This document shows positions 1-36,846 of a stretch of DNA of 36,846 nucleotides, in pieces. The notes beneath the pieces were generated by a model. That model searched no databases. It saw only the letters and a program-made list of their open reading frames with translations, and was not told where the DNA came from. How positions within the stretch are numbered: position 1 is the stretch's first letter; each line of letters starts with the position of its first letter. Made by a program: the position numbers and the translations under genes. The DNA is from a virus, in the IMG/VR virus record IMGVR_UViG_3300032524_000088, positions 1 to 36,846 of that record; one strand, 5' to 3'.

Positions 1-2
1 GG

Positions 3-128
3 ATCAAGGCGTCGGTCTGGGGCGGGCGGGTTCCCTACTCCAAGGCGCGGGAGTTGCGCGGCAAGTTCGCCATCATCTGCTCCGAGCATGAGAAGAAGTA
101 CAAAGTAAAGCTGGGACGGCTGCCATGA
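3..128 (+). CDS. C-terminal fragment of a small phage hypothetical protein
   Basis: The reading frame is open from the window edge to a TGA at 126-128, and its start lies outside the window. The 41 visible residues end in a basic tail (KKYKVKLGRLP). I do not recognise the family. The stop overlaps the start of the next gene in an ATGA junction, which indicates translational coupling in one rightward operon. It could be a chance frame, but the tight junction and the two following small genes make a real gene likely. Confidence 0.55.
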   Translation: MKASVWGGRVPYSKARELRGKFAIICSEHEKKYKVKLGRLP

Positions 129-334
129 TCGAAGACGCTGCTAAAATCAGTAAAGCCATTGCTGTCGCCGTTTCGTATGGGGGGGTCGACGGAGACCACC
201 ATAAGGTATGGGTAATCGACCAAATGGTCCGCGCGTTGTTGACTGAGGCTGAGTACAAAGCCTGTGTCAGCGTGGCTTGTGCTGGTGAGGATGGCCCGCA
301 CACCTACGAATGGAACGAAGGGATAGCACCATGA
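125..334 (+). CDS. Small phage hypothetical protein (EDGP-x-TYEW-x-EGIAP family)
   Basis: This 69-aa protein overlaps both neighbours by ATGA junctions. Its middle (HKVWVIDQMVRALLT) and C-terminus (GEDGPHTYEWNEGIAP) match, from memory, a widespread small early protein of phages of Gram-negative bacteria that is always annotated as hypothetical. It has no signal peptide, membrane segment or catalytic motif. The acidic and aromatic C-terminus is the conserved part. Function is unknown. Its place in a rightward run of tiny coupled genes fits an accessory early or host-takeover role, which is inference only. Confidence 0.7.
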   Translation: MIEDAAKISKAIAVAVSYGGVDGDHHKVWVIDQMVRALLTEAEYKACVSVACAGEDGPHTYEWNEGIAP

Positions 335-483
335 TCGCAATCGCAGGCATCTACGGGACCGTTGCCGGGTTCCTTGGCGGCGTAATGATGACGAACCCCG
401 AAACGATGGTCACTGGCGGCTTGATACTGTCGTTTGGCGCCGGTTTCCCAGCGGTCATCTGGGCGCTTGGTCGATTGCGCTAG
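331..483 (+). CDS. Small hydrophobic membrane protein
   Basis: This 50-aa frame begins at the ATG that overlaps the previous TGA and ends at TAG 481-483. It contains two hydrophobic Gly/Ala-rich stretches (about residues 1-20, IAIAGIYGTVAGFLGGVMM, and 28-46), separated by a short polar turn, and ends with basic residues. It is predicted to be a two-pass inner-membrane peptide. It is the last rightward gene before the converging leftward operon, whose last stop codon it overlaps by 3 bp. Function is unknown; a superinfection-exclusion or lysis-accessory role would fit the size but is not shown. Confidence 0.55.
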   Translation: MIAIAGIYGTVAGFLGGVMMTNPETMVTGGLILSFGAGFPAVIWALGRLR

Positions 484-857
484 AGCGGGTCGCAATCCTG
501 CTCGTAGTACCGCTCGATCAGAAAGTCGATCCGCTTCTGGCGACCCGCATCGTCCAATCTGAACGCGGCCAGCGCCGGCGGTGCCAATGCGGCGATCGGA
601 TTGATCAGCCCAAGGCCGACAGCGAGGGGAACCAGCGCGATCGCGCCAGTTTTGACCGTTCGAGCGACCCGGATGGCAGTCACATCGCCGCCCAAATCGT
701 CGATTTCGGCCAATTTGCCCTCACAAGCCACAGGGAGCCCTCTGGCGTAGCCGACCGGGTCCCCGGCCCCGATCATACCTGACAGCCCCCCGCAGCCAGT
801 TGTCATGGCCAAAACTGCCCCAAGGGCTATCCTCCTGCGTGTGGGACAAAGAAACAT
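480..857 (-). CDS. Predicted secreted lipoprotein, last gene of the late operon
   Basis: The product is 125 aa from the ATG at 857. It opens with RRR and a hydrophobic stretch ending in a lipobox-like segment (LAMTTGC, Cys about residue 22), so it is predicted to be a lipoprotein. A further hydrophobic Ala/Pro/Leu segment lies at about residues 75-100, and the end is acidic and aromatic. A longer frame reaches back to 899, but only the 857 start puts a signal peptide at the N-terminus. It overlaps the preceding gene by about 31 bp and follows the spanins, so an envelope role in lysis or in changing the infected cell's surface is plausible. I do not recognise the family. Confidence 0.6.
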   Translation of the reverse strand: MFLCPTRRRIALGAVLAMTTGCGGLSGMIGAGDPVGYARGLPVACEGKLAEIDDLGGDVTAIRVARTVKTGAIALVPLAVGLGLINPIAALAPPALAAFRLDDAGRQKRIDFLIERYYEQDCDPL

Positions 858-1180
858 GGCTTTGCCACTCCTTCGATGCCAACGGTTCTCAGCCAGCAAT
901 CGCCGCTAGAGCAGTAGTAGCAGGCCCAAAACCCGGACGGATCTGAATGGCTCGCTAACTCGGTTCCCGTGTAGGGCGTTGACATGGGCTTGCCTTGAAG
1001 CATGAACTGCCACCGCTCTCCATCGTCGCTCAACCTGGCCCGGACCATCTTGCAGTCCCGTTCGTCGCAACAAGCCTGGGTTACGGGGTCGCTCATAATC
1101 CAGCCCCACTCGTAGTGGGCTAAAGCTGGCGCCGCCCGCATTGAGAGGGTTAGCAGAAGCAGGACAAGAGCGCCCTTCAT
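827..1180 (-). CDS. Secreted cysteine-rich protein
   Basis: The product is 117 aa from ATG 1180, which overlaps the o-spanin stop as ATGA. A GTG nine bases upstream is possible but less likely. A clear signal peptide (MKGALVLLLLTLSM...APALAH) precedes a periplasmic domain with several Cys, including a vicinal pair (QACCDERDCK), WACYYC, DCW and a C-terminal PCFFVP. The arrangement resembles, from memory, small Cys-rich secreted proteins of alphaproteobacteria and their phages that start His-x-Trp/Tyr-x-x-x-Cys-Cys and end Cys-Phe-x-x-Pro. These are probably disulfide-bonded and of unknown function. It lies immediately after the spanins in the lysis cassette. Confidence 0.7.
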   Translation of the reverse strand: MKGALVLLLLTLSMRAAPALAHYEWGWIMSDPVTQACCDERDCKMVRARLSDDGERWQFMLQGKPMSTPYTGTELASHSDPSGFWACYYCSSGDCWLRTVGIEGVAKPCFFVPHAGG

Positions 1181-1419
1181 CTTGCACACGCCCTAGACTC
1201 GTCCCGCATCACCTTATAGTCCTTCATCCACTCTCGGAGCCGCGCTCCGACCGCCAACGTGGCCAATTCGTCGGCCACCTGGGCCTGCTCGTCTTGGCTG
1301 TACTCGATAACGTGAGGGCAGACGTTCGTCAGAACGACCCTAGAAGGTCCCGTCCCGCAAGAGGCGATCAAGATCATCATCAGTGCGAGGGCGGTTCCTG
1401 ACAGCGCGAATCTGTGCAT
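1177..1419 (-). CDS. o-spanin (Rz1-like outer-membrane lipoprotein)
   Basis: The 80-aa protein starts at ATG 1419 with a signal peptide and a lipobox ending LIASC (Cys about residue 21). A short periplasmic domain follows. Lipidation would anchor it in the outer membrane, where o-spanins pair with the inner-membrane i-spanin to fuse the two membranes at the last step of lysis. The gene begins inside the i-spanin gene in another frame, overlapping it by 80 bp, which is the classical Rz/Rz1 arrangement. Identification rests on the lipobox, size and overlap, not on sequence similarity, which is weak among spanins. Confidence 0.78.
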   Translation of the reverse strand: MHRFALSGTALALMMILIASCGTGPSRVVLTNVCPHVIEYSQDEQAQVADELATLAVGARLREWMKDYKVMRDESRACAR

Positions 1420-1582
1420 CTTTAATCTCCACGGCTTTGCGGGCCATCCCCGCCTCAATCGATGCCTTAGCCGCCTGCTCGCCCTTCCGGTAGATGCCGA
1501 AGACAACGAGCAAGACCGCCACGGCGATCGCTCCATAAATGAACAGCCTGGACTTGGCGGCGCCGAGTAGACCCAGGATCAT
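1340..1582 (-). CDS. i-spanin (Rz-like)
   Basis: The 80-aa protein starts at ATG 1582, overlapping the stop of the muralytic enzyme gene (ATGA). An N-terminal membrane segment (RLFIYGAIAVAVLLVVFGIY, about residues 13-32) is followed by a charged helical, coiled-coil-like periplasmic part ending in a polar tail. This is the usual build of an i-spanin: type II inner-membrane anchor plus coiled coil that contacts the o-spanin. The overlapping downstream lipoprotein supports the call. A longer upstream frame exists but would put the membrane segment in the middle. Confidence 0.78.
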   Translation of the reverse strand: MILGLLGAAKSRLFIYGAIAVAVLLVVFGIYRKGEQAAKASIEAGMARKAVEIKDAQIRAVRNRPRTDDDLDRLLRDGTF

Positions 1583-2241
1583 CGCAGGCCCCGCGCCCTG
1601 TCGTTCAATCGGGCGTAGAGGATGTAGGCCACGCCAAGCAAGACAACCCCGCCGATGGCCCACGCTGGGACCCAGGTGAAGAACCGTTCCGCGACAGGGA
1701 TGACCGTGCTGACTTGATCCGCGTACTGCGCGGCGGTGCCTAGGACCGTACCAGCGGCCGCGACCTGCGCGCCCTGGACCGTCCGGCTTTTCTGTAGCGA
1801 TTTCGACCGCGGCTCGATGCCGGCGAGGACCAAGCCCTTGTCGATCTGGCTCTGGCTGTACGGCTGGATGCCGTTTTCGTGCTTGATGATGGCCTTGACC
1901 AGCGTCGACATGACCTTGTGGTCGTGGACGTCGAGAGTGGTCCCTGGCGCGACCCCCATGATCTGACGCACGTTCGCGGCATAGGAGTCGGTGTCGTTCT
2001 CGCTCGGCGGCGCCCAGCGTTCAATAATCTCCCGCACCGTGTCGATCGGCGAACCATCGGCCGCGCGCCGCTTGTCCTGGTATGTGATCAGAACCCGCGC
2101 CATTGCCCGGATGCCGTAGGCGGGGGAAACAAAACGGAAAAACTCTCCGTCGTCCGGCGGCGTGTCGAGGCCCTGCCACTGGGTGTTGCCCTTGCGTATG
2201 TTTGAAGGATTATGATTCCTGATTCCTCGAGGAAGCATCAT
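1579..2241 (-). CDS. Membrane-anchored muralytic enzyme (structural protein P5/endolysin-like)
   Basis: The N-terminus (RGIRNHNPSNIRKG, then WQGLD, EFFRF, YGIRAMARVL, IIERWAPPSEND, then Y-x-x-x-V) follows the pattern of a phage peptidoglycan-cleaving family usually labelled structural protein P5 or phage lysozyme. The conserved RN-x-NP-x-NIR start and RWAPP-x-EN block are visible. About residues 190-212 form a C-terminal membrane segment (AWAIGGVVLLGVAYILYARL), unlike a simple soluble endolysin. It is followed directly by spanins, so it is the probable cell-wall-degrading enzyme of lysis, although a virion role is possible. A Shine-Dalgarno-like GGAG lies just before the ATGATG start. The giant virion protein upstream has its own transglycosylase for entry, so the two activities probably serve exit and entry respectively. 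Confidence 0.75.
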   Translation of the reverse strand: MMLPRGIRNHNPSNIRKGNTQWQGLDTPPDDGEFFRFVSPAYGIRAMARVLITYQDKRRAADGSPIDTVREIIERWAPPSENDTDSYAANVRQIMGVAPGTTLDVHDHKVMSTLVKAIIKHENGIQPYSQSQIDKGLVLAGIEPRSKSLQKSRTVQGAQVAAAGTVLGTAAQYADQVSTVIPVAERFFTWVPAWAIGGVVLLGVAYILYARLNDRARGLR

Positions 2242-2256
2242 TATGGGCTCCTAACT

Positions 2257-5200
2257 CTATTGAAGGGTTTCGTCACGACTGCGACTCAGCTTTTCTCGTT
2301 TTTTCTCAATGCGAGCGCGTTCCTGCTCTGCCACGCCAGGACTCATAGCATTGCGGGACTCATCCCGATTGATGCGCTTTAATGCATCCGTCAACTCGCG
2401 GTCCTTTTGTTTGTATTCCCACGACCGCATTCTACGCTCGAAATCAACATCTAGCGGCTTGAGTTTGACGCCGACAGAACTCAATCCAGCCTGCGGGACA
2501 GAGTACGGGCGGTCCGAACTATCGCGAACGCCAAGGACCGCGCGCTCGATTTTGTTCCAGTACCACGAACCGGGGATCCATGCGGCCGACGGCATCCAAG
2601 AGCGCCACGCCCAAGCGCCTATGTCTGACAACTGCTCACCCTTGGTGTCGGTCAACGTGTTGAAAATCTCATCGCCTGTGAACGCCTGCTTATTCAGAAA
2701 TAACTCGAACCCCAGCATAATCGGTCCGCCCCATTGTAGCGGCGCAGGCAGGAACGGCATCTGCCCTTGGTTCATGTCGAACATATCCCCGCCGGGTATC
2801 CATCGGCGAATGTCGAGAAAAACTGGGAGCCCATTACGATCCCGCCACGGCATCCGCAGCATTCGCGGAACCATATAGACCCCAGGAATTCCGATCCAAG
2901 TGCTCCCCTTTTCCTCTTCGCGCATTACCCGACGCTCTTCGTCTTCGTCACCCGGCGCCAGCATGTAGGCCATTTCTGCTGCGATCCAACCGAGCAAAGT
3001 GTATTTCGCGATTTTCCAAGGTCTGTGCGCGACGTTTTGCGCGATCAACGGGGCCGCCCGGTAGATGTAGGAAGCAAAAGGCAGAACCGTCCCGCGCGCG
3101 GCGTTCACCCACGGCGCGCGGATGTCGTAATCAATAAACTGGCTGCGCGCGACACGCGCCGCGGTGGCGGCATCGTCACCCATAGCCAGGCGGCGGGTAT
3201 ATGTGGCCATTCGGAAGACTTCATCCTCCATCCGGTATAGATCAAGCGACGCCCTATCGAAGGCGCCGGCCAGCCTCACCGCCCCATTGATAGCCCGCAG
3301 GACGTTGTCAACGAGACTTAACTTTTGCGCCATCCCAGGCTGGCCAACTAAATTCTGGCGCGTGATCTTATCGAGAAGAGGCTTAAGCACCTTCTTACGC
3401 AATTCCTGCGACACGATATCGCCACCGAAAGCGCCATGCGCGACAGCATCTTTGTAGTGCTCGTCTTCCGTGACGTAAGAAACCAGGCCGCGGGCCAAAT
3501 CTTGAAACCGCACATCGGCAAGGTCCATCAGGGCAATATTGGCCATGACGTTGTTCATGTGAACGACAGGGCTGCGGGCGGTTTTGTTCTTCTTCCAAGA
3601 CGTCAGTATCTCGCCCCACAGTCCGGGGTTCGACATCTGATCCATTTCAGAAAGATCGCGCCAGATTTCGGGACGAACGTACATGCCAGAAAGGGCGCCC
3701 CATTTTTTCACGCCGCCGGTTTTGGTGATGGCTGTTTCCGGCACCCGCACCCAATCCGCGCCGCTGGCCAGTTGGTGTTTTAGCTCTCTGCCCTCAACAA
3801 CGACATCGTTGGGGCCAGGCTTTGTAACAGCCCAGTCTCCGTTCTTCGCAATGTCCGAGTACAAGCGTCCGGTCGATAGGTCGCGCGCGAAGTGCATGAA
3901 CGTCTTGGCGATCGCATACCGAGCGTCGACAATCTCGCCCATTTTCTCCCGTTCATCTTTGGTAAAGTCGCGCCAGAGAATGGCGTCCAGCCCCCTAACG
4001 GAGCGAATTTCCCAATCCCCTTGGTCTTGCCAACCTGAAAACCTAACCGGCACCGGCCCCTGGTCCACGGGCCAATACGCCAGCTTTGTGATGCGGTTCG
4101 GGCGCGGGCCTTCCCATACTTCTGTCGGCGGCAAGTCGGCCTGATCGCCTTCGCGGAGCGCCAGCACCTTGATCATCCGACCGACCGCGGCGCCGCGCGT
4201 GACACCTCCCCACCAAGGCGAACTGCGAAGCGTCTTCAACGGAACGACGCGCTCCATGCCGCGACCCTTGAAAGCATCGCCGAGCATCCCTTGCCGGCGC
4301 TTTGTTCGGAAGTCGTCGACCCATTTGATTAGAGGGCCAGCGGGTCCGCGCATGGTCTCCGATTCGTGCCGCAAGTAAGAGCGGTGCAAATACTTACCGC
4401 GGTTACGTTCGTAGGATTCGGCGCTGATAAGGCCGAGGTTTAAGAGTTCCTGACTGTACTCATCAATCGCCAGACGGATGTCGTCGGGCAGGCTTCCCCA
4501 CTGCCCCTCATTGATTTCCTCGCCAGTGAGGATGTCGTACAGGACTTTCGACTCTGCCAGCGTCGTCACGCCTTGAGCGGTCAGTCGCTCTACAATCTCG
4601 ACAGACTGAGCGCCGATGCGCCGTTCGTCCGTTTCGCGCTCCCTGGAACGCTGGATGTATGCGTCAGAAAGGCCGTAACGATCGATCAGTCCGGCGCGTG
4701 CCGTTTCCAAGATATGGGACATAAAGCCGAATCGGCCATCAGGGTCAATTTTGGTCTCGATCAGGGTCTTCTTTATTGCCTCATACATTTTTGTCGTTGG
4801 CGTAAAGTGTCCGTGCTCATCTATCCATGGCGTGAACGGTAGACGGATCGCGCGGTCAAGTGGTTGCCCGGCAGCGAGCCAGCGCATTATCCCGCTCTGT
4901 AGTTTGGCCGGGGGCGTTTTTATCGGCTTGTTTGCATCCGGCGGCTCACTTTCACCGACCGCGAATTTTTCCGTAGCGCCAACAGTATCGCTGTCCCTGG
5001 CAAGGGCCTGTTCGCTCGAGTAACTGGGCACCGGACGGAAAGCCTCGCGCTGGCCGACCTCGCCGCTTTCAAACGCGCGAAGAACATCTTTTAGGTTCTG
5101 GAAGCCACGTCCCCTCAATGCGTTAAACAGGCGTTGGAAGAAATCCTTAACCTTTTGCAAGAGCGGCTTGGTCGCGTTGTCGTACAGCTTTCCAGTGCGA

Positions 5201-8200
5201 CGAAAATCGTCAATCCCGTAGGCGACGGCTTCCTCGAGAACAGCGTCGTATTCAATCCCGGCACGCTCTGCCTGCTCGCGTGATGGAAGCGAGTAGCGGT
5301 CGACCCACTCGGACTCGGCGCGCGCTGTCAAAATTTTCCATTCAGCTTTTGTCCAGAGATTAAGGTTACGCAGCACATGGACCGCTTCATGGCGAACGCT
5401 TGTCTCAGGGTTGCCCCATGCCATTGCGATCGTGACGATATTTTGGCCGCCCGCTGTCTGTCGCGTGACGGCGGCTGCGGGGACCTTCTTGCCCGTCCCG
5501 CCCGATGCAATGGCGGCGGGACCCTCGGCGAACAATCCATCCAACACAAGATCAAGTTTGGCCGCGGGCATAATGCGCCCGGCGGCCTCTCGGACGGCGT
5601 CGGCAATATCGGCGCGAATCTCAGTAACGGGCTTTGAACCAGAAGAAAGTCTGGGCTTGGCTGCCGGGGCATTGTATGCCGCGGCGGGTTCAGTCTCCAA
5701 GTTCCCCTGGCCCACGGCCTCGTCCGTGCCAAACAGGCCCTCGCCCTCAATGCGTTGCTGGTCGCTAGGACCGCGCATCTTGGTTTGCTGACCACGCAAC
5801 CGAGTCGCTTCGGCCGCCTTCTCGCCCCTTAGCCTGGCCAACCGATCCTTGAGCGTTTCTTTTTGTACGGGCGCGATCCCCTCGCCAAGGGTGAAGTTCT
5901 CGCCCTGTTCGGTCTTTTCGGTGACTGGCGCCGCTAGTGGCGGTGGCGGGCTGGCGTCTACCTCTTTTTTATCTCCGACTGCAACTTCACCAGACGTGAC
6001 GCTAGGGCCAAGGCTTCCATCTGCTTTGACAGCGGCAAGGAATTTTGTCCTGACGGCGACAAGAGATCCCCCGGCCTTGAGGGACGCCGCGGCTTCGTTG
6101 AGGGCGTCGGCGATCGGTCCTTTGCGGTTTGCCGATTTGCCGATGATGAGGGCGAGTCGTTCATTTTGCGATAGTCCTTCTCTGTTAGCCTCAGCGTCCA
6201 ACACATTGCCAGCGACCGTCAGCACATCCTCGCCGGTGAGCGCAGTCTGAAATACGCCCTTCATGTTTCGGATCAATTTCAAAGTGCTATCTAGGACCTT
6301 GGCGCGTTCGGCCAGCAATGCGCTGGTAAATGCCTCCGTCCCGAAAAGCGAGTCTTGGGTTTCAACGCTGAACCCGGCATCGCGCACCTGTTCAACGATC
6401 AGGCGAGCTTGCGTCGCATTGTCCGGCGGGCTCTTGGCAAGATATTCCAGAGCCGCAACCTGTTGTGCAGGGTCGGATAACAGCCTGCCAACCTCCACGG
6501 CGTACTGTGGCGGCACGACCTCATTGATTACCATGCCGAAAGCGTCGTCGCCCAGCTTGGCCAGTTCGCGCCCGTCCCGATACGACTTGCGCTGCGGCGG
6601 CACGACCTCGTCGAGAACTACGCTGTTTGTACCGCTGCGAATAACCTTTGCAATATCTAGGGCGCTAGTGCTCTCACCGCCCTCCTGTAGGTTTTTTATC
6701 GCGCCAACTTCACGCGCATATTCAGCAGAAACGCCCTCCGATTCCCGCAAGACAAATGCGCGGATAGGCGCTTCTTGCCCCTCTGCCTGCATCCTCTTGG
6801 CTAGGGCTAGGCGCTGGTGCCCATCTACGATGAATTGTTCGCCAGCGTTATTTTCCCACACGATCGCAACACCGGAAGCGCGCGGGTCGAAACGCTTGAC
6901 GCCTTGAAGCTGGTCCGAAACGCCTTCACTGTCGGTGGCGCTTTTGAACTGAAACCGCTCGGCGTCGGTCTTGATCGTGCTTGGGTCAAGCAGGACCGTG
7001 TCACCGTCCGATTCTGTAGCGGCGGGCGCAGGGGCCGCCACGGGGACCGGCGTTACCTCGGTGGCTTCTGATGTCTGATCCTGTGGTGCCTCGCCAAGAA
7101 TAATGTTTGCGGCTTGCTCGGCGTCCGATGCACCTTCTGAGCCCGCGCCATAGGTGTATGCGTCAGTGATTTCCTCGGTTTCGGCCCCGGTCAACGGTCG
7201 ACCAACTTCCGTGGCGGCGCCCTCGAGGAACTGGCTAAGGCTAGTGCCGCCATCACGCCCAGAGTCCTCCGCTGCGCCAATTATTGCGTCATCAAGCGGG
7301 GTTGCTACCTCTTCGTCACCGAATAGCGACGTGTCATCAACGGGCGGCGCTACGTCAGCGGGCGGCTCAATGTCGTCGCCAAGAAAAGAAGCGTCGCCAC
7401 CGGAAGCCGCAACGGCGCCGCCAAGGGGTGAGGTGCCTTCATTCAGAATATCACTGAGCGGGCTGGCGGCTATATCTTCCGCGCTGCCAAGGCTCAACGA
7501 GTCGATGGGGTTTTTTTGGACACGCCCGCCCCCACCGAAATCGTTAGCGGACCTTCTTCCGCCTATCGCAGTCGCGACAAAGCTGAACAATGCTCCCACT
7601 GTGAAGCCGACCTTGGCGCCCTCTTCGGCGCCCTCAAATACTTTCCGGTCTTCGTCATAACCGACGATTTCCGACGCCACGAGATTGTCGGCAACGGCCT
7701 GAAAAACCTCTTGGATTAACTCTTCGCCACCTCCGATTAAGGTCGCTATTCCCAGCTTCTTCATACCCTGCCGCGTAAACAGACGGCGAACGGCTCCACC
7801 AGTGCCGCGGTCAAGCCTTCCCAGCACCGCTGCTATTGGCGCCGCCTCCGATGTTCCGATTAACGCGCCCAAACCGGCGGCTGTTTCGGCATCCTCGAAT
7901 GAAGCGCCGTTTCTAAGCGCGTCCTCAAATTGATTGGTAGCGCCGGTTGACGCGCCGCTTGCCGCGACTGTCGCAGCCGCCGGCATCCCCAGCACCCGGC
8001 CAACAACGCCTGTCGCTAGAAAGCCAGCAGTAGACCCCAGACCTTCGGGGAATTGTTGCAGCCAGAAATCGCCTTTATATCTCGGGTTCGGCGGCAACTC
8101 TCTTCGGACATAATCCTGTAATGCCTGCCCGGCCTCGTAAAGCGGGTGTTCCCTGGCATCCCGTCGTGCCGGACCAAGACGTTCGCGTATGCGGGCTCTG

Positions 8201-9177
8201 CTTTCGTCGTCACCCCTCTGGTAACTCTTCAAAGTCGAAAAGTAGATGAACGGAATGTCTGCATCGCTTAGAGACAGTTCCTCGCCTGCGTCGACGCGAT
8301 CAAGGGCCGATCGGACCCTGCTCTCGCCAGATGTTATTCCGATCGCAAGAGACTTGGGGACACCAGCAACGACTGCGGTCGTTCCTTGGATAACAGACCT
8401 GCCGAAGCTACTTCGGGCCTCTTCGGCGTCGTTGACGAACTCGTCAAATTTCGAGACTGTCGGGTCAGGCGGCAGGGCAGCGACTGCCTGACCATCGCCA
8501 AGGTCGACAGTCTTCGACAGTTTGCGGAGATAGTTTTGCGTTTCATCCGGCAGCTTCGATACGTCGCCGCCGTCATCAAGCCACTTGTCAGTATTACCCG
8601 GTCCCCAGTTGTAGGCGATTACAGCGTTGCGCTTGCTGCCTTCGTATTTGAGCAGCATCGCGTTGAGGTATTCGGTTCCAAACCGGACATTGTCTTTCGC
8701 ATCGAACGGGTCTTCAAGTTTAGGGATGCCGTAACCAGGGTCCTTGGCGGTCGAGTCCATGACCTGCATGAGGCCCTTCGCGCCGGATCTCGGGTTTACA
8801 GCATTAGGATTGCCACCGCTCTCAATCTCGATAATGCCGTCGATCATAATCTGAGAGGCGACAAACGGGTCATTGCGCCGCCCGCGCGCGGTTGGCGCGA
8901 CCCCGTCGACCAAATCAGGTTGCTCGGGATAGACCTCGGGAACCCTGTTCGGCATCAAGCCAATCTGTGGCTCAGGCTTCCTAGCCACCGGCGCCTCATC
9001 GGGCGCGACATTTACAGGCGGCGGATCTGCGGCTGGCGGACTTACGACCGGCGGCGTTTCCTCTGGGACCACTTCAAGGCGTGGTGCGGCAGGCTCGGGA
9101 GCCTCGTAGTCACGTTCCCACGGTGCCGCCTCGCTGGTTTCCTCTTCGCGGTATACTCGTTCCCACGGCTTCGCCAC
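2257..9177 (-). CDS. Giant internal virion protein: lytic transglycosylase, ParB-like, HEAVH and LPD38-type regions
   Basis: The protein has 2306 aa and starts at GTG 9177, inside the previous stop. The N-terminus has two PWER-x-Y repeats and a Pro/Glu-rich tail. Residues about 106-200 form a soluble lytic transglycosylase domain with ESGGNP (catalytic Glu about E119), GLMQVM and YNWGPGN. Hydrophobic stretches occur at about 380-545. About 727-845 resembles ParB-like domains (VDGHQRLALAKR). A HEAVH motif at about 1263 plus a later Glu-rich EEAVAYG suggests a zincin-like fold. The last third (SPVVHMNNVMANIALMD, then FIDYDIRAPWVNAARG) resembles the large polyvalent protein domain LPD38. Such proteins are packaged in podovirus heads and ejected to open the cell wall and help DNA entry. 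The ParB and peptidase assignments are weaker than the transglycosylase one. No frameshift is seen. Confidence 0.88.
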   Translation of the reverse strand: MAKPWERVYREEETSEAAPWERDYEAPEPAAPRLEVVPEETPPVVSPPAADPPPVNVAPDEAPVARKPEPQIGLMPNRVPEVYPEQPDLVDGVAPTARGRRNDPFVASQIMIDGIIEIESGGNPNAVNPRSGAKGLMQVMDSTAKDPGYGIPKLEDPFDAKDNVRFGTEYLNAMLLKYEGSKRNAVIAYNWGPGNTDKWLDDGGDVSKLPDETQNYLRKLSKTVDLGDGQAVAALPPDPTVSKFDEFVNDAEEARSSFGRSVIQGTTAVVAGVPKSLAIGITSGESRVRSALDRVDAGEELSLSDADIPFIYFSTLKSYQRGDDESRARIRERLGPARRDAREHPLYEAGQALQDYVRRELPPNPRYKGDFWLQQFPEGLGSTAGFLATGVVGRVLGMPAAATVAASGASTGATNQFEDALRNGASFEDAETAAGLGALIGTSEAAPIAAVLGRLDRGTGGAVRRLFTRQGMKKLGIATLIGGGEELIQEVFQAVADNLVASEIVGYDEDRKVFEGAEEGAKVGFTVGALFSFVATAIGGRRSANDFGGGGRVQKNPIDSLSLGSAEDIAASPLSDILNEGTSPLGGAVAASGGDASFLGDDIEPPADVAPPVDDTSLFGDEEVATPLDDAIIGAAEDSGRDGGTSLSQFLEGAATEVGRPLTGAETEEITDAYTYGAGSEGASDAEQAANIILGEAPQDQTSEATEVTPVPVAAPAPAATESDGDTVLLDPSTIKTDAERFQFKSATDSEGVSDQLQGVKRFDPRASGVAIVWENNAGEQFIVDGHQRLALAKRMQAEGQEAPIRAFVLRESEGVSAEYAREVGAIKNLQEGGESTSALDIAKVIRSGTNSVVLDEVVPPQRKSYRDGRELAKLGDDAFGMVINEVVPPQYAVEVGRLLSDPAQQVAALEYLAKSPPDNATQARLIVEQVRDAGFSVETQDSLFGTEAFTSALLAERAKVLDSTLKLIRNMKGVFQTALTGEDVLTVAGNVLDAEANREGLSQNERLALIIGKSANRKGPIADALNEAAASLKAGGSLVAVRTKFLAAVKADGSLGPSVTSGEVAVGDKKEVDASPPPPLAAPVTEKTEQGENFTLGEGIAPVQKETLKDRLARLRGEKAAEATRLRGQQTKMRGPSDQQRIEGEGLFGTDEAVGQGNLETEPAAAYNAPAAKPRLSSGSKPVTEIRADIADAVREAAGRIMPAAKLDLVLDGLFAEGPAAIASGGTGKKVPAAAVTRQTAGGQNIVTIAMAWGNPETSVRHEAVHVLRNLNLWTKAEWKILTARAESEWVDRYSLPSREQAERAGIEYDAVLEEAVAYGIDDFRRTGKLYDNATKPLLQKVKDFFQRLFNALRGRGFQNLKDVLRAFESGEVGQREAFRPVPSYSSEQALARDSDTVGATEKFAVGESEPPDANKPIKTPPAKLQSGIMRWLAAGQPLDRAIRLPFTPWIDEHGHFTPTTKMYEAIKKTLIETKIDPDGRFGFMSHILETARAGLIDRYGLSDAYIQRSRERETDERRIGAQSVEIVERLTAQGVTTLAESKVLYDILTGEEINEGQWGSLPDDIRLAIDEYSQELLNLGLISAESYERNRGKYLHRSYLRHESETMRGPAGPLIKWVDDFRTKRRQGMLGDAFKGRGMERVVPLKTLRSSPWWGGVTRGAAVGRMIKVLALREGDQADLPPTEVWEGPRPNRITKLAYWPVDQGPVPVRFSGWQDQGDWEIRSVRGLDAILWRDFTKDEREKMGEIVDARYAIAKTFMHFARDLSTGRLYSDIAKNGDWAVTKPGPNDVVVEGRELKHQLASGADWVRVPETAITKTGGVKKWGALSGMYVRPEIWRDLSEMDQMSNPGLWGEILTSWKKNKTARSPVVHMNNVMANIALMDLADVRFQDLARGLVSYVTEDEHYKDAVAHGAFGGDIVSQELRKKVLKPLLDKITRQNLVGQPGMAQKLSLVDNVLRAINGAVRLAGAFDRASLDLYRMEDEVFRMATYTRRLAMGDDAATAARVARSQFIDYDIRAPWVNAARGTVLPFASYIYRAAPLIAQNVAHRPWKIAKYTLLGWIAAEMAYMLAPGDEDEERRVMREEEKGSTWIGIPGVYMVPRMLRMPWRDRNGLPVFLDIRRWIPGGDMFDMNQGQMPFLPAPLQWGGPIMLGFELFLNKQAFTGDEIFNTLTDTKGEQLSDIGAWAWRSWMPSAAWIPGSWYWNKIERAVLGVRDSSDRPYSVPQAGLSSVGVKLKPLDVDFERRMRSWEYKQKDRELTDALKRINRDESRNAMSPGVAEQERARIEKKREKLSRSRDETLQ

Positions 9178-9836
9178 TAGATCGGCTCCCAGCTACTCCG
9201 ACTGTTTGGATCGCCACCCTTGTACTTGTATCCGCCGACTACGTCCCCGATTTGAGGACGGGCTGCCGCGCCACCGGGAGCGGCAGCGGGCGGCGCAGTC
9301 GCGGCGGGTGGCGCGGCCGTAGGTGCGGGAACAGGGTCCGTCGTTCCCAATAGTCGACTAATAACCGTTCCTGGCTTGTTTACGGGAGGCGTTTGGGCCG
9401 ACGGCGATGGGGTCGCTGGCGCCTGAGTGGCCGATCCAGGGCGCAATACATCGAATAGAATTCTAGCCTGTTCCAAAGCCCTCTGAGCACCCGTCCCACT
9501 CGACAACTGGCTTTTGACCAAATCAGCCATGAAGTCAGAATCGGATCTGGTGCGAGAATTGTAGACGATAGAGATCGCGTCTTTTTGGGACCACCCTTTT
9601 TTTATTAGAAAATTGAAGTTTTTGATTTGCGAAGTATCATCCCCCAGCGAGCCATTCTCCTTCTCAAATTTCTGCCGGATATCTTCTAGCGCGACGTTGT
9701 TGTCGTGCAGGTACGCATCCCGCTGGCGCTGACGCTTGGCCTTGCCATCCTCTTGGAACTGTTCGGTACGCACATCAGCCGCGCCACCGAGCCCGCCGAC
9801 TACAGCCTTCCCCAGCAATCCGAGTTTTCTCGCCAT
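9177..9836 (-). CDS. Virion-associated hypothetical protein with Pro/Ala-rich C-terminus
   Basis: The product is 219 aa from ATG 9836. The first 100 residues are charged and helical (MARKLGLLGKAVVGGLGG, then a Lys/Arg/Gln-rich stretch). About 120-195 is low-complexity Pro/Ala/Thr (for example PAPTAAPPAATAPPAAAPGG), ending in a short KYKGGDPNSRSSWEPI tail. It is translationally coupled to the giant virion protein. Genes at this place in podoviruses usually encode internal or ejection proteins, so a virion role is inferred from position. I do not recognise a domain. Confidence 0.6.
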   Translation of the reverse strand: MARKLGLLGKAVVGGLGGAADVRTEQFQEDGKAKRQRQRDAYLHDNNVALEDIRQKFEKENGSLGDDTSQIKNFNFLIKKGWSQKDAISIVYNSRTRSDSDFMADLVKSQLSSGTGAQRALEQARILFDVLRPGSATQAPATPSPSAQTPPVNKPGTVISRLLGTTDPVPAPTAAPPAATAPPAAAPGGAAARPQIGDVVGGYKYKGGDPNSRSSWEPI

Positions 9837-9838
9837 GA

Positions 9839-10480
9839 CTAACCTACCGCTCCTGGTGCTTGTGGCGCCGGCGCTGCGCCCTCTTCCGGCAGTGAGAATT
9901 CGCTAAAACTATCAGCCGCACCGGGGACGACCTGATCAAGGGCGCCACTCTTGGCTCCCTCTTGTAGATCTGCAAAGTTCGCGGCCGCCTTGTCCGGGTC
10001 GATGTTGCCCTGCTGCTGGTCGCGGTACATTTCCGTGGCGAGATAGACCGACGACTCCAACTGGTCCGCGCTGAGGTCGTGAATTCCAGCGTCCTTCATA
10101 AGGTCGGCCAAGTCCTCTAGGACTTCCTCGCCCGCGTGCATAACAACGCCTTCGGAGAAATCTTTTCCCGCCGATCGCGCGCTGTCGACCATGCGGGACA
10201 TGACCGCCGAGACAGTTTGAGCGAGGCCCTGAACCGGGTCGCCCGCGCCTGAGAGGCTGTCGAGCAAGGTCGGCATGTCATCATAGAGCGCGGAGTAGGC
10301 ATTGTTCACAAGCTGGTCGTATTCCGCCTGCTCTTCTTTGCTGGCATTCGGCTGTTCGTCGGGCGTCGGTATTGGAGCCTCTGGCACAACAAGGCCCTGG
10401 CGCGGAGCCGCTACTTGCGGTGCCGCGGATTGGGGCGGGGGCGTTAGAGCCGTTCCGCCTAGGAGACCTTGTTTCATCAC
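9839..10480 (-). CDS. Virion-associated acidic hypothetical protein
   Basis: The product is 213 aa. A short N-terminus (MMKQGLLGGTALTPPP), a Pro-rich linker, an acidic helical core (about 50-175, many Asp/Glu/Ala) and a Pro/Ala tail are visible. It lies between the amphipathic ejection-type protein and a second small coupled protein, all upstream of the giant transglycosylase protein. Position and composition fit a head-interior protein. No catalytic motif, signal peptide or membrane segment was seen, and the family is not recognised. Confidence 0.6.
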   Translation of the reverse strand: MMKQGLLGGTALTPPPQSAAPQVAAPRQGLVVPEAPIPTPDEQPNASKEEQAEYDQLVNNAYSALYDDMPTLLDSLSGAGDPVQGLAQTVSAVMSRMVDSARSAGKDFSEGVVMHAGEEVLEDLADLMKDAGIHDLSADQLESSVYLATEMYRDQQQGNIDPDKAAANFADLQEGAKSGALDQVVPGAADSFSEFSLPEEGAAPAPQAPGAVG

Positions 10481-10487
10481 GCCACCT

Positions 10488-11405
10488 TTAGGCTGGTTGC
10501 AGTGTTATCGCGCGCTTGTCAGGGTCCCACGCCCAACGGCTCGCCAAGCCGGTCGACGGCGCCGCCGCCAAAGCCTGTTGCTGTTGAGCGGTCAGCAATC
10601 CCTGCCCGCCTGTGCCGTAGTTCGCCCGTATCTCGCCCCGCGCCTGCGCCGCGTCTTCGGCATCGATCCGGGCAGCTCTCTCGCGACCGTCGTCGCCCGT
10701 AAGCACAGCCTTCGCCGCGCCGCCAATTGCACCGACAACGGCCTGGTTGTTCGAGCCAACCTGAATTGTGCGGCCGAGTTTTCCCATAGCCGTCAGGTCT
10801 TTCCACGGGGTCGGGGGCGGCAACAGGCCCACCTTGCCCATCACGCCGGATGTCCCCACCACTCTTGGTGCCGTAGACGCCGCTTTCGCTGCGCTGGTCA
10901 ATGTGCTGGTTGGAGCCGCCGCTGGCGCCGCCGCTGCGGCGGTAGCCGCCGTAGTCGGAGTCGAACCAAATCCCGTGTTGAGGCCCGGTGTTGCCGCAGG
11001 TGCCGCCGCCGGCGCTGCTGTAGCTGCCGCGGCAGGGGCATTGATCGCACCAAGAACGCCGCCAGTGACGAGGCCGCCGAGGCCGCCAATCAACATGCCT
11101 TTTTTGATATCGCCGCCGGTCGCCGCTGCGGTCAAGCCACCGATCGCGGTGCCGATGATGCCCTTTGAGACAGCGCCAGACACAATGCTCCCTAGAGCAC
11201 CGGTCCCAAACTTGGTCCCAATGAAGGCTGTTAATTTCCCTGACCAGGCGAAGATGCCTGTCCCTGCCGCGCCGGGGATGGCCGCTATCGCTGCGCCCGC
11301 TGTGAAGATGACCGCCGCCGCCAACAAGATGTACGGCAGAACCTTCTTGACGACCTTGGCGACCTTTTTGAAGACCTTTTTTACGCCCTTGAAAACGCTG
11401 CTCAT
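10488..11405 (-). CDS. Amphipathic, glycine/alanine-rich ejection-type virion protein
   Basis: The product is 305 aa from ATG 11405, overlapping the GNAT stop (ATGA). The N-terminus is strongly amphipathic and basic (VFKGVKKVFKKVAKVVKKV), followed by hydrophobic Gly/Ala stretches (about 24-50, 70-125) and a low-complexity Ala/Pro/Thr linker (about 125-185). Such membrane-active ends with a Gly-zipper-like middle are typical of podovirus ejection proteins that build a channel through the host envelope. That role is inferred from composition and position upstream of the giant internal protein. Exact homologues cannot be named from the sequence alone. Confidence 0.65.
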   Translation of the reverse strand: MSSVFKGVKKVFKKVAKVVKKVLPYILLAAAVIFTAGAAIAAIPGAAGTGIFAWSGKLTAFIGTKFGTGALGSIVSGAVSKGIIGTAIGGLTAAATGGDIKKGMLIGGLGGLVTGGVLGAINAPAAAATAAPAAAPAATPGLNTGFGSTPTTAATAAAAAPAAAPTSTLTSAAKAASTAPRVVGTSGVMGKVGLLPPPTPWKDLTAMGKLGRTIQVGSNNQAVVGAIGGAAKAVLTGDDGRERAARIDAEDAAQARGEIRANYGTGGQGLLTAQQQQALAAAPSTGLASRWAWDPDKRAITLQPA

Positions 11406-11887
11406 TGCGCTGCCCTCATTCCGAAAATGGCGCCGCGTTGGACGAAGCCCATGCGTTCGTACAGCTTTGCGGTGCGCTTATAGTCGCCCACGACGTCCGT
11501 GCATCCCATTGTGAACTCGAAGACCTTCGGTATAGCGCGGCCCCACTCGACGACGCTTTGCAACAGCATACGCGCATCGGCTGGATTGGCCCGCTTTGAT
11601 TGGTAGAAGAACAGATCCGTCACCATGAGGCTGTCTGACATATCCTGAATACGAGTCACAATCCCGACGATGACGCCCTCCACAATGCCCTCGCGCTCAG
11701 ACACCATGACGAGCGTAGAACCATCGTTCTTGCCGCCGTGTCGCTGCATCGCGTTCATTAGAAGACCCTTGAGATATTTCACGTCAACCTTGACCTCTGT
11801 TCCTTCGTATCTGCTCAATTTGTGCGCCTCGACCAGTAATGCGGCGATGCGCGGGATTTCAGTAAACTTGCCTCTCCTTACGCTCAT
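11402..11887 (-). CDS. GNAT-family N-acetyltransferase
   Basis: The product is 161 aa. The GNAT fold is suggested by the N-terminal MSVRRGKFTEIPRIAALLVE helix, the central strands (DGSTLVMVSEREGIVEGVIVG) with the following LMVTDLFFY strand, and a C-terminal Y-x-R-x-AKLYERMGFVQRGAIFGM, the usual motif B/C ending of acyl-CoA-dependent acetyltransferases. Phage GNAT proteins between structural genes are common, but their substrates are unknown. ATGA overlaps on both sides bind it into the ejection-protein operon. It might modify a virion or host protein, but nothing here shows the target. Confidence 0.8.
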   Translation of the reverse strand: MSVRRGKFTEIPRIAALLVEAHKLSRYEGTEVKVDVKYLKGLLMNAMQRHGGKNDGSTLVMVSEREGIVEGVIVGIVTRIQDMSDSLMVTDLFFYQSKRANPADARMLLQSVVEWGRAIPKVFEFTMGCTDVVGDYKRTAKLYERMGFVQRGAIFGMRAAQ

Positions 11888-12759
11888 GCAACGAAGCCGG
11901 GATCAAAGTTCGGCGCGGTCGCCGGCGCTGGCGCGGTCGGTGGCGGGGCGCCTGGGCCACCGGTCGGCGGCGGCGGCGGCGGCGCTGCACCACCAAAGAT
12001 CGGCGACGACCATTCTACCGGGAACGAGTACAGGCGCTGGATCATCGCAAAATTCGAGTCCCGCAACGCCGCCAGGTGCTCAAGGCTCTGAGCGCGCGCC
12101 GCCGCGGGGATGGCCGTGTTGTCCTGAATGCGCGTGAAAGTGTCCGCATACTGGGCGGCAAGGTTTACCAGCGCCTCTGTCGCCTTCTGCCTCTCTGAGC
12201 CCTGGATATTCAGGTTGGCGATGTACTGCTGTGTTTCAGAGTTGAGGTTGGCCAGCTTGACCTGGGTGCCGGTGTTAAGTTGGGCGACACGCTCGTTCGA
12301 CAAGATGCCCGCGTTGGTCAGCTTCTCACGCGCAACCCGCTCGGCCTCGCCCTCGCTTTCACGGGACGCCAGTTCAGTCGTCAAAAGGCCCGCGCGCGCT
12401 GTGCGCTCTTCCTGCGCCTGGGTCTCGGCTGACGTTCGTGTCGCCGCAGATTCGGACGCCTGGAACGTGCGCGCGGCAATATCGCGCTCGGTCTGTTGCG
12501 TAAAGTCTTGGGCCGACAGGTTGGATTGCTGTATCTGGGTCGCCTCCTGCGCGGCGATCGGTAGCGCGGCCTTCTGCGCGGCCTCTTCACCTGCCTGGAC
12601 CGCGATCGATGAATTGAGCAACCCGCGCTTGTTCGAGGTCCGCGCGGCGTCGGTCTTCGCGCGCTGGATGAACGTCGGATTGTCTTTGATCAGCCCAGAA
12701 ACGCGGTCAGCTACGCCCGCGTCTTCGGGTATCCACTTTCCGTTTGCATCATAAGCCAT
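11884..12759 (-). CDS. Coiled-coil internal virion protein
   Basis: The product is 291 aa from ATG 12759, with AGGA upstream. After an N-terminal segment (DRVSGLIKDNPTFIQRAKTD, then RGLLNSSIAVQAGEEAAQKA), a long Ala/Gln/Glu/Thr-rich helical region (about 55-215) predicts coiled coil. A Pro-rich tail (GGAAPPPPPPTGGPG) follows. The start pattern with RGLLNSS-x-A is one I have seen in podovirus virion proteins next to ejection proteins. It precedes the GNAT and ejection genes. Role as an internal or tail-associated protein is inferred. Confidence 0.65.
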   Translation of the reverse strand: MAYDANGKWIPEDAGVADRVSGLIKDNPTFIQRAKTDAARTSNKRGLLNSSIAVQAGEEAAQKAALPIAAQEATQIQQSNLSAQDFTQQTERDIAARTFQASESAATRTSAETQAQEERTARAGLLTTELASRESEGEAERVAREKLTNAGILSNERVAQLNTGTQVKLANLNSETQQYIANLNIQGSERQKATEALVNLAAQYADTFTRIQDNTAIPAAARAQSLEHLAALRDSNFAMIQRLYSFPVEWSSPIFGGAAPPPPPPTGGPGAPPPTAPAPATAPNFDPGFVA

Positions 12760-12767
12760 GGCTTATC

Positions 12768-13130
12768 CTAGTTACCGGCCGACAAAATCTGCTGCTGCAT
12801 CTTTTGAAGCTGCTGCGTCGCGTTGAGATAGAGTTCAAGCTGCGCCGAACCCGTCTGGCACTGAGCGCAGCCGATCCCGTACCGTATCTCAAGGTCGACC
12901 ACCCGTCCTATCCAACGGTCAAGTTCGTTTTGGAGCGCGGCCCTCTGCGCTTCCTTGCGGACGGACTGAATATCAAGGCGGATTTCTTTGAGCGTTTCCT
13001 GAACCTCGCCCGCGAACGCCTTGTGCAAATACCGATCATCGACAGACCAAGCAAAGGCCACCAACGCTATCAGGCCAGCAACCGTCAGACCGCTCTTGGT
13101 GGGGATCTTCACGCCTCGAATCTCGGTCAT
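12768..13130 (-). CDS. Single-pass membrane protein with coiled coil
   Basis: The product is 120 aa from ATG 13130, overlapping the previous stop (ATGA). One membrane segment at about residues 13-30 (SGLTVAGLIALVAFAWSV) is followed by a helical periplasmic part with a CAQC pair at about residue 92 and a Gln-rich end (LQKMQQQILSAGN). This is the topology of a holin- or spanin-like accessory protein. A true spanin pair exists elsewhere at the end of the operon, so this may be an additional lysis or envelope factor. Family not recognised. Confidence 0.6.
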   Translation of the reverse strand: MTEIRGVKIPTKSGLTVAGLIALVAFAWSVDDRYLHKAFAGEVQETLKEIRLDIQSVRKEAQRAALQNELDRWIGRVVDLEIRYGIGCAQCQTGSAQLELYLNATQQLQKMQQQILSAGN

Positions 13131-13435
13131 ATCGGTGGATCCTCTTCAAGAATAATTGGCGGCGGGATGACGTACAGAAATACGCCCGACGACGCTATGC
13201 AAGAAACGCCGCTCGTGTCGGTTACGACGAAGGACCACGTTTTTCCGTCCGGCGATCCGTACAGCTCGGTCATGTGGTTGCCGCTTGTCGACAGCCCGCG
13301 AGTAAGCGGAACTTCCTTGAACAGCGCCAACAGACGGGCCGCCAACACTGCGCGCGGGGCGCATATGGACGCCTGCGCGTGCGCGATCCCCGGCAATAGC
13401 ACGGCGATCAAGGGGAGTGCCTTCAAAAACTTCAT
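13127..13435 (-). CDS. Secreted small phage protein
   Basis: The product is 102 aa from ATG 13435, with GGAG seven bases upstream. It has a typical signal peptide (MKFLKALPLIAVLLPGIAHA) followed by a small periplasmic domain with two Cys (SICAPR and VSCIASSG) and a Pro/Glu tail. I recall similar secreted proteins (YGSPDGKTWSFVVT, then VSC-x-ASSG) encoded near tail and lysis genes of alphaproteobacterial phages, always annotated as hypothetical. Function is unknown. The location suggests an envelope action late in infection. Confidence 0.65.
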   Translation of the reverse strand: MKFLKALPLIAVLLPGIAHAQASICAPRAVLAARLLALFKEVPLTRGLSTSGNHMTELYGSPDGKTWSFVVTDTSGVSCIASSGVFLYVIPPPIILEEDPPI

Positions 13436-13522
13436 AGCAAACTCCGGTCCGGCCCTGGACGAAGCCTACACCTATGCGGGTCTGCATGGGTGTGATCGCT
13501 GCTACGCGGGAATGCATGGTGG

Positions 13523-13819
13523 TCACGACTTCAAAAGTCGCTTTGAAAAGACATAGAGATTCCAAAGGACGACAACCCCGATCATCGCGCCAAATACCGC
13601 CCCGCCAATCGTGACAGCCCCATGATCGAAAACAACCACGACTACCGCAATCGCAATGTGGACGCCGACCTTGATAACAACCCAGCGCTTCGGCGCTACG
13701 GCCATGAGCCATTTCATTAGCGGATTGCGCTCGCGACCGCCGTTGTCAATTACGGCCTGCGTCGACCACACATCAAAGACGCCGACAATGACGATCAGAA
13801 GGGCGACAATAATGGTCAC
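13523..13819 (-). CDS. Small multipass membrane protein, possible holin
   Basis: The product is 98 aa from GTG 13819 (GTGA overlap with the previous stop). Three hydrophobic segments at about 1-18 (TIIVALLIVIVGVFDVWST), 45-65 and 67-90 suggest three membrane passes. The segment DVWSTQAVIDNGGRERNPLMKWL resembles the DUF5658-type motif (D-x-x-T, then G-x-x-E-x-NPLM). Size and topology fit a holin, and no other clear holin is present in the window, but DUF5658-type proteins have no proven lysis role. The call is therefore kept general. Confidence 0.6.
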   Translation of the reverse strand: MTIIVALLIVIVGVFDVWSTQAVIDNGGRERNPLMKWLMAVAPKRWVVIKVGVHIAIAVVVVVFDHGAVTIGGAVFGAMIGVVVLWNLYVFSKRLLKS

Positions 13820-14202
13820 GCGGGCTTCACTAACCGATGCGCGACCCGCGCCGCGATGGTACCGGCAAGCAAGTCCTTCCGCTTCTGACTGACAGCCCCA
13901 ACAGTTGCCAAGTCCTCAATCGTGCGGGCCAGCGAACCTAGCGACACCAGTTCCTTATCAAGGCGCGTGGCTTCGCGCTCCCACACTTCAAGTGCGGTTG
14001 GCGGGGTGGGTGGGTCTTGGTATGGGTCAATAACCTTTCCGCTAATGGCAGCGGCGATTGCTGCGGCTGTGTCGGTCTTTTCCTGCGCGCTCAACAGGTC
14101 GCAATGTGACAAGTCGATGTTGTGCAGATCAATCGCGTAGCGATGCCCGTTCGCTGTTTCAATATGCGCGTATAAGTTAGGCAGTCTGATATCTATTTTC
14201 AT
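13816..14202 (-). CDS. Small hypothetical protein downstream of tail fibre
   Basis: The product is 128 aa from ATG 14202. A beta-rich start (MKIDIRLPNLYAHIETANGH) leads to a helical charged C-terminal half (LDKELVSLGSLARTIEDL, then RKDLLAGTIAARVAHRL). It directly follows the fibre gene, a place often taken by fibre chaperones or assembly proteins. No sequence match is recognised, so the assembly role is only positional inference. Confidence 0.55.
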   Translation of the reverse strand: MKIDIRLPNLYAHIETANGHRYAIDLHNIDLSHCDLLSAQEKTDTAAAIAAAISGKVIDPYQDPPTPPTALEVWEREATRLDKELVSLGSLARTIEDLATVGAVSQKRKDLLAGTIAARVAHRLVKPA

Positions 14203-14214
14203 TTTTGCACCGCC

Positions 14215-15861
14215 TTAAATCGCGTAGACGATTGAGATTTGGAGAATGAAGTTTCCGCCAAAAACACTCGCCTGCACGGTCGTATTAACCGAGTTATCAA
14301 AAAACTCTCGAAACTGCATGTAAGTCGTTCCTGATATCGCAGCGGGGGCCACCCAAAGACCAGTTGTGTTGAAGTTGTCCATGTATCCAATCGCGCCAAC
14401 ACCAACCGGGTTGACCCCCGACTTAGATGTGAATGGAAGGCCCGTTAGTCTAAAGTCTCCAGTGGGTGAGCCAGCCCAACTGTTGAGGTCGAGGTAGCAC
14501 ATCGCATAGACAAGATTACCGACCCTAATGTAGTCCCCGGATTGTGTGTTATAGCTTGGCGTTCCCGCTGTGCCTGTTGCAAAAACTGCGGGCGTCCATG
14601 TTCCGATTGCATAGTTCGCCAACGTCGAGCCAGTACCACCAAACGTGATGCCGGTAAAGTCGGGCGTGTCGCCCGTACCGACCCCCACACTGGTTCGGAG
14701 GGTAGCACCGCTTTCCCAAGCCAGCGCCCCTGCGGCAGTACCAACTAAGAGCTCGCTGTCAGCAGCATTAGCCCCAACAGCAGCAATATCTGTAAGCACT
14801 GCACTTTCAGCTTGTACATCTGTGCCGATGACAAGGCCAAGTAGCGTTTTCATCGCGGCATAACTCGCGGCCGCGATTAGAGACAGGGAGTTGGCGCTGG
14901 TGGCCTTGGCGCTAGTCGCCCCGCCCGTAATATGGACAAGCCCGTCGTATGCCGAGACATCGGCCTCTAGCCCGCCTACTTCGTGTTTTAGATAACCCGC
15001 GGCACCTGCCGTCAATGCCCCCGCGCGGATCGCCATGGTTCCCGTCGCCGTGCCGACGATAAGGCCGCCGTCGGCGATCGCGCTTGCGTCAAACTCTAAA
15101 CCACCCAATTCGTGTTTTACGAAACCTGCTGCGCCGGCGGTCAGAAAGCCTGAGCGGACCGCCATGACGCCAGAAGATGTGCCTACGAGTGCCCCGCCGT
15201 CGGTGATCGCCGAAATGTCGGCCTCGATGCCGCCGCGTTCGTGCTTAACCTGGCCTGTTGACGACGTGAGCAGCGCGAGCGCAACGGGATCTGTCGTGCC
15301 GTCGCCTGTAACCACCTCGCCATCAGCCAGGGCGGCCATGACCGTGACGTTGCCCGTCCCGCTGCCGAGCAGAAGGCCACCATCGGCCAGAGTCGCTACC
15401 CCGGTGCCGCCGTTGCTTACCGCAAGCGGGAGCGCCGCGCCGGTTAGGATGTTGCTACCGTGATGCCCGACCAGGATGAACTGAGTGCCGTCATAGGTGA
15501 CTTCGATGATCGAACCGGCACGGATGTCGCTCGATGCGGGGGCCGTGCTGTCAGACCGCAGGATGTTCTTAACGCCCAGACTGTCGACGTTGAGTGTAGA
15601 TGCTCCCGTATTGCTGTTGCCCGTGCCGATCAGGATGCGAAGCGTCAGACCCGCGGTGTACGCCGTCAGGGTCTTGCTCATTGCGACGACGTAGGCGTTG
15701 GCTGCGCCCGTGTCCGCGGCGTAAATAACGCGCCCCTCGTTGATGATCGCCGCTGTCGGGATGGTTGCCAGCGCAGTCTGTATAGCGGTGTTTTCCGCGT
15801 TGACTGCGCTCGCCCGCGCGAGCGTGTTCTTGGTGAGTGTGCCGGGGGTATATGCGACCAT
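14215..15861 (-). CDS. Tail fibre / tail spike-like protein with internal repeats
   Basis: The product is 548 aa; its start overlaps the preceding stop closely (TAAATG). The N-terminus (TPGTLTKNTLARASAVNAEN) looks like a virion-attachment region. The middle has three imperfect repeats of about 45 aa built on EAD-x-SAI-x-DGG, LVGT-x-x-G-x-MA-x-R and LTAGAAG-x-x-KHE-x-GG (about residues 210-305). The C-terminal domain begins GTWTPAVFATGTAG and continues with VGNLVYAMCYLDL and GLPFTSKSG. This is a fold used as a distal domain by many phage fibres. Receptor binding is expected but the receptor is unknown. Ser/Thr/Gly/Ala-rich composition fits a trimeric beta-structured fibre. Confidence 0.78.
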   Translation of the reverse strand: MVAYTPGTLTKNTLARASAVNAENTAIQTALATIPTAAIINEGRVIYAADTGAANAYVVAMSKTLTAYTAGLTLRILIGTGNSNTGASTLNVDSLGVKNILRSDSTAPASSDIRAGSIIEVTYDGTQFILVGHHGSNILTGAALPLAVSNGGTGVATLADGGLLLGSGTGNVTVMAALADGEVVTGDGTTDPVALALLTSSTGQVKHERGGIEADISAITDGGALVGTSSGVMAVRSGFLTAGAAGFVKHELGGLEFDASAIADGGLIVGTATGTMAIRAGALTAGAAGYLKHEVGGLEADVSAYDGLVHITGGATSAKATSANSLSLIAAASYAAMKTLLGLVIGTDVQAESAVLTDIAAVGANAADSELLVGTAAGALAWESGATLRTSVGVGTGDTPDFTGITFGGTGSTLANYAIGTWTPAVFATGTAGTPSYNTQSGDYIRVGNLVYAMCYLDLNSWAGSPTGDFRLTGLPFTSKSGVNPVGVGAIGYMDNFNTTGLWVAPAAISGTTYMQFREFFDNSVNTTVQASVFGGNFILQISIVYAI

Positions 15862-17940
15862 TTATGCCACCAATCTCCGCATACTGTAATGAAGCGTCAG
15901 GCCGTGGATTGTGTGAGGATCGTCGTAGGTTCCTGCCGATAACGCGGCAACCGAAACATTCGTGCCTTGTCCGTCAAGATGCGCTTCGGCGAGACCTTCG
16001 ACGGGCGCTGACCAGTTAAAGTCATCCCAGTTATCCTCTTCCCAAAATCCACCGCCGCCTGTGACGGTAAAAGCAACCTCAGATGATGGGGGCTGGTCGT
16101 CGGAAGCGTAGCTATATTCTGCCGTCGTCGAGAAGGAAACCTGTGGTTTGGCATCCATTTCGAGGGTGGCTTTGAACCACTGCTTCTCCCGCGTCGGCGA
16201 CCCCACATGGTTGAAGGGGAAGCGGGCGTAGGCCACGACCTCGGCACCATCATTGTTGGCACCTACGTCTAGTTCATACATATAGCCGTTCGTTGAGCCA
16301 AATAACAGTTCTTCGTCGCCGGTCGAGTTTTTGCCGACAAACGTGCATTCCACCGTGACCGGCAAAGTGAATGTCGCTGGCTCTGGTTTGTTGGGGCCTC
16401 GACCCAAATAGATGCTGATCCCGGTCTTGTCCGAAAAGAAGATTCGCAACATATCCTTGCGCTTCGATACGATCGTCGAAAGGACCGTGACACCCGCTTT
16501 GCGCTTGGCCCGGAAAAGCGGCTCTATCTTCTTGGACAAAGCGCCGAGAGAGAAATTGCCGTAGTCGCGCGCCTGCGAGAGGTTGCGGACACCGATGTCG
16601 TCCATGAACATGATCTTGCCCAGACGCTGCATCGTCCATGGAATGACCCCGGACCCGTCGCTCCACGGCACTAATTCCCAGTTCGTCACGTCCTGGCCGT
16701 TCAGAATAGAGATCTTGTTGCGGCCGCCGATGACCGCGAATCCCTCGATGTCTGAACTAATGTCGGTAATCTCTTCGCCGAGCGCCATTTCCGCGGCCCC
16801 GGTAATAACCGTCCATGCGTAAGGCAGCCCAAGACCGCTGTTTTGAAGAGACCCGCCGGTGAAGGCGAAAAATAGGTGTTGTTTGTGGGCCATCACCCGA
16901 ATCGGGGTGTCGGTCGTCATGCCTGTAGGAATCGGCACCAGCGTCGTACCGTCGAACTCGAACCCCAGCGATACGCCGTCACAGCCGTACAAGCGATTGG
17001 TGCCAGCGTGTCCCCCAAAGTTGTGCTGCCGGCACTGAACCCGACCACCGGCCGCCAGCGTGATCGCGACCTTGTCGGCGGCGATGGTTGCGAGGTTTGT
17101 ACTGGCTCCAACATTGATGTTTTCGGATTGGAAGGTGCCGGTCGCGGTGAGCATGATGAAGTCGCCAGCGGCATCGCCGCCAGCCCAGGACCCGGATTGA
17201 AGCGATACCCCGGTCAGGACAGCGGTCGCCGCACCGGTCGCGCCGGTGATCGTCTGACCAACCACAATCTCGGTAACGCCGCCAGATGTGAATGGAATCT
17301 TGAAGCCGAGTGCCACCTTGGTCCACCCGCTCGCCGTGCTTTTGTAGATGTCCTTGGCGGTAGCCCCGGCATTGTCTCGGAATGCAAACCGGACGCCGCC
17401 CAAAGTCGCGGCCCCCCGCATGTTGCCGGAACCGGTCACGGTGCCAATCGCGGTGCGCGCGGTCTCCATAGCGTCCCGCAGCCAAGTGGTATCCTGTGTG
17501 TCGTTATCGGCCCCACGCTCAACGGCTAGGCCGTTGGAAACGCTCTTCGTGGCCGCGCTGACTTGAAGGTTCTCGTTGTTCTGAAATGTCCCGCTGACAT
17601 TCATCAGGATCAGATAGCCGACCGCGTCATTGCCGACGTAAGAGCCTGTTTCGATCACGGCGTCGATAATCGCCAGGCCGGTCGCAGTGGACGTTGCCCC
17701 CGTGACCGTATCGCCCTCGCTGATCGCAGCGGTGCCTGCGTCGAAGTTGAGATACCAGTAGGACGCCGCGGATGGCTTGGTGCGCCCGTCTATGCGCTCG
17801 TAGCCGTCTACGCGACCGTAGCCGCCAGCGTTGCACTCATAGTTGTTGGTCGCGATTAGGCCGCCGGGGTCCTTCTCGATCGCTGGTGTGATCAGGTCCA
17901 GACCACCTCGAGCCGGGTAATATTTTGTTTGCTGGGTCAT
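15862..17940 (-). CDS. Tail or neck structural protein with duplicated GATxxAT modules
   Basis: The product is 692 aa. The N-terminus (YYPARGGLDLITPAIEKDPG, then NNYECNAGGYGRVDGYER) matches what I recall for large podovirus tail proteins found directly after the adaptor gene. Two related modules lie at about residues 75-128 and 228-280, each with G-x-T-x-TGAT-x-x-AT, then SG-x-W/Y-x-G-x-DA-x-G, then GTFQ-x-x-NxxV. The C-terminal half is beta-rich with no enzyme motif. Position after the adaptor suggests a tail tube or nozzle protein. The same module occurs in the protein at 21261-21866. Confidence 0.72.
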   Translation of the reverse strand: MTQQTKYYPARGGLDLITPAIEKDPGGLIATNNYECNAGGYGRVDGYERIDGRTKPSAASYWYLNFDAGTAAISEGDTVTGATSTATGLAIIDAVIETGSYVGNDAVGYLILMNVSGTFQNNENLQVSAATKSVSNGLAVERGADNDTQDTTWLRDAMETARTAIGTVTGSGNMRGAATLGGVRFAFRDNAGATAKDIYKSTASGWTKVALGFKIPFTSGGVTEIVVGQTITGATGAATAVLTGVSLQSGSWAGGDAAGDFIMLTATGTFQSENINVGASTNLATIAADKVAITLAAGGRVQCRQHNFGGHAGTNRLYGCDGVSLGFEFDGTTLVPIPTGMTTDTPIRVMAHKQHLFFAFTGGSLQNSGLGLPYAWTVITGAAEMALGEEITDISSDIEGFAVIGGRNKISILNGQDVTNWELVPWSDGSGVIPWTMQRLGKIMFMDDIGVRNLSQARDYGNFSLGALSKKIEPLFRAKRKAGVTVLSTIVSKRKDMLRIFFSDKTGISIYLGRGPNKPEPATFTLPVTVECTFVGKNSTGDEELLFGSTNGYMYELDVGANNDGAEVVAYARFPFNHVGSPTREKQWFKATLEMDAKPQVSFSTTAEYSYASDDQPPSSEVAFTVTGGGGFWEEDNWDDFNWSAPVEGLAEAHLDGQGTNVSVAALSAGTYDDPHTIHGLTLHYSMRRLVA

Positions 17941-17943
17941 TGG

Positions 17944-18633
17944 TCACGCGAGCACAGATGACGCGGCGATAACAAGTTCAGGCAGTTGGTCGCGCTTTAG
18001 GTTGTTCAAGAGGGGTTCGTATTTATCCTCTTTGACCCTGGTGAACTGCTCCGCGGCCTCGTCGGCAGCGTGGAGCCGCATCAGCGCAAGCCATGCGATG
18101 ACGTCGTGAAACCGTATTGGGCACTCGGGAATGTCCGCATCAGCGGCCAAGACTTGGGCGCCCTGGTAATACTGGCCCAAGATCGTGTGGACGACATCAG
18201 GCGCAGGGCCAACCGCAATTTCGTTCGCCGGCGTGATGGCGTACTCGGTTGGCCGCTGTGATGTCTGAGTGCCGCGCCCGTATTTGATGCGCCATGTCTC
18301 GAAGGAAATGACGCCCAGCGCATTTTCGTCGGACACGCCTGTCGCTGTCAGGTAGATGGTCATGGACTCTGGATCGTCGACCCAGCGAGAGTGGTTTGTA
18401 AGGTTGAACGATAACGCGGTGTATTTGAACGTGCCGACCGACAGCACATTCGAGAACTCTTTGCGCTGCCAGCGCCATTGGTCTTCGGAGTTTTGGATAT
18501 CGGTCCAAGCGTCGATAACCCAGTTGACGACCTTTTCGTTGCGCCCGGTCTGCCCGGTAACGCCGGACGGCACAGACGAGAACGTGCCGCTTTCGCGAGC
18601 CGTCTTCTGGACTATCTGAAGGAACGATGCCAA
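17944..18633 (-). CDS. Phage adaptor (head-tail connector) protein
   Basis: The product is 229 aa using a TTG start at 18633, preceded by AGAGGGG. The N-terminal pattern (FLQIVQKTARESG, then TGQTGRNEKVVNWVIDAW, then DIQNSEDQWRW) is that of podovirus adaptor proteins that sit below the portal. The C-terminus is helical (LALMRLHAADEAAEQF, then the DKYEPLL stretch). The order capsid, fibre, small proteins, adaptor, large tail protein supports this. The TTG start is the only candidate in the frame that fits; no ATG is available nearby. Confidence 0.75.
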   Translation of the reverse strand: MASFLQIVQKTARESGTFSSVPSGVTGQTGRNEKVVNWVIDAWTDIQNSEDQWRWQRKEFSNVLSVGTFKYTALSFNLTNHSRWVDDPESMTIYLTATGVSDENALGVISFETWRIKYGRGTQTSQRPTEYAITPANEIAVGPAPDVVHTILGQYYQGAQVLAADADIPECPIRFHDVIAWLALMRLHAADEAAEQFTRVKEDKYEPLLNNLKRDQLPELVIAASSVLA

Positions 18634-18642
18634 GGGACCCCT

Positions 18643-19281
18643 CTATGCCGCGGCGTGCCGGTCTGGGATTTCGATGCCTTCGCCAAACTGCGAGGCCCAT
18701 TCCTGGTCGTGCCACGGCTGCATTTCTTCGTGTGTTGGCAGGCGCACCACCTGGAACGGGTAGGACGCGACCTCTCGACCAATGATCTCGAAAGTTTCAT
18801 CGTCCTGCTCGTAGGCGGTCATAACCGCCGCCTTGAGGATCAGGTAGTACCGGTAGGGCACGTCGACCTCTTCGCCGCGCGGGACCAGCATCGCCACCCC
18901 GTTGCAACTGACAAAGATCGCGCGCTTGCCGCCAGGACCAGGGGTCTCGTTGATGATAAGGCGGACCTTGGGATCGTTTTTCGATGTGCCAGCGCCTAGG
19001 GCGCGGATCTTGCCCTGGACCTCGACAGGCTTAGTCTCGTCGTCCGAAATAGGCTTGCGCTCAACCTGAACATCGACCGGCCCGTCCTCGACGGCAGAGA
19101 ATAGGACGATGTAGTCGGGCTTCCAAGCCTGTCGGATGCCTGCACGGATTTTGCCGATGCCGGTCGCGTGGTGAAATGTAATCCCAAGATACTGATCGGA
19201 AAACATACGAAGCTGATCTTCGGTTGCATCATCGAACGATATTTGATTCGGGGTCTGTGTGGTGACGGGGTTCTCGGACAT
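18643..19281 (-). CDS. Phage structural-region hypothetical protein
   Basis: The product is 212 aa from ATG 19281, with AAAGGA upstream. A conserved-looking centre (VRLIINETPGPGGKRAIFVS, then CNGVAMLVPRGEEVDVPYRY, YYLILKAAV) and a late SYPFQVVRLPT match a podovirus family I recall next to adaptor and capsid genes. It is annotated only as structural or hypothetical. No signal peptide or catalytic motif was seen. A virion or assembly role is inferred from synteny. Confidence 0.65.
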   Translation of the reverse strand: MSENPVTTQTPNQISFDDATEDQLRMFSDQYLGITFHHATGIGKIRAGIRQAWKPDYIVLFSAVEDGPVDVQVERKPISDDETKPVEVQGKIRALGAGTSKNDPKVRLIINETPGPGGKRAIFVSCNGVAMLVPRGEEVDVPYRYYLILKAAVMTAYEQDDETFEIIGREVASYPFQVVRLPTHEEMQPWHDQEWASQFGEGIEIPDRHAAA

Positions 19282-19296
19282 TGCGGTCCTTTCTTT

Positions 19297-19800
19297 CTAA
19301 TGTTGGATTTCCAGGGTGACTGTGAAGACTTCGGCACTGGCTGGCTGATACGCACCCTGCGTTATCAGTATGCCGTAGAGAATGTCGCTTGATCCGGGGG
19401 ATTGGAACGGGATGCCGCCAACCGGCAGTAAGGTTGACGCAGCCGATTCGTAGTACACGCCGTCACCGAGAACGATGCCGGTAGCGTCGAACAGCATCAA
19501 GCCAACGAAGGCATCAACGTCGGCGATGACAATCGTTGCCGCCGCGTTGTCGACAGGCGCTGCCGCCGGTGCTTGCTGAAAAAGCCTGAGCGTGAAACCG
19601 TCCGCCGTGACCCCAGTCCCACTTTTCCACAGCCGCCCACTAATGACCTTGCCGGCGCGATGGGCCAGCGGCGTTGACGGGGCAAATTGAAGAGAGGCGC
19701 CCGCCGCGGTGCTGACGTGTTCGTTGGCCGCGTAGGTCGTCGTGTCGGCCGGTCGCGTTACCGTGGCCCGACGAATTGAGGTGCGAATTGTTTCCAGCAT
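19297..19800 (-). CDS. Beta-rich hypothetical structural protein
   Basis: The product is 167 aa from ATG 19800, with AGGATAGGG upstream. Composition is rich in Ala, Thr, Val and Gly with alternating hydrophobic strands (for example TIVIADVDAFVGLMLFDATG), as in small beta-sandwich head or fibre proteins. It lies between the S74 fibre and the neck genes. No family recognised; a virion component is likely by position. Confidence 0.6.
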   Translation of the reverse strand: MLETIRTSIRRATVTRPADTTTYAANEHVSTAAGASLQFAPSTPLAHRAGKVISGRLWKSGTGVTADGFTLRLFQQAPAAAPVDNAAATIVIADVDAFVGLMLFDATGIVLGDGVYYESAASTLLPVGGIPFQSPGSSDILYGILITQGAYQPASAEVFTVTLEIQH

Positions 19801-19857
19801 AACCCTATCCTCGCTAGTGCATCGTAGCGTCTGCCGCCTTGCGTTTCCGCGGCTGAT

Positions 19858-19890
19858 TGGTGGACGGCCTCAAGATAGGGCCGCCCACCA
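19858..19890 (-). terminator. Intergenic hairpin downstream of the S74 fibre gene
   Basis: A 12-bp imperfect inverted repeat (TGGTGGACGGCC paired with GGCCGCCCACCA, one mismatch) with a short loop lies between the fibre stop and the next start. On the transcribed strand it is followed by AATCAG, not a U-run, so it is not a classical intrinsic terminator. It may be an attenuator, a processing site or a 3'-end stabiliser. Confidence 0.45.
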
Positions 19891-19904
19891 GATACAGCTA
19901 GGAC

Positions 19905-21143
19905 TTATTTTTTCTTGGCCAACTTGGCTTCCAGAGCGTCGACCTTGGCCGACAACTCTTTGACCGCGTTGATCAGCGGAAAGACGAATGCGCCGGGGGA
20001 GACCCGTTGCCGACCGTCTATGTCAACCTTCCAGCCGCCGAACGCTTTGGCGCCCATGGCATCCAACCCGGCCTTAACTTCTTGCGCGGATAGACCGAGA
20101 ATCGTCGTTTCGGTGTCGATAACGTGACTATCTTTGGGCCTATCCCACTCGTCCGGCCACTCGGACACTGGCTTACGGGTGTACTCGATGGGGTTCATCT
20201 GGCAAATAAACCCAAGTCCCAAACTGGACCCCCCGATCACATCCTTGCCTCGAACGTCCGAGACAACGGACCAAGAACCACTCCCACCGACTTTCCAGTC
20301 GATGTTGATGTTGTCACCGGTGGTCCCCACGACGAACGAGTCCGCGATCGACGTTACGTCGTGACCGATCGCAAACTCTCCAGCCGCTCCCGTTCCAGAG
20401 GCAGAGATATTGTTGCCGAGGAACACGTTGTCCTCGCCAGTCGTTACGACCAGTCCGGCATTGCGGCCTACCGCGGTGTTCAAGTCGCCCGTGGTTACAG
20501 CACTCAAAGCACCGGCACCGATCGCGGTGTTTTCGCCTGAACCGCCACCGTTGAACAGAGTGAGTGCCGCCGTGCCGACCGCCACGCAGTTGTCGTCCGT
20601 AGCGCCCGCCGCGGTCAGCATTGCGTCCGCGCCGATCGCCACGTTCGAGTTGCCCGTGATGTTCGCCGCCAGGGCATTGAAGCCAATGGCGACGGTGTCG
20701 ATGGCGGTCGTAGAAGCGAGCATCGCATTGGAACCCACTGCGACGTTGCCGCCGCTGGCAGACCCCGTCGCCACCTTGCCAGCACTGTCACCGATCCACA
20801 CATTGTCGTCGTCAGTGGTGCCAGCTTGCGTCAGTCCGGCTTCGTTGCCGACTGCGACGTTTCGGAGACCCGTGACGTTCGCCGCGAGTGCCTTCGCACC
20901 GACAGCGGTGTTATCGTCACCGGTGGTATTCACCAGCAAAGCATCGTCACCAATCGCTGTGTTGGCGGCGCCCGCTGTAACTGCCTCAAGGGCGTGCGGC
21001 CCCATGCTGACATTCGTATCAGTGGATGCACCGTGCTCACCCTTGATCAGGGCATCGAGTACGTCGTTGATCGCCTTGCGATCGCCGCGGCGGGCTGCGC
21101 TCGAAAGCTGCAACATCGTCGCGCGTGTTTTTACCGTTACCAT
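19905..21143 (-). CDS. Tail fibre with YadA-like head repeats and C-terminal S74 intramolecular chaperone
   Basis: The product is 412 aa from ATG 21143 (GGAGAT upstream). Residues about 45-265 are repeats of the NTAIGDDALLVNTTGDDNTA type, the left-handed beta-roll repeat of trimeric autotransporter heads. The end matches a peptidase S74 chaperone: SDVRGKD (Ser/Lys of the self-cleavage site, about residue 285), GLGFICQMNPIEYTRK, ILGLSAQEV, and a final trimeric coiled coil (NAVKELSAKVDALEAKLAKK). S74 domains fold the trimer and then cut themselves off. Its place between capsid and neck genes is unusual for a tail fibre, so a head-fibre role is possible. Confidence 0.82.
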   Translation of the reverse strand: MVTVKTRATMLQLSSAARRGDRKAINDVLDALIKGEHGASTDTNVSMGPHALEAVTAGAANTAIGDDALLVNTTGDDNTAVGAKALAANVTGLRNVAVGNEAGLTQAGTTDDDNVWIGDSAGKVATGSASGGNVAVGSNAMLASTTAIDTVAIGFNALAANITGNSNVAIGADAMLTAAGATDDNCVAVGTAALTLFNGGGSGENTAIGAGALSAVTTGDLNTAVGRNAGLVVTTGEDNVFLGNNISASGTGAAGEFAIGHDVTSIADSFVVGTTGDNINIDWKVGGSGSWSVVSDVRGKDVIGGSSLGLGFICQMNPIEYTRKPVSEWPDEWDRPKDSHVIDTETTILGLSAQEVKAGLDAMGAKAFGGWKVDIDGRQRVSPGAFVFPLINAVKELSAKVDALEAKLAKKK

Positions 21144-21219
21144 GTTATATCTCCATTTCCTTCGCTTCGGGAGAGGTTCAGCGGGCTCCGATTATGTCCC
21201 GCCTGCCACTTTTATTGGC

Positions 21220-21247
21220 GACCGCCGGGCGGTATTGCCCGACGGTC
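21220..21247 (-). terminator. Intergenic hairpin downstream of the 201-aa structural gene
   Basis: The segment GACCGCCGGGC, loop GGTATT, GCCCGACGGTC forms an 11-bp stem with one mismatch, between the stop at 21261 and the next start at 21143. On the minus strand it is followed by GCCAATAAAAG, with no U-run. It is a candidate attenuator or RNA-stability element. Confidence 0.45.
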
Positions 21248-21260
21248 ACAGTCTCAAATC

Positions 21261-21866
21261 CTACCAGAGTGTGGACTGCTGATTACCCAGCACTCGCGGC
21301 CCCTGGCTCTCGCCACCATCGCTCTTGAAGGCGAGATAGTGGATCAAGATGCCGTTCACGCTGATCGTTGAACCAACCGTGAAGCCCTTGGCGTAGGGCG
21401 GGCTGGTCGTCGCATCGCCTTTGTAGCCAAGGCAACCGGCATTGCCGGTAACGACTGCGATTTCGGTATCGATGTCGACGCCGTACTCGACGTCCACGAC
21501 GACAGCGGCAATATTCGTCTGAGTGCCGGAACCCGATTGGTTCACGTTCTCAGTTGTAATCGTGCCGCTAACATCTTCGTGGTCACAGATGAACCAACCA
21601 GCGGCATCGCCGCCAGCCCAAGTGCCGCTATCCAAGATGACTTCTCGGACTTTGGCAGTCGCACCGGAAGTGGCGCCGGTTAGCGTGTCACCGGCCTTGA
21701 CCTCGGCAATCCCGCCGGACGTGAAGACGATGACTTTGTCCAAAACGCAGTGGTACTGCCGGATCGTGCCGCTCTGTAGTGTGAGGATCACGGCGTCTGG
21801 GATGTAGCCCAATTCGACGTTGATCGCGGCTCCGGTCCCGTGAATGTAACCTGACCGAACTGTCAT
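21261..21866 (-). CDS. Capsid-associated structural protein with a GATxxAT module
   Basis: The product is 201 aa, immediately after the major capsid gene. Residues about 48-108 carry FTSGGIAEVKAGDTLTGAT, SGTWAGGDAAG and GTITTENV, a module also present twice in the 692-aa tail protein. The rest is beta-rich with a few Cys. The position fits a decoration or head-completion protein. No enzyme motif was seen. A 23-bp stretch within the module gene is identical at DNA level to the tail gene copy (21598-21620 and 17165-17187). Confidence 0.65.
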   Translation of the reverse strand: MTVRSGYIHGTGAAINVELGYIPDAVILTLQSGTIRQYHCVLDKVIVFTSGGIAEVKAGDTLTGATSGATAKVREVILDSGTWAGGDAAGWFICDHEDVSGTITTENVNQSGSGTQTNIAAVVVDVEYGVDIDTEIAVVTGNAGCLGYKGDATTSPPYAKGFTVGSTISVNGILIHYLAFKSDGGESQGPRVLGNQQSTLW

Positions 21867-21911
21867 AACGTGCCTGCTTTCTTATGTGGTGGATATCCAC
21901 CCATTACGATT

Positions 21912-21935
21912 GGGCGGCCCCGATTGAGACCGCCC
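21912..21935 (-). terminator. Intergenic hairpin downstream of the major capsid gene
   Basis: GGGCGG and CCGCCC flank a 12-nt loop just after the capsid stop. The stem is 6 bp and is followed on the minus strand by AATCGTAATG, so a U-tract is missing. Together with two similar hairpins downstream it may set relative mRNA levels of abundant virion proteins. Confidence 0.4.
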
Positions 21936-21950
21936 GTTATTCAGACCGGC

Positions 21951-22961
21951 CTAGAGGGCAGTCGCCGCGCACTCGAGGCGAGACATCCAGTTCTCGTTCA
22001 GGCGGACGCATGTGTAATACGTCTTCCATGAAACGTAGCCGCGTTGGCCGAGAGGGTCCGACTTGGTCGGCGTACCCGGATTGATCACCATCGGCGTGAT
22101 CGCCCGCTTGCCCTTGAGGGGCACCAGGCCATACGACTCTTTGCCGATGAAGATAACCAAGTAGACGTCCGCACTGGTGCCTGACGTCGAGACCATGGTC
22201 GTTCCTGAACCAGCCTTGGTGCCGCCGCCGTCGTCAACCGGGGAAAGTTCCGGGCTGAGGACGTAGCGAACATCTTCGCACGCACCGATTTCCTCGGGGC
22301 ACAGTGTCGCCCGTGAGCCATACTGCGCCGTCGGAATGAAGCCAGGAAGCGAACGGATGTCCGATTCCATGTCGGTGTGAGCAACTGCGACCCACGAAGC
22401 CTCGATCGCCTGCGTGGCGTAGTTCGGGCTCGGGGATAGCATCATGGTGATCTTGCGGGCCTTCTGCCCTTTAAGGCTTCGCGTAATCGCACGCTGCTTG
22501 CTCAGGGTGATTGGGGAGTTGACGCTGGCTCGCGCCGTGCCGTTCGTGTACGAAACGCCCGTACCTGCCTTGATCACGCCCCACGTCACCATTTCCACGG
22601 TGAGCGCGGCCTGTTCGCCGGCAAGCATCGATGCATCCCGCAATACGGGGTCTTCCGACAGATCCATCACGACGTCCGTGATTTCGATCGGACGACCGTA
22701 CTGCTGCATCGTTGCAGATACGTCTTCGTACTGCATCTTCTGAGCGGTCGGGGTCACGCCCTCTTGCAGCGGCACAGTTGCGGCCGAGAAGGGGATCGGG
22801 CGCCGGAACTTGACCGTATTGGCCTTGTTGCGCGGCATTTCCTTGGGGGTGCCAAATTTCTGCAAGACCAGAACCGGCTCGGCGTGCCGTAACATGACTG
22901 TGGCGGCCCAGGCAGCGGTACGCTGGCTGATTACGCCGTAGGTTGTGGTTCCATCCACCAT
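21951..22961 (-). CDS. Major capsid protein, N4-gp56 family
   Basis: The product is 336 aa from ATG 22961 with AAGGAA upstream. The N4-gp56-type pattern is visible: ERxx-like AEPVLVLQKFGTPKEMPRNK, then VKFRRPIPF, PLQEGVTPTAQKMQYEDVSA, QYGRPIEITDVVMDLSEDPV, and later LPGFIPTAQYG and a C-terminal VGVxx-like GYVSWKTYY. These are HK97-fold capsid proteins. The upstream scaffold and portal genes and the downstream structural gene complete a standard head module. The length fits the family (about 300-400 aa). Confidence 0.88.
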   Translation of the reverse strand: MVDGTTTYGVISQRTAAWAATVMLRHAEPVLVLQKFGTPKEMPRNKANTVKFRRPIPFSAATVPLQEGVTPTAQKMQYEDVSATMQQYGRPIEITDVVMDLSEDPVLRDASMLAGEQAALTVEMVTWGVIKAGTGVSYTNGTARASVNSPITLSKQRAITRSLKGQKARKITMMLSPSPNYATQAIEASWVAVAHTDMESDIRSLPGFIPTAQYGSRATLCPEEIGACEDVRYVLSPELSPVDDGGGTKAGSGTTMVSTSGTSADVYLVIFIGKESYGLVPLKGKRAITPMVINPGTPTKSDPLGQRGYVSWKTYYTCVRLNENWMSRLECAATAL

Positions 22962-22992
22962 GACGAACGTTCCTTATCGTCTGGCGATCGCT

Positions 22993-24015
22993 CTATCCAG
23001 TTGCCGCGTAGTGTTCAAATGCTGCGTCGAATTCGTCAGGTGCTCCTGACTGGGCGCCCGGTCCTGTGGACGGGACGGATGTATTGGCAGCGATGCGGCG
23101 CTTTTGAGCGCGATCGTGTTTACTGGGAGCGGCGGCTGGTGCCACCGCGTGAATCGGCTGCGCTGCCCTAGGCTCGGAAGCCGCAGGCGTAACCGGTACG
23201 GGCACTGGCGTTCCGGGCGGCTTGAAGCCTTCTGACTGCTTATAAAGGGACACAACGTGTGCCGCTTCGTGGCCGTCAACAATCTTCTCCGCATTACGTC
23301 CCAGCATTTCCTGCACAAAGGCGGGCTGATTGCGCGCCCAAGTAACAAAAGCTGGATCGTCCGTCACGGCATCCCAATCGGAGTGCGCTGTATGGACAAT
23401 ATCGACCTGCGCTAAAGAGACCTCTGCGCGGCGTTCATTACTGAACGTGCCCAGTTCGCGCTTGAGCGCAGCATTCTCGGTTGACACTGCCGAAACGATT
23501 TCGCGTAACGGACCGGCCAACTCGGGTAGTTCTTTCTCAACGGTCTTCCACGCATCGCCTTCAAGTATCTGTGCGATGGCGCCTTCTTGCGGTGCGGCAT
23601 CAGCGGCACCTGACTTCGGGGCAACTCTGCCCTCCAACTCAGCGATCCTTGCGCGGTCATGGACGGCGCGTCCCTGGTCGGACTTCCAACGGTGAGCGTC
23701 GGCATTGGCGGCCTGGAAGGCGGCCCTTTGGGCGTCACTCGCTTCTGCCCAAATATCAACGCTCGGTTCGGGAGTTTCTTTTGCTGCTACGGCGGCCTCT
23801 ACGGCGCCTGTCGCTGCGGGGGTATCTGTGGCCGCTATTGCGGCGGGTGCCGGTTCCGGGTCTCCACCATTATCGGCGGGAGCGTCGGCTACGGCCATTT
23901 CGTCGAACGCACTATCAAAGTCGCCCGTGTCACCCTCGGGATTGTCCTGGGGGTCTAGCGGCTCGTCATCGGCGGGCACTTCTGCCGGCTCTTCTTCGAC
24001 AATCTTATCGACCAA
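22993..24015 (-). CDS. Capsid scaffolding protein
   Basis: The product is 340 aa, very acidic at the N-terminus (KIVEEEPAEVPADDEPLDPQ), Ala/Pro-rich in the middle, helical, with a basic helix near the C-terminus (SKHDRAQKRR) that in scaffolds binds the capsid shell. It lies between portal and capsid genes, the standard place. No protease motif is visible. The sequence itself is low in conservation, so the call rests on composition and synteny. Confidence 0.78.
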   Translation of the reverse strand: MVDKIVEEEPAEVPADDEPLDPQDNPEGDTGDFDSAFDEMAVADAPADNGGDPEPAPAAIAATDTPAATGAVEAAVAAKETPEPSVDIWAEASDAQRAAFQAANADAHRWKSDQGRAVHDRARIAELEGRVAPKSGAADAAPQEGAIAQILEGDAWKTVEKELPELAGPLREIVSAVSTENAALKRELGTFSNERRAEVSLAQVDIVHTAHSDWDAVTDDPAFVTWARNQPAFVQEMLGRNAEKIVDGHEAAHVVSLYKQSEGFKPPGTPVPVPVTPAASEPRAAQPIHAVAPAAAPSKHDRAQKRRIAANTSVPSTGPGAQSGAPDEFDAAFEHYAATG

Positions 24016-24016
24016 T

Positions 24017-24241
24017 TTAAGTTCCTACGCCGTAGTCGTGGACAATATCTAAGACCGCGTTTTCATCAGCCTCCGGCAGCAACAACAATTCGTTGAGAAC
24101 CGCAATACCCGTTCTGCTTGCCTCAGTCAACACAATGTCGGTGCCCGGCTTTTCTAAAATCGATCGGTGCTCGGCAAGTTTTGCCTGTGCCCACGCTTCG
24201 ATTTTGCGCCACTGTAAACTGTTGCGGTCGATGTCGCTCAT
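24017..24241 (-). CDS. Small hypothetical protein between portal and scaffold
   Basis: The product is 74 aa, starting at an ATGA overlap with the portal stop. It is charged and helical (NSLQWRKIEAWAQAKLAEHR), without membrane or zinc motifs. It is coupled to the head genes and may be a small assembly factor. The family is not recognised. Confidence 0.6.
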   Translation of the reverse strand: MSDIDRNSLQWRKIEAWAQAKLAEHRSILEKPGTDIVLTEASRTGIAVLNELLLLPEADENAVLDIVHDYGVGT

Positions 24242-26379
24242 ACCGACCCGCCGGTTTGCTGGTCAGGGTTGCGCTCTGCCATTGCAATCTCCGCGGCAAG
24301 TTTGCGCTCGCCGCTCTGATTCTGCTCGCGCCCGACCTGGATCTTCGCGGCGAGTTGTTCAGTCGTCATGTTCTTCTTCTCGGCTAGGCTGATCAACGCG
24401 GTCTCTTGATGAATCTGCGCCAGTTGGATTGCGTTCTCGCCTTTGATCTTCTCGATATTAAGCTGAGTTTCCAGCTTCATCATTTCTGGATCAGGCGGCG
24501 GCGGCTCGGCGGCCTTCTCTTTTTCCATCGCCGCAATTTCTTGGTCGGTGCTGTAGAGCTCCCCCGTTGGCAGCATGTGAGCCTGCAACAACTTGCGGAA
24601 CATATTGTCGGCTTTAATCCGAGGTCCGAATATGGGGTGGTCGCTGAAATTCGATACCATCGTCATCAGGTTCTGCGCCTGCAACTCTCGAACGAGCAGA
24701 ACGGAAGAGCCGCGCGCCGCGACTTCAAAGTCACCCTTGATCATGGCCTTTGAACTAAATGCCATGTTCCAGTCGTACTGGCGCCGGATGTTCGGGATGG
24801 TCATGTAGTCGTCGAACTGCTTGACGACGCGGCGGAACACCACGTTGACCGAATTCATCAAGATCGACATGCCCATGCCGGTGTTGCGCGCGCCGGCGCC
24901 CTGCTCTCCTTGGGCGATCATCGGCATGTTCGATTCGTCGTCGGCAAACTTCTGAGCCATTTCGATGATGTTGGCGAGTTCGCCCTGGGCGCTGTCGATC
25001 TTGAACGCCTCGAAAGCCTTCGTCGGGTAGGGCAGGTTCTTTGTTTGCAGCCAGATCTTGCGCGGCGACAACTGCCACTTGCCATCTGCTGGCGTCACCA
25101 AGTCTCGGTTGACCACGATTTGAGGCCCGACACTGAGGCCCGCATTGTCCATGGTCATGCGCCATGCGGCGTTCATCGCAGCTTGAGAGTCGCGCAACAG
25201 GAATGGGACGCCGAAGCCGAATGGGCTTGTGTCGTCCTGCTCGAACGCAAAGGCACTGTAGAGAGGGTCGCCGGTCTCAAGCAGGGGCGGGCCATATTTT
25301 ATGACTTGGCCCTGGCAGAACCAGACAACCGCGTCATGCTCGTCGAGCGGGTCGTATTCTTCCAGGTATTCTAGTTCGTCGTCCAGGTCGTCGCCTTCAC
25401 GATAGGCCATCGCGAGGATTCTCAACTCGACCGCGGTGAGCGGGCCGTGATACTCCCAGACTTGGTATTTTGCGCTTAGGTCGAAGGTCGGCCCGTCGGT
25501 GATGTCGCGCAGCTTCGGCAGGTAGTCCGGCACTGGGTCAACGGGTGAGCCACCTAAAATAGAGCGGATTATATCTGCGTTGAAGCCGGGGACCTTGGCC
25601 ATCTTCCGCAGCTTCTTGGCCGTGTTGGGGTGGCGCTGGAAATGAAACTCGGCCTCGTCCATGTCACGCGCCGACATATCAGGAAAGTAGTTCCAGGGAT
25701 CTACGCGCTCCCAGCCGGGTCGCGGGTCCTTAGAATTCACCATTTTCCAAACACGTTTTGGCGTGCCGCCCGAATCGGGGACTATCTCGCCATCGTCGTT
25801 TAGATCATTGGCCTCTTCGTATGAGCGCCGCATCCGGGTTTCGATCACCGGGCCTTTCATAATGCCCGTACCCATTTTGCAGGCATCATGGATAATTTGG
25901 CGGCACTTGATGTTGTAATTTGCTTGGCCGAGTTGATCGCGAATCTCAGCCCGCATCGCGTCCGCTCTGGCGCGCGCCAACTCGGATATCTGCTTCACCC
26001 TCGCCGCGTCATCGCTGCCGGCGGCAATCAAACTCGACGCGCCGAGAAGTTCAGGGACCGTCGTTGGTGCGATTCCCCAGTTGTCGTCGTCGGTCGGAAA
26101 CAGCATGTCGCTCAATCGCGATTCCCATGCGTGGGTTTTAGACCGGGTCTCATTGATGAAGAGGCGGGATTTCTGTTCAAGCCGTAGAGCGGCCTCTACT
26201 TCTGGATCATAACGACCGTGGTAGGCGCGCAGGTCCTGGGTCCAGCGGTCCTCGATCGTGATCTTCTTCGAGACCTGTTCGTCGGCAAGGTTGCCTAGGC
26301 GCTGCGCTATCTCATGCGAGCGGGTAATGGCGGCGGTGCGTTGTAGCGCACGTTCAGGGTCGGCGTCGTCTAACGACAT
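24238..26379 (-). CDS. Portal protein
   Basis: The product is 713 aa from ATG 26379, which follows the terminase stop directly. The N-terminus has TIEDRWTQDLRAYHGRYDP, then SRLFINETRSKTHAWESRLS and DMLFPTDDDNWGI, the typical start of large podovirus portals. The middle includes WRMTMDNAGLSVGPQIVVNR, and the C-terminus is a long helical Gln/Glu/Lys-rich barrel-like part. Portals form the dodecameric DNA channel and dock the terminase. Order terminase, portal, scaffold and capsid confirms it. Confidence 0.88.
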   Translation of the reverse strand: MSLDDADPERALQRTAAITRSHEIAQRLGNLADEQVSKKITIEDRWTQDLRAYHGRYDPEVEAALRLEQKSRLFINETRSKTHAWESRLSDMLFPTDDDNWGIAPTTVPELLGASSLIAAGSDDAARVKQISELARARADAMRAEIRDQLGQANYNIKCRQIIHDACKMGTGIMKGPVIETRMRRSYEEANDLNDDGEIVPDSGGTPKRVWKMVNSKDPRPGWERVDPWNYFPDMSARDMDEAEFHFQRHPNTAKKLRKMAKVPGFNADIIRSILGGSPVDPVPDYLPKLRDITDGPTFDLSAKYQVWEYHGPLTAVELRILAMAYREGDDLDDELEYLEEYDPLDEHDAVVWFCQGQVIKYGPPLLETGDPLYSAFAFEQDDTSPFGFGVPFLLRDSQAAMNAAWRMTMDNAGLSVGPQIVVNRDLVTPADGKWQLSPRKIWLQTKNLPYPTKAFEAFKIDSAQGELANIIEMAQKFADDESNMPMIAQGEQGAGARNTGMGMSILMNSVNVVFRRVVKQFDDYMTIPNIRRQYDWNMAFSSKAMIKGDFEVAARGSSVLLVRELQAQNLMTMVSNFSDHPIFGPRIKADNMFRKLLQAHMLPTGELYSTDQEIAAMEKEKAAEPPPPDPEMMKLETQLNIEKIKGENAIQLAQIHQETALISLAEKKNMTTEQLAAKIQVGREQNQSGERKLAAEIAMAERNPDQQTGGSV

Positions 26380-27156
26380 CTAGTAGCCACTCCCCGTCAA
26401 ACCGGCGACATGGCCGGTGCCGTCAACGAGTATGTCGACGGGCTTTGTTGTTGCCAGTGGCAGTCCTGATATCACAACAAAGCGGGTGGCGTCCATAAGA
26501 TGGTCATTTTCCTTCACGACCGCGCCGTCCTTGTTCCGTCGATACAGCTTGTACTCGGCCTGCCAATTTCGGCATGAGGCGAAGACCTTCAACTTGCCGC
26601 CAGCAAGCCGTTGCCAAACCATTTGGATTCCGGCGGCTGCTGCTTTCTCCGCGAGGTGAAGGTTCAAACCAAGTTCAACATACTCGACAACCAGTCGGAT
26701 GCCGTCGCGCTGGCTCGAGCCGCGCGAGGCCGGATCGATGACCCCCGGTATCCATTTGCCACGCGCGTTGACCGCAGTGACATGGGTGGATGGCTCCGCA
26801 TGTGCTCGGTAATGCTCGGTGTAGAGATACGACACGTTGGCGTCAGGATCTGTCGCACACCATATCGCCGCGGTGCGGTTCCACCCGACGTCGAGGCCGT
26901 AGCACTTCGGCCAATACTCGGGGATTGAAAACGGCTGGACGACAATTTCAGAAAGGGGAAGGGGGTAGATGGCACCAGCGCCAAGTGCCGGGGCGCCCTC
27001 GGTGCGCGCATCCTTTAGATGCGGCTCGAAAGACGCGCTGAGTTCGGCCTTCTCCTGGGAGTTGAGGTGGGGGACATCGCCTAGTTAGCCCCAGCCAGCT
27101 TGCACGAGGTACTTCGTCGGGGTGACTTCAGGCATCCCGGCCCTCGTGACAAGCAT
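26380..27156 (-). CDS. Large terminase, C-terminal nuclease half, with an in-frame TAA at 27085-27087
   Basis: The frame carries the RNase H-like nuclease of TerL. Metal-binding acidic motifs are visible: YGLDVGWNRTAA, WIPGVIDPASRG and ENDHLMDATRF. Upstream, KYLVQAGWG and, after a stop, GDVPHLNSQEKAELS match the conserved segment that joins the ATPase and nuclease domains. The earliest ATG in frame is at 27156. A TAA after W-G interrupts the frame, and no ATG, GTG or TTG follows until GTG 26835, which lies after the first catalytic Asp. So as annotated the nuclease cannot be made by ordinary initiation. Possibilities are stop readthrough or hopping, joining to the ATPase half at the RNA level, or pseudogene. 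The catalytic residues are intact, arguing against long decay. The half is separated from its ATPase partner by an HNH and a RyR gene. Confidence 0.8.
27079..27090 (-). other. Putative recoding site: stop codon between two matched GGC codons in terL
   Basis: The four codons are GGC TAA CTA GGC on the minus strand. Removing nine nucleotides gives W-G-D-V-P-H-L, matching the usual W-D-D-V-P-H-L of terminases in length. Matched codons with the stop directly after the first are the layout of ribosome-hopping sites, for example T4 gene 60. Readthrough would also keep frame. No recoding has been shown, and a simple inactivating insertion remains possible. Confidence 0.4.
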
Positions 27157-27200
27157 GGCTGGGCAAGCGAGCCCCCTTTCTCATGTTGTCTGTTGCTGAT

Positions 27201-27578
27201 TTAGTCGGCATTACTTCCGGCATCGGTAGCCTCTAGGAATCGGGAGAGCGACGTTACGATCGCCCCGAACAGATGATCCTTCGACCGCAGATCGGTCGGC
27301 ATGTGGTCGTACTGCACCATACACGGATGCTCTTTGGTCTCGGCGTTTTTCATAACGCCGTAGCGCCACCCTGCCTGTTCCTTCTCGTCGTACCAGGACT
27401 GGTGCGACTCTTCCGGCGTCATATCAGGGTTTTGGATTTTGGCGACAACGCCATTCATTAAGCTGGTCTTCTGCCAGTCAGGGGCTTCGTCCCAGGCGAC
27501 CTGCGACGTGTCGCCGAGGCTTTCGCAATAAGCCCGGTTCACCTCATGGCAAACCCTCGCAATATCGATTTCCCTCAT
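27201..27578 (-). CDS. RyR-domain protein
   Basis: The product is 125 aa from ATG 27578, in a TAATG junction with the HNH gene. The sequence IARVCHEVNRAYCESLGD, then WDEAPDWQKTSLMNGV, PEESHQSWYDEKEQAGW, YGVMKNAETKEHPCMVQYD and LRSKDHLFGAIV is the single RyR repeat found in many phages and bacteria, named after ryanodine receptors. Its phage function is unknown. Here it lies with an HNH gene inside the split terminase locus, an uncommon place, so it was probably carried in as part of a mobile cassette. Confidence 0.85.
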   Translation of the reverse strand: MREIDIARVCHEVNRAYCESLGDTSQVAWDEAPDWQKTSLMNGVVAKIQNPDMTPEESHQSWYDEKEQAGWRYGVMKNAETKEHPCMVQYDHMPTDLRSKDHLFGAIVTSLSRFLEATDAGSNAD

Positions 27579-28246
27579 TAGTGCGTCCTTTCGTTCTCTG
27601 GCGGGTATCTCATATCCGGGGGGCCGACCGCCAGTGTGACGTCCCCCACGGCATTGACGAGCGTGAATATCGGCGTCATCGGCGCGCAACCCTCGCGGAT
27701 CAAAAGCTGGCCGTCCTTGTCGATCCGCATCAGCCAGCCCTGCCCGTCAGGGTGCGGGACCGCGAACAGATCCCCTGCCGGCGCTACAGGCCTCAGAAGA
27801 CCAAAGGCCAGGGATGCCGGCGCCATGTAGAACTGCCAATTTAGAGTAGGGTCGCCCTCGACGACTGCCACGTTGGGATCAAGCCCGACAATCTCGCACA
27901 TCGCGCAAGCCAGTTTCACATGCTCCGGGTCGACCTGGAATCCTAGCGGGTCTTGGCCCGCGGTCTCTAGCGCGATCGCAACACGTTCCTGTGGCATAGC
28001 GTTGGGCCGCGACGAAAGGGAAGCCTTTGTCGCATTGCACCCCCTGCAGATCAGGCGAAGGTTCTCGCGGTCGTCGCTGCCTCCATCTGCGCGGGTTATG
28101 ACATGGTCTAGGGTGGCGTGGGTGCTGGGCGGCTTGCCGCCGCTCATGTTCAGCACCATACGGCGCTGGCACTCAGGGCACCTCTTGTCCGTGCTTTCGT
28201 TAAAAAGCGATCGCCGAATATCTTTGCCGCCAGGAATTCTCGTCAC
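27578..28246 (-). CDS. HNH endonuclease with extra C-terminal domain, inserted in the terminase locus
   Basis: The product is 222 aa from GTG 28246 with AAAGGG upstream. The first 80 residues form an HNH nuclease: zinc pairs CPECQRRM and CRGCNATKAS, and catalytic LDHVITRADGGSDDRENLRLI. Residues about 85-222 are of unknown type (PEHVKLACAMCEIVGLDPNV, GWLMRIDKDGQLLIREG) and may be a DNA-binding part. The gene starts 33 bp after the stop of the TerL ATPase half and, with the RyR gene, parts it from the nuclease half. This is the behaviour of a free-standing homing endonuclease that inserts in essential phage genes. Confidence 0.82.
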   Translation of the reverse strand: MTRIPGGKDIRRSLFNESTDKRCPECQRRMVLNMSGGKPPSTHATLDHVITRADGGSDDRENLRLICRGCNATKASLSSRPNAMPQERVAIALETAGQDPLGFQVDPEHVKLACAMCEIVGLDPNVAVVEGDPTLNWQFYMAPASLAFGLLRPVAPAGDLFAVPHPDGQGWLMRIDKDGQLLIREGCAPMTPIFTLVNAVGDVTLAVGPPDMRYPPENERTH

Positions 28247-28278
28247 TGCTCGCCCTTTCCATACTGATATTTCGGAAC

Positions 28279-30891
28279 TTAACCCAAGTCGGTTCTAAAG
28301 TCATCGCCGCCCGGTTTCATTTCCGTCGGCATGAACGACAGCACGACCTCGGTCAGACCGAGAATGGGCGTAAATGTCAACATGATCATACCGCCAGATC
28401 CGGGCATGGACGATATGCCCGTCGTCCGAACTAGGCACTCGCCGTAGACATCCATCGGGCATTCCTCGTCGAGCCAAATGCCGTCTTGCTCTGTGCCCTC
28501 AAAAGAGCCGGAACCTTGTTGGTAGCTGTTGCCGACGCGGAACCCGTTGACGATCAATTCGTGGACGCCCTCGACGCCGACGCAGTAAACGTCTTTGTTG
28601 CCGGCCTCGGTGATGCTTAATATTTCTGCCCTAGGCCCCTTTGGTCTTGGCTTTATGTTGCACTCATTGTCACGATTCATCTTTCCTATTTCCAAAAACT
28701 TGATCCGCTCATGGCCGTGGAGCGGAACGTAGAACGTCTTGAATTTCTTATCTGGCCCGCTAAATTGGTTGGTCGTGAAAGTGGTTTTTACCGGGGCCTG
28801 AATATCCAACGTCCACAAAAGACGCTGCACGTCCGGGGCTAACCGAGGACTAGATGTGCTGTACGTCGCATCTTTCGAGGTCACAGACCCGTCGCAAGTC
28901 CAAAGCCACCGCATGAATAGTTCCCGCTGCCGATGCGGCAACGTAAAAACCCATGCTGGTATAAACTTGTCCAAAGATTTCAGCCCCCACAAACCGTCGG
29001 CCCTCAAACTTTCAGTCAAACGGTTGCGTTTGTGAAGAGACGACGCCACCCTGTACGTTATTGTGTCGCCCACACGATTGATGGATAGATCGACCGGCAG
29101 AATAGCCGATAGCGCCTCGACAATCGGCGGCTCATTACAGGTGAAGAAAGGGCTCCCGGCCCTCATGCACCCGTCGCCAATCATTACGGCCGTGGCTGCA
29201 ACCAGCCAATCATCGGTCTCGGCAGCGTCGTCTGGTTCATGGTACGCGATTGAAAGTTCGTCGCCGATCGCAAGATCTCCTGCCAGCACCTCGGCGCCGG
29301 CCGCCGTGAAAAAAGGATGGTTTGGCGTGGCCTCGATCGTTCCCGTCCTTGTCTCGATCAACAATACCGGAGCGTCAGAGTAGGCGTGGAGTTGAACGAC
29401 GGGCCTCGCATTCCCGTCTGGCGACCGAACTAATTCTCCCAATCTGACCTGATCAATCCCCCTCCATTCGCCGTTGGCCATCAAGACCCGTTCAGTAGCC
29501 GGGTGGCACTTAAAGCCAAGTGTCGACCACCGACCTGTCGGCTTATGCAACACCGGGATGGCATCGACGAAGTCGGCGACGCCCTGCTTCCAGGTCGGCT
29601 TGCCAAGCAGTTCGCCGGGGATCAGCCCCGTGCCGTCAACTGTCTTGTTGGTGCCGCCCTTGCCGATGATCTTGCCCAACATCTTGCGCTGGATGATGTC
29701 GCGGGTTGTCTCGTTGGTCTTCCCGGCGGCCCACCAATTAACCGGGCGCTTCCATCGCCGCCCTTCCCACCAGTCAGGATATTCGCCGGTGACGTGGCAT
29801 GTGGTCTCGTAGCCGCCGCCGCCTACGGTATTATGATGCACCATCCCGCCAGCAAGATAGTTGTGCAGTCTGGGAACCGTGAAGTCATATACATCTTGGC
29901 CGCCAATTGGTTCATAGGCTATGATGTCTTTGACTGACATCATAGGGATCGGGTATGGCCAGATTTTCCAAGGAGCGGCGGCTTCAATTAGAGGCGAGGC
30001 TGCCGGATTTAGTTGAGACGCAAAGCCTACAGCACACCCGAGTGGCGGTGATTCTCGGCGTGAGTGAAGACTGGGTTCAGCGAGCGTGCAAGCGTCTTGG
30101 CCTGATAACGCAGAAGACCGGGCCGCGGCCGAGTGGGCAGCGCCAACCAATCTTGCGGGGGGGCTATCGTTACATCTATCAGCCTGACCACCCATACGCG
30201 ACAAAGGCCGGGTATATGCTTGAGCATCGCCTTGTGATGGAAGAGAAGACTGGCCGCCACCTACTGCCTGGGCAGGTTGTCCACCATGTGAACGGGGACT
30301 CCCTGGATAACCGGCCAAAGAACTTGATGGTGTTCGAATCCAAGGCGGATCATCTGCGCCACGAACTGACAGGGAAATGCCCAAAGTGGACGCCAGCGGG
30401 ACGCGACCGAATGATAGCAGGGACTCGACAAGCCGCCATGCGCCGTCGACAAGCACGCGATGATGATCAGCGCACTCGACCCACTGACCGTTCCGAAGGT
30501 AAAGGCGGTAACATTGGTGGCGGCCGGATTTCTTGAATGGTGCGCTCGCTACCGCTGGCACTACCTGCATCCCATCCCATGACAGAACGCTAAACGGGAG
30601 GGCAGCCTCGAACAGCGACCCTACAGTTCTGCGGCCGGTTGGAGTGTCGATAAGTGTTTGAAAAGACAAACATTTTCCAATTCTGTTGCCAGCCATGAAA
30701 CACCGCTCGCGGTAGATCGCGCCGGCGCGGAAGAACTCGAGGTGCTTTTGATATTTGACGCGGGCGTAGGGGCCGGTGTCGGGGTACATGCTGTAGAACA
30801 GCCGCTGCCCGTTGCGGCGCTCGATTTCCTTCGTAAGGGCTTCTATGTCGTCGCCCTCGGGATCGGCACTAATCGATTCGAGCAGGCCCAT
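28279..30891 (-). CDS. Large terminase ATPase half carrying two inteins
   Basis: The frame of 870 codons holds three exteins of 73, 107 and 82 aa (262 aa after splicing). The N-extein (RLFYSMYPDTGPYARVKYQK, then MAGNRIGK) ends at the Walker A Lys. After intein 1 it continues TVGGGGYET, and after intein 2 SYQQGSGSFEGTEQDGIWLD with Walker B (IWLDEE) and the coupling motif LTFTP. The product would be the motor ATPase that packages DNA. It stops after DFRTDLG, before the usual nuclease domain, which lies in a separate frame at 26380-27156. Mutual dependence is likely: without splicing of intein 1 the P-loop is broken. No clear RBS stands right before ATG 30891; GGAG is about 17 bases upstream. 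Confidence 0.9.
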   Translation of the reverse strand: MGLLESISADPEGDDIEALTKEIERRNGQRLFYSMYPDTGPYARVKYQKHLEFFRAGAIYRERCFMAGNRIGKCLSFQTLIDTPTGRRTVGSLFEAALPFSVLSWDGMQVVPAVASAPFKKSGRHQCYRLYLRNGQWVECADHHRVLVDGAWRLVESLLSFGRVPLASTLGISLSVRGADDPPWIRTPSSSLAGYPGSPRSHGGQPAQAVGGGQSSLPSQGDAQAYTRPLSRMGGQADRCNDSPPARLVGAAHSAAARSSALSGQDACTLAEPSLHSRRESPPLGCAVGFASQLNPAASPLIEAAAPWKIWPYPIPMMSVKDIIAYEPIGGQDVYDFTVPRLHNYLAGGMVHHNTVGGGGYETTCHVTGEYPDWWEGRRWKRPVNWWAAGKTNETTRDIIQRKMLGKIIGKGGTNKTVDGTGLIPGELLGKPTWKQGVADFVDAIPVLHKPTGRWSTLGFKCHPATERVLMANGEWRGIDQVRLGELVRSPDGNARPVVQLHAYSDAPVLLIETRTGTIEATPNHPFFTAAGAEVLAGDLAIGDELSIAYHEPDDAAETDDWLVAATAVMIGDGCMRAGSPFFTCNEPPIVEALSAILPVDLSINRVGDTITYRVASSLHKRNRLTESLRADGLWGLKSLDKFIPAWVFTLPHRQRELFMRWLWTCDGSVTSKDATYSTSSPRLAPDVQRLLWTLDIQAPVKTTFTTNQFSGPDKKFKTFYVPLHGHERIKFLEIGKMNRDNECNIKPRPKGPRAEILSITEAGNKDVYCVGVEGVHELIVNGFRVGNSYQQGSGSFEGTEQDGIWLDEECPMDVYGECLVRTTGISSMPGSGGMIMLTFTPILGLTEVVLSFMPTEMKPGGDDFRTDLG
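28528..29508 (-). mobile_element. Intein 2 (327 aa) with LAGLIDADG endonuclease, before Walker B
   Basis: It covers TerL residues C462-N788, between STLGFK and SYQQGS. Splicing blocks are: A, CHPATERVLMANGEW; B, GTIEATPNHPFFT with the Thr and His; and C-terminal F/G, VYCVGVEGVHELIVNGFRVG then N. The last residues are G-N instead of the common H-N, a known variant; the +1 residue is Ser. The middle has two LAGLIDADG-type helices (LVAATAVMIGDGC and LFMRWLWTCDGS), each with its catalytic Asp, and a KFIPAWV block between. The homing endonuclease therefore looks active. Self-excision restores a normal TerL segment. Confidence 0.9.
29830..30672 (-). mobile_element. Intein 1 (281 aa) in the Walker A motif, with antisense nested HNH gene
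   Basis: It covers TerL residues C74-N354, between GNRIGK and TVGGGG, so the P-loop Lys-Thr pair is formed only after splicing. Block A starts CLSFQTLIDTPTGRRTVGS. Block B is WVECADHHRV, with His present but the usual Thr replaced by Ala. The C-terminal blocks are VYDFTVPRLHNYLAGGMVHH then N, with the H-N end and +1 Thr. No sense-strand endonuclease exists. Between the blocks is a hydrophilic stretch rich in Ser, Pro, Gly, Ala, Arg and Gln (about intein residues 100-230), which lies opposite the HNH gene at 29955-30536. The intein therefore seems to be a splicing domain whose homing enzyme is encoded on the other strand. Confidence 0.9.
29955..30536 (+). CDS. HNH homing endonuclease encoded antisense within intein 1
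   Basis: The product is 193 aa from ATG 29955, with an AGGGATCGGG ribosome-binding sequence ahead. The N-terminus holds a helix-turn-helix (LQHTRVAVILGVSEDWVQRA). Residues about 70-140 are an HNH_3 nuclease: YRYIYQPDHPYATKAGYM, then LEHRLVMEEKTGR, LLPGQVVHHVNGDSLDNRPK, then NLMVFESKADHLRH, with the catalytic His pair and Asn. A basic tail follows. It is the only plus-strand gene in the whole leftward block. It is fully inside the intein and covers intein residues about 46-240, including the antisense of block B. Its codon first, second and third positions face the intein's first, third and second positions. A promoter of its own is needed and I could not identify it. Confidence 0.88.
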   Translation: MARFSKERRLQLEARLPDLVETQSLQHTRVAVILGVSEDWVQRACKRLGLITQKTGPRPSGQRQPILRGGYRYIYQPDHPYATKAGYMLEHRLVMEEKTGRHLLPGQVVHHVNGDSLDNRPKNLMVFESKADHLRHELTGKCPKWTPAGRDRMIAGTRQAAMRRRQARDDDQRTRPTDRSEGKGGNIGGGRIS

Positions 30892-30937
30892 TCGTAATCG
30901 CTATCACGCTCCAAGGATTGTCGGCAAGATTATAGCA

Positions 30938-31162
30938 TCACTCGACCACATGCTCGTCGGCGAGCGGCCGCGGCTCCACGCCCGGTTGCAGTGCTCGCAC
31001 GAAGCCGGACGACACGGCGCCAGCAAAGCGGTCGGCCATGATCGCCAGATAGACGATCACATATCGATCGATATCGTCGCCAGAAAGGCCCCGCGCCACG
31101 GCGGCGTCCCGCGCCTCTTTGAGACGAGCCGTGGCGCCGGGCGGCATGTCAACGCCGGTCAA
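30938..31162 (-). CDS. Small hypothetical protein upstream of the terminase
   Basis: The product is 74 aa from ATG 31162, overlapping the J-domain stop. Helical and acidic at both ends, with a short hydrophobic helix (DRYVIVYLAIMADRFAG, about residues 32-48). Not recognised. It sits directly before terL, where a terminase partner might be expected, but it does not look like TerS, for which a better candidate lies at 36582. Confidence 0.6.
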   Translation of the reverse strand: MTGVDMPPGATARLKEARDAAVARGLSGDDIDRYVIVYLAIMADRFAGAVSSGFVRALQPGVEPRPLADEHVVE

Positions 31163-31749
31163 GCCAATTCCTCCCGTGCGTGAGACACAGCATCAACGAT
31201 TCGGTTGAACTCCGCAGGATGACCGCCGCGGTCCGGGTGCTTATCCTTCACCAATTCGCGGTAGCGCCGATCGACCTGAGCCCGAGTAACCGTCGCCTCG
31301 TTCTTGCCGAACAGCACCACCCGCCACGGCGCCTCGATCTGGCCAGCCGGGCCGGTCGGCGGCGGAAGCGCAGCAAACCCGCGGAACGACGCGCGCACGA
31401 TGTTCAGCCCGCCGTGGCGCATCTTCGCCCGCTCTGCCTCGATCACCTTAGCTATCGCCTGTAGATTTTCTTCCGGCTTGCCGTAGCGGTCGATCGCGAT
31501 GCAGCAATCAATCCCTTCCCACTGGAAATAAGCGGCGACTCCGGCGTCGGACGGGCGTTGCACACCTAGCGTTACGTTCGACGACAGCACAAGCGCCGTC
31601 ACACCCTTGCCAGTGTCGTTGCCAAAGCGGCGCAGTTCATCTTTCACGTTGTTCAGCGCCGCATTGAGCGTCGATGTAAAGCGACTCTTCATGGGCGACT
31701 TCGTCCGCGCGAACCCTCGCGGCCACGTCAGCGGATATGCTTCGGTCAA
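31159..31749 (-). CDS. J-domain (DnaJ-like) phage protein
   Basis: The product is 196 aa from ATG 31749. The C-terminal 60 residues form a J-domain (RAQVDRRYRELVKDKHPDRG, then GHPAEFNRIVDAVSHAREEL) with the HPD tripeptide needed to stimulate host DnaK. The N-terminal 130 residues (ALVLSSNVTLGVQRPSDAGV, AAYFQWEGIDCCIAID) are common to a family of phage J-proteins with unknown substrates. It is coupled by ATGA overlap to its neighbours. It may recruit the host chaperone to replication or assembly complexes. Confidence 0.85.
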   Translation of the reverse strand: MTEAYPLTWPRGFARTKSPMKSRFTSTLNAALNNVKDELRRFGNDTGKGVTALVLSSNVTLGVQRPSDAGVAAYFQWEGIDCCIAIDRYGKPEENLQAIAKVIEAERAKMRHGGLNIVRASFRGFAALPPPTGPAGQIEAPWRVVLFGKNEATVTRAQVDRRYRELVKDKHPDRGGHPAEFNRIVDAVSHAREELA

Positions 31750-31997
31750 GTGTTGGTCCCTTTCTTCGCGTACTCAGATCTGAATGCAGCATGGCGCTCG
31801 CGGTATCGTTCGTAAGCAGGGATATCCACGTCGCAACGCTGAGGATCGGACGTAGCCATTTGCGGCGCGTCGCAATGCAGGCAATTCCGATGCCACCAGG
31901 CAGTGCCAGGGCTCCAAAGGCCCCATTCATGTCGGTTGTGGTTGCACGGCCAGTCGGCGATCCATTTGCCGAAGCGACGTATCAGGTTCCAATCCAT
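31746..31997 (-). CDS. Small zinc-ribbon-like protein
   Basis: The product is 83 aa from ATG 31997, chosen because GGAAAGGG lies nine bases upstream; a longer frame to 32099 lacks such a site. Cys/His groups at CNHNRHEW and HRNCLHCDAP resemble a metal-binding knuckle, with a helical charged tail. It overlaps the J-domain gene start. Related CxxC phage proteins are called hypothetical. Confidence 0.65.
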   Translation of the reverse strand: MDWNLIRRFGKWIADWPCNHNRHEWGLWSPGTAWWHRNCLHCDAPQMATSDPQRCDVDIPAYERYRERHAAFRSEYAKKGTNT

Positions 31998-32038
31998 GTC
32001 GAGCGACCCTTTCCAATTTGTCGTGTAGAGAGTTGAGC

Positions 32039-32236
32039 CTACTTCCCACCGGCCGGTGGGTCCAGCCATTCGAAATACCGCCCATAGCACGACGGGCAAC
32101 CATCCGGCACCGGGTATTCATGGACCATCGTCCCGTCCTCGAGGTGGCCCGAAGACGCGCCCTGCTCCCAGTCCCATTCGTGGTTGCAACCGGTGCAGCG
32201 GTAGCGGGCCTTTATCGTCTTGATGCCATCAGGCAT
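32039..32236 (-). CDS. Small zinc-ribbon protein
   Basis: The product is 65 aa if the ATG at 32236 is used (GAGG about 11 bases upstream and an 8-bp overlap with the previous stop); a start at 32251 would add five residues. The motif YRCTGCNHEWDWEQG and the later GCPSCYGRYFE give two CxxC pairs, typical of a zinc ribbon. Function unknown; possibly nucleic-acid or transcription-factor binding. Confidence 0.7.
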   Translation of the reverse strand: MPDGIKTIKARYRCTGCNHEWDWEQGASSGHLEDGTMVHEYPVPDGCPSCYGRYFEWLDPPAGGK

Positions 32237-33026
32237 GGGCGGCAACCTCATACTCGTGACTAATAAAACCCCGGCTCCCTTGAGAAATCAAGGCCGCCCG
32301 CACAGCCGCCTTCTTGCCCGACGGTAGCGTTCGGACATGCCCGCGGCGCCAATGCATCCGCGGCGACGCGCGCTCCATGCCGACCCCGACCACCCGACCG
32401 CTCGAGGATACCCCGCCGATCTTGATGATCCGGTGTTCGTACAGTGGGACCTTCCCCTTTTTGAGCCGGTGCTTGTTCAGCCGGTCAGGCGCGGCGACTA
32501 ACTCGGTTGCGACCCCCTTCGCACCCAAGAGAGGGACGGCACCGACAACCGCAGTCGCTACACTCTCCATAAAGCCCGCGGCCTCGCGCCCGATCGGGGT
32601 TTTGCCGTCCCAGTCGAGGGACGACATCTTAATCTGAAAGTCTGGTCCGTGGATGATCAAAGCACGCGCCCGAGCCACTGTGATCTCACCGGCATTCGTC
32701 AGCACAAACCCCATCACTGCCGTCGCCGCGTCTCGCGCATAACCGCCCGCCAGCGCGTCGTTGGGCAAGCAAAGGGCCGCCATAGCCCCGCGCCCTTCAT
32801 GGAATTCAAACAACGTGAACTCGAACGGCGGCCGCCATACATTCTCAAGCAGATACTCCCGGCCAGTCTCAATCAGCGGTTTCTGGATCGCGGCGGGCGG
32901 GATGATAAATTTTGCCGCCCGCGCCACCAGTACCGCCACAGCATCAAGCTTCTCGTACTCATGGTCACTGAGGTCGCCATCGCGCCAGCGCAGCGCATCG
33001 ATGATCTTATGTGCTACCGACGTCAT
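32229..33026 (-). CDS. Conserved phage hypothetical protein (PRMHWRRGHVR family)
   Basis: The product is 265 aa from ATG 33026, overlapping the preceding stop. The last quarter (ASPRMHWRRGHVRTLPSGKK, RGFISHEYEV) is the signature of a widespread phage protein I recall only as hypothetical. The N-terminal part is helical. It has no recognisable enzyme motif. Position in the accessory cluster before the terminase is common for this family. Confidence 0.72.
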   Translation of the reverse strand: MTSVAHKIIDALRWRDGDLSDHEYEKLDAVAVLVARAAKFIIPPAAIQKPLIETGREYLLENVWRPPFEFTLFEFHEGRGAMAALCLPNDALAGGYARDAATAVMGFVLTNAGEITVARARALIIHGPDFQIKMSSLDWDGKTPIGREAAGFMESVATAVVGAVPLLGAKGVATELVAAPDRLNKHRLKKGKVPLYEHRIIKIGGVSSSGRVVGVGMERASPRMHWRRGHVRTLPSGKKAAVRAALISQGSRGFISHEYEVAAHA

Positions 33027-33322
33027 GGGCGCCCCATCGTCAGAAAGAACTCCACGCCGATGCCCGCTTGGCAGGAACTCATAATCTTGCGGATATCCCT
33101 GGCTCTGGTAAGGGTATGGGACCGGCTTTCCTTGGTGCGGCCGCCGCTAAACCGCGAGATCGCGAACCGCAACCCGAACTGACCCAACGCGCTTTGGAGC
33201 GCCAGCCTAGTGTGCCCCCGAGCAAAGTCGTCAGCCGATTCGGGCCAGTCGACCTCGACCTGAAATATGGGGTCTTCGATCCATGACGTGCGGGTCTCAA
33301 AGTCCATGACGACGTTTCCCAT
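33023..33322 (-). CDS. Small hypothetical protein
   Basis: The product is 99 aa from ATG 33322, coupled by ATGA overlap to the next gene. Beta strands at the start (MDFETRTSWIEDPIFQVEVD) and an Arg/Ser-rich middle (GGRTKESRSHTLTRARDIRK) are visible. No family recognised. It follows directly on the Acb2-like gene, so it could belong to the same accessory set. Confidence 0.6.
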   Translation of the reverse strand: MGNVVMDFETRTSWIEDPIFQVEVDWPESADDFARGHTRLALQSALGQFGLRFAISRFSGGRTKESRSHTLTRARDIRKIMSSCQAGIGVEFFLTMGRP

Positions 33323-33325
33323 GGG

Positions 33326-33559
33326 CTACCTCGTAACCGACTTAACGCCCCACATGACGGCTTCCTCGACCTTCGTCACCGCCAGCGACAACTCCCGCGA
33401 CTTGCCGGCGGCCTCGCACTCTTCAATGAACGCCAGACCCTTGTCCTTAAGCCGCTGCATCTGGGCCTTCTCGTGGTCGAGCAGAACCCGGTACTCGTGG
33501 CGCACCACGTTGTTCCGAACCCGGTCGTCACCCTCGCTGGGCGTCGCTCCATCCGTCAT
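33326..33559 (-). CDS. Acb2/Tad1-hairpin domain protein, predicted anti-CBASS cyclic-nucleotide sponge
   Basis: The product is 77 aa from ATG 33559 behind an excellent AGGAGG nine bases upstream. The sequence RVLLDHEKAQMQRLKDKGLA followed by SRELSLAVTKVEEAVMWGVK matches the two-helix Acb2 family, in particular the SRELSLAxTKxEEAVMWAVK helix. Acb2 proteins form hexamers that bind the cyclic di- and trinucleotides made by CBASS (and, for some, Thoeris) defence, stopping effector activation. A strong ribosome site and a place near the start of the operon fit early expression. Binding of ligands here is inferred from family membership. Confidence 0.78.
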   Translation of the reverse strand: MTDGATPSEGDDRVRNNVVRHEYRVLLDHEKAQMQRLKDKGLAFIEECEAAGKSRELSLAVTKVEEAVMWGVKSVTR

Positions 33560-33630
33560 CGTTTAGATCCTCCTGTTGGTGTGCCGTCTAAGATGCACAT
33601 TCCTACCACGTCGGAACATGCCCCGCAAAC

Positions 33631-33660
33631 GAAAACGCCCCACCGGTTAGGGCAGGGCGT
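33631..33660 (-). terminator. Intrinsic terminator between tRNA-Thr and the Acb2-like gene
   Basis: On the minus strand, ACGCCC and GGGCGT, enclosing a C-rich and G-rich inner pair, form a hairpin that is followed directly by TTTTCGTTTG. This is a classical GC stem plus U-run. It would end transcripts of tRNA-Thr and the 84-aa gene, so the Acb2-like gene probably has its own promoter at about 33590-33620. Confidence 0.65.
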
Positions 33661-33707
33661 CAACGTCGAAGTGGGTAGCAAGAGTGGGCGCCAGCTTATC
33701 AAAAATT

Positions 33708-33783
33708 TGGTGCCCCGTCCACGGGATCGAACCTGGGACCTACTCCTTACAAGGGGGCTGCTCTGCCACTGAGCTAACGGGGC
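33708..33783 (-). tRNA. tRNA-Thr (UGU)
   Basis: The cloverleaf is complete: acceptor GCCCCGT with ACGGGGC, D-stem GCTC/GAGC, anticodon loop CTTGTAA with anticodon TGT (Thr, ACA), T-loop TTCGATC, and encoded CCA. Two flaws stand out: a C-A mismatch in the anticodon stem, and one extra G in the 3' side of the T-stem (CCAGG with CC-G-TGG), giving 76 nt. Phage tRNAs supplement host pools for rare codons. Whether the bulge is tolerated is unknown. Confidence 0.88.
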
Positions 33784-33790
33784 GCCGCGG

Positions 33791-34045
33791 CTACTTCGCC
33801 GTTCGCATGTCCTCGTCGTGCTGGCGCATGTCTGCTGCGGCAGTCGTAGGCGGGCGCAGGCTCGCATACTCGATCGGTTTGGTGGCGAGTAAGTCTCTTA
33901 GGATATCTCGCTCTGCCGCGCTGATCGTCGCGAACGCATGGGCCACGTTGAGTGCAGCCTGCGAGAACCGCAGGGCATCTTGCGACCCAGACGCCTCAAC
34001 AGACAGTAGGATCAGTTGGTAGACTGCTTGGCTTTGGTTTTCCAT
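33791..34045 (-). CDS. Small helical hypothetical protein
   Basis: The product is 84 aa from ATG 34045, GGAG about 13 bases upstream. Helical throughout (QAVYQLILLSVEASGSQDAL, AALNVAHAFATISAAERDIL). It is the first coding gene of the leftward operon beyond the control region. No family recognised. Confidence 0.55.
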   Translation of the reverse strand: MENQSQAVYQLILLSVEASGSQDALRFSQAALNVAHAFATISAAERDILRDLLATKPIEYASLRPPTTAAADMRQHDEDMRTAK

Positions 34046-34232
34046 CGGGTTCTAACTCCGGTGTGAGGTTGACGTAGGTGAGGTAGCTGGCCCGTTTACG
34101 AACAGCAACGCCTCGGATTTTAACCTCGTTGGCTACCACCCCTATACATCGGGCGCGTCGTTGCTGATGACCGTTTCCCTACTGCGACGACCTTACCACC
34201 ACGTCGGAACCCGGCGCAAGCGGCCGGCGCTC

Positions 34233-34279
34233 AATTAGCGACCATGCCGACGGCAATTAGCGACCCCATTTAATTAGCG
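34233..34279 (+). repeat. Three AATTAGCG direct repeats (iteron-like)
   Basis: Copies start at 34233, 34255 and 34272, each followed by ACC or CCC. Spacing is 22 and 17 bp. Short spaced direct repeats near an AT-rich tract can bind a replication initiator or regulator. No initiator gene is in the window, so the function is open. Confidence 0.6.
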
Positions 34280-34583
34280 CCCATGTCGGCGGACGACGGT
34301 GCGCATTTCGTCCGCCCACCCCCCGCGGCCAGACCCCTCGGAACGATGCGCCATGTGCGCCCACTCGAGGAACCCGGCCTTGGTGGATAGCGAGGAATTT
34401 ACCGCTCCCCTAGGTCGCACGACCGGTCGGGTGTGGTGGGTGCCTCGCGTCAACGCCAGCCACAACCCACCCCCCCCGCGGCCATGGCCCGCAACCACAA
34501 CAGCGCCAGCCGTTTCGAGCATATTTTGACCAACCGGAACCGCCTCGGAACCTAGCCGCGCACCTCGTAACCCCCCGTTATCC

Positions 34584-34605
34584 GCCGATTTTTTGCCGAT
34601 TATTT
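34584..34605 (+). repeat. Tandem 11-bp AT-rich repeat
   Basis: GCCGATTTTTT is followed immediately by GCCGATTATTT. This AT-rich island in GC-rich DNA could be an easily melted element of an origin or part of a promoter. It is not a terminator for a known gene on either side. Confidence 0.5.
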
Positions 34606-34795
34606 GTAGCGCCTGACCTTTGTCATCGCTTTGTCCTGTGCCGCTTTTTTGCCCGACCCCTAGAAGGATGGTTATTATTCTACGCGGCCGGTATACCCCT
34701 GCGCGGTTCGGGGTCTTTTGGTCTGTGGGCGATTGGCAGGCGATGGCGGGACCCCTTTCGACCCCCGTTGATTGCGACGAGCCGCCGGCGCCGGG

Positions 34796-34835
34796 CTGTG
34801 CTGTGCTGCGCTGCGCTGTGCTGTGCTGCGCTGCG
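34796..34835 (+). repeat. Pentanucleotide array, two perfect 20-bp copies
   Basis: Eight units of CTGTG or CTGCG occur in the order TTCC TTCC (letter = fourth base T or C), so the array is an exact 20-bp duplication. Such an array can arise by slippage. On the minus strand it would read as an Ala-Gln-His/Arg-Ser-Thr repeat, but no RBS supports translation. Confidence 0.75.
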
Positions 34836-34892
34836 CCATGGTTGTGCTGACATTGGCTGAGTGTGGCCATAGTGACACACGTAGCAATAATG

Positions 34893-34929
34893 TTGACTAG
34901 GGCATTGCGTCCTAGGTCATTGTGCCCTA
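34893..34929 (+). promoter_or_regulatory. Probable promoter/operator of the rightward early operon
   Basis: TTGACT (34893-34898) resembles a -35 box. An inverted repeat, TAGGGCA at 34898-34904 and TGCCCTA at 34923-34929, spans the place of a -10 box and overlaps the -35. That is the arrangement of a repressor operator. No strong -10 is visible at 17 bp (GTCATT only), so the promoter is uncertain. The first gene starts 45 bp downstream. Confidence 0.4.
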
Positions 34930-34973
34930 TGTAATGGCTTCGCCCATGGTGGGCGGATGGAAAGGACTACCAG

Positions 34974-35210
34974 ATGAAAGCGCTAGACCAAGTCATTGAC
35001 CGCCTAACCATTAGGAATCTGATGGAGGCAAAGCGCCAATGCGCTGACGTTCAATTCAAGATTGACGTGAACCAGTGGGGCGACTTCGTTGTCATTCCCA
35101 TGGACCAGTATCGTGTCAATGGTGCCTACCATACTGCGGACATCGTTGACGCGGTGGACACGGCTATAGCATGGCGCGCACGGCTCACCAGGGAAGGGGC
35201 TGCAGCATGA
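34974..35210 (+). CDS. Small early hypothetical protein
   Basis: The product is 78 aa from ATG 34974 with GGAAAGGA upstream. An N-terminal helix (KALDQVIDRLTIRNLMEAKR) precedes a beta/helix part (FKIDVNQWGDFVVIPMDQYR). First gene of the rightward operon, coupled by ATGA overlap to the next. Unknown family. Confidence 0.65.
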   Translation: MKALDQVIDRLTIRNLMEAKRQCADVQFKIDVNQWGDFVVIPMDQYRVNGAYHTADIVDAVDTAIAWRARLTREGAAA

Positions 35211-35596
35211 GCCCGGCGCCTGGACCACGACCGCGGCGCCGTTCGGACAACGTGCGTTTCTGGGATTGGGTAAATTGCGACTGGGTCAAGATTACGCTGC
35301 GCCCGGATCAAATGCTAACGCACCACACGGGCGGCCCGACCGACGAAGGGTGGAGCCGTGAGACTACAGACTGGCACTACCGCGCCGACGATACGCGCTT
35401 TCCGGTTGGTTGCGTTTGTTCGGTCCGGTCAAGCGACGAGGTTGATTGCGACGGGCGTATGACGACTGTCCAAACGGTCGAGGCCGACCCGTGCCGGCGG
35501 CTGGCTAACGACTTCGCGCCCGACGGCCTGTCAATGATTTGGCGCACGACGGACCAAGGGCAACGCGATTACAACGCCGAGGCAGCGGGATATTGA
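35207..35596 (+). CDS. Early hypothetical protein
   Basis: The product is 129 aa from ATG 35207, in an ATGA overlap with the previous stop. A start at 35171 exists but would overlap much more. It is rich in Asp, Arg and Trp (for example NVRFWDWVNCDWVKITLRPD), with four Cys, two of them in CVCS. It has a compact, soluble look and no recognised motif. Confidence 0.62.
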   Translation: MSPAPGPRPRRRSDNVRFWDWVNCDWVKITLRPDQMLTHHTGGPTDEGWSRETTDWHYRADDTRFPVGCVCSVRSSDEVDCDGRMTTVQTVEADPCRRLANDFAPDGLSMIWRTTDQGQRDYNAEAAGY

Positions 35597-35608
35597 CTGA
35601 CTCAGTTT

Positions 35609-35648
35609 CCGGGCGTCACGGCGCCCGGCTTCTCGGTCATTCCGACCG
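35609..35648 (+). promoter_or_regulatory. Two successive hairpins in the early operon
   Basis: CCGGGCG/CGCCCGG (6-nt loop) at 35609-35628 is followed by CGGTC/GACCG (5-nt loop) at 35634-35648. They lie between a stop and the next gene (RBS GAAAGGG). No U-run follows, so attenuation, processing or stabilisation is more likely than full termination. Confidence 0.45.
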
Positions 35649-35668
35649 GATACAGAAAGGGCTACCCA

Positions 35669-35869
35669 ATGAAAGAGCTTACAATCCTAACGCACGACTC
35701 CTGGGGCCACGCGGGAGTCGCTACTTACAAGCGCACAGACTTTGACGAGTATGGCGCGGCGCGCGTTGAAATGTCTGATACCAGTTCGGGGCACGGCTGG
35801 TGCGGTTATATGTCCGCCGGCGAGTGGCTCAACCTTGAACGTGGCTCACAGGAAGGGGGTGTAGCATGA
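35669..35869 (+). CDS. Small early hypothetical protein
   Basis: The product is 66 aa from ATG 35669, with GAAAGGG upstream. The sequence contains HDSWGHAGVATYKRTDFD and GHGWCGYMSAGEWLNLERG, so it is aromatic and acidic, probably a small folded domain. It is coupled to the following gene by ATGA overlap. Unknown family. Confidence 0.6.
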   Translation: MKELTILTHDSWGHAGVATYKRTDFDEYGAARVEMSDTSSGHGWCGYMSAGEWLNLERGSQEGGVA

Positions 35870-36123
35870 CCGCCCCTACTGTTCACCTAAACGGCACCAG
35901 CAAGGCGGAGTTGATCGAGAACCTTGAAAAGGCAACCACCGCCTTGCATGACGCTTGCAGCGCGCTGGCAGGGACGGCGCCCAACGCGAGGGACTATTAC
36001 CCTCAAGGCCCGGACGCCTACGGCAAGGCCCGCGATGCCTATCAAGCAGACCTGACAGCGATGCATAACGTCATGCATCATATTCAATATCTCTGGGAAT
36101 CGATCGAAGGCGGTGCAGCATGA
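35866..36123 (+). CDS. Small early helical hypothetical protein
   Basis: The product is 85 aa from ATG 35866. Two helices rich in Ala, Asp and His are visible (KAELIENLEKATTALHDACS and the part LTAMHNVMHHIQYLWESIEG). Overlaps both neighbours by ATGA. Unknown family; no enzyme or DNA-binding motif. Confidence 0.6.
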   Translation: MTAPTVHLNGTSKAELIENLEKATTALHDACSALAGTAPNARDYYPQGPDAYGKARDAYQADLTAMHNVMHHIQYLWESIEGGAA

Positions 36124-36284
36124 AACACTTCACCCTGCACTACCACGACGCCAAGGAAACTAGCCTTTACTTCCGATGCCAAGCAGACGACGCCGAACAC
36201 GCGCGCGAGCAATTAGAGGACGCTGAAAGGCACAACGGCCCGGTTATATTCTGGGAAGTTATCAAGGAAGGGGGCGCATCGTGA
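36120..36284 (+). CDS. Tiny early hypothetical protein
   Basis: The product is 54 aa from ATG 36120 to TGA 36282-36284. Sequence KHFTLHYHDAKETSLYFRCQ followed by ADDAEHAREQLEDAERHNGP. A beta strand then a helix are predicted. Coupled by ATGA and GTGA overlaps in a row of small genes, which supports it despite its length. Confidence 0.6.
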   Translation: MKHFTLHYHDAKETSLYFRCQADDAEHAREQLEDAERHNGPVIFWEVIKEGGAS

Positions 36285-36580
36285 AGGGCGACGGCGCCCT
36301 AACGCGCATGGACAACCTCGCCGACCCGAACCGGCCACGCATGGCTGAACTGCTGCGGATGATGGAGCCCGGCGCGCGGCACCGGCACGTTCTGGCGCTT
36401 GCCCAGTCGCGCTACGGCAACGGCTGGCAGTCAGAACTAGCGCGCGGACTAGAGGTCAACCCTAGGACCGTCCGGCGCTGGGTTCAGGACCTAAACGCCA
36501 ACACCGTCAAATCAGGGCGCGCACCGTCGCTCGACTACCTGCCGGCGCTGGCAATACACGCGCTTTGCACCGGCCACTAG
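36281..36580 (+). CDS. Helix-turn-helix protein, probable phage regulator
   Basis: The product is 99 aa from GTG 36281, overlapping the previous TGA (GTGA). About residues 48-70 form a DNA-binding helix-turn-helix (WQSELARGLEVNPRTVRRWV). It has a short N-terminal Arg/Met-rich part and a C-terminal tail. It could control the early operon or the operator at 34898-34929. Not a known named regulator. Ends just before the converging terminase small-subunit gene. Confidence 0.68.
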   Translation: MKGDGALTRMDNLADPNRPRMAELLRMMEPGARHRHVLALAQSRYGNGWQSELARGLEVNPRTVRRWVQDLNANTVKSGRAPSLDYLPALAIHALCTGH

Positions 36581-36581
36581 C

Positions 36582-36846
36582 CTAACCGTCGCCACCATCG
36601 AGCCCGCCACCCTCACCGGTGGTGGGCTCTTCTTTGCCAGCAGCGCGAGCACGCGCAATCAACAACGGCCCGACCGGCACCGTGGCGCCCAGACGATCAA
36701 GCGCGAGCCTCGTCTTGGCCTCAAGTTCAGCGTCCGACAATTCGCTCATCGGTGCGACCTTGTGCTCGACCTCGATCTTGTCGCCAAAAATGCGCGGCGC
36801 GATCTTGGCCATCAAAAACTTGCGCGTGTCGATCCGCATCTGCGAA
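36582..36846 (-). CDS. Probable terminase small subunit, C-terminal part
   Basis: The frame is open to the window edge, so the start is missing. MRIDTRKFLMAKIAPRIFGD, then KIEVEH, is the typical end of a small terminase subunit (family pattern R-x-x-x-RKW-x-x-AK-x-x-P-x-x-YGDK), followed by a Pro/Gly-rich tail. TerS would recognise the packaging site. The ATG at 36839 is only an internal Met. Distance from terL (about 5.7 kb) is larger than usual. Confidence 0.65.
   Translation of the reverse strand, partial: SQMRIDTRKFLMAKIAPRIFGDKIEVEHKVAPMSELSDAELEAKTRLALDRLGATVPVGPLLIARARAAGKEEPTTGEGGGLDGGDG

Follow-up and report, generated by a model that had tools for sequence, protein, structure and literature searches.

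A split terminase gene with an internal stop codon

The second gene of the split large terminase (TerL) of the virus described here carries an in-frame TAA after its sixteenth codon, and this stop is probably a programmed recoding site that entered the split gene along with an HNH endonuclease cassette. The DNA analysed is a 36.8-kb virus record, taken at its full length (the window); among named phages, it matches EBPR podovirus 1 best, at about 57% identity in the C-half part. The N-half gene of TerL terminates in ...GLTEVVLSFMPTEMKPGGDDFRTDLG and a stop codon at position 28279, the C-half starts at 27135, and no second TerL was found in the window as a whole. The features discussed below are collected in Table 1.

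Table 1. Coordinates of the terminase genes, endonuclease cassette, insert and predicted RNA stems in the window.
Feature	Positions	Strand	Evidence or remark
N-half gene of TerL: ATPase core, interrupted by two intein-like insertions	28279..30891	-	TerL pieces 30828-30670, 29832-29545, 28536-28327
HNH endonuclease gene A (HNH-A), between TerL halves	27578..28246	-	Pfam PF01844, E=1.3e-9
RyR-domain gene, between HNH-A and C-half	27201..27689	-	Pfam PF02026
HNH endonuclease gene B (HNH-B) remnant, final 23 codons and TGA, overlapping C-half start (ATGCCTGA)	27128..27199	-	tblastn with L002 HNH, 74% identity, residues 132-154
Outer stem, 5' strand GGGGGCUCG, within HNH-B tail	27168..27176	-	Predicted fold
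Inner stem, 5' arm CCCAGCCAUGCUUGUCACGAGG, within HNH-B tail; GAGG a possible ribosome-binding site	27142..27163	-	Predicted fold
TerL C-half, codons 1-16 up to stop, MPEVTPTKYLVQAGWG	27088..27135	-	Similar start in about 20 distinct relatives
Inner stem, 3' arm CCUCGUGCAAGCUGGCUGGG, coding; last codon is the one preceding the stop	27090..27109	-	Predicted fold; compensatory pairs
9-nt insert with in-frame TAA (27087-27085), GGC TAA CTA GGC	27079..27090	-	Counterpart in L002: CAT TAG TTA AAC
Outer stem, 3' strand CGAUGUCCCC, directly past insert	27070..27079	-	Predicted fold
TerL C-half remainder (DVPHL..., lid and RNase H-like nuclease)	26380..27078	-	Pfam PF17289, PHROG 5653; purifying selection

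Read on the minus strand, positions 27093-27070 are TGG GGC TAA CTA GGC GAT GTC CCC, and translation of the C-half from ATG 27135 gives MPEVTPTKYLVQAGW-G-TAA-L-G-DVPHL; the original prediction of a TAA bracketed by GGC codons, in W-G-stop-L-G-D-V, thus described the site exactly. The frame is open from the ATG to the stop (MPEVTPTKYLVQAGWG) and again from the stop to a TAG at 26380. All three acidic motifs of the nuclease (GLDVGW, GVIDPA and HLMDATR) are intact downstream, and there is no ATG, GTG or TTG between the stop and the first of them (GLDVG), the earliest listed in-frame start being GTG 26835; on both points the prediction was borne out.

It had also pointed to neighbouring endonucleases, and two HNH genes are involved: HNH-A lies between the TerL halves and HNH-B directly upstream of the C-half, intact in the independent contig L002 and reduced to its tail in the window. 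A search of viral contigs for relatives of HNH-B returned L002 itself only. Most of HNH-B appears to have been replaced in the window by the RyR-domain gene, and the related contigs L003 and L004 carry a frameshifted HNH-B remnant (L003 1064-1191) directly ahead of an uninterrupted C-half that lacks both the 26-nt hairpin arm described below and the 9-nt insert.

The TerL split itself probably predates the HNH/RyR cassette, since about 20 distinct relatives share this type of C-half start, opening with MP[EA][IV] and carrying [KR]YL[VI]QA, and since in L106 (at about 3104) the stop codon of the N-half shares bases with the start of the C-half, at ACGGCGATGCCTGA, and no insert separates the genes. 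A split ATPase with its last core strand on the second gene, as in L106, recurs in many environmental phages. The N-half of the window is itself interrupted by two intein-like insertions, one near the Walker A lysine (GNRIGK/CLSF...HHN/TVGG) and the other at about residues 465-784, with LAGLIDADG and Hint matches; the first insertion contains, on the opposite strand, a further HNH endonuclease ORF (PF13392; 29955-30536, plus strand). Elsewhere in the window, the start of a 2306-aa ORF (2257-9177, minus strand) resembles a lytic transglycosylase by eye.

Conservation of the insert and of the frame beyond it

L002, which is about 65% identical to the window at the amino acid level in the nuclease part, reads TGG CAT TAG TTA AAC GAC GTT at the homologous codon: a 9-nt in-frame insert with a different type of stop. 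Between the two inserts the stop (TAA>TAG) and the Leu codon (CTA>TTA) differ only synonymously, and the codons that flank the gap, identical in the window (GGC/GGC), are mismatched in L002 (CAT/AAC). A second stop, in the +1 frame and one base beyond the first, is found in both (UAA-C-UAG in the window, UAG-U-UAA in L002), so that the pattern UAR-Y-UAR is kept. That the stop stems from a sequencing or assembly error, or from a mutation private to this contig, might be suspected of a single environmental virus record; with a diverged version of the insert on an independent contig, and a hairpin co-adapted to it, we regard this as extremely improbable.

The insert is absent from the other 97 of 97 matches, all of which have exactly one residue between the Trp and DVPH, in keeping with the claim that W-x-D-V-P-H-L is a conserved motif. 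The closest insert-free relatives, L003 and L004 (63% identity), read TGG AGC GAT GTG. The window and L002 are the only insert carriers among the IMG/VR relatives found: pattern scans of IMG/VR for 9-nt inserts with TAR or TGA and for 6-nt inserts with TAR returned L002 and chance hits and no third member, and blastn of the element against phages gave no match. One scan of GTDB found one relative, whose stop site was left out of the comparison. The element is therefore described from two sequences, and these may descend from one recent transfer: DNA identity between the window and L002 is 80-84% in the hairpin region vs 63% downstream, which makes a recent sharing of this region possible. The nuclease part of L002 is slightly nearer to that of L003 than to that of the window.

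Over 232 codons, the differences between the window and L002 number 74 at first, 48 at second and 137 at third codon positions; for the first 60 codons past the insert the corresponding counts are 24, 12 and 39. Judged by these differences, the nuclease part is under purifying selection that starts directly past the stop. Of 68 columns that are highly conserved among relatives, 6 deviate in the window (all conservatively) and 7 in L002, against 0-5 in the other relatives; because 6 and 7 slightly exceed the usual range, some relaxation of constraint in these two phages is conceivable.

These observations bear on whether the TAA is a true stop, in which case only a 16-residue peptide would be made, the nuclease would come from an unseen start or be decaying, and the hairpin would control only initiation at ATG 27135, hiding a possible ribosome-binding site. 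The slight excess of deviations at the highly conserved columns would fit decay, as the pairing of GAGG ahead of the ATG in the predicted hairpin would fit control of initiation. Against this stand the constraint on the reading frame immediately past the stop, the lack of a start codon before the first acidic motif, the lack of another TerL in the window, the conservative nature of every deviation in the window, and the co-occurrence of hairpin and stop in two lineages; on balance we consider a true stop unlikely.

An RNA hairpin around the stop

The RNA from the HNH-B tail to about codon 25 of the C-half is predicted to fold into one long hairpin (-65.7 kcal/mol in the window, -59.2 in L002), the 5' arm of which is the tail of the HNH-B gene. 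The 5' strand is continuous and pairs on either side of the insert, most of which falls within the 3' side of an asymmetric internal loop. The GAGG ahead of ATG 27135 is paired, and the top helix, CACGAGG:CCUCGUG, occupies the stretch 16-22 nt 5' of the stop. A stable take-off stem-loop containing the stop was not found; there is only a 2-3 bp inverted repeat around it (CUA-AC-UAG in the window, UUA-GU-UAA in L002).

Several comparisons indicate that this hairpin is conserved beyond synonymous constraint in both phages. Its folding energy gives z scores against dinucleotide shuffles of -5.4 (window) and -4.4 (L002), vs -3.0 to +2.0 at 20 other split loci, and of 400 synonymous recodings, made in either arm or in both, not one was as stable, in the window and in L002 alike. 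A consensus structure for the two phages contains 35 pairs, of which 30 are unchanged, three changed on both sides, two on one side and none broken; the compensatory pairs of the inner stem include CG>UA and AU>UA. When the 31 variable columns were filled with random replacements, 24 of 2000 sequences were as stable as L002, and when L002's own letters were redistributed over the same columns, 89 of 2000 were. That nothing of HNH-B is left in the window but the tail supplying the 5' arm suggests retention of the hairpin for its own sake.

Template switching could match the hairpin arms to one another without selection, and quasi-palindrome repair by this route was considered as the origin of the insert. 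We do not think that it explains the insert, because copying the 5' strand would give W-A-S-E-P-P and not DVPHL.

The pairing of one strand with both flanks could also be read as a splint on which the bulged insert is removed from the RNA by some unrecognised, intron-like excision. A search of 26000-31500 against Rfam, even at E<=1, turned up neither an intron nor a ribozyme, and we know of no bacterial system that excises so short a piece of RNA, so that this reading has very little to recommend it. A conventional intron was rejected on the same search, and at the gathering threshold the only Rfam match in the whole window is a tRNA. Nor can a splice between the two TerL halves remove the stop, because the exon-like KYLVQAGW precedes it and the stop would remain.

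How the stop may be passed

Under programmed recoding, initiation at ATG 27135 would be coupled to the HNH-B remnant, the end of which overlaps the start of the C-half; ribosomes would translate MPEVTPTKYLVQAGWG and reach the UAA, and a fraction of them would continue beyond it and synthesise the lid and nuclease. The geometry of the fold would put the top helix just outside the ribosome once the stop occupies the A site, so that the hairpin, with its upstream 5' arm, could re-form behind the ribosome and pull the mRNA, the next helices zipping as the mRNA moves. From the sequences we infer that ribosomes pass the stop, by which route they do so, and that the hairpin pulls on the mRNA.

The most likely single route, tentative as it is, is a short bypass of nine bases that restores a W-x-D-V-P-H-L of normal length. 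It is favoured because of an anatomy like that of T4 gene 60 and because of the invariant W-x-DVPH spacing. The specific hop originally proposed, from GGC to GGC over nine bases, is only partly upheld: matched codons are present in the window, but as they are not common to L002, where a move from CAT to AAC nine bases on would pair at two of three positions, an exact hop between them is one option only.

This lack of a matched landing codon in L002 counts against bypassing, and the conserved Leu codon (CTA/TTA) fits programmed readthrough equally well. A near-cognate tRNA would then read UAA in the window and UAG in L002 to give W-G-X-L-G-D-V-P-H-L, with three extra residues, perhaps at a low level, so that little nuclease would be made. 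Readthrough requires no matched codons and so fits both phages; the stop and Leu codon change only synonymously while the flanking codons vary, and the in-frame stop is followed by a conserved in-frame coding extension. It sits less well with the W-x-DVPH length, invariant in 97 matches, and with stops that are UAA and UAG and not the leakier UGA; the structure, moreover, lies mostly 5' of the stop and not downstream of it. The stops stand in the contexts UAA-C (window) and UAG-U (L002). When an unsplit relative is modelled with AlphaFold (mean pLDDT 81.6), the Trp (W242) lies just past the strand E235-240 and ahead of the next helices, a placement that is silent on the tolerance of three extra residues. 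We rate readthrough as a possibility nearly as likely as the bypass; a true stop or another route takes up the rest.

Two other means of passing the stop were discarded. A reassigned stop codon does not fit the remaining genes, because all three stops terminate them (TAG 15, TGA 14 and TAA 8 among the major ORFs of the window, with all three likewise used on the L002 contig). As to a suppressor tRNA, the sole tRNA found in the window is a tRNA-Thr (anticodon TGT; 33708-33783, minus strand).

Comparison with known systems

The one well-studied case of natural bypassing in phages is T4 gene 60, in which a topoisomerase gene is split by a homing endonuclease and a 50-nt insert lies near the start of the C-terminal gene; the take-off codon is followed immediately by a stop, and the pull on the mRNA is believed to come from a 5' stem-loop that pairs at its top just outside the ribosome (PMC5009743; PMC11194080). 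The likeness suggested by the original prediction holds in several respects. Here, too, a gene is split with an HNH endonuclease gene at the junction, directly upstream of the C-half; close to the beginning of the C-half the putative take-off codon has a stop immediately behind it (GGC-TAA in the window, CAT-TAG in L002), and a predicted, compensated upstream stem-loop (z -5.4/-4.4, three compensated pairs) would be able to re-form behind the ribosome. The Gly before the stop and the matched Gly codons are shared by the window only. The likeness fails in that the codon match is not kept in L002 and there is no take-off stem-loop; the gap is nine bases and in frame vs 50 nt and out of frame, the gene encodes a terminase vs a topoisomerase, and the nascent peptide before the stop, at 16 residues, is shorter than the gene 60 signal.

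It may nevertheless be, and we put this forward with more doubt than confidence, that the nine-base, stop-containing gap in this split terminase is a new natural case of phage bypassing, spread by an HNH cassette that supplies the 5' arm of the hairpin and not needing strictly matched codons. If so, another phage gene in which an endonuclease-linked split, a stop and a 5' hairpin come with a minimal gap would show which of these ingredients are essential, and would support the spreading of such inserts by endonucleases, possibly for self-protection; that the insert might protect against HNH-B is an idea borrowed from the T4 case (PMC5009743). If the stop is read through instead, an essential motor gene of bacteriophages would contain a conserved readthrough site with UAA or UAG.

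The large terminase of Streptomyces phage phiHau3, in which a bypass is likely at a UUA codon (reviewed in PMC5009743), is also a phage terminase with W-G directly ahead of the site and an HNH gene in the same genome region. It was considered as the same site and rejected, being located elsewhere in the gene: the phiHau3 site comes early (KGWG, at about codon 95), lies at a UUA codon and entails a change of frame, whereas here a stop lies in the W-x-DVPH motif. The byp elements of Magnusiomyces mitochondria are short inserts skipped in translation, some of them without perfectly matched codons (PMC5009743); unlike the single phage site described here, with its specific hairpin, they are found in yeast mitochondria, are many per genome and are seemingly independent of mRNA context. 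Finally, in the synthetic stop-hops of Weiss et al. (1987), as cited in PMC5009743, matched codons flank a stop and nine bases specify one residue. The window resembles these constructs in the matched codons around its stop and in the single residue that would come from the whole stretch; it differs from them in that 12 bases would specify one Gly, and in a natural gene.

What the first reader, a model, noticed from the sequence alone, without database searches (positions are those of the whole stretch)
29830..30672. HNH homing endonuclease gene nested antisense inside a terminase intein
Intein 1 has intact splicing ends (block A CLSFQTLID, block F and H-N with +1 Thr) but no sense-strand endonuclease. 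Its interior is a stop-free, low-complexity stretch that lies exactly opposite a complete HNH gene (29955-30536, plus strand) with start codon, RBS-like AGGGATCGGG and helix-turn-helix plus HNH_3 domain. The HNH C-terminus lies opposite block B of the intein. HNH third codon positions face intein second positions, so silent changes in the enzyme usually change the intein. Canonical inteins carry their endonuclease in frame. Here splicing domain and homing enzyme are two genes on opposite strands in one 843-bp element, and the enzyme needs its own promoter. This would be a distinct intein architecture.
Basis: partly seen in the sequence, partly recalled or inferred. Interest (0 to 1): 0.92.

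Follow-up and report, generated by a model that had tools for sequence, protein, structure and literature searches.

The report
Intein with its enzyme encoded backwards
A self-splicing protein insert in a phage DNA-packaging gene carries, on the opposite DNA strand of its own middle, the gene for the DNA-cutting enzyme that probably spreads it, and the same two-strand design recurs in dozens of diverse phages, so this is a widespread kind of mobile element for which I found no description in the papers I could search.

Summary
In the window, terL is interrupted inside Walker A (GNRIGK|T) by an intein (29830-30672, minus). The middle of the intein is the reverse strand of an intact HNH gene (29955-30536, plus). 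Of 85 IMG/VR loci retrieved by similarity to the HNH, 84 have it antisense inside such an ORF, always in the same phase; hosts are P-loop ATPases (mostly TerL). Selection switches frame at the HNH borders: outside, changes fall on intein third positions; inside, on intein second positions, which are HNH third positions. In 63 antisense HNHs (9,549 codons) there is no stop in the intein frame, against about 280-300 expected; free-standing relatives show no such avoidance. Element DNA is up to 99.8% identical between terL alleles only 83% identical; empty alleles are clean; two natural variants are 130-132-aa mini-inteins without the HNH. AlphaFold gives a Hint domain with a disordered middle, and a helix-turn-helix plus HNH. 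Best reading: an 'ambisense' intein, splicing on one strand, homing enzyme on the other. Splicing and cleavage were not tested. Nearest published precedent: the same-strand, non-splicing ShiLan insertion; one relevant 2025 preprint could not be read.

The parts
28279..30891 (-). terL ATPase-part gene carrying two inteins (870 aa)
   Evidence: open frame; PHROG 31467, PF14890, PF14528 hits; empty relatives L251-L258
30673..30891 (-). N-extein of TerL, ending ...MAGNRIGK (Walker A)
   Evidence: relatives read GAMCANRVGKT without a break
29830..30672 (-). intein 1, 281 aa, C1 ... HHN|T
   Evidence: PF14890 (58 of 62 family members); Hint fold, Z 18.4 to the Mtu RecA mini-intein
30448..30489 (-). 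intein 1 block B region, with His71 (30460-30462)
   Evidence: H71 invariant in 62 inteins
29830..29901 (-). intein 1 blocks F and G (Asp263, His280, Asn281)
   Evidence: D263, V266 and N281 invariant, H280 nearly
29944..30402 (-). intein 1 middle, about residues 91-243, disordered as protein; its sequence follows from the antisense HNH
   Evidence: pLDDT about 42-57, no secondary structure; no Pfam domain in the middle
29955..30536 (+). HNH endonuclease gene (193 aa), antisense inside intein 1
   Evidence: PF13392; PHROG HNH 1.2e-21; AlphaFold pLDDT 88; selection and stop avoidance
29970..30104 (+). helix-turn-helix domain of the HNH protein
   Evidence: helices 6-22, 27-34, 38-48; VIA-align matches to HTH proteins, Z 5-7.5
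30225..30335 (+). HNH_3 catalytic domain (EHRLVME...VVHH...N..N...)
   Evidence: PF13392 residues 91-127; I-HmuI match Z 7.0 over 74 residues
29896..29925 (+). sigma-70-like site upstream of the HNH gene (TTGGCC-18-TATGAT), chance level
   Evidence: 1 found against 0.7 expected
28540..29502 (-). intein 2 of the same terL, with in-frame LAGLIDADG: a canonical comparison in the same gene
   Evidence: PF14890, PF14528; relatives empty at LGLK|SYQQGRG

Best explanation
It is an 'ambisense' intein. One strand encodes a class-1 Hint intein that interrupts the P-loop of TerL and should excise itself from the precursor. The other strand of the same DNA, at the place where canonical inteins carry an in-frame endonuclease domain, encodes a separate helix-turn-helix/HNH_3 protein. 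The intein's own middle is only a disordered linker whose amino acids follow from the HNH gene; selection there keeps it free of stops and little else. The HNH is inferred to be made from an antisense transcript, to cut the P-loop codons of empty alleles in co-infecting genomes, and to be copied in with the whole element by recombination. Shown here by sequence: both reading frames and their constraint, the shared phase, precise insertion, horizontal spread, and mini-intein variants without the HNH. Inferred: protein splicing, expression of the HNH, its cleavage site, and homing.
For: (1) Recurrence: all 6 first relatives and 84 of 85 IMG/VR loci have the HNH antisense in one phase inside an ORF of 520 aa or more; the exception, L084, is a free-standing gene. 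(2) 58 of 62 of these inserts hit Intein_splicing PF14890, and wherever both borders were found they are C...[HKRA]N|[STC] inside a P-loop or P-loop-like motif, at two positions. (3) Selection: in 9 close pairs, 168 of 225 changes are silent in the HNH but replace an intein residue (46 expected), and 22 are silent in the intein but replace an HNH residue (52 expected). Differences at TerL/intein p1/p2/p3: extein 444/225/1823, intein outside the HNH 93/85/332, overlap 68/225/47. In 32 inteins of one clade the flip falls at the HNH ORF borders. (4) Stop avoidance: 0 in 9,549 codons against 281-302 expected; free-standing relatives 112 against 117-128; Ile before an A-initial codon is always ATA (58/58 against 20/52); Phe before an A-initial codon 0/132 against 13/41. 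(5) Mobility: 8 filled alleles, all with the HNH, and 65 clean empty ones in one TerL family; intein DNA 99.8% against extein DNA 82.6% (L061/L067). (6) The HNH tree clusters by insertion position: 4 changes against 15 in shuffles, 0 of 500 as low. (7) Shine-Dalgarno of 5 nt or more at the antisense start: 25 of 63 against 7.2 expected. (8) Hint fold with a disordered middle, and HTH plus HNH fold. (9) Nine cultured phages carry it in a TerL gene.
Against: No experiment. The window copy itself has no clear Shine-Dalgarno and only a chance-level promoter. Two of 79 inteins lack the HNH. Clustering of the HNH tree by insertion site could partly reflect TerL kinship. Homing specificity was not tested. 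The structural match of the HNH model to I-HmuI is modest (Z 7.0) and Foldseek alone gave no significant match.
Confidence: 0.87

Rival explanations
1. The HNH is not the intein's partner but an independent free-standing homing gene that happens to shelter inside a mini-intein; its target lies elsewhere.
For: Free-standing HNH relatives exist. Mini-inteins without it exist. The target was not tested.
Against: The closest relatives are nearly all inside P-loop inteins in the same phase. Filled and empty alleles differ by the whole element, never by the HNH alone among 8 filled copies. HNH phylogeny follows the insertion position.
Confidence: 0.08
2. The antisense HNH frame is a chance or GC-driven shadow ORF of a mini-intein with a meaningless middle.
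For: Long antisense ORFs are common in GC-rich DNA; for the window alone, P=0.04 given the intein codons.
Against: The HNH is a conserved protein with its catalytic motif across dozens of lineages; changes inside it are mostly HNH-silent; the prediction folds with pLDDT 88.
Confidence: 0.01
3. The insert is not a splicing intein but a tolerated insertion like the ShiLan domain, and the host protein keeps it.
For: ShiLan carries an out-of-frame HNH of the same broad family. L095 shows an antisense HNH in a methylase without intein blocks.
Against: All catalytic intein residues and the Hint fold are present. The insert splits Walker A of an essential ATPase in cultured phages. The splicing blocks show third-position excess of changes, so they are under protein-level selection.
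Confidence: 0.03

Closest known systems
ShiLan domain, out-of-frame HNH insertion in actinophage DNA methylase (Arsenault, Gosselin, Gogarten 2025, PMC11855218)
   Same: A mobile insertion whose host-frame reading is stop-free and meaningless while another frame encodes an HNH of the same broad family (ShiLan itself is hit H96); disordered in the host frame.
   Different: HNH on the same strand, read from the host transcript; the authors found no intein or intron splicing; the host is a dispensable methylase.
Canonical inteins with an in-frame endonuclease (TerL1-a at P-loop Lys|Thr in mycobacteriophages, Kelley et al. 2016, PMC5050341, for the site; HNH_3 in-frame dCTP-deaminase intein of cyanophage CL131, PMC6293099, for the enzyme)
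   Same: Hint splicing blocks, P-loop insertion site, endonuclease placed between N and C splicing blocks, mobile.
   Different: The endonuclease there is a domain of the intein polypeptide; here it is a separate protein from the opposite strand.
Mini-inteins (for example Mtu RecA and Ssp DnaB splicing domains)
   Same: As a protein the element is a mini-intein plus a loop; L280 and L298 are natural mini-intein versions.
   Different: The long loop is retained because its reverse strand is a gene.
I-HmuI (HNH homing endonuclease of a phage group I intron)
   Same: HNH catalytic region, Z 7.0 over 74 residues.
   Different: Intron-encoded (own knowledge); here an N-terminal helix-turn-helix and an intein context.
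[quoted passage not shown]
   Same: The title suggests it may describe related arrangements; PMC11855218 cites it for overlapping frames.
   Different: Not held here and not read, so priority is open.

Membership tests
Inteins (Hint, class 1) | N-terminal Cys, block B His, block F Asp, C-terminal His-Asn and +1 Cys/Ser/Thr | tested here: met
   C1, H71, D263 and N281 invariant in 62 inteins, H280 nearly; +1 T/S/C in all with borders
Inteins (Hint, class 1) | Hint fold | tested here: met
   AlphaFold, residues 1-90 and 244-281 mostly pLDDT over 90; Z 18.4, rmsd 2.3, 129 aligned to 3ifj; PF14890 in 58/62
Inteins (Hint, class 1) | In-frame, exact insertion in a conserved site, absent from close homologues | tested here: met
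Inteins (Hint, class 1) | Self-excision with extein ligation | not testable with these tools
   Needs expression; viable cultured phages imply it
Canonical endonuclease-containing inteins | Endonuclease is an in-frame domain of the intein | tested here: not met
   HNH on the opposite strand in all family members examined; only PF14890 recurs in the intein frame
Canonical endonuclease-containing inteins | Endonuclease sits between the N and C splicing blocks | tested here: met
   By position on the DNA; the tail may overlap block B
HNH homing endonucleases (HNH_3) | Conserved HNH motif and fold | tested here: met
   PF13392 above cutoff; H110/H111, N119, N123 and H133 invariant; I-HmuI match
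HNH homing endonucleases (HNH_3) | Cuts the empty site and drives its own inheritance | not testable with these tools
   Indirect: horizontal transfer, clustering by insertion site
ShiLan-type hidden-HNH insertions | HNH on the same strand, out of frame, no splicing domain | tested here: not met
   Opposite strand, intein blocks present

The most novel reading that the evidence does not exclude
An undescribed, widespread and old class of selfish element, the ambisense intein, in which the two strands of one DNA segment separately encode the splicing half and the homing half. It specialises in Walker A motifs of phage ATPases, and expression of the enzyme is uncoupled from its host gene (possibly early and antisense against a late gene).
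Probability: 0.7. Interest if true: 0.9.

Novelty: new variant of a known kind. Interest (0 to 1): 0.86.

Why it matters
Endonuclease-bearing inteins are known as a single polypeptide with the endonuclease inside it. Here the partnership is kept by base pairing instead of by peptide bonds. That explains how a 'mini-intein' can stay mobile, gives a large natural set of antisense overlapping genes whose two constraints separate cleanly along the DNA, and suggests that other phage inteins annotated without an endonuclease should be re-read on the other strand. GenBank annotation of phage PHS3 cuts off the Walker A part of TerL because of this overlap, so the architecture also causes annotation errors. 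The enzyme presumably targets P-loop codons, among the most conserved in phage genomes, where a resistant empty allele is hard to evolve.

Tried and rejected
A search of IMG/VR with the window intein alone found nothing; tblastn of the window or L034 intein against cultured phages found nothing. The family was reachable first through the HNH. Foldseek of the HNH model gave no significant match (best E 0.07); only the VIA-align second look gave I-HmuI at Z 7.0. Rfam found no group I or II intron in the window at gathering thresholds, so an RNA-level explanation has no support. Antisense hits L092 (GC-driven, no intein) and L095 (methylase, no intein blocks) were left out of the family; L089/L090 are intein-bearing helicase-like ORFs but were left out of the selection tests. 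20 of 79 inteins of one clade show a stop inside the HNH profile span; this is a shared earlier C-terminal end of the HNH in that clade, not decay. Plasmid records gave only distant HNH genes. Literature searches for an antisense endonuclease in an intein returned no such report, but most subscription papers and all preprints are outside the library.

Full report
CHECKING THE OBSERVATION. The window is a virus record of 36,846 bases. Its terL ORF, 28279-30891 on the minus strand, reads through 870 codons and carries two inteins. Intein 1 lies at 29830-30672 exactly as stated: residue 74 is the first Cys, residue 354 the last Asn, and removing it joins ERCFMAGNRIGK to TVGGGGYETTCH, an intact Walker A. 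The HNH ORF 29955-30536(+) is complete and has a real HNH_3 domain (8.6e-10). The phase is as stated: HNH third positions face intein second positions.

IT IS NOT A ONE-OFF. Scanning IMG/VR with the HNH alone returned six relatives at 43-52% identity; every one lies antisense in a TerL ORF that stays open throughout. A profile scan found at least 575 relatives and returned the best 80. In 84 of the 85 viral loci examined the HNH is covered by an antisense ORF of 520-1,255 aa in one and the same phase; the exception, L084, is a free-standing gene with 11 stops in that phase. GTDB genome contigs gave a few more antisense cases (L088-L091, L096), and the more distant hits were free-standing HNH genes, which serve as controls. 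In every case where both borders could be placed the insert runs from Cys to Asn inside a P-loop or P-loop-like motif, at one of two positions: GNRxGK|T (17 of 63 representatives, including the window) or GGNR|SGKT-like (46 of 63). 58 of 62 inserts match Pfam Intein_splicing. The exteins are mostly terminases (Terminase_6N 28 of 64, Terminase_3 5), with DNA helicases and one SbcC-like ATPase.

BOTH STRANDS ARE USED, AND SELECTION SWITCHES AT THE HNH BORDERS. In nine independent pairs at 85% DNA identity or more, 168 of 225 changes inside the overlap are silent for the HNH and replace an intein residue (46 expected if neutral), while changes silent for the intein are rarer than expected (22 against 52); no HNH-silent change created an intein stop where about 10 of 168 would be expected from the opportunities counted. 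Differences by intein codon position flip from 93/85/332 outside to 68/225/47 inside the overlap. In 32 distinct 295-aa inteins of one clade, parsimony counts show third-position excess in codons 1-80 and 261-295 and second-position excess between; the HNH ORF in that clade spans codons 84-254. In 63 antisense HNH genes (9,549 codons) there is no stop in the intein frame where 281-302 are expected, against 112 observed and 117-128 expected in 26 free-standing relatives. The cost is visible in the enzyme: isoleucine before an A-initial codon is always ATA (58/58, against 20/52 in controls), and phenylalanine never precedes an A-initial codon (0/132 against 13/41). The viral set was gathered by HNH similarity, not by frame openness, so this is not circular.

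STRUCTURE. AlphaFold gives the intein a Hint fold (Z 18.4 to the Mtu RecA mini-intein) in residues 1-90 and 244-281 and no structure between. The HNH is predicted at mean pLDDT 88, with an N-terminal helix-turn-helix and an I-HmuI-like catalytic region (Z 7.0). As a protein the intein is a mini-intein with a long floppy loop; the loop is there because its reverse strand is a gene.

MOBILITY. In one TerL family, 73 alleles could be classed: 8 carry the element, all with an intact HNH, and 65 are empty with GGNRSGKT uninterrupted. Elements 99.8% identical sit in terL C-exteins only 83% identical in DNA (L061/L067). Searching by the intein instead of the HNH gave 79 inteins, 77 with the antisense HNH and two mini-inteins of 130-132 aa, 82-86% identical to the L034 intein in the aligned splicing blocks, without the HNH. 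Since HNH-bearing copies dominate, loss is the simpler reading; this matches loss of the endonuclease in a homing cycle and shows that the middle is dispensable to the intein. The HNH tree clusters by insertion position. The window's own TerL relatives are empty at both intein sites.

EXPRESSION. Antisense HNH starts carry Shine-Dalgarno-like sequence more often than expected (5 nt or more: 25 of 63 against 7.2), so separate translation is likely. Promoters remain unknown; the single site in the window is at chance level. An antisense transcript could be made before the late terL transcript; that is inference.

CULTURED EXAMPLES. Seven Pectobacterium phages (Ymer, Abuela, Sabo, Koroua, Amona, Taid, Pappous), Dickeya phage Setonix and Pseudoalteromonas phage PHS3 carry the element (read in full for Ymer and PHS3, the others by HNH and C-extein matches on opposite strands). 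In Ymer the interrupted gene is annotated 'hypothetical'; its C-extein is 71% identical to the terminase of Escherichia phage KW1E_UTAR, whose annotated gene has room for only 37 residues before that point, so no intein there. In PHS3 GenBank records only the C-extein as TerL and the HNH as a separate gene. As these are propagated phages, TerL is presumably restored by splicing.

WHAT IT IS, AND NOVELTY. It is a genuine intein by every sequence and structure test available, and its enzyme is a genuine HNH_3 protein, but it fails the defining feature of endonuclease-bearing inteins, an in-frame endonuclease. The nearest published case is the ShiLan insertion, where an out-of-frame HNH of the same broad family lies on the same strand of a methylase gene with no splicing domain (PMC11855218). 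P-loop TerL inteins are known (PMC5050341), as is an in-frame HNH_3 intein (PMC6293099). I found no report of an antisense endonuclease inside an intein in the held library. The preprint bioRxiv 2025.01.02.630785 on non-canonical actinophage inteins was not available and could hold a precedent, so I rate it a new variant of a known kind.

Noticed in passing
window 26380-28539 (-); L251, L253, L255, L257, L258: The terminase of this phage group is split: the ATPase ORF ends shortly after the C motif (...MPQEMRLD*) and the nuclease part is a separate downstream ORF (MPEITPSRYRVDCGWEDVPHL...). In the window an HNH gene (27578-28246) and a RyR-domain gene (27201-27689) lie between the two parts.
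   Followed up: partly
window about 27081-27137 (-): The nuclease part of the split terminase has an in-frame TAA in what looks like a 9-nt insertion within GW...GDVPHL; relatives lack it. Disabled gene, alternative start, or assembly error not decided.
   Followed up: no
window about 27135 and 27215 (-): The peptide-coding stretch MPEVxPTK occurs twice, at the end of the RyR ORF in another frame and at the start of the nuclease part, suggesting a duplication at the insertion boundary.
   Followed up: no
L095 1523-4489 (Nitrospira MAG contig VGWY01000134.1): An HNH of this family lies antisense inside a DNA methylase ORF (989 aa, about 38% GC), in an insertion without intein blocks: an antisense counterpart of the ShiLan insertion.
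   Followed up: partly
L089/L090, antisense ORF from 2250 (Acidobacteria contigs): The antisense-HNH intein also occurs in a helicase-like P-loop (GLFLGAG|SGKT) of a very large protein in bacterial contigs, so it is not confined to terminases.
   Followed up: partly
L259 (Pseudoalteromonas phage PHS3, KX912252.1 16188-21571): GenBank annotates TerL without its Walker A part because the antisense HNH gene was called instead; the true TerL-intein ORF runs 1152-3275 (-) in locus coordinates.
   Followed up: yes
L171 against L173/L174, +1 codon: The +1 serine codon is TCC in the filled allele and AGT in the empty ones, a possible co-conversion footprint at the C-terminal junction.
   Followed up: no
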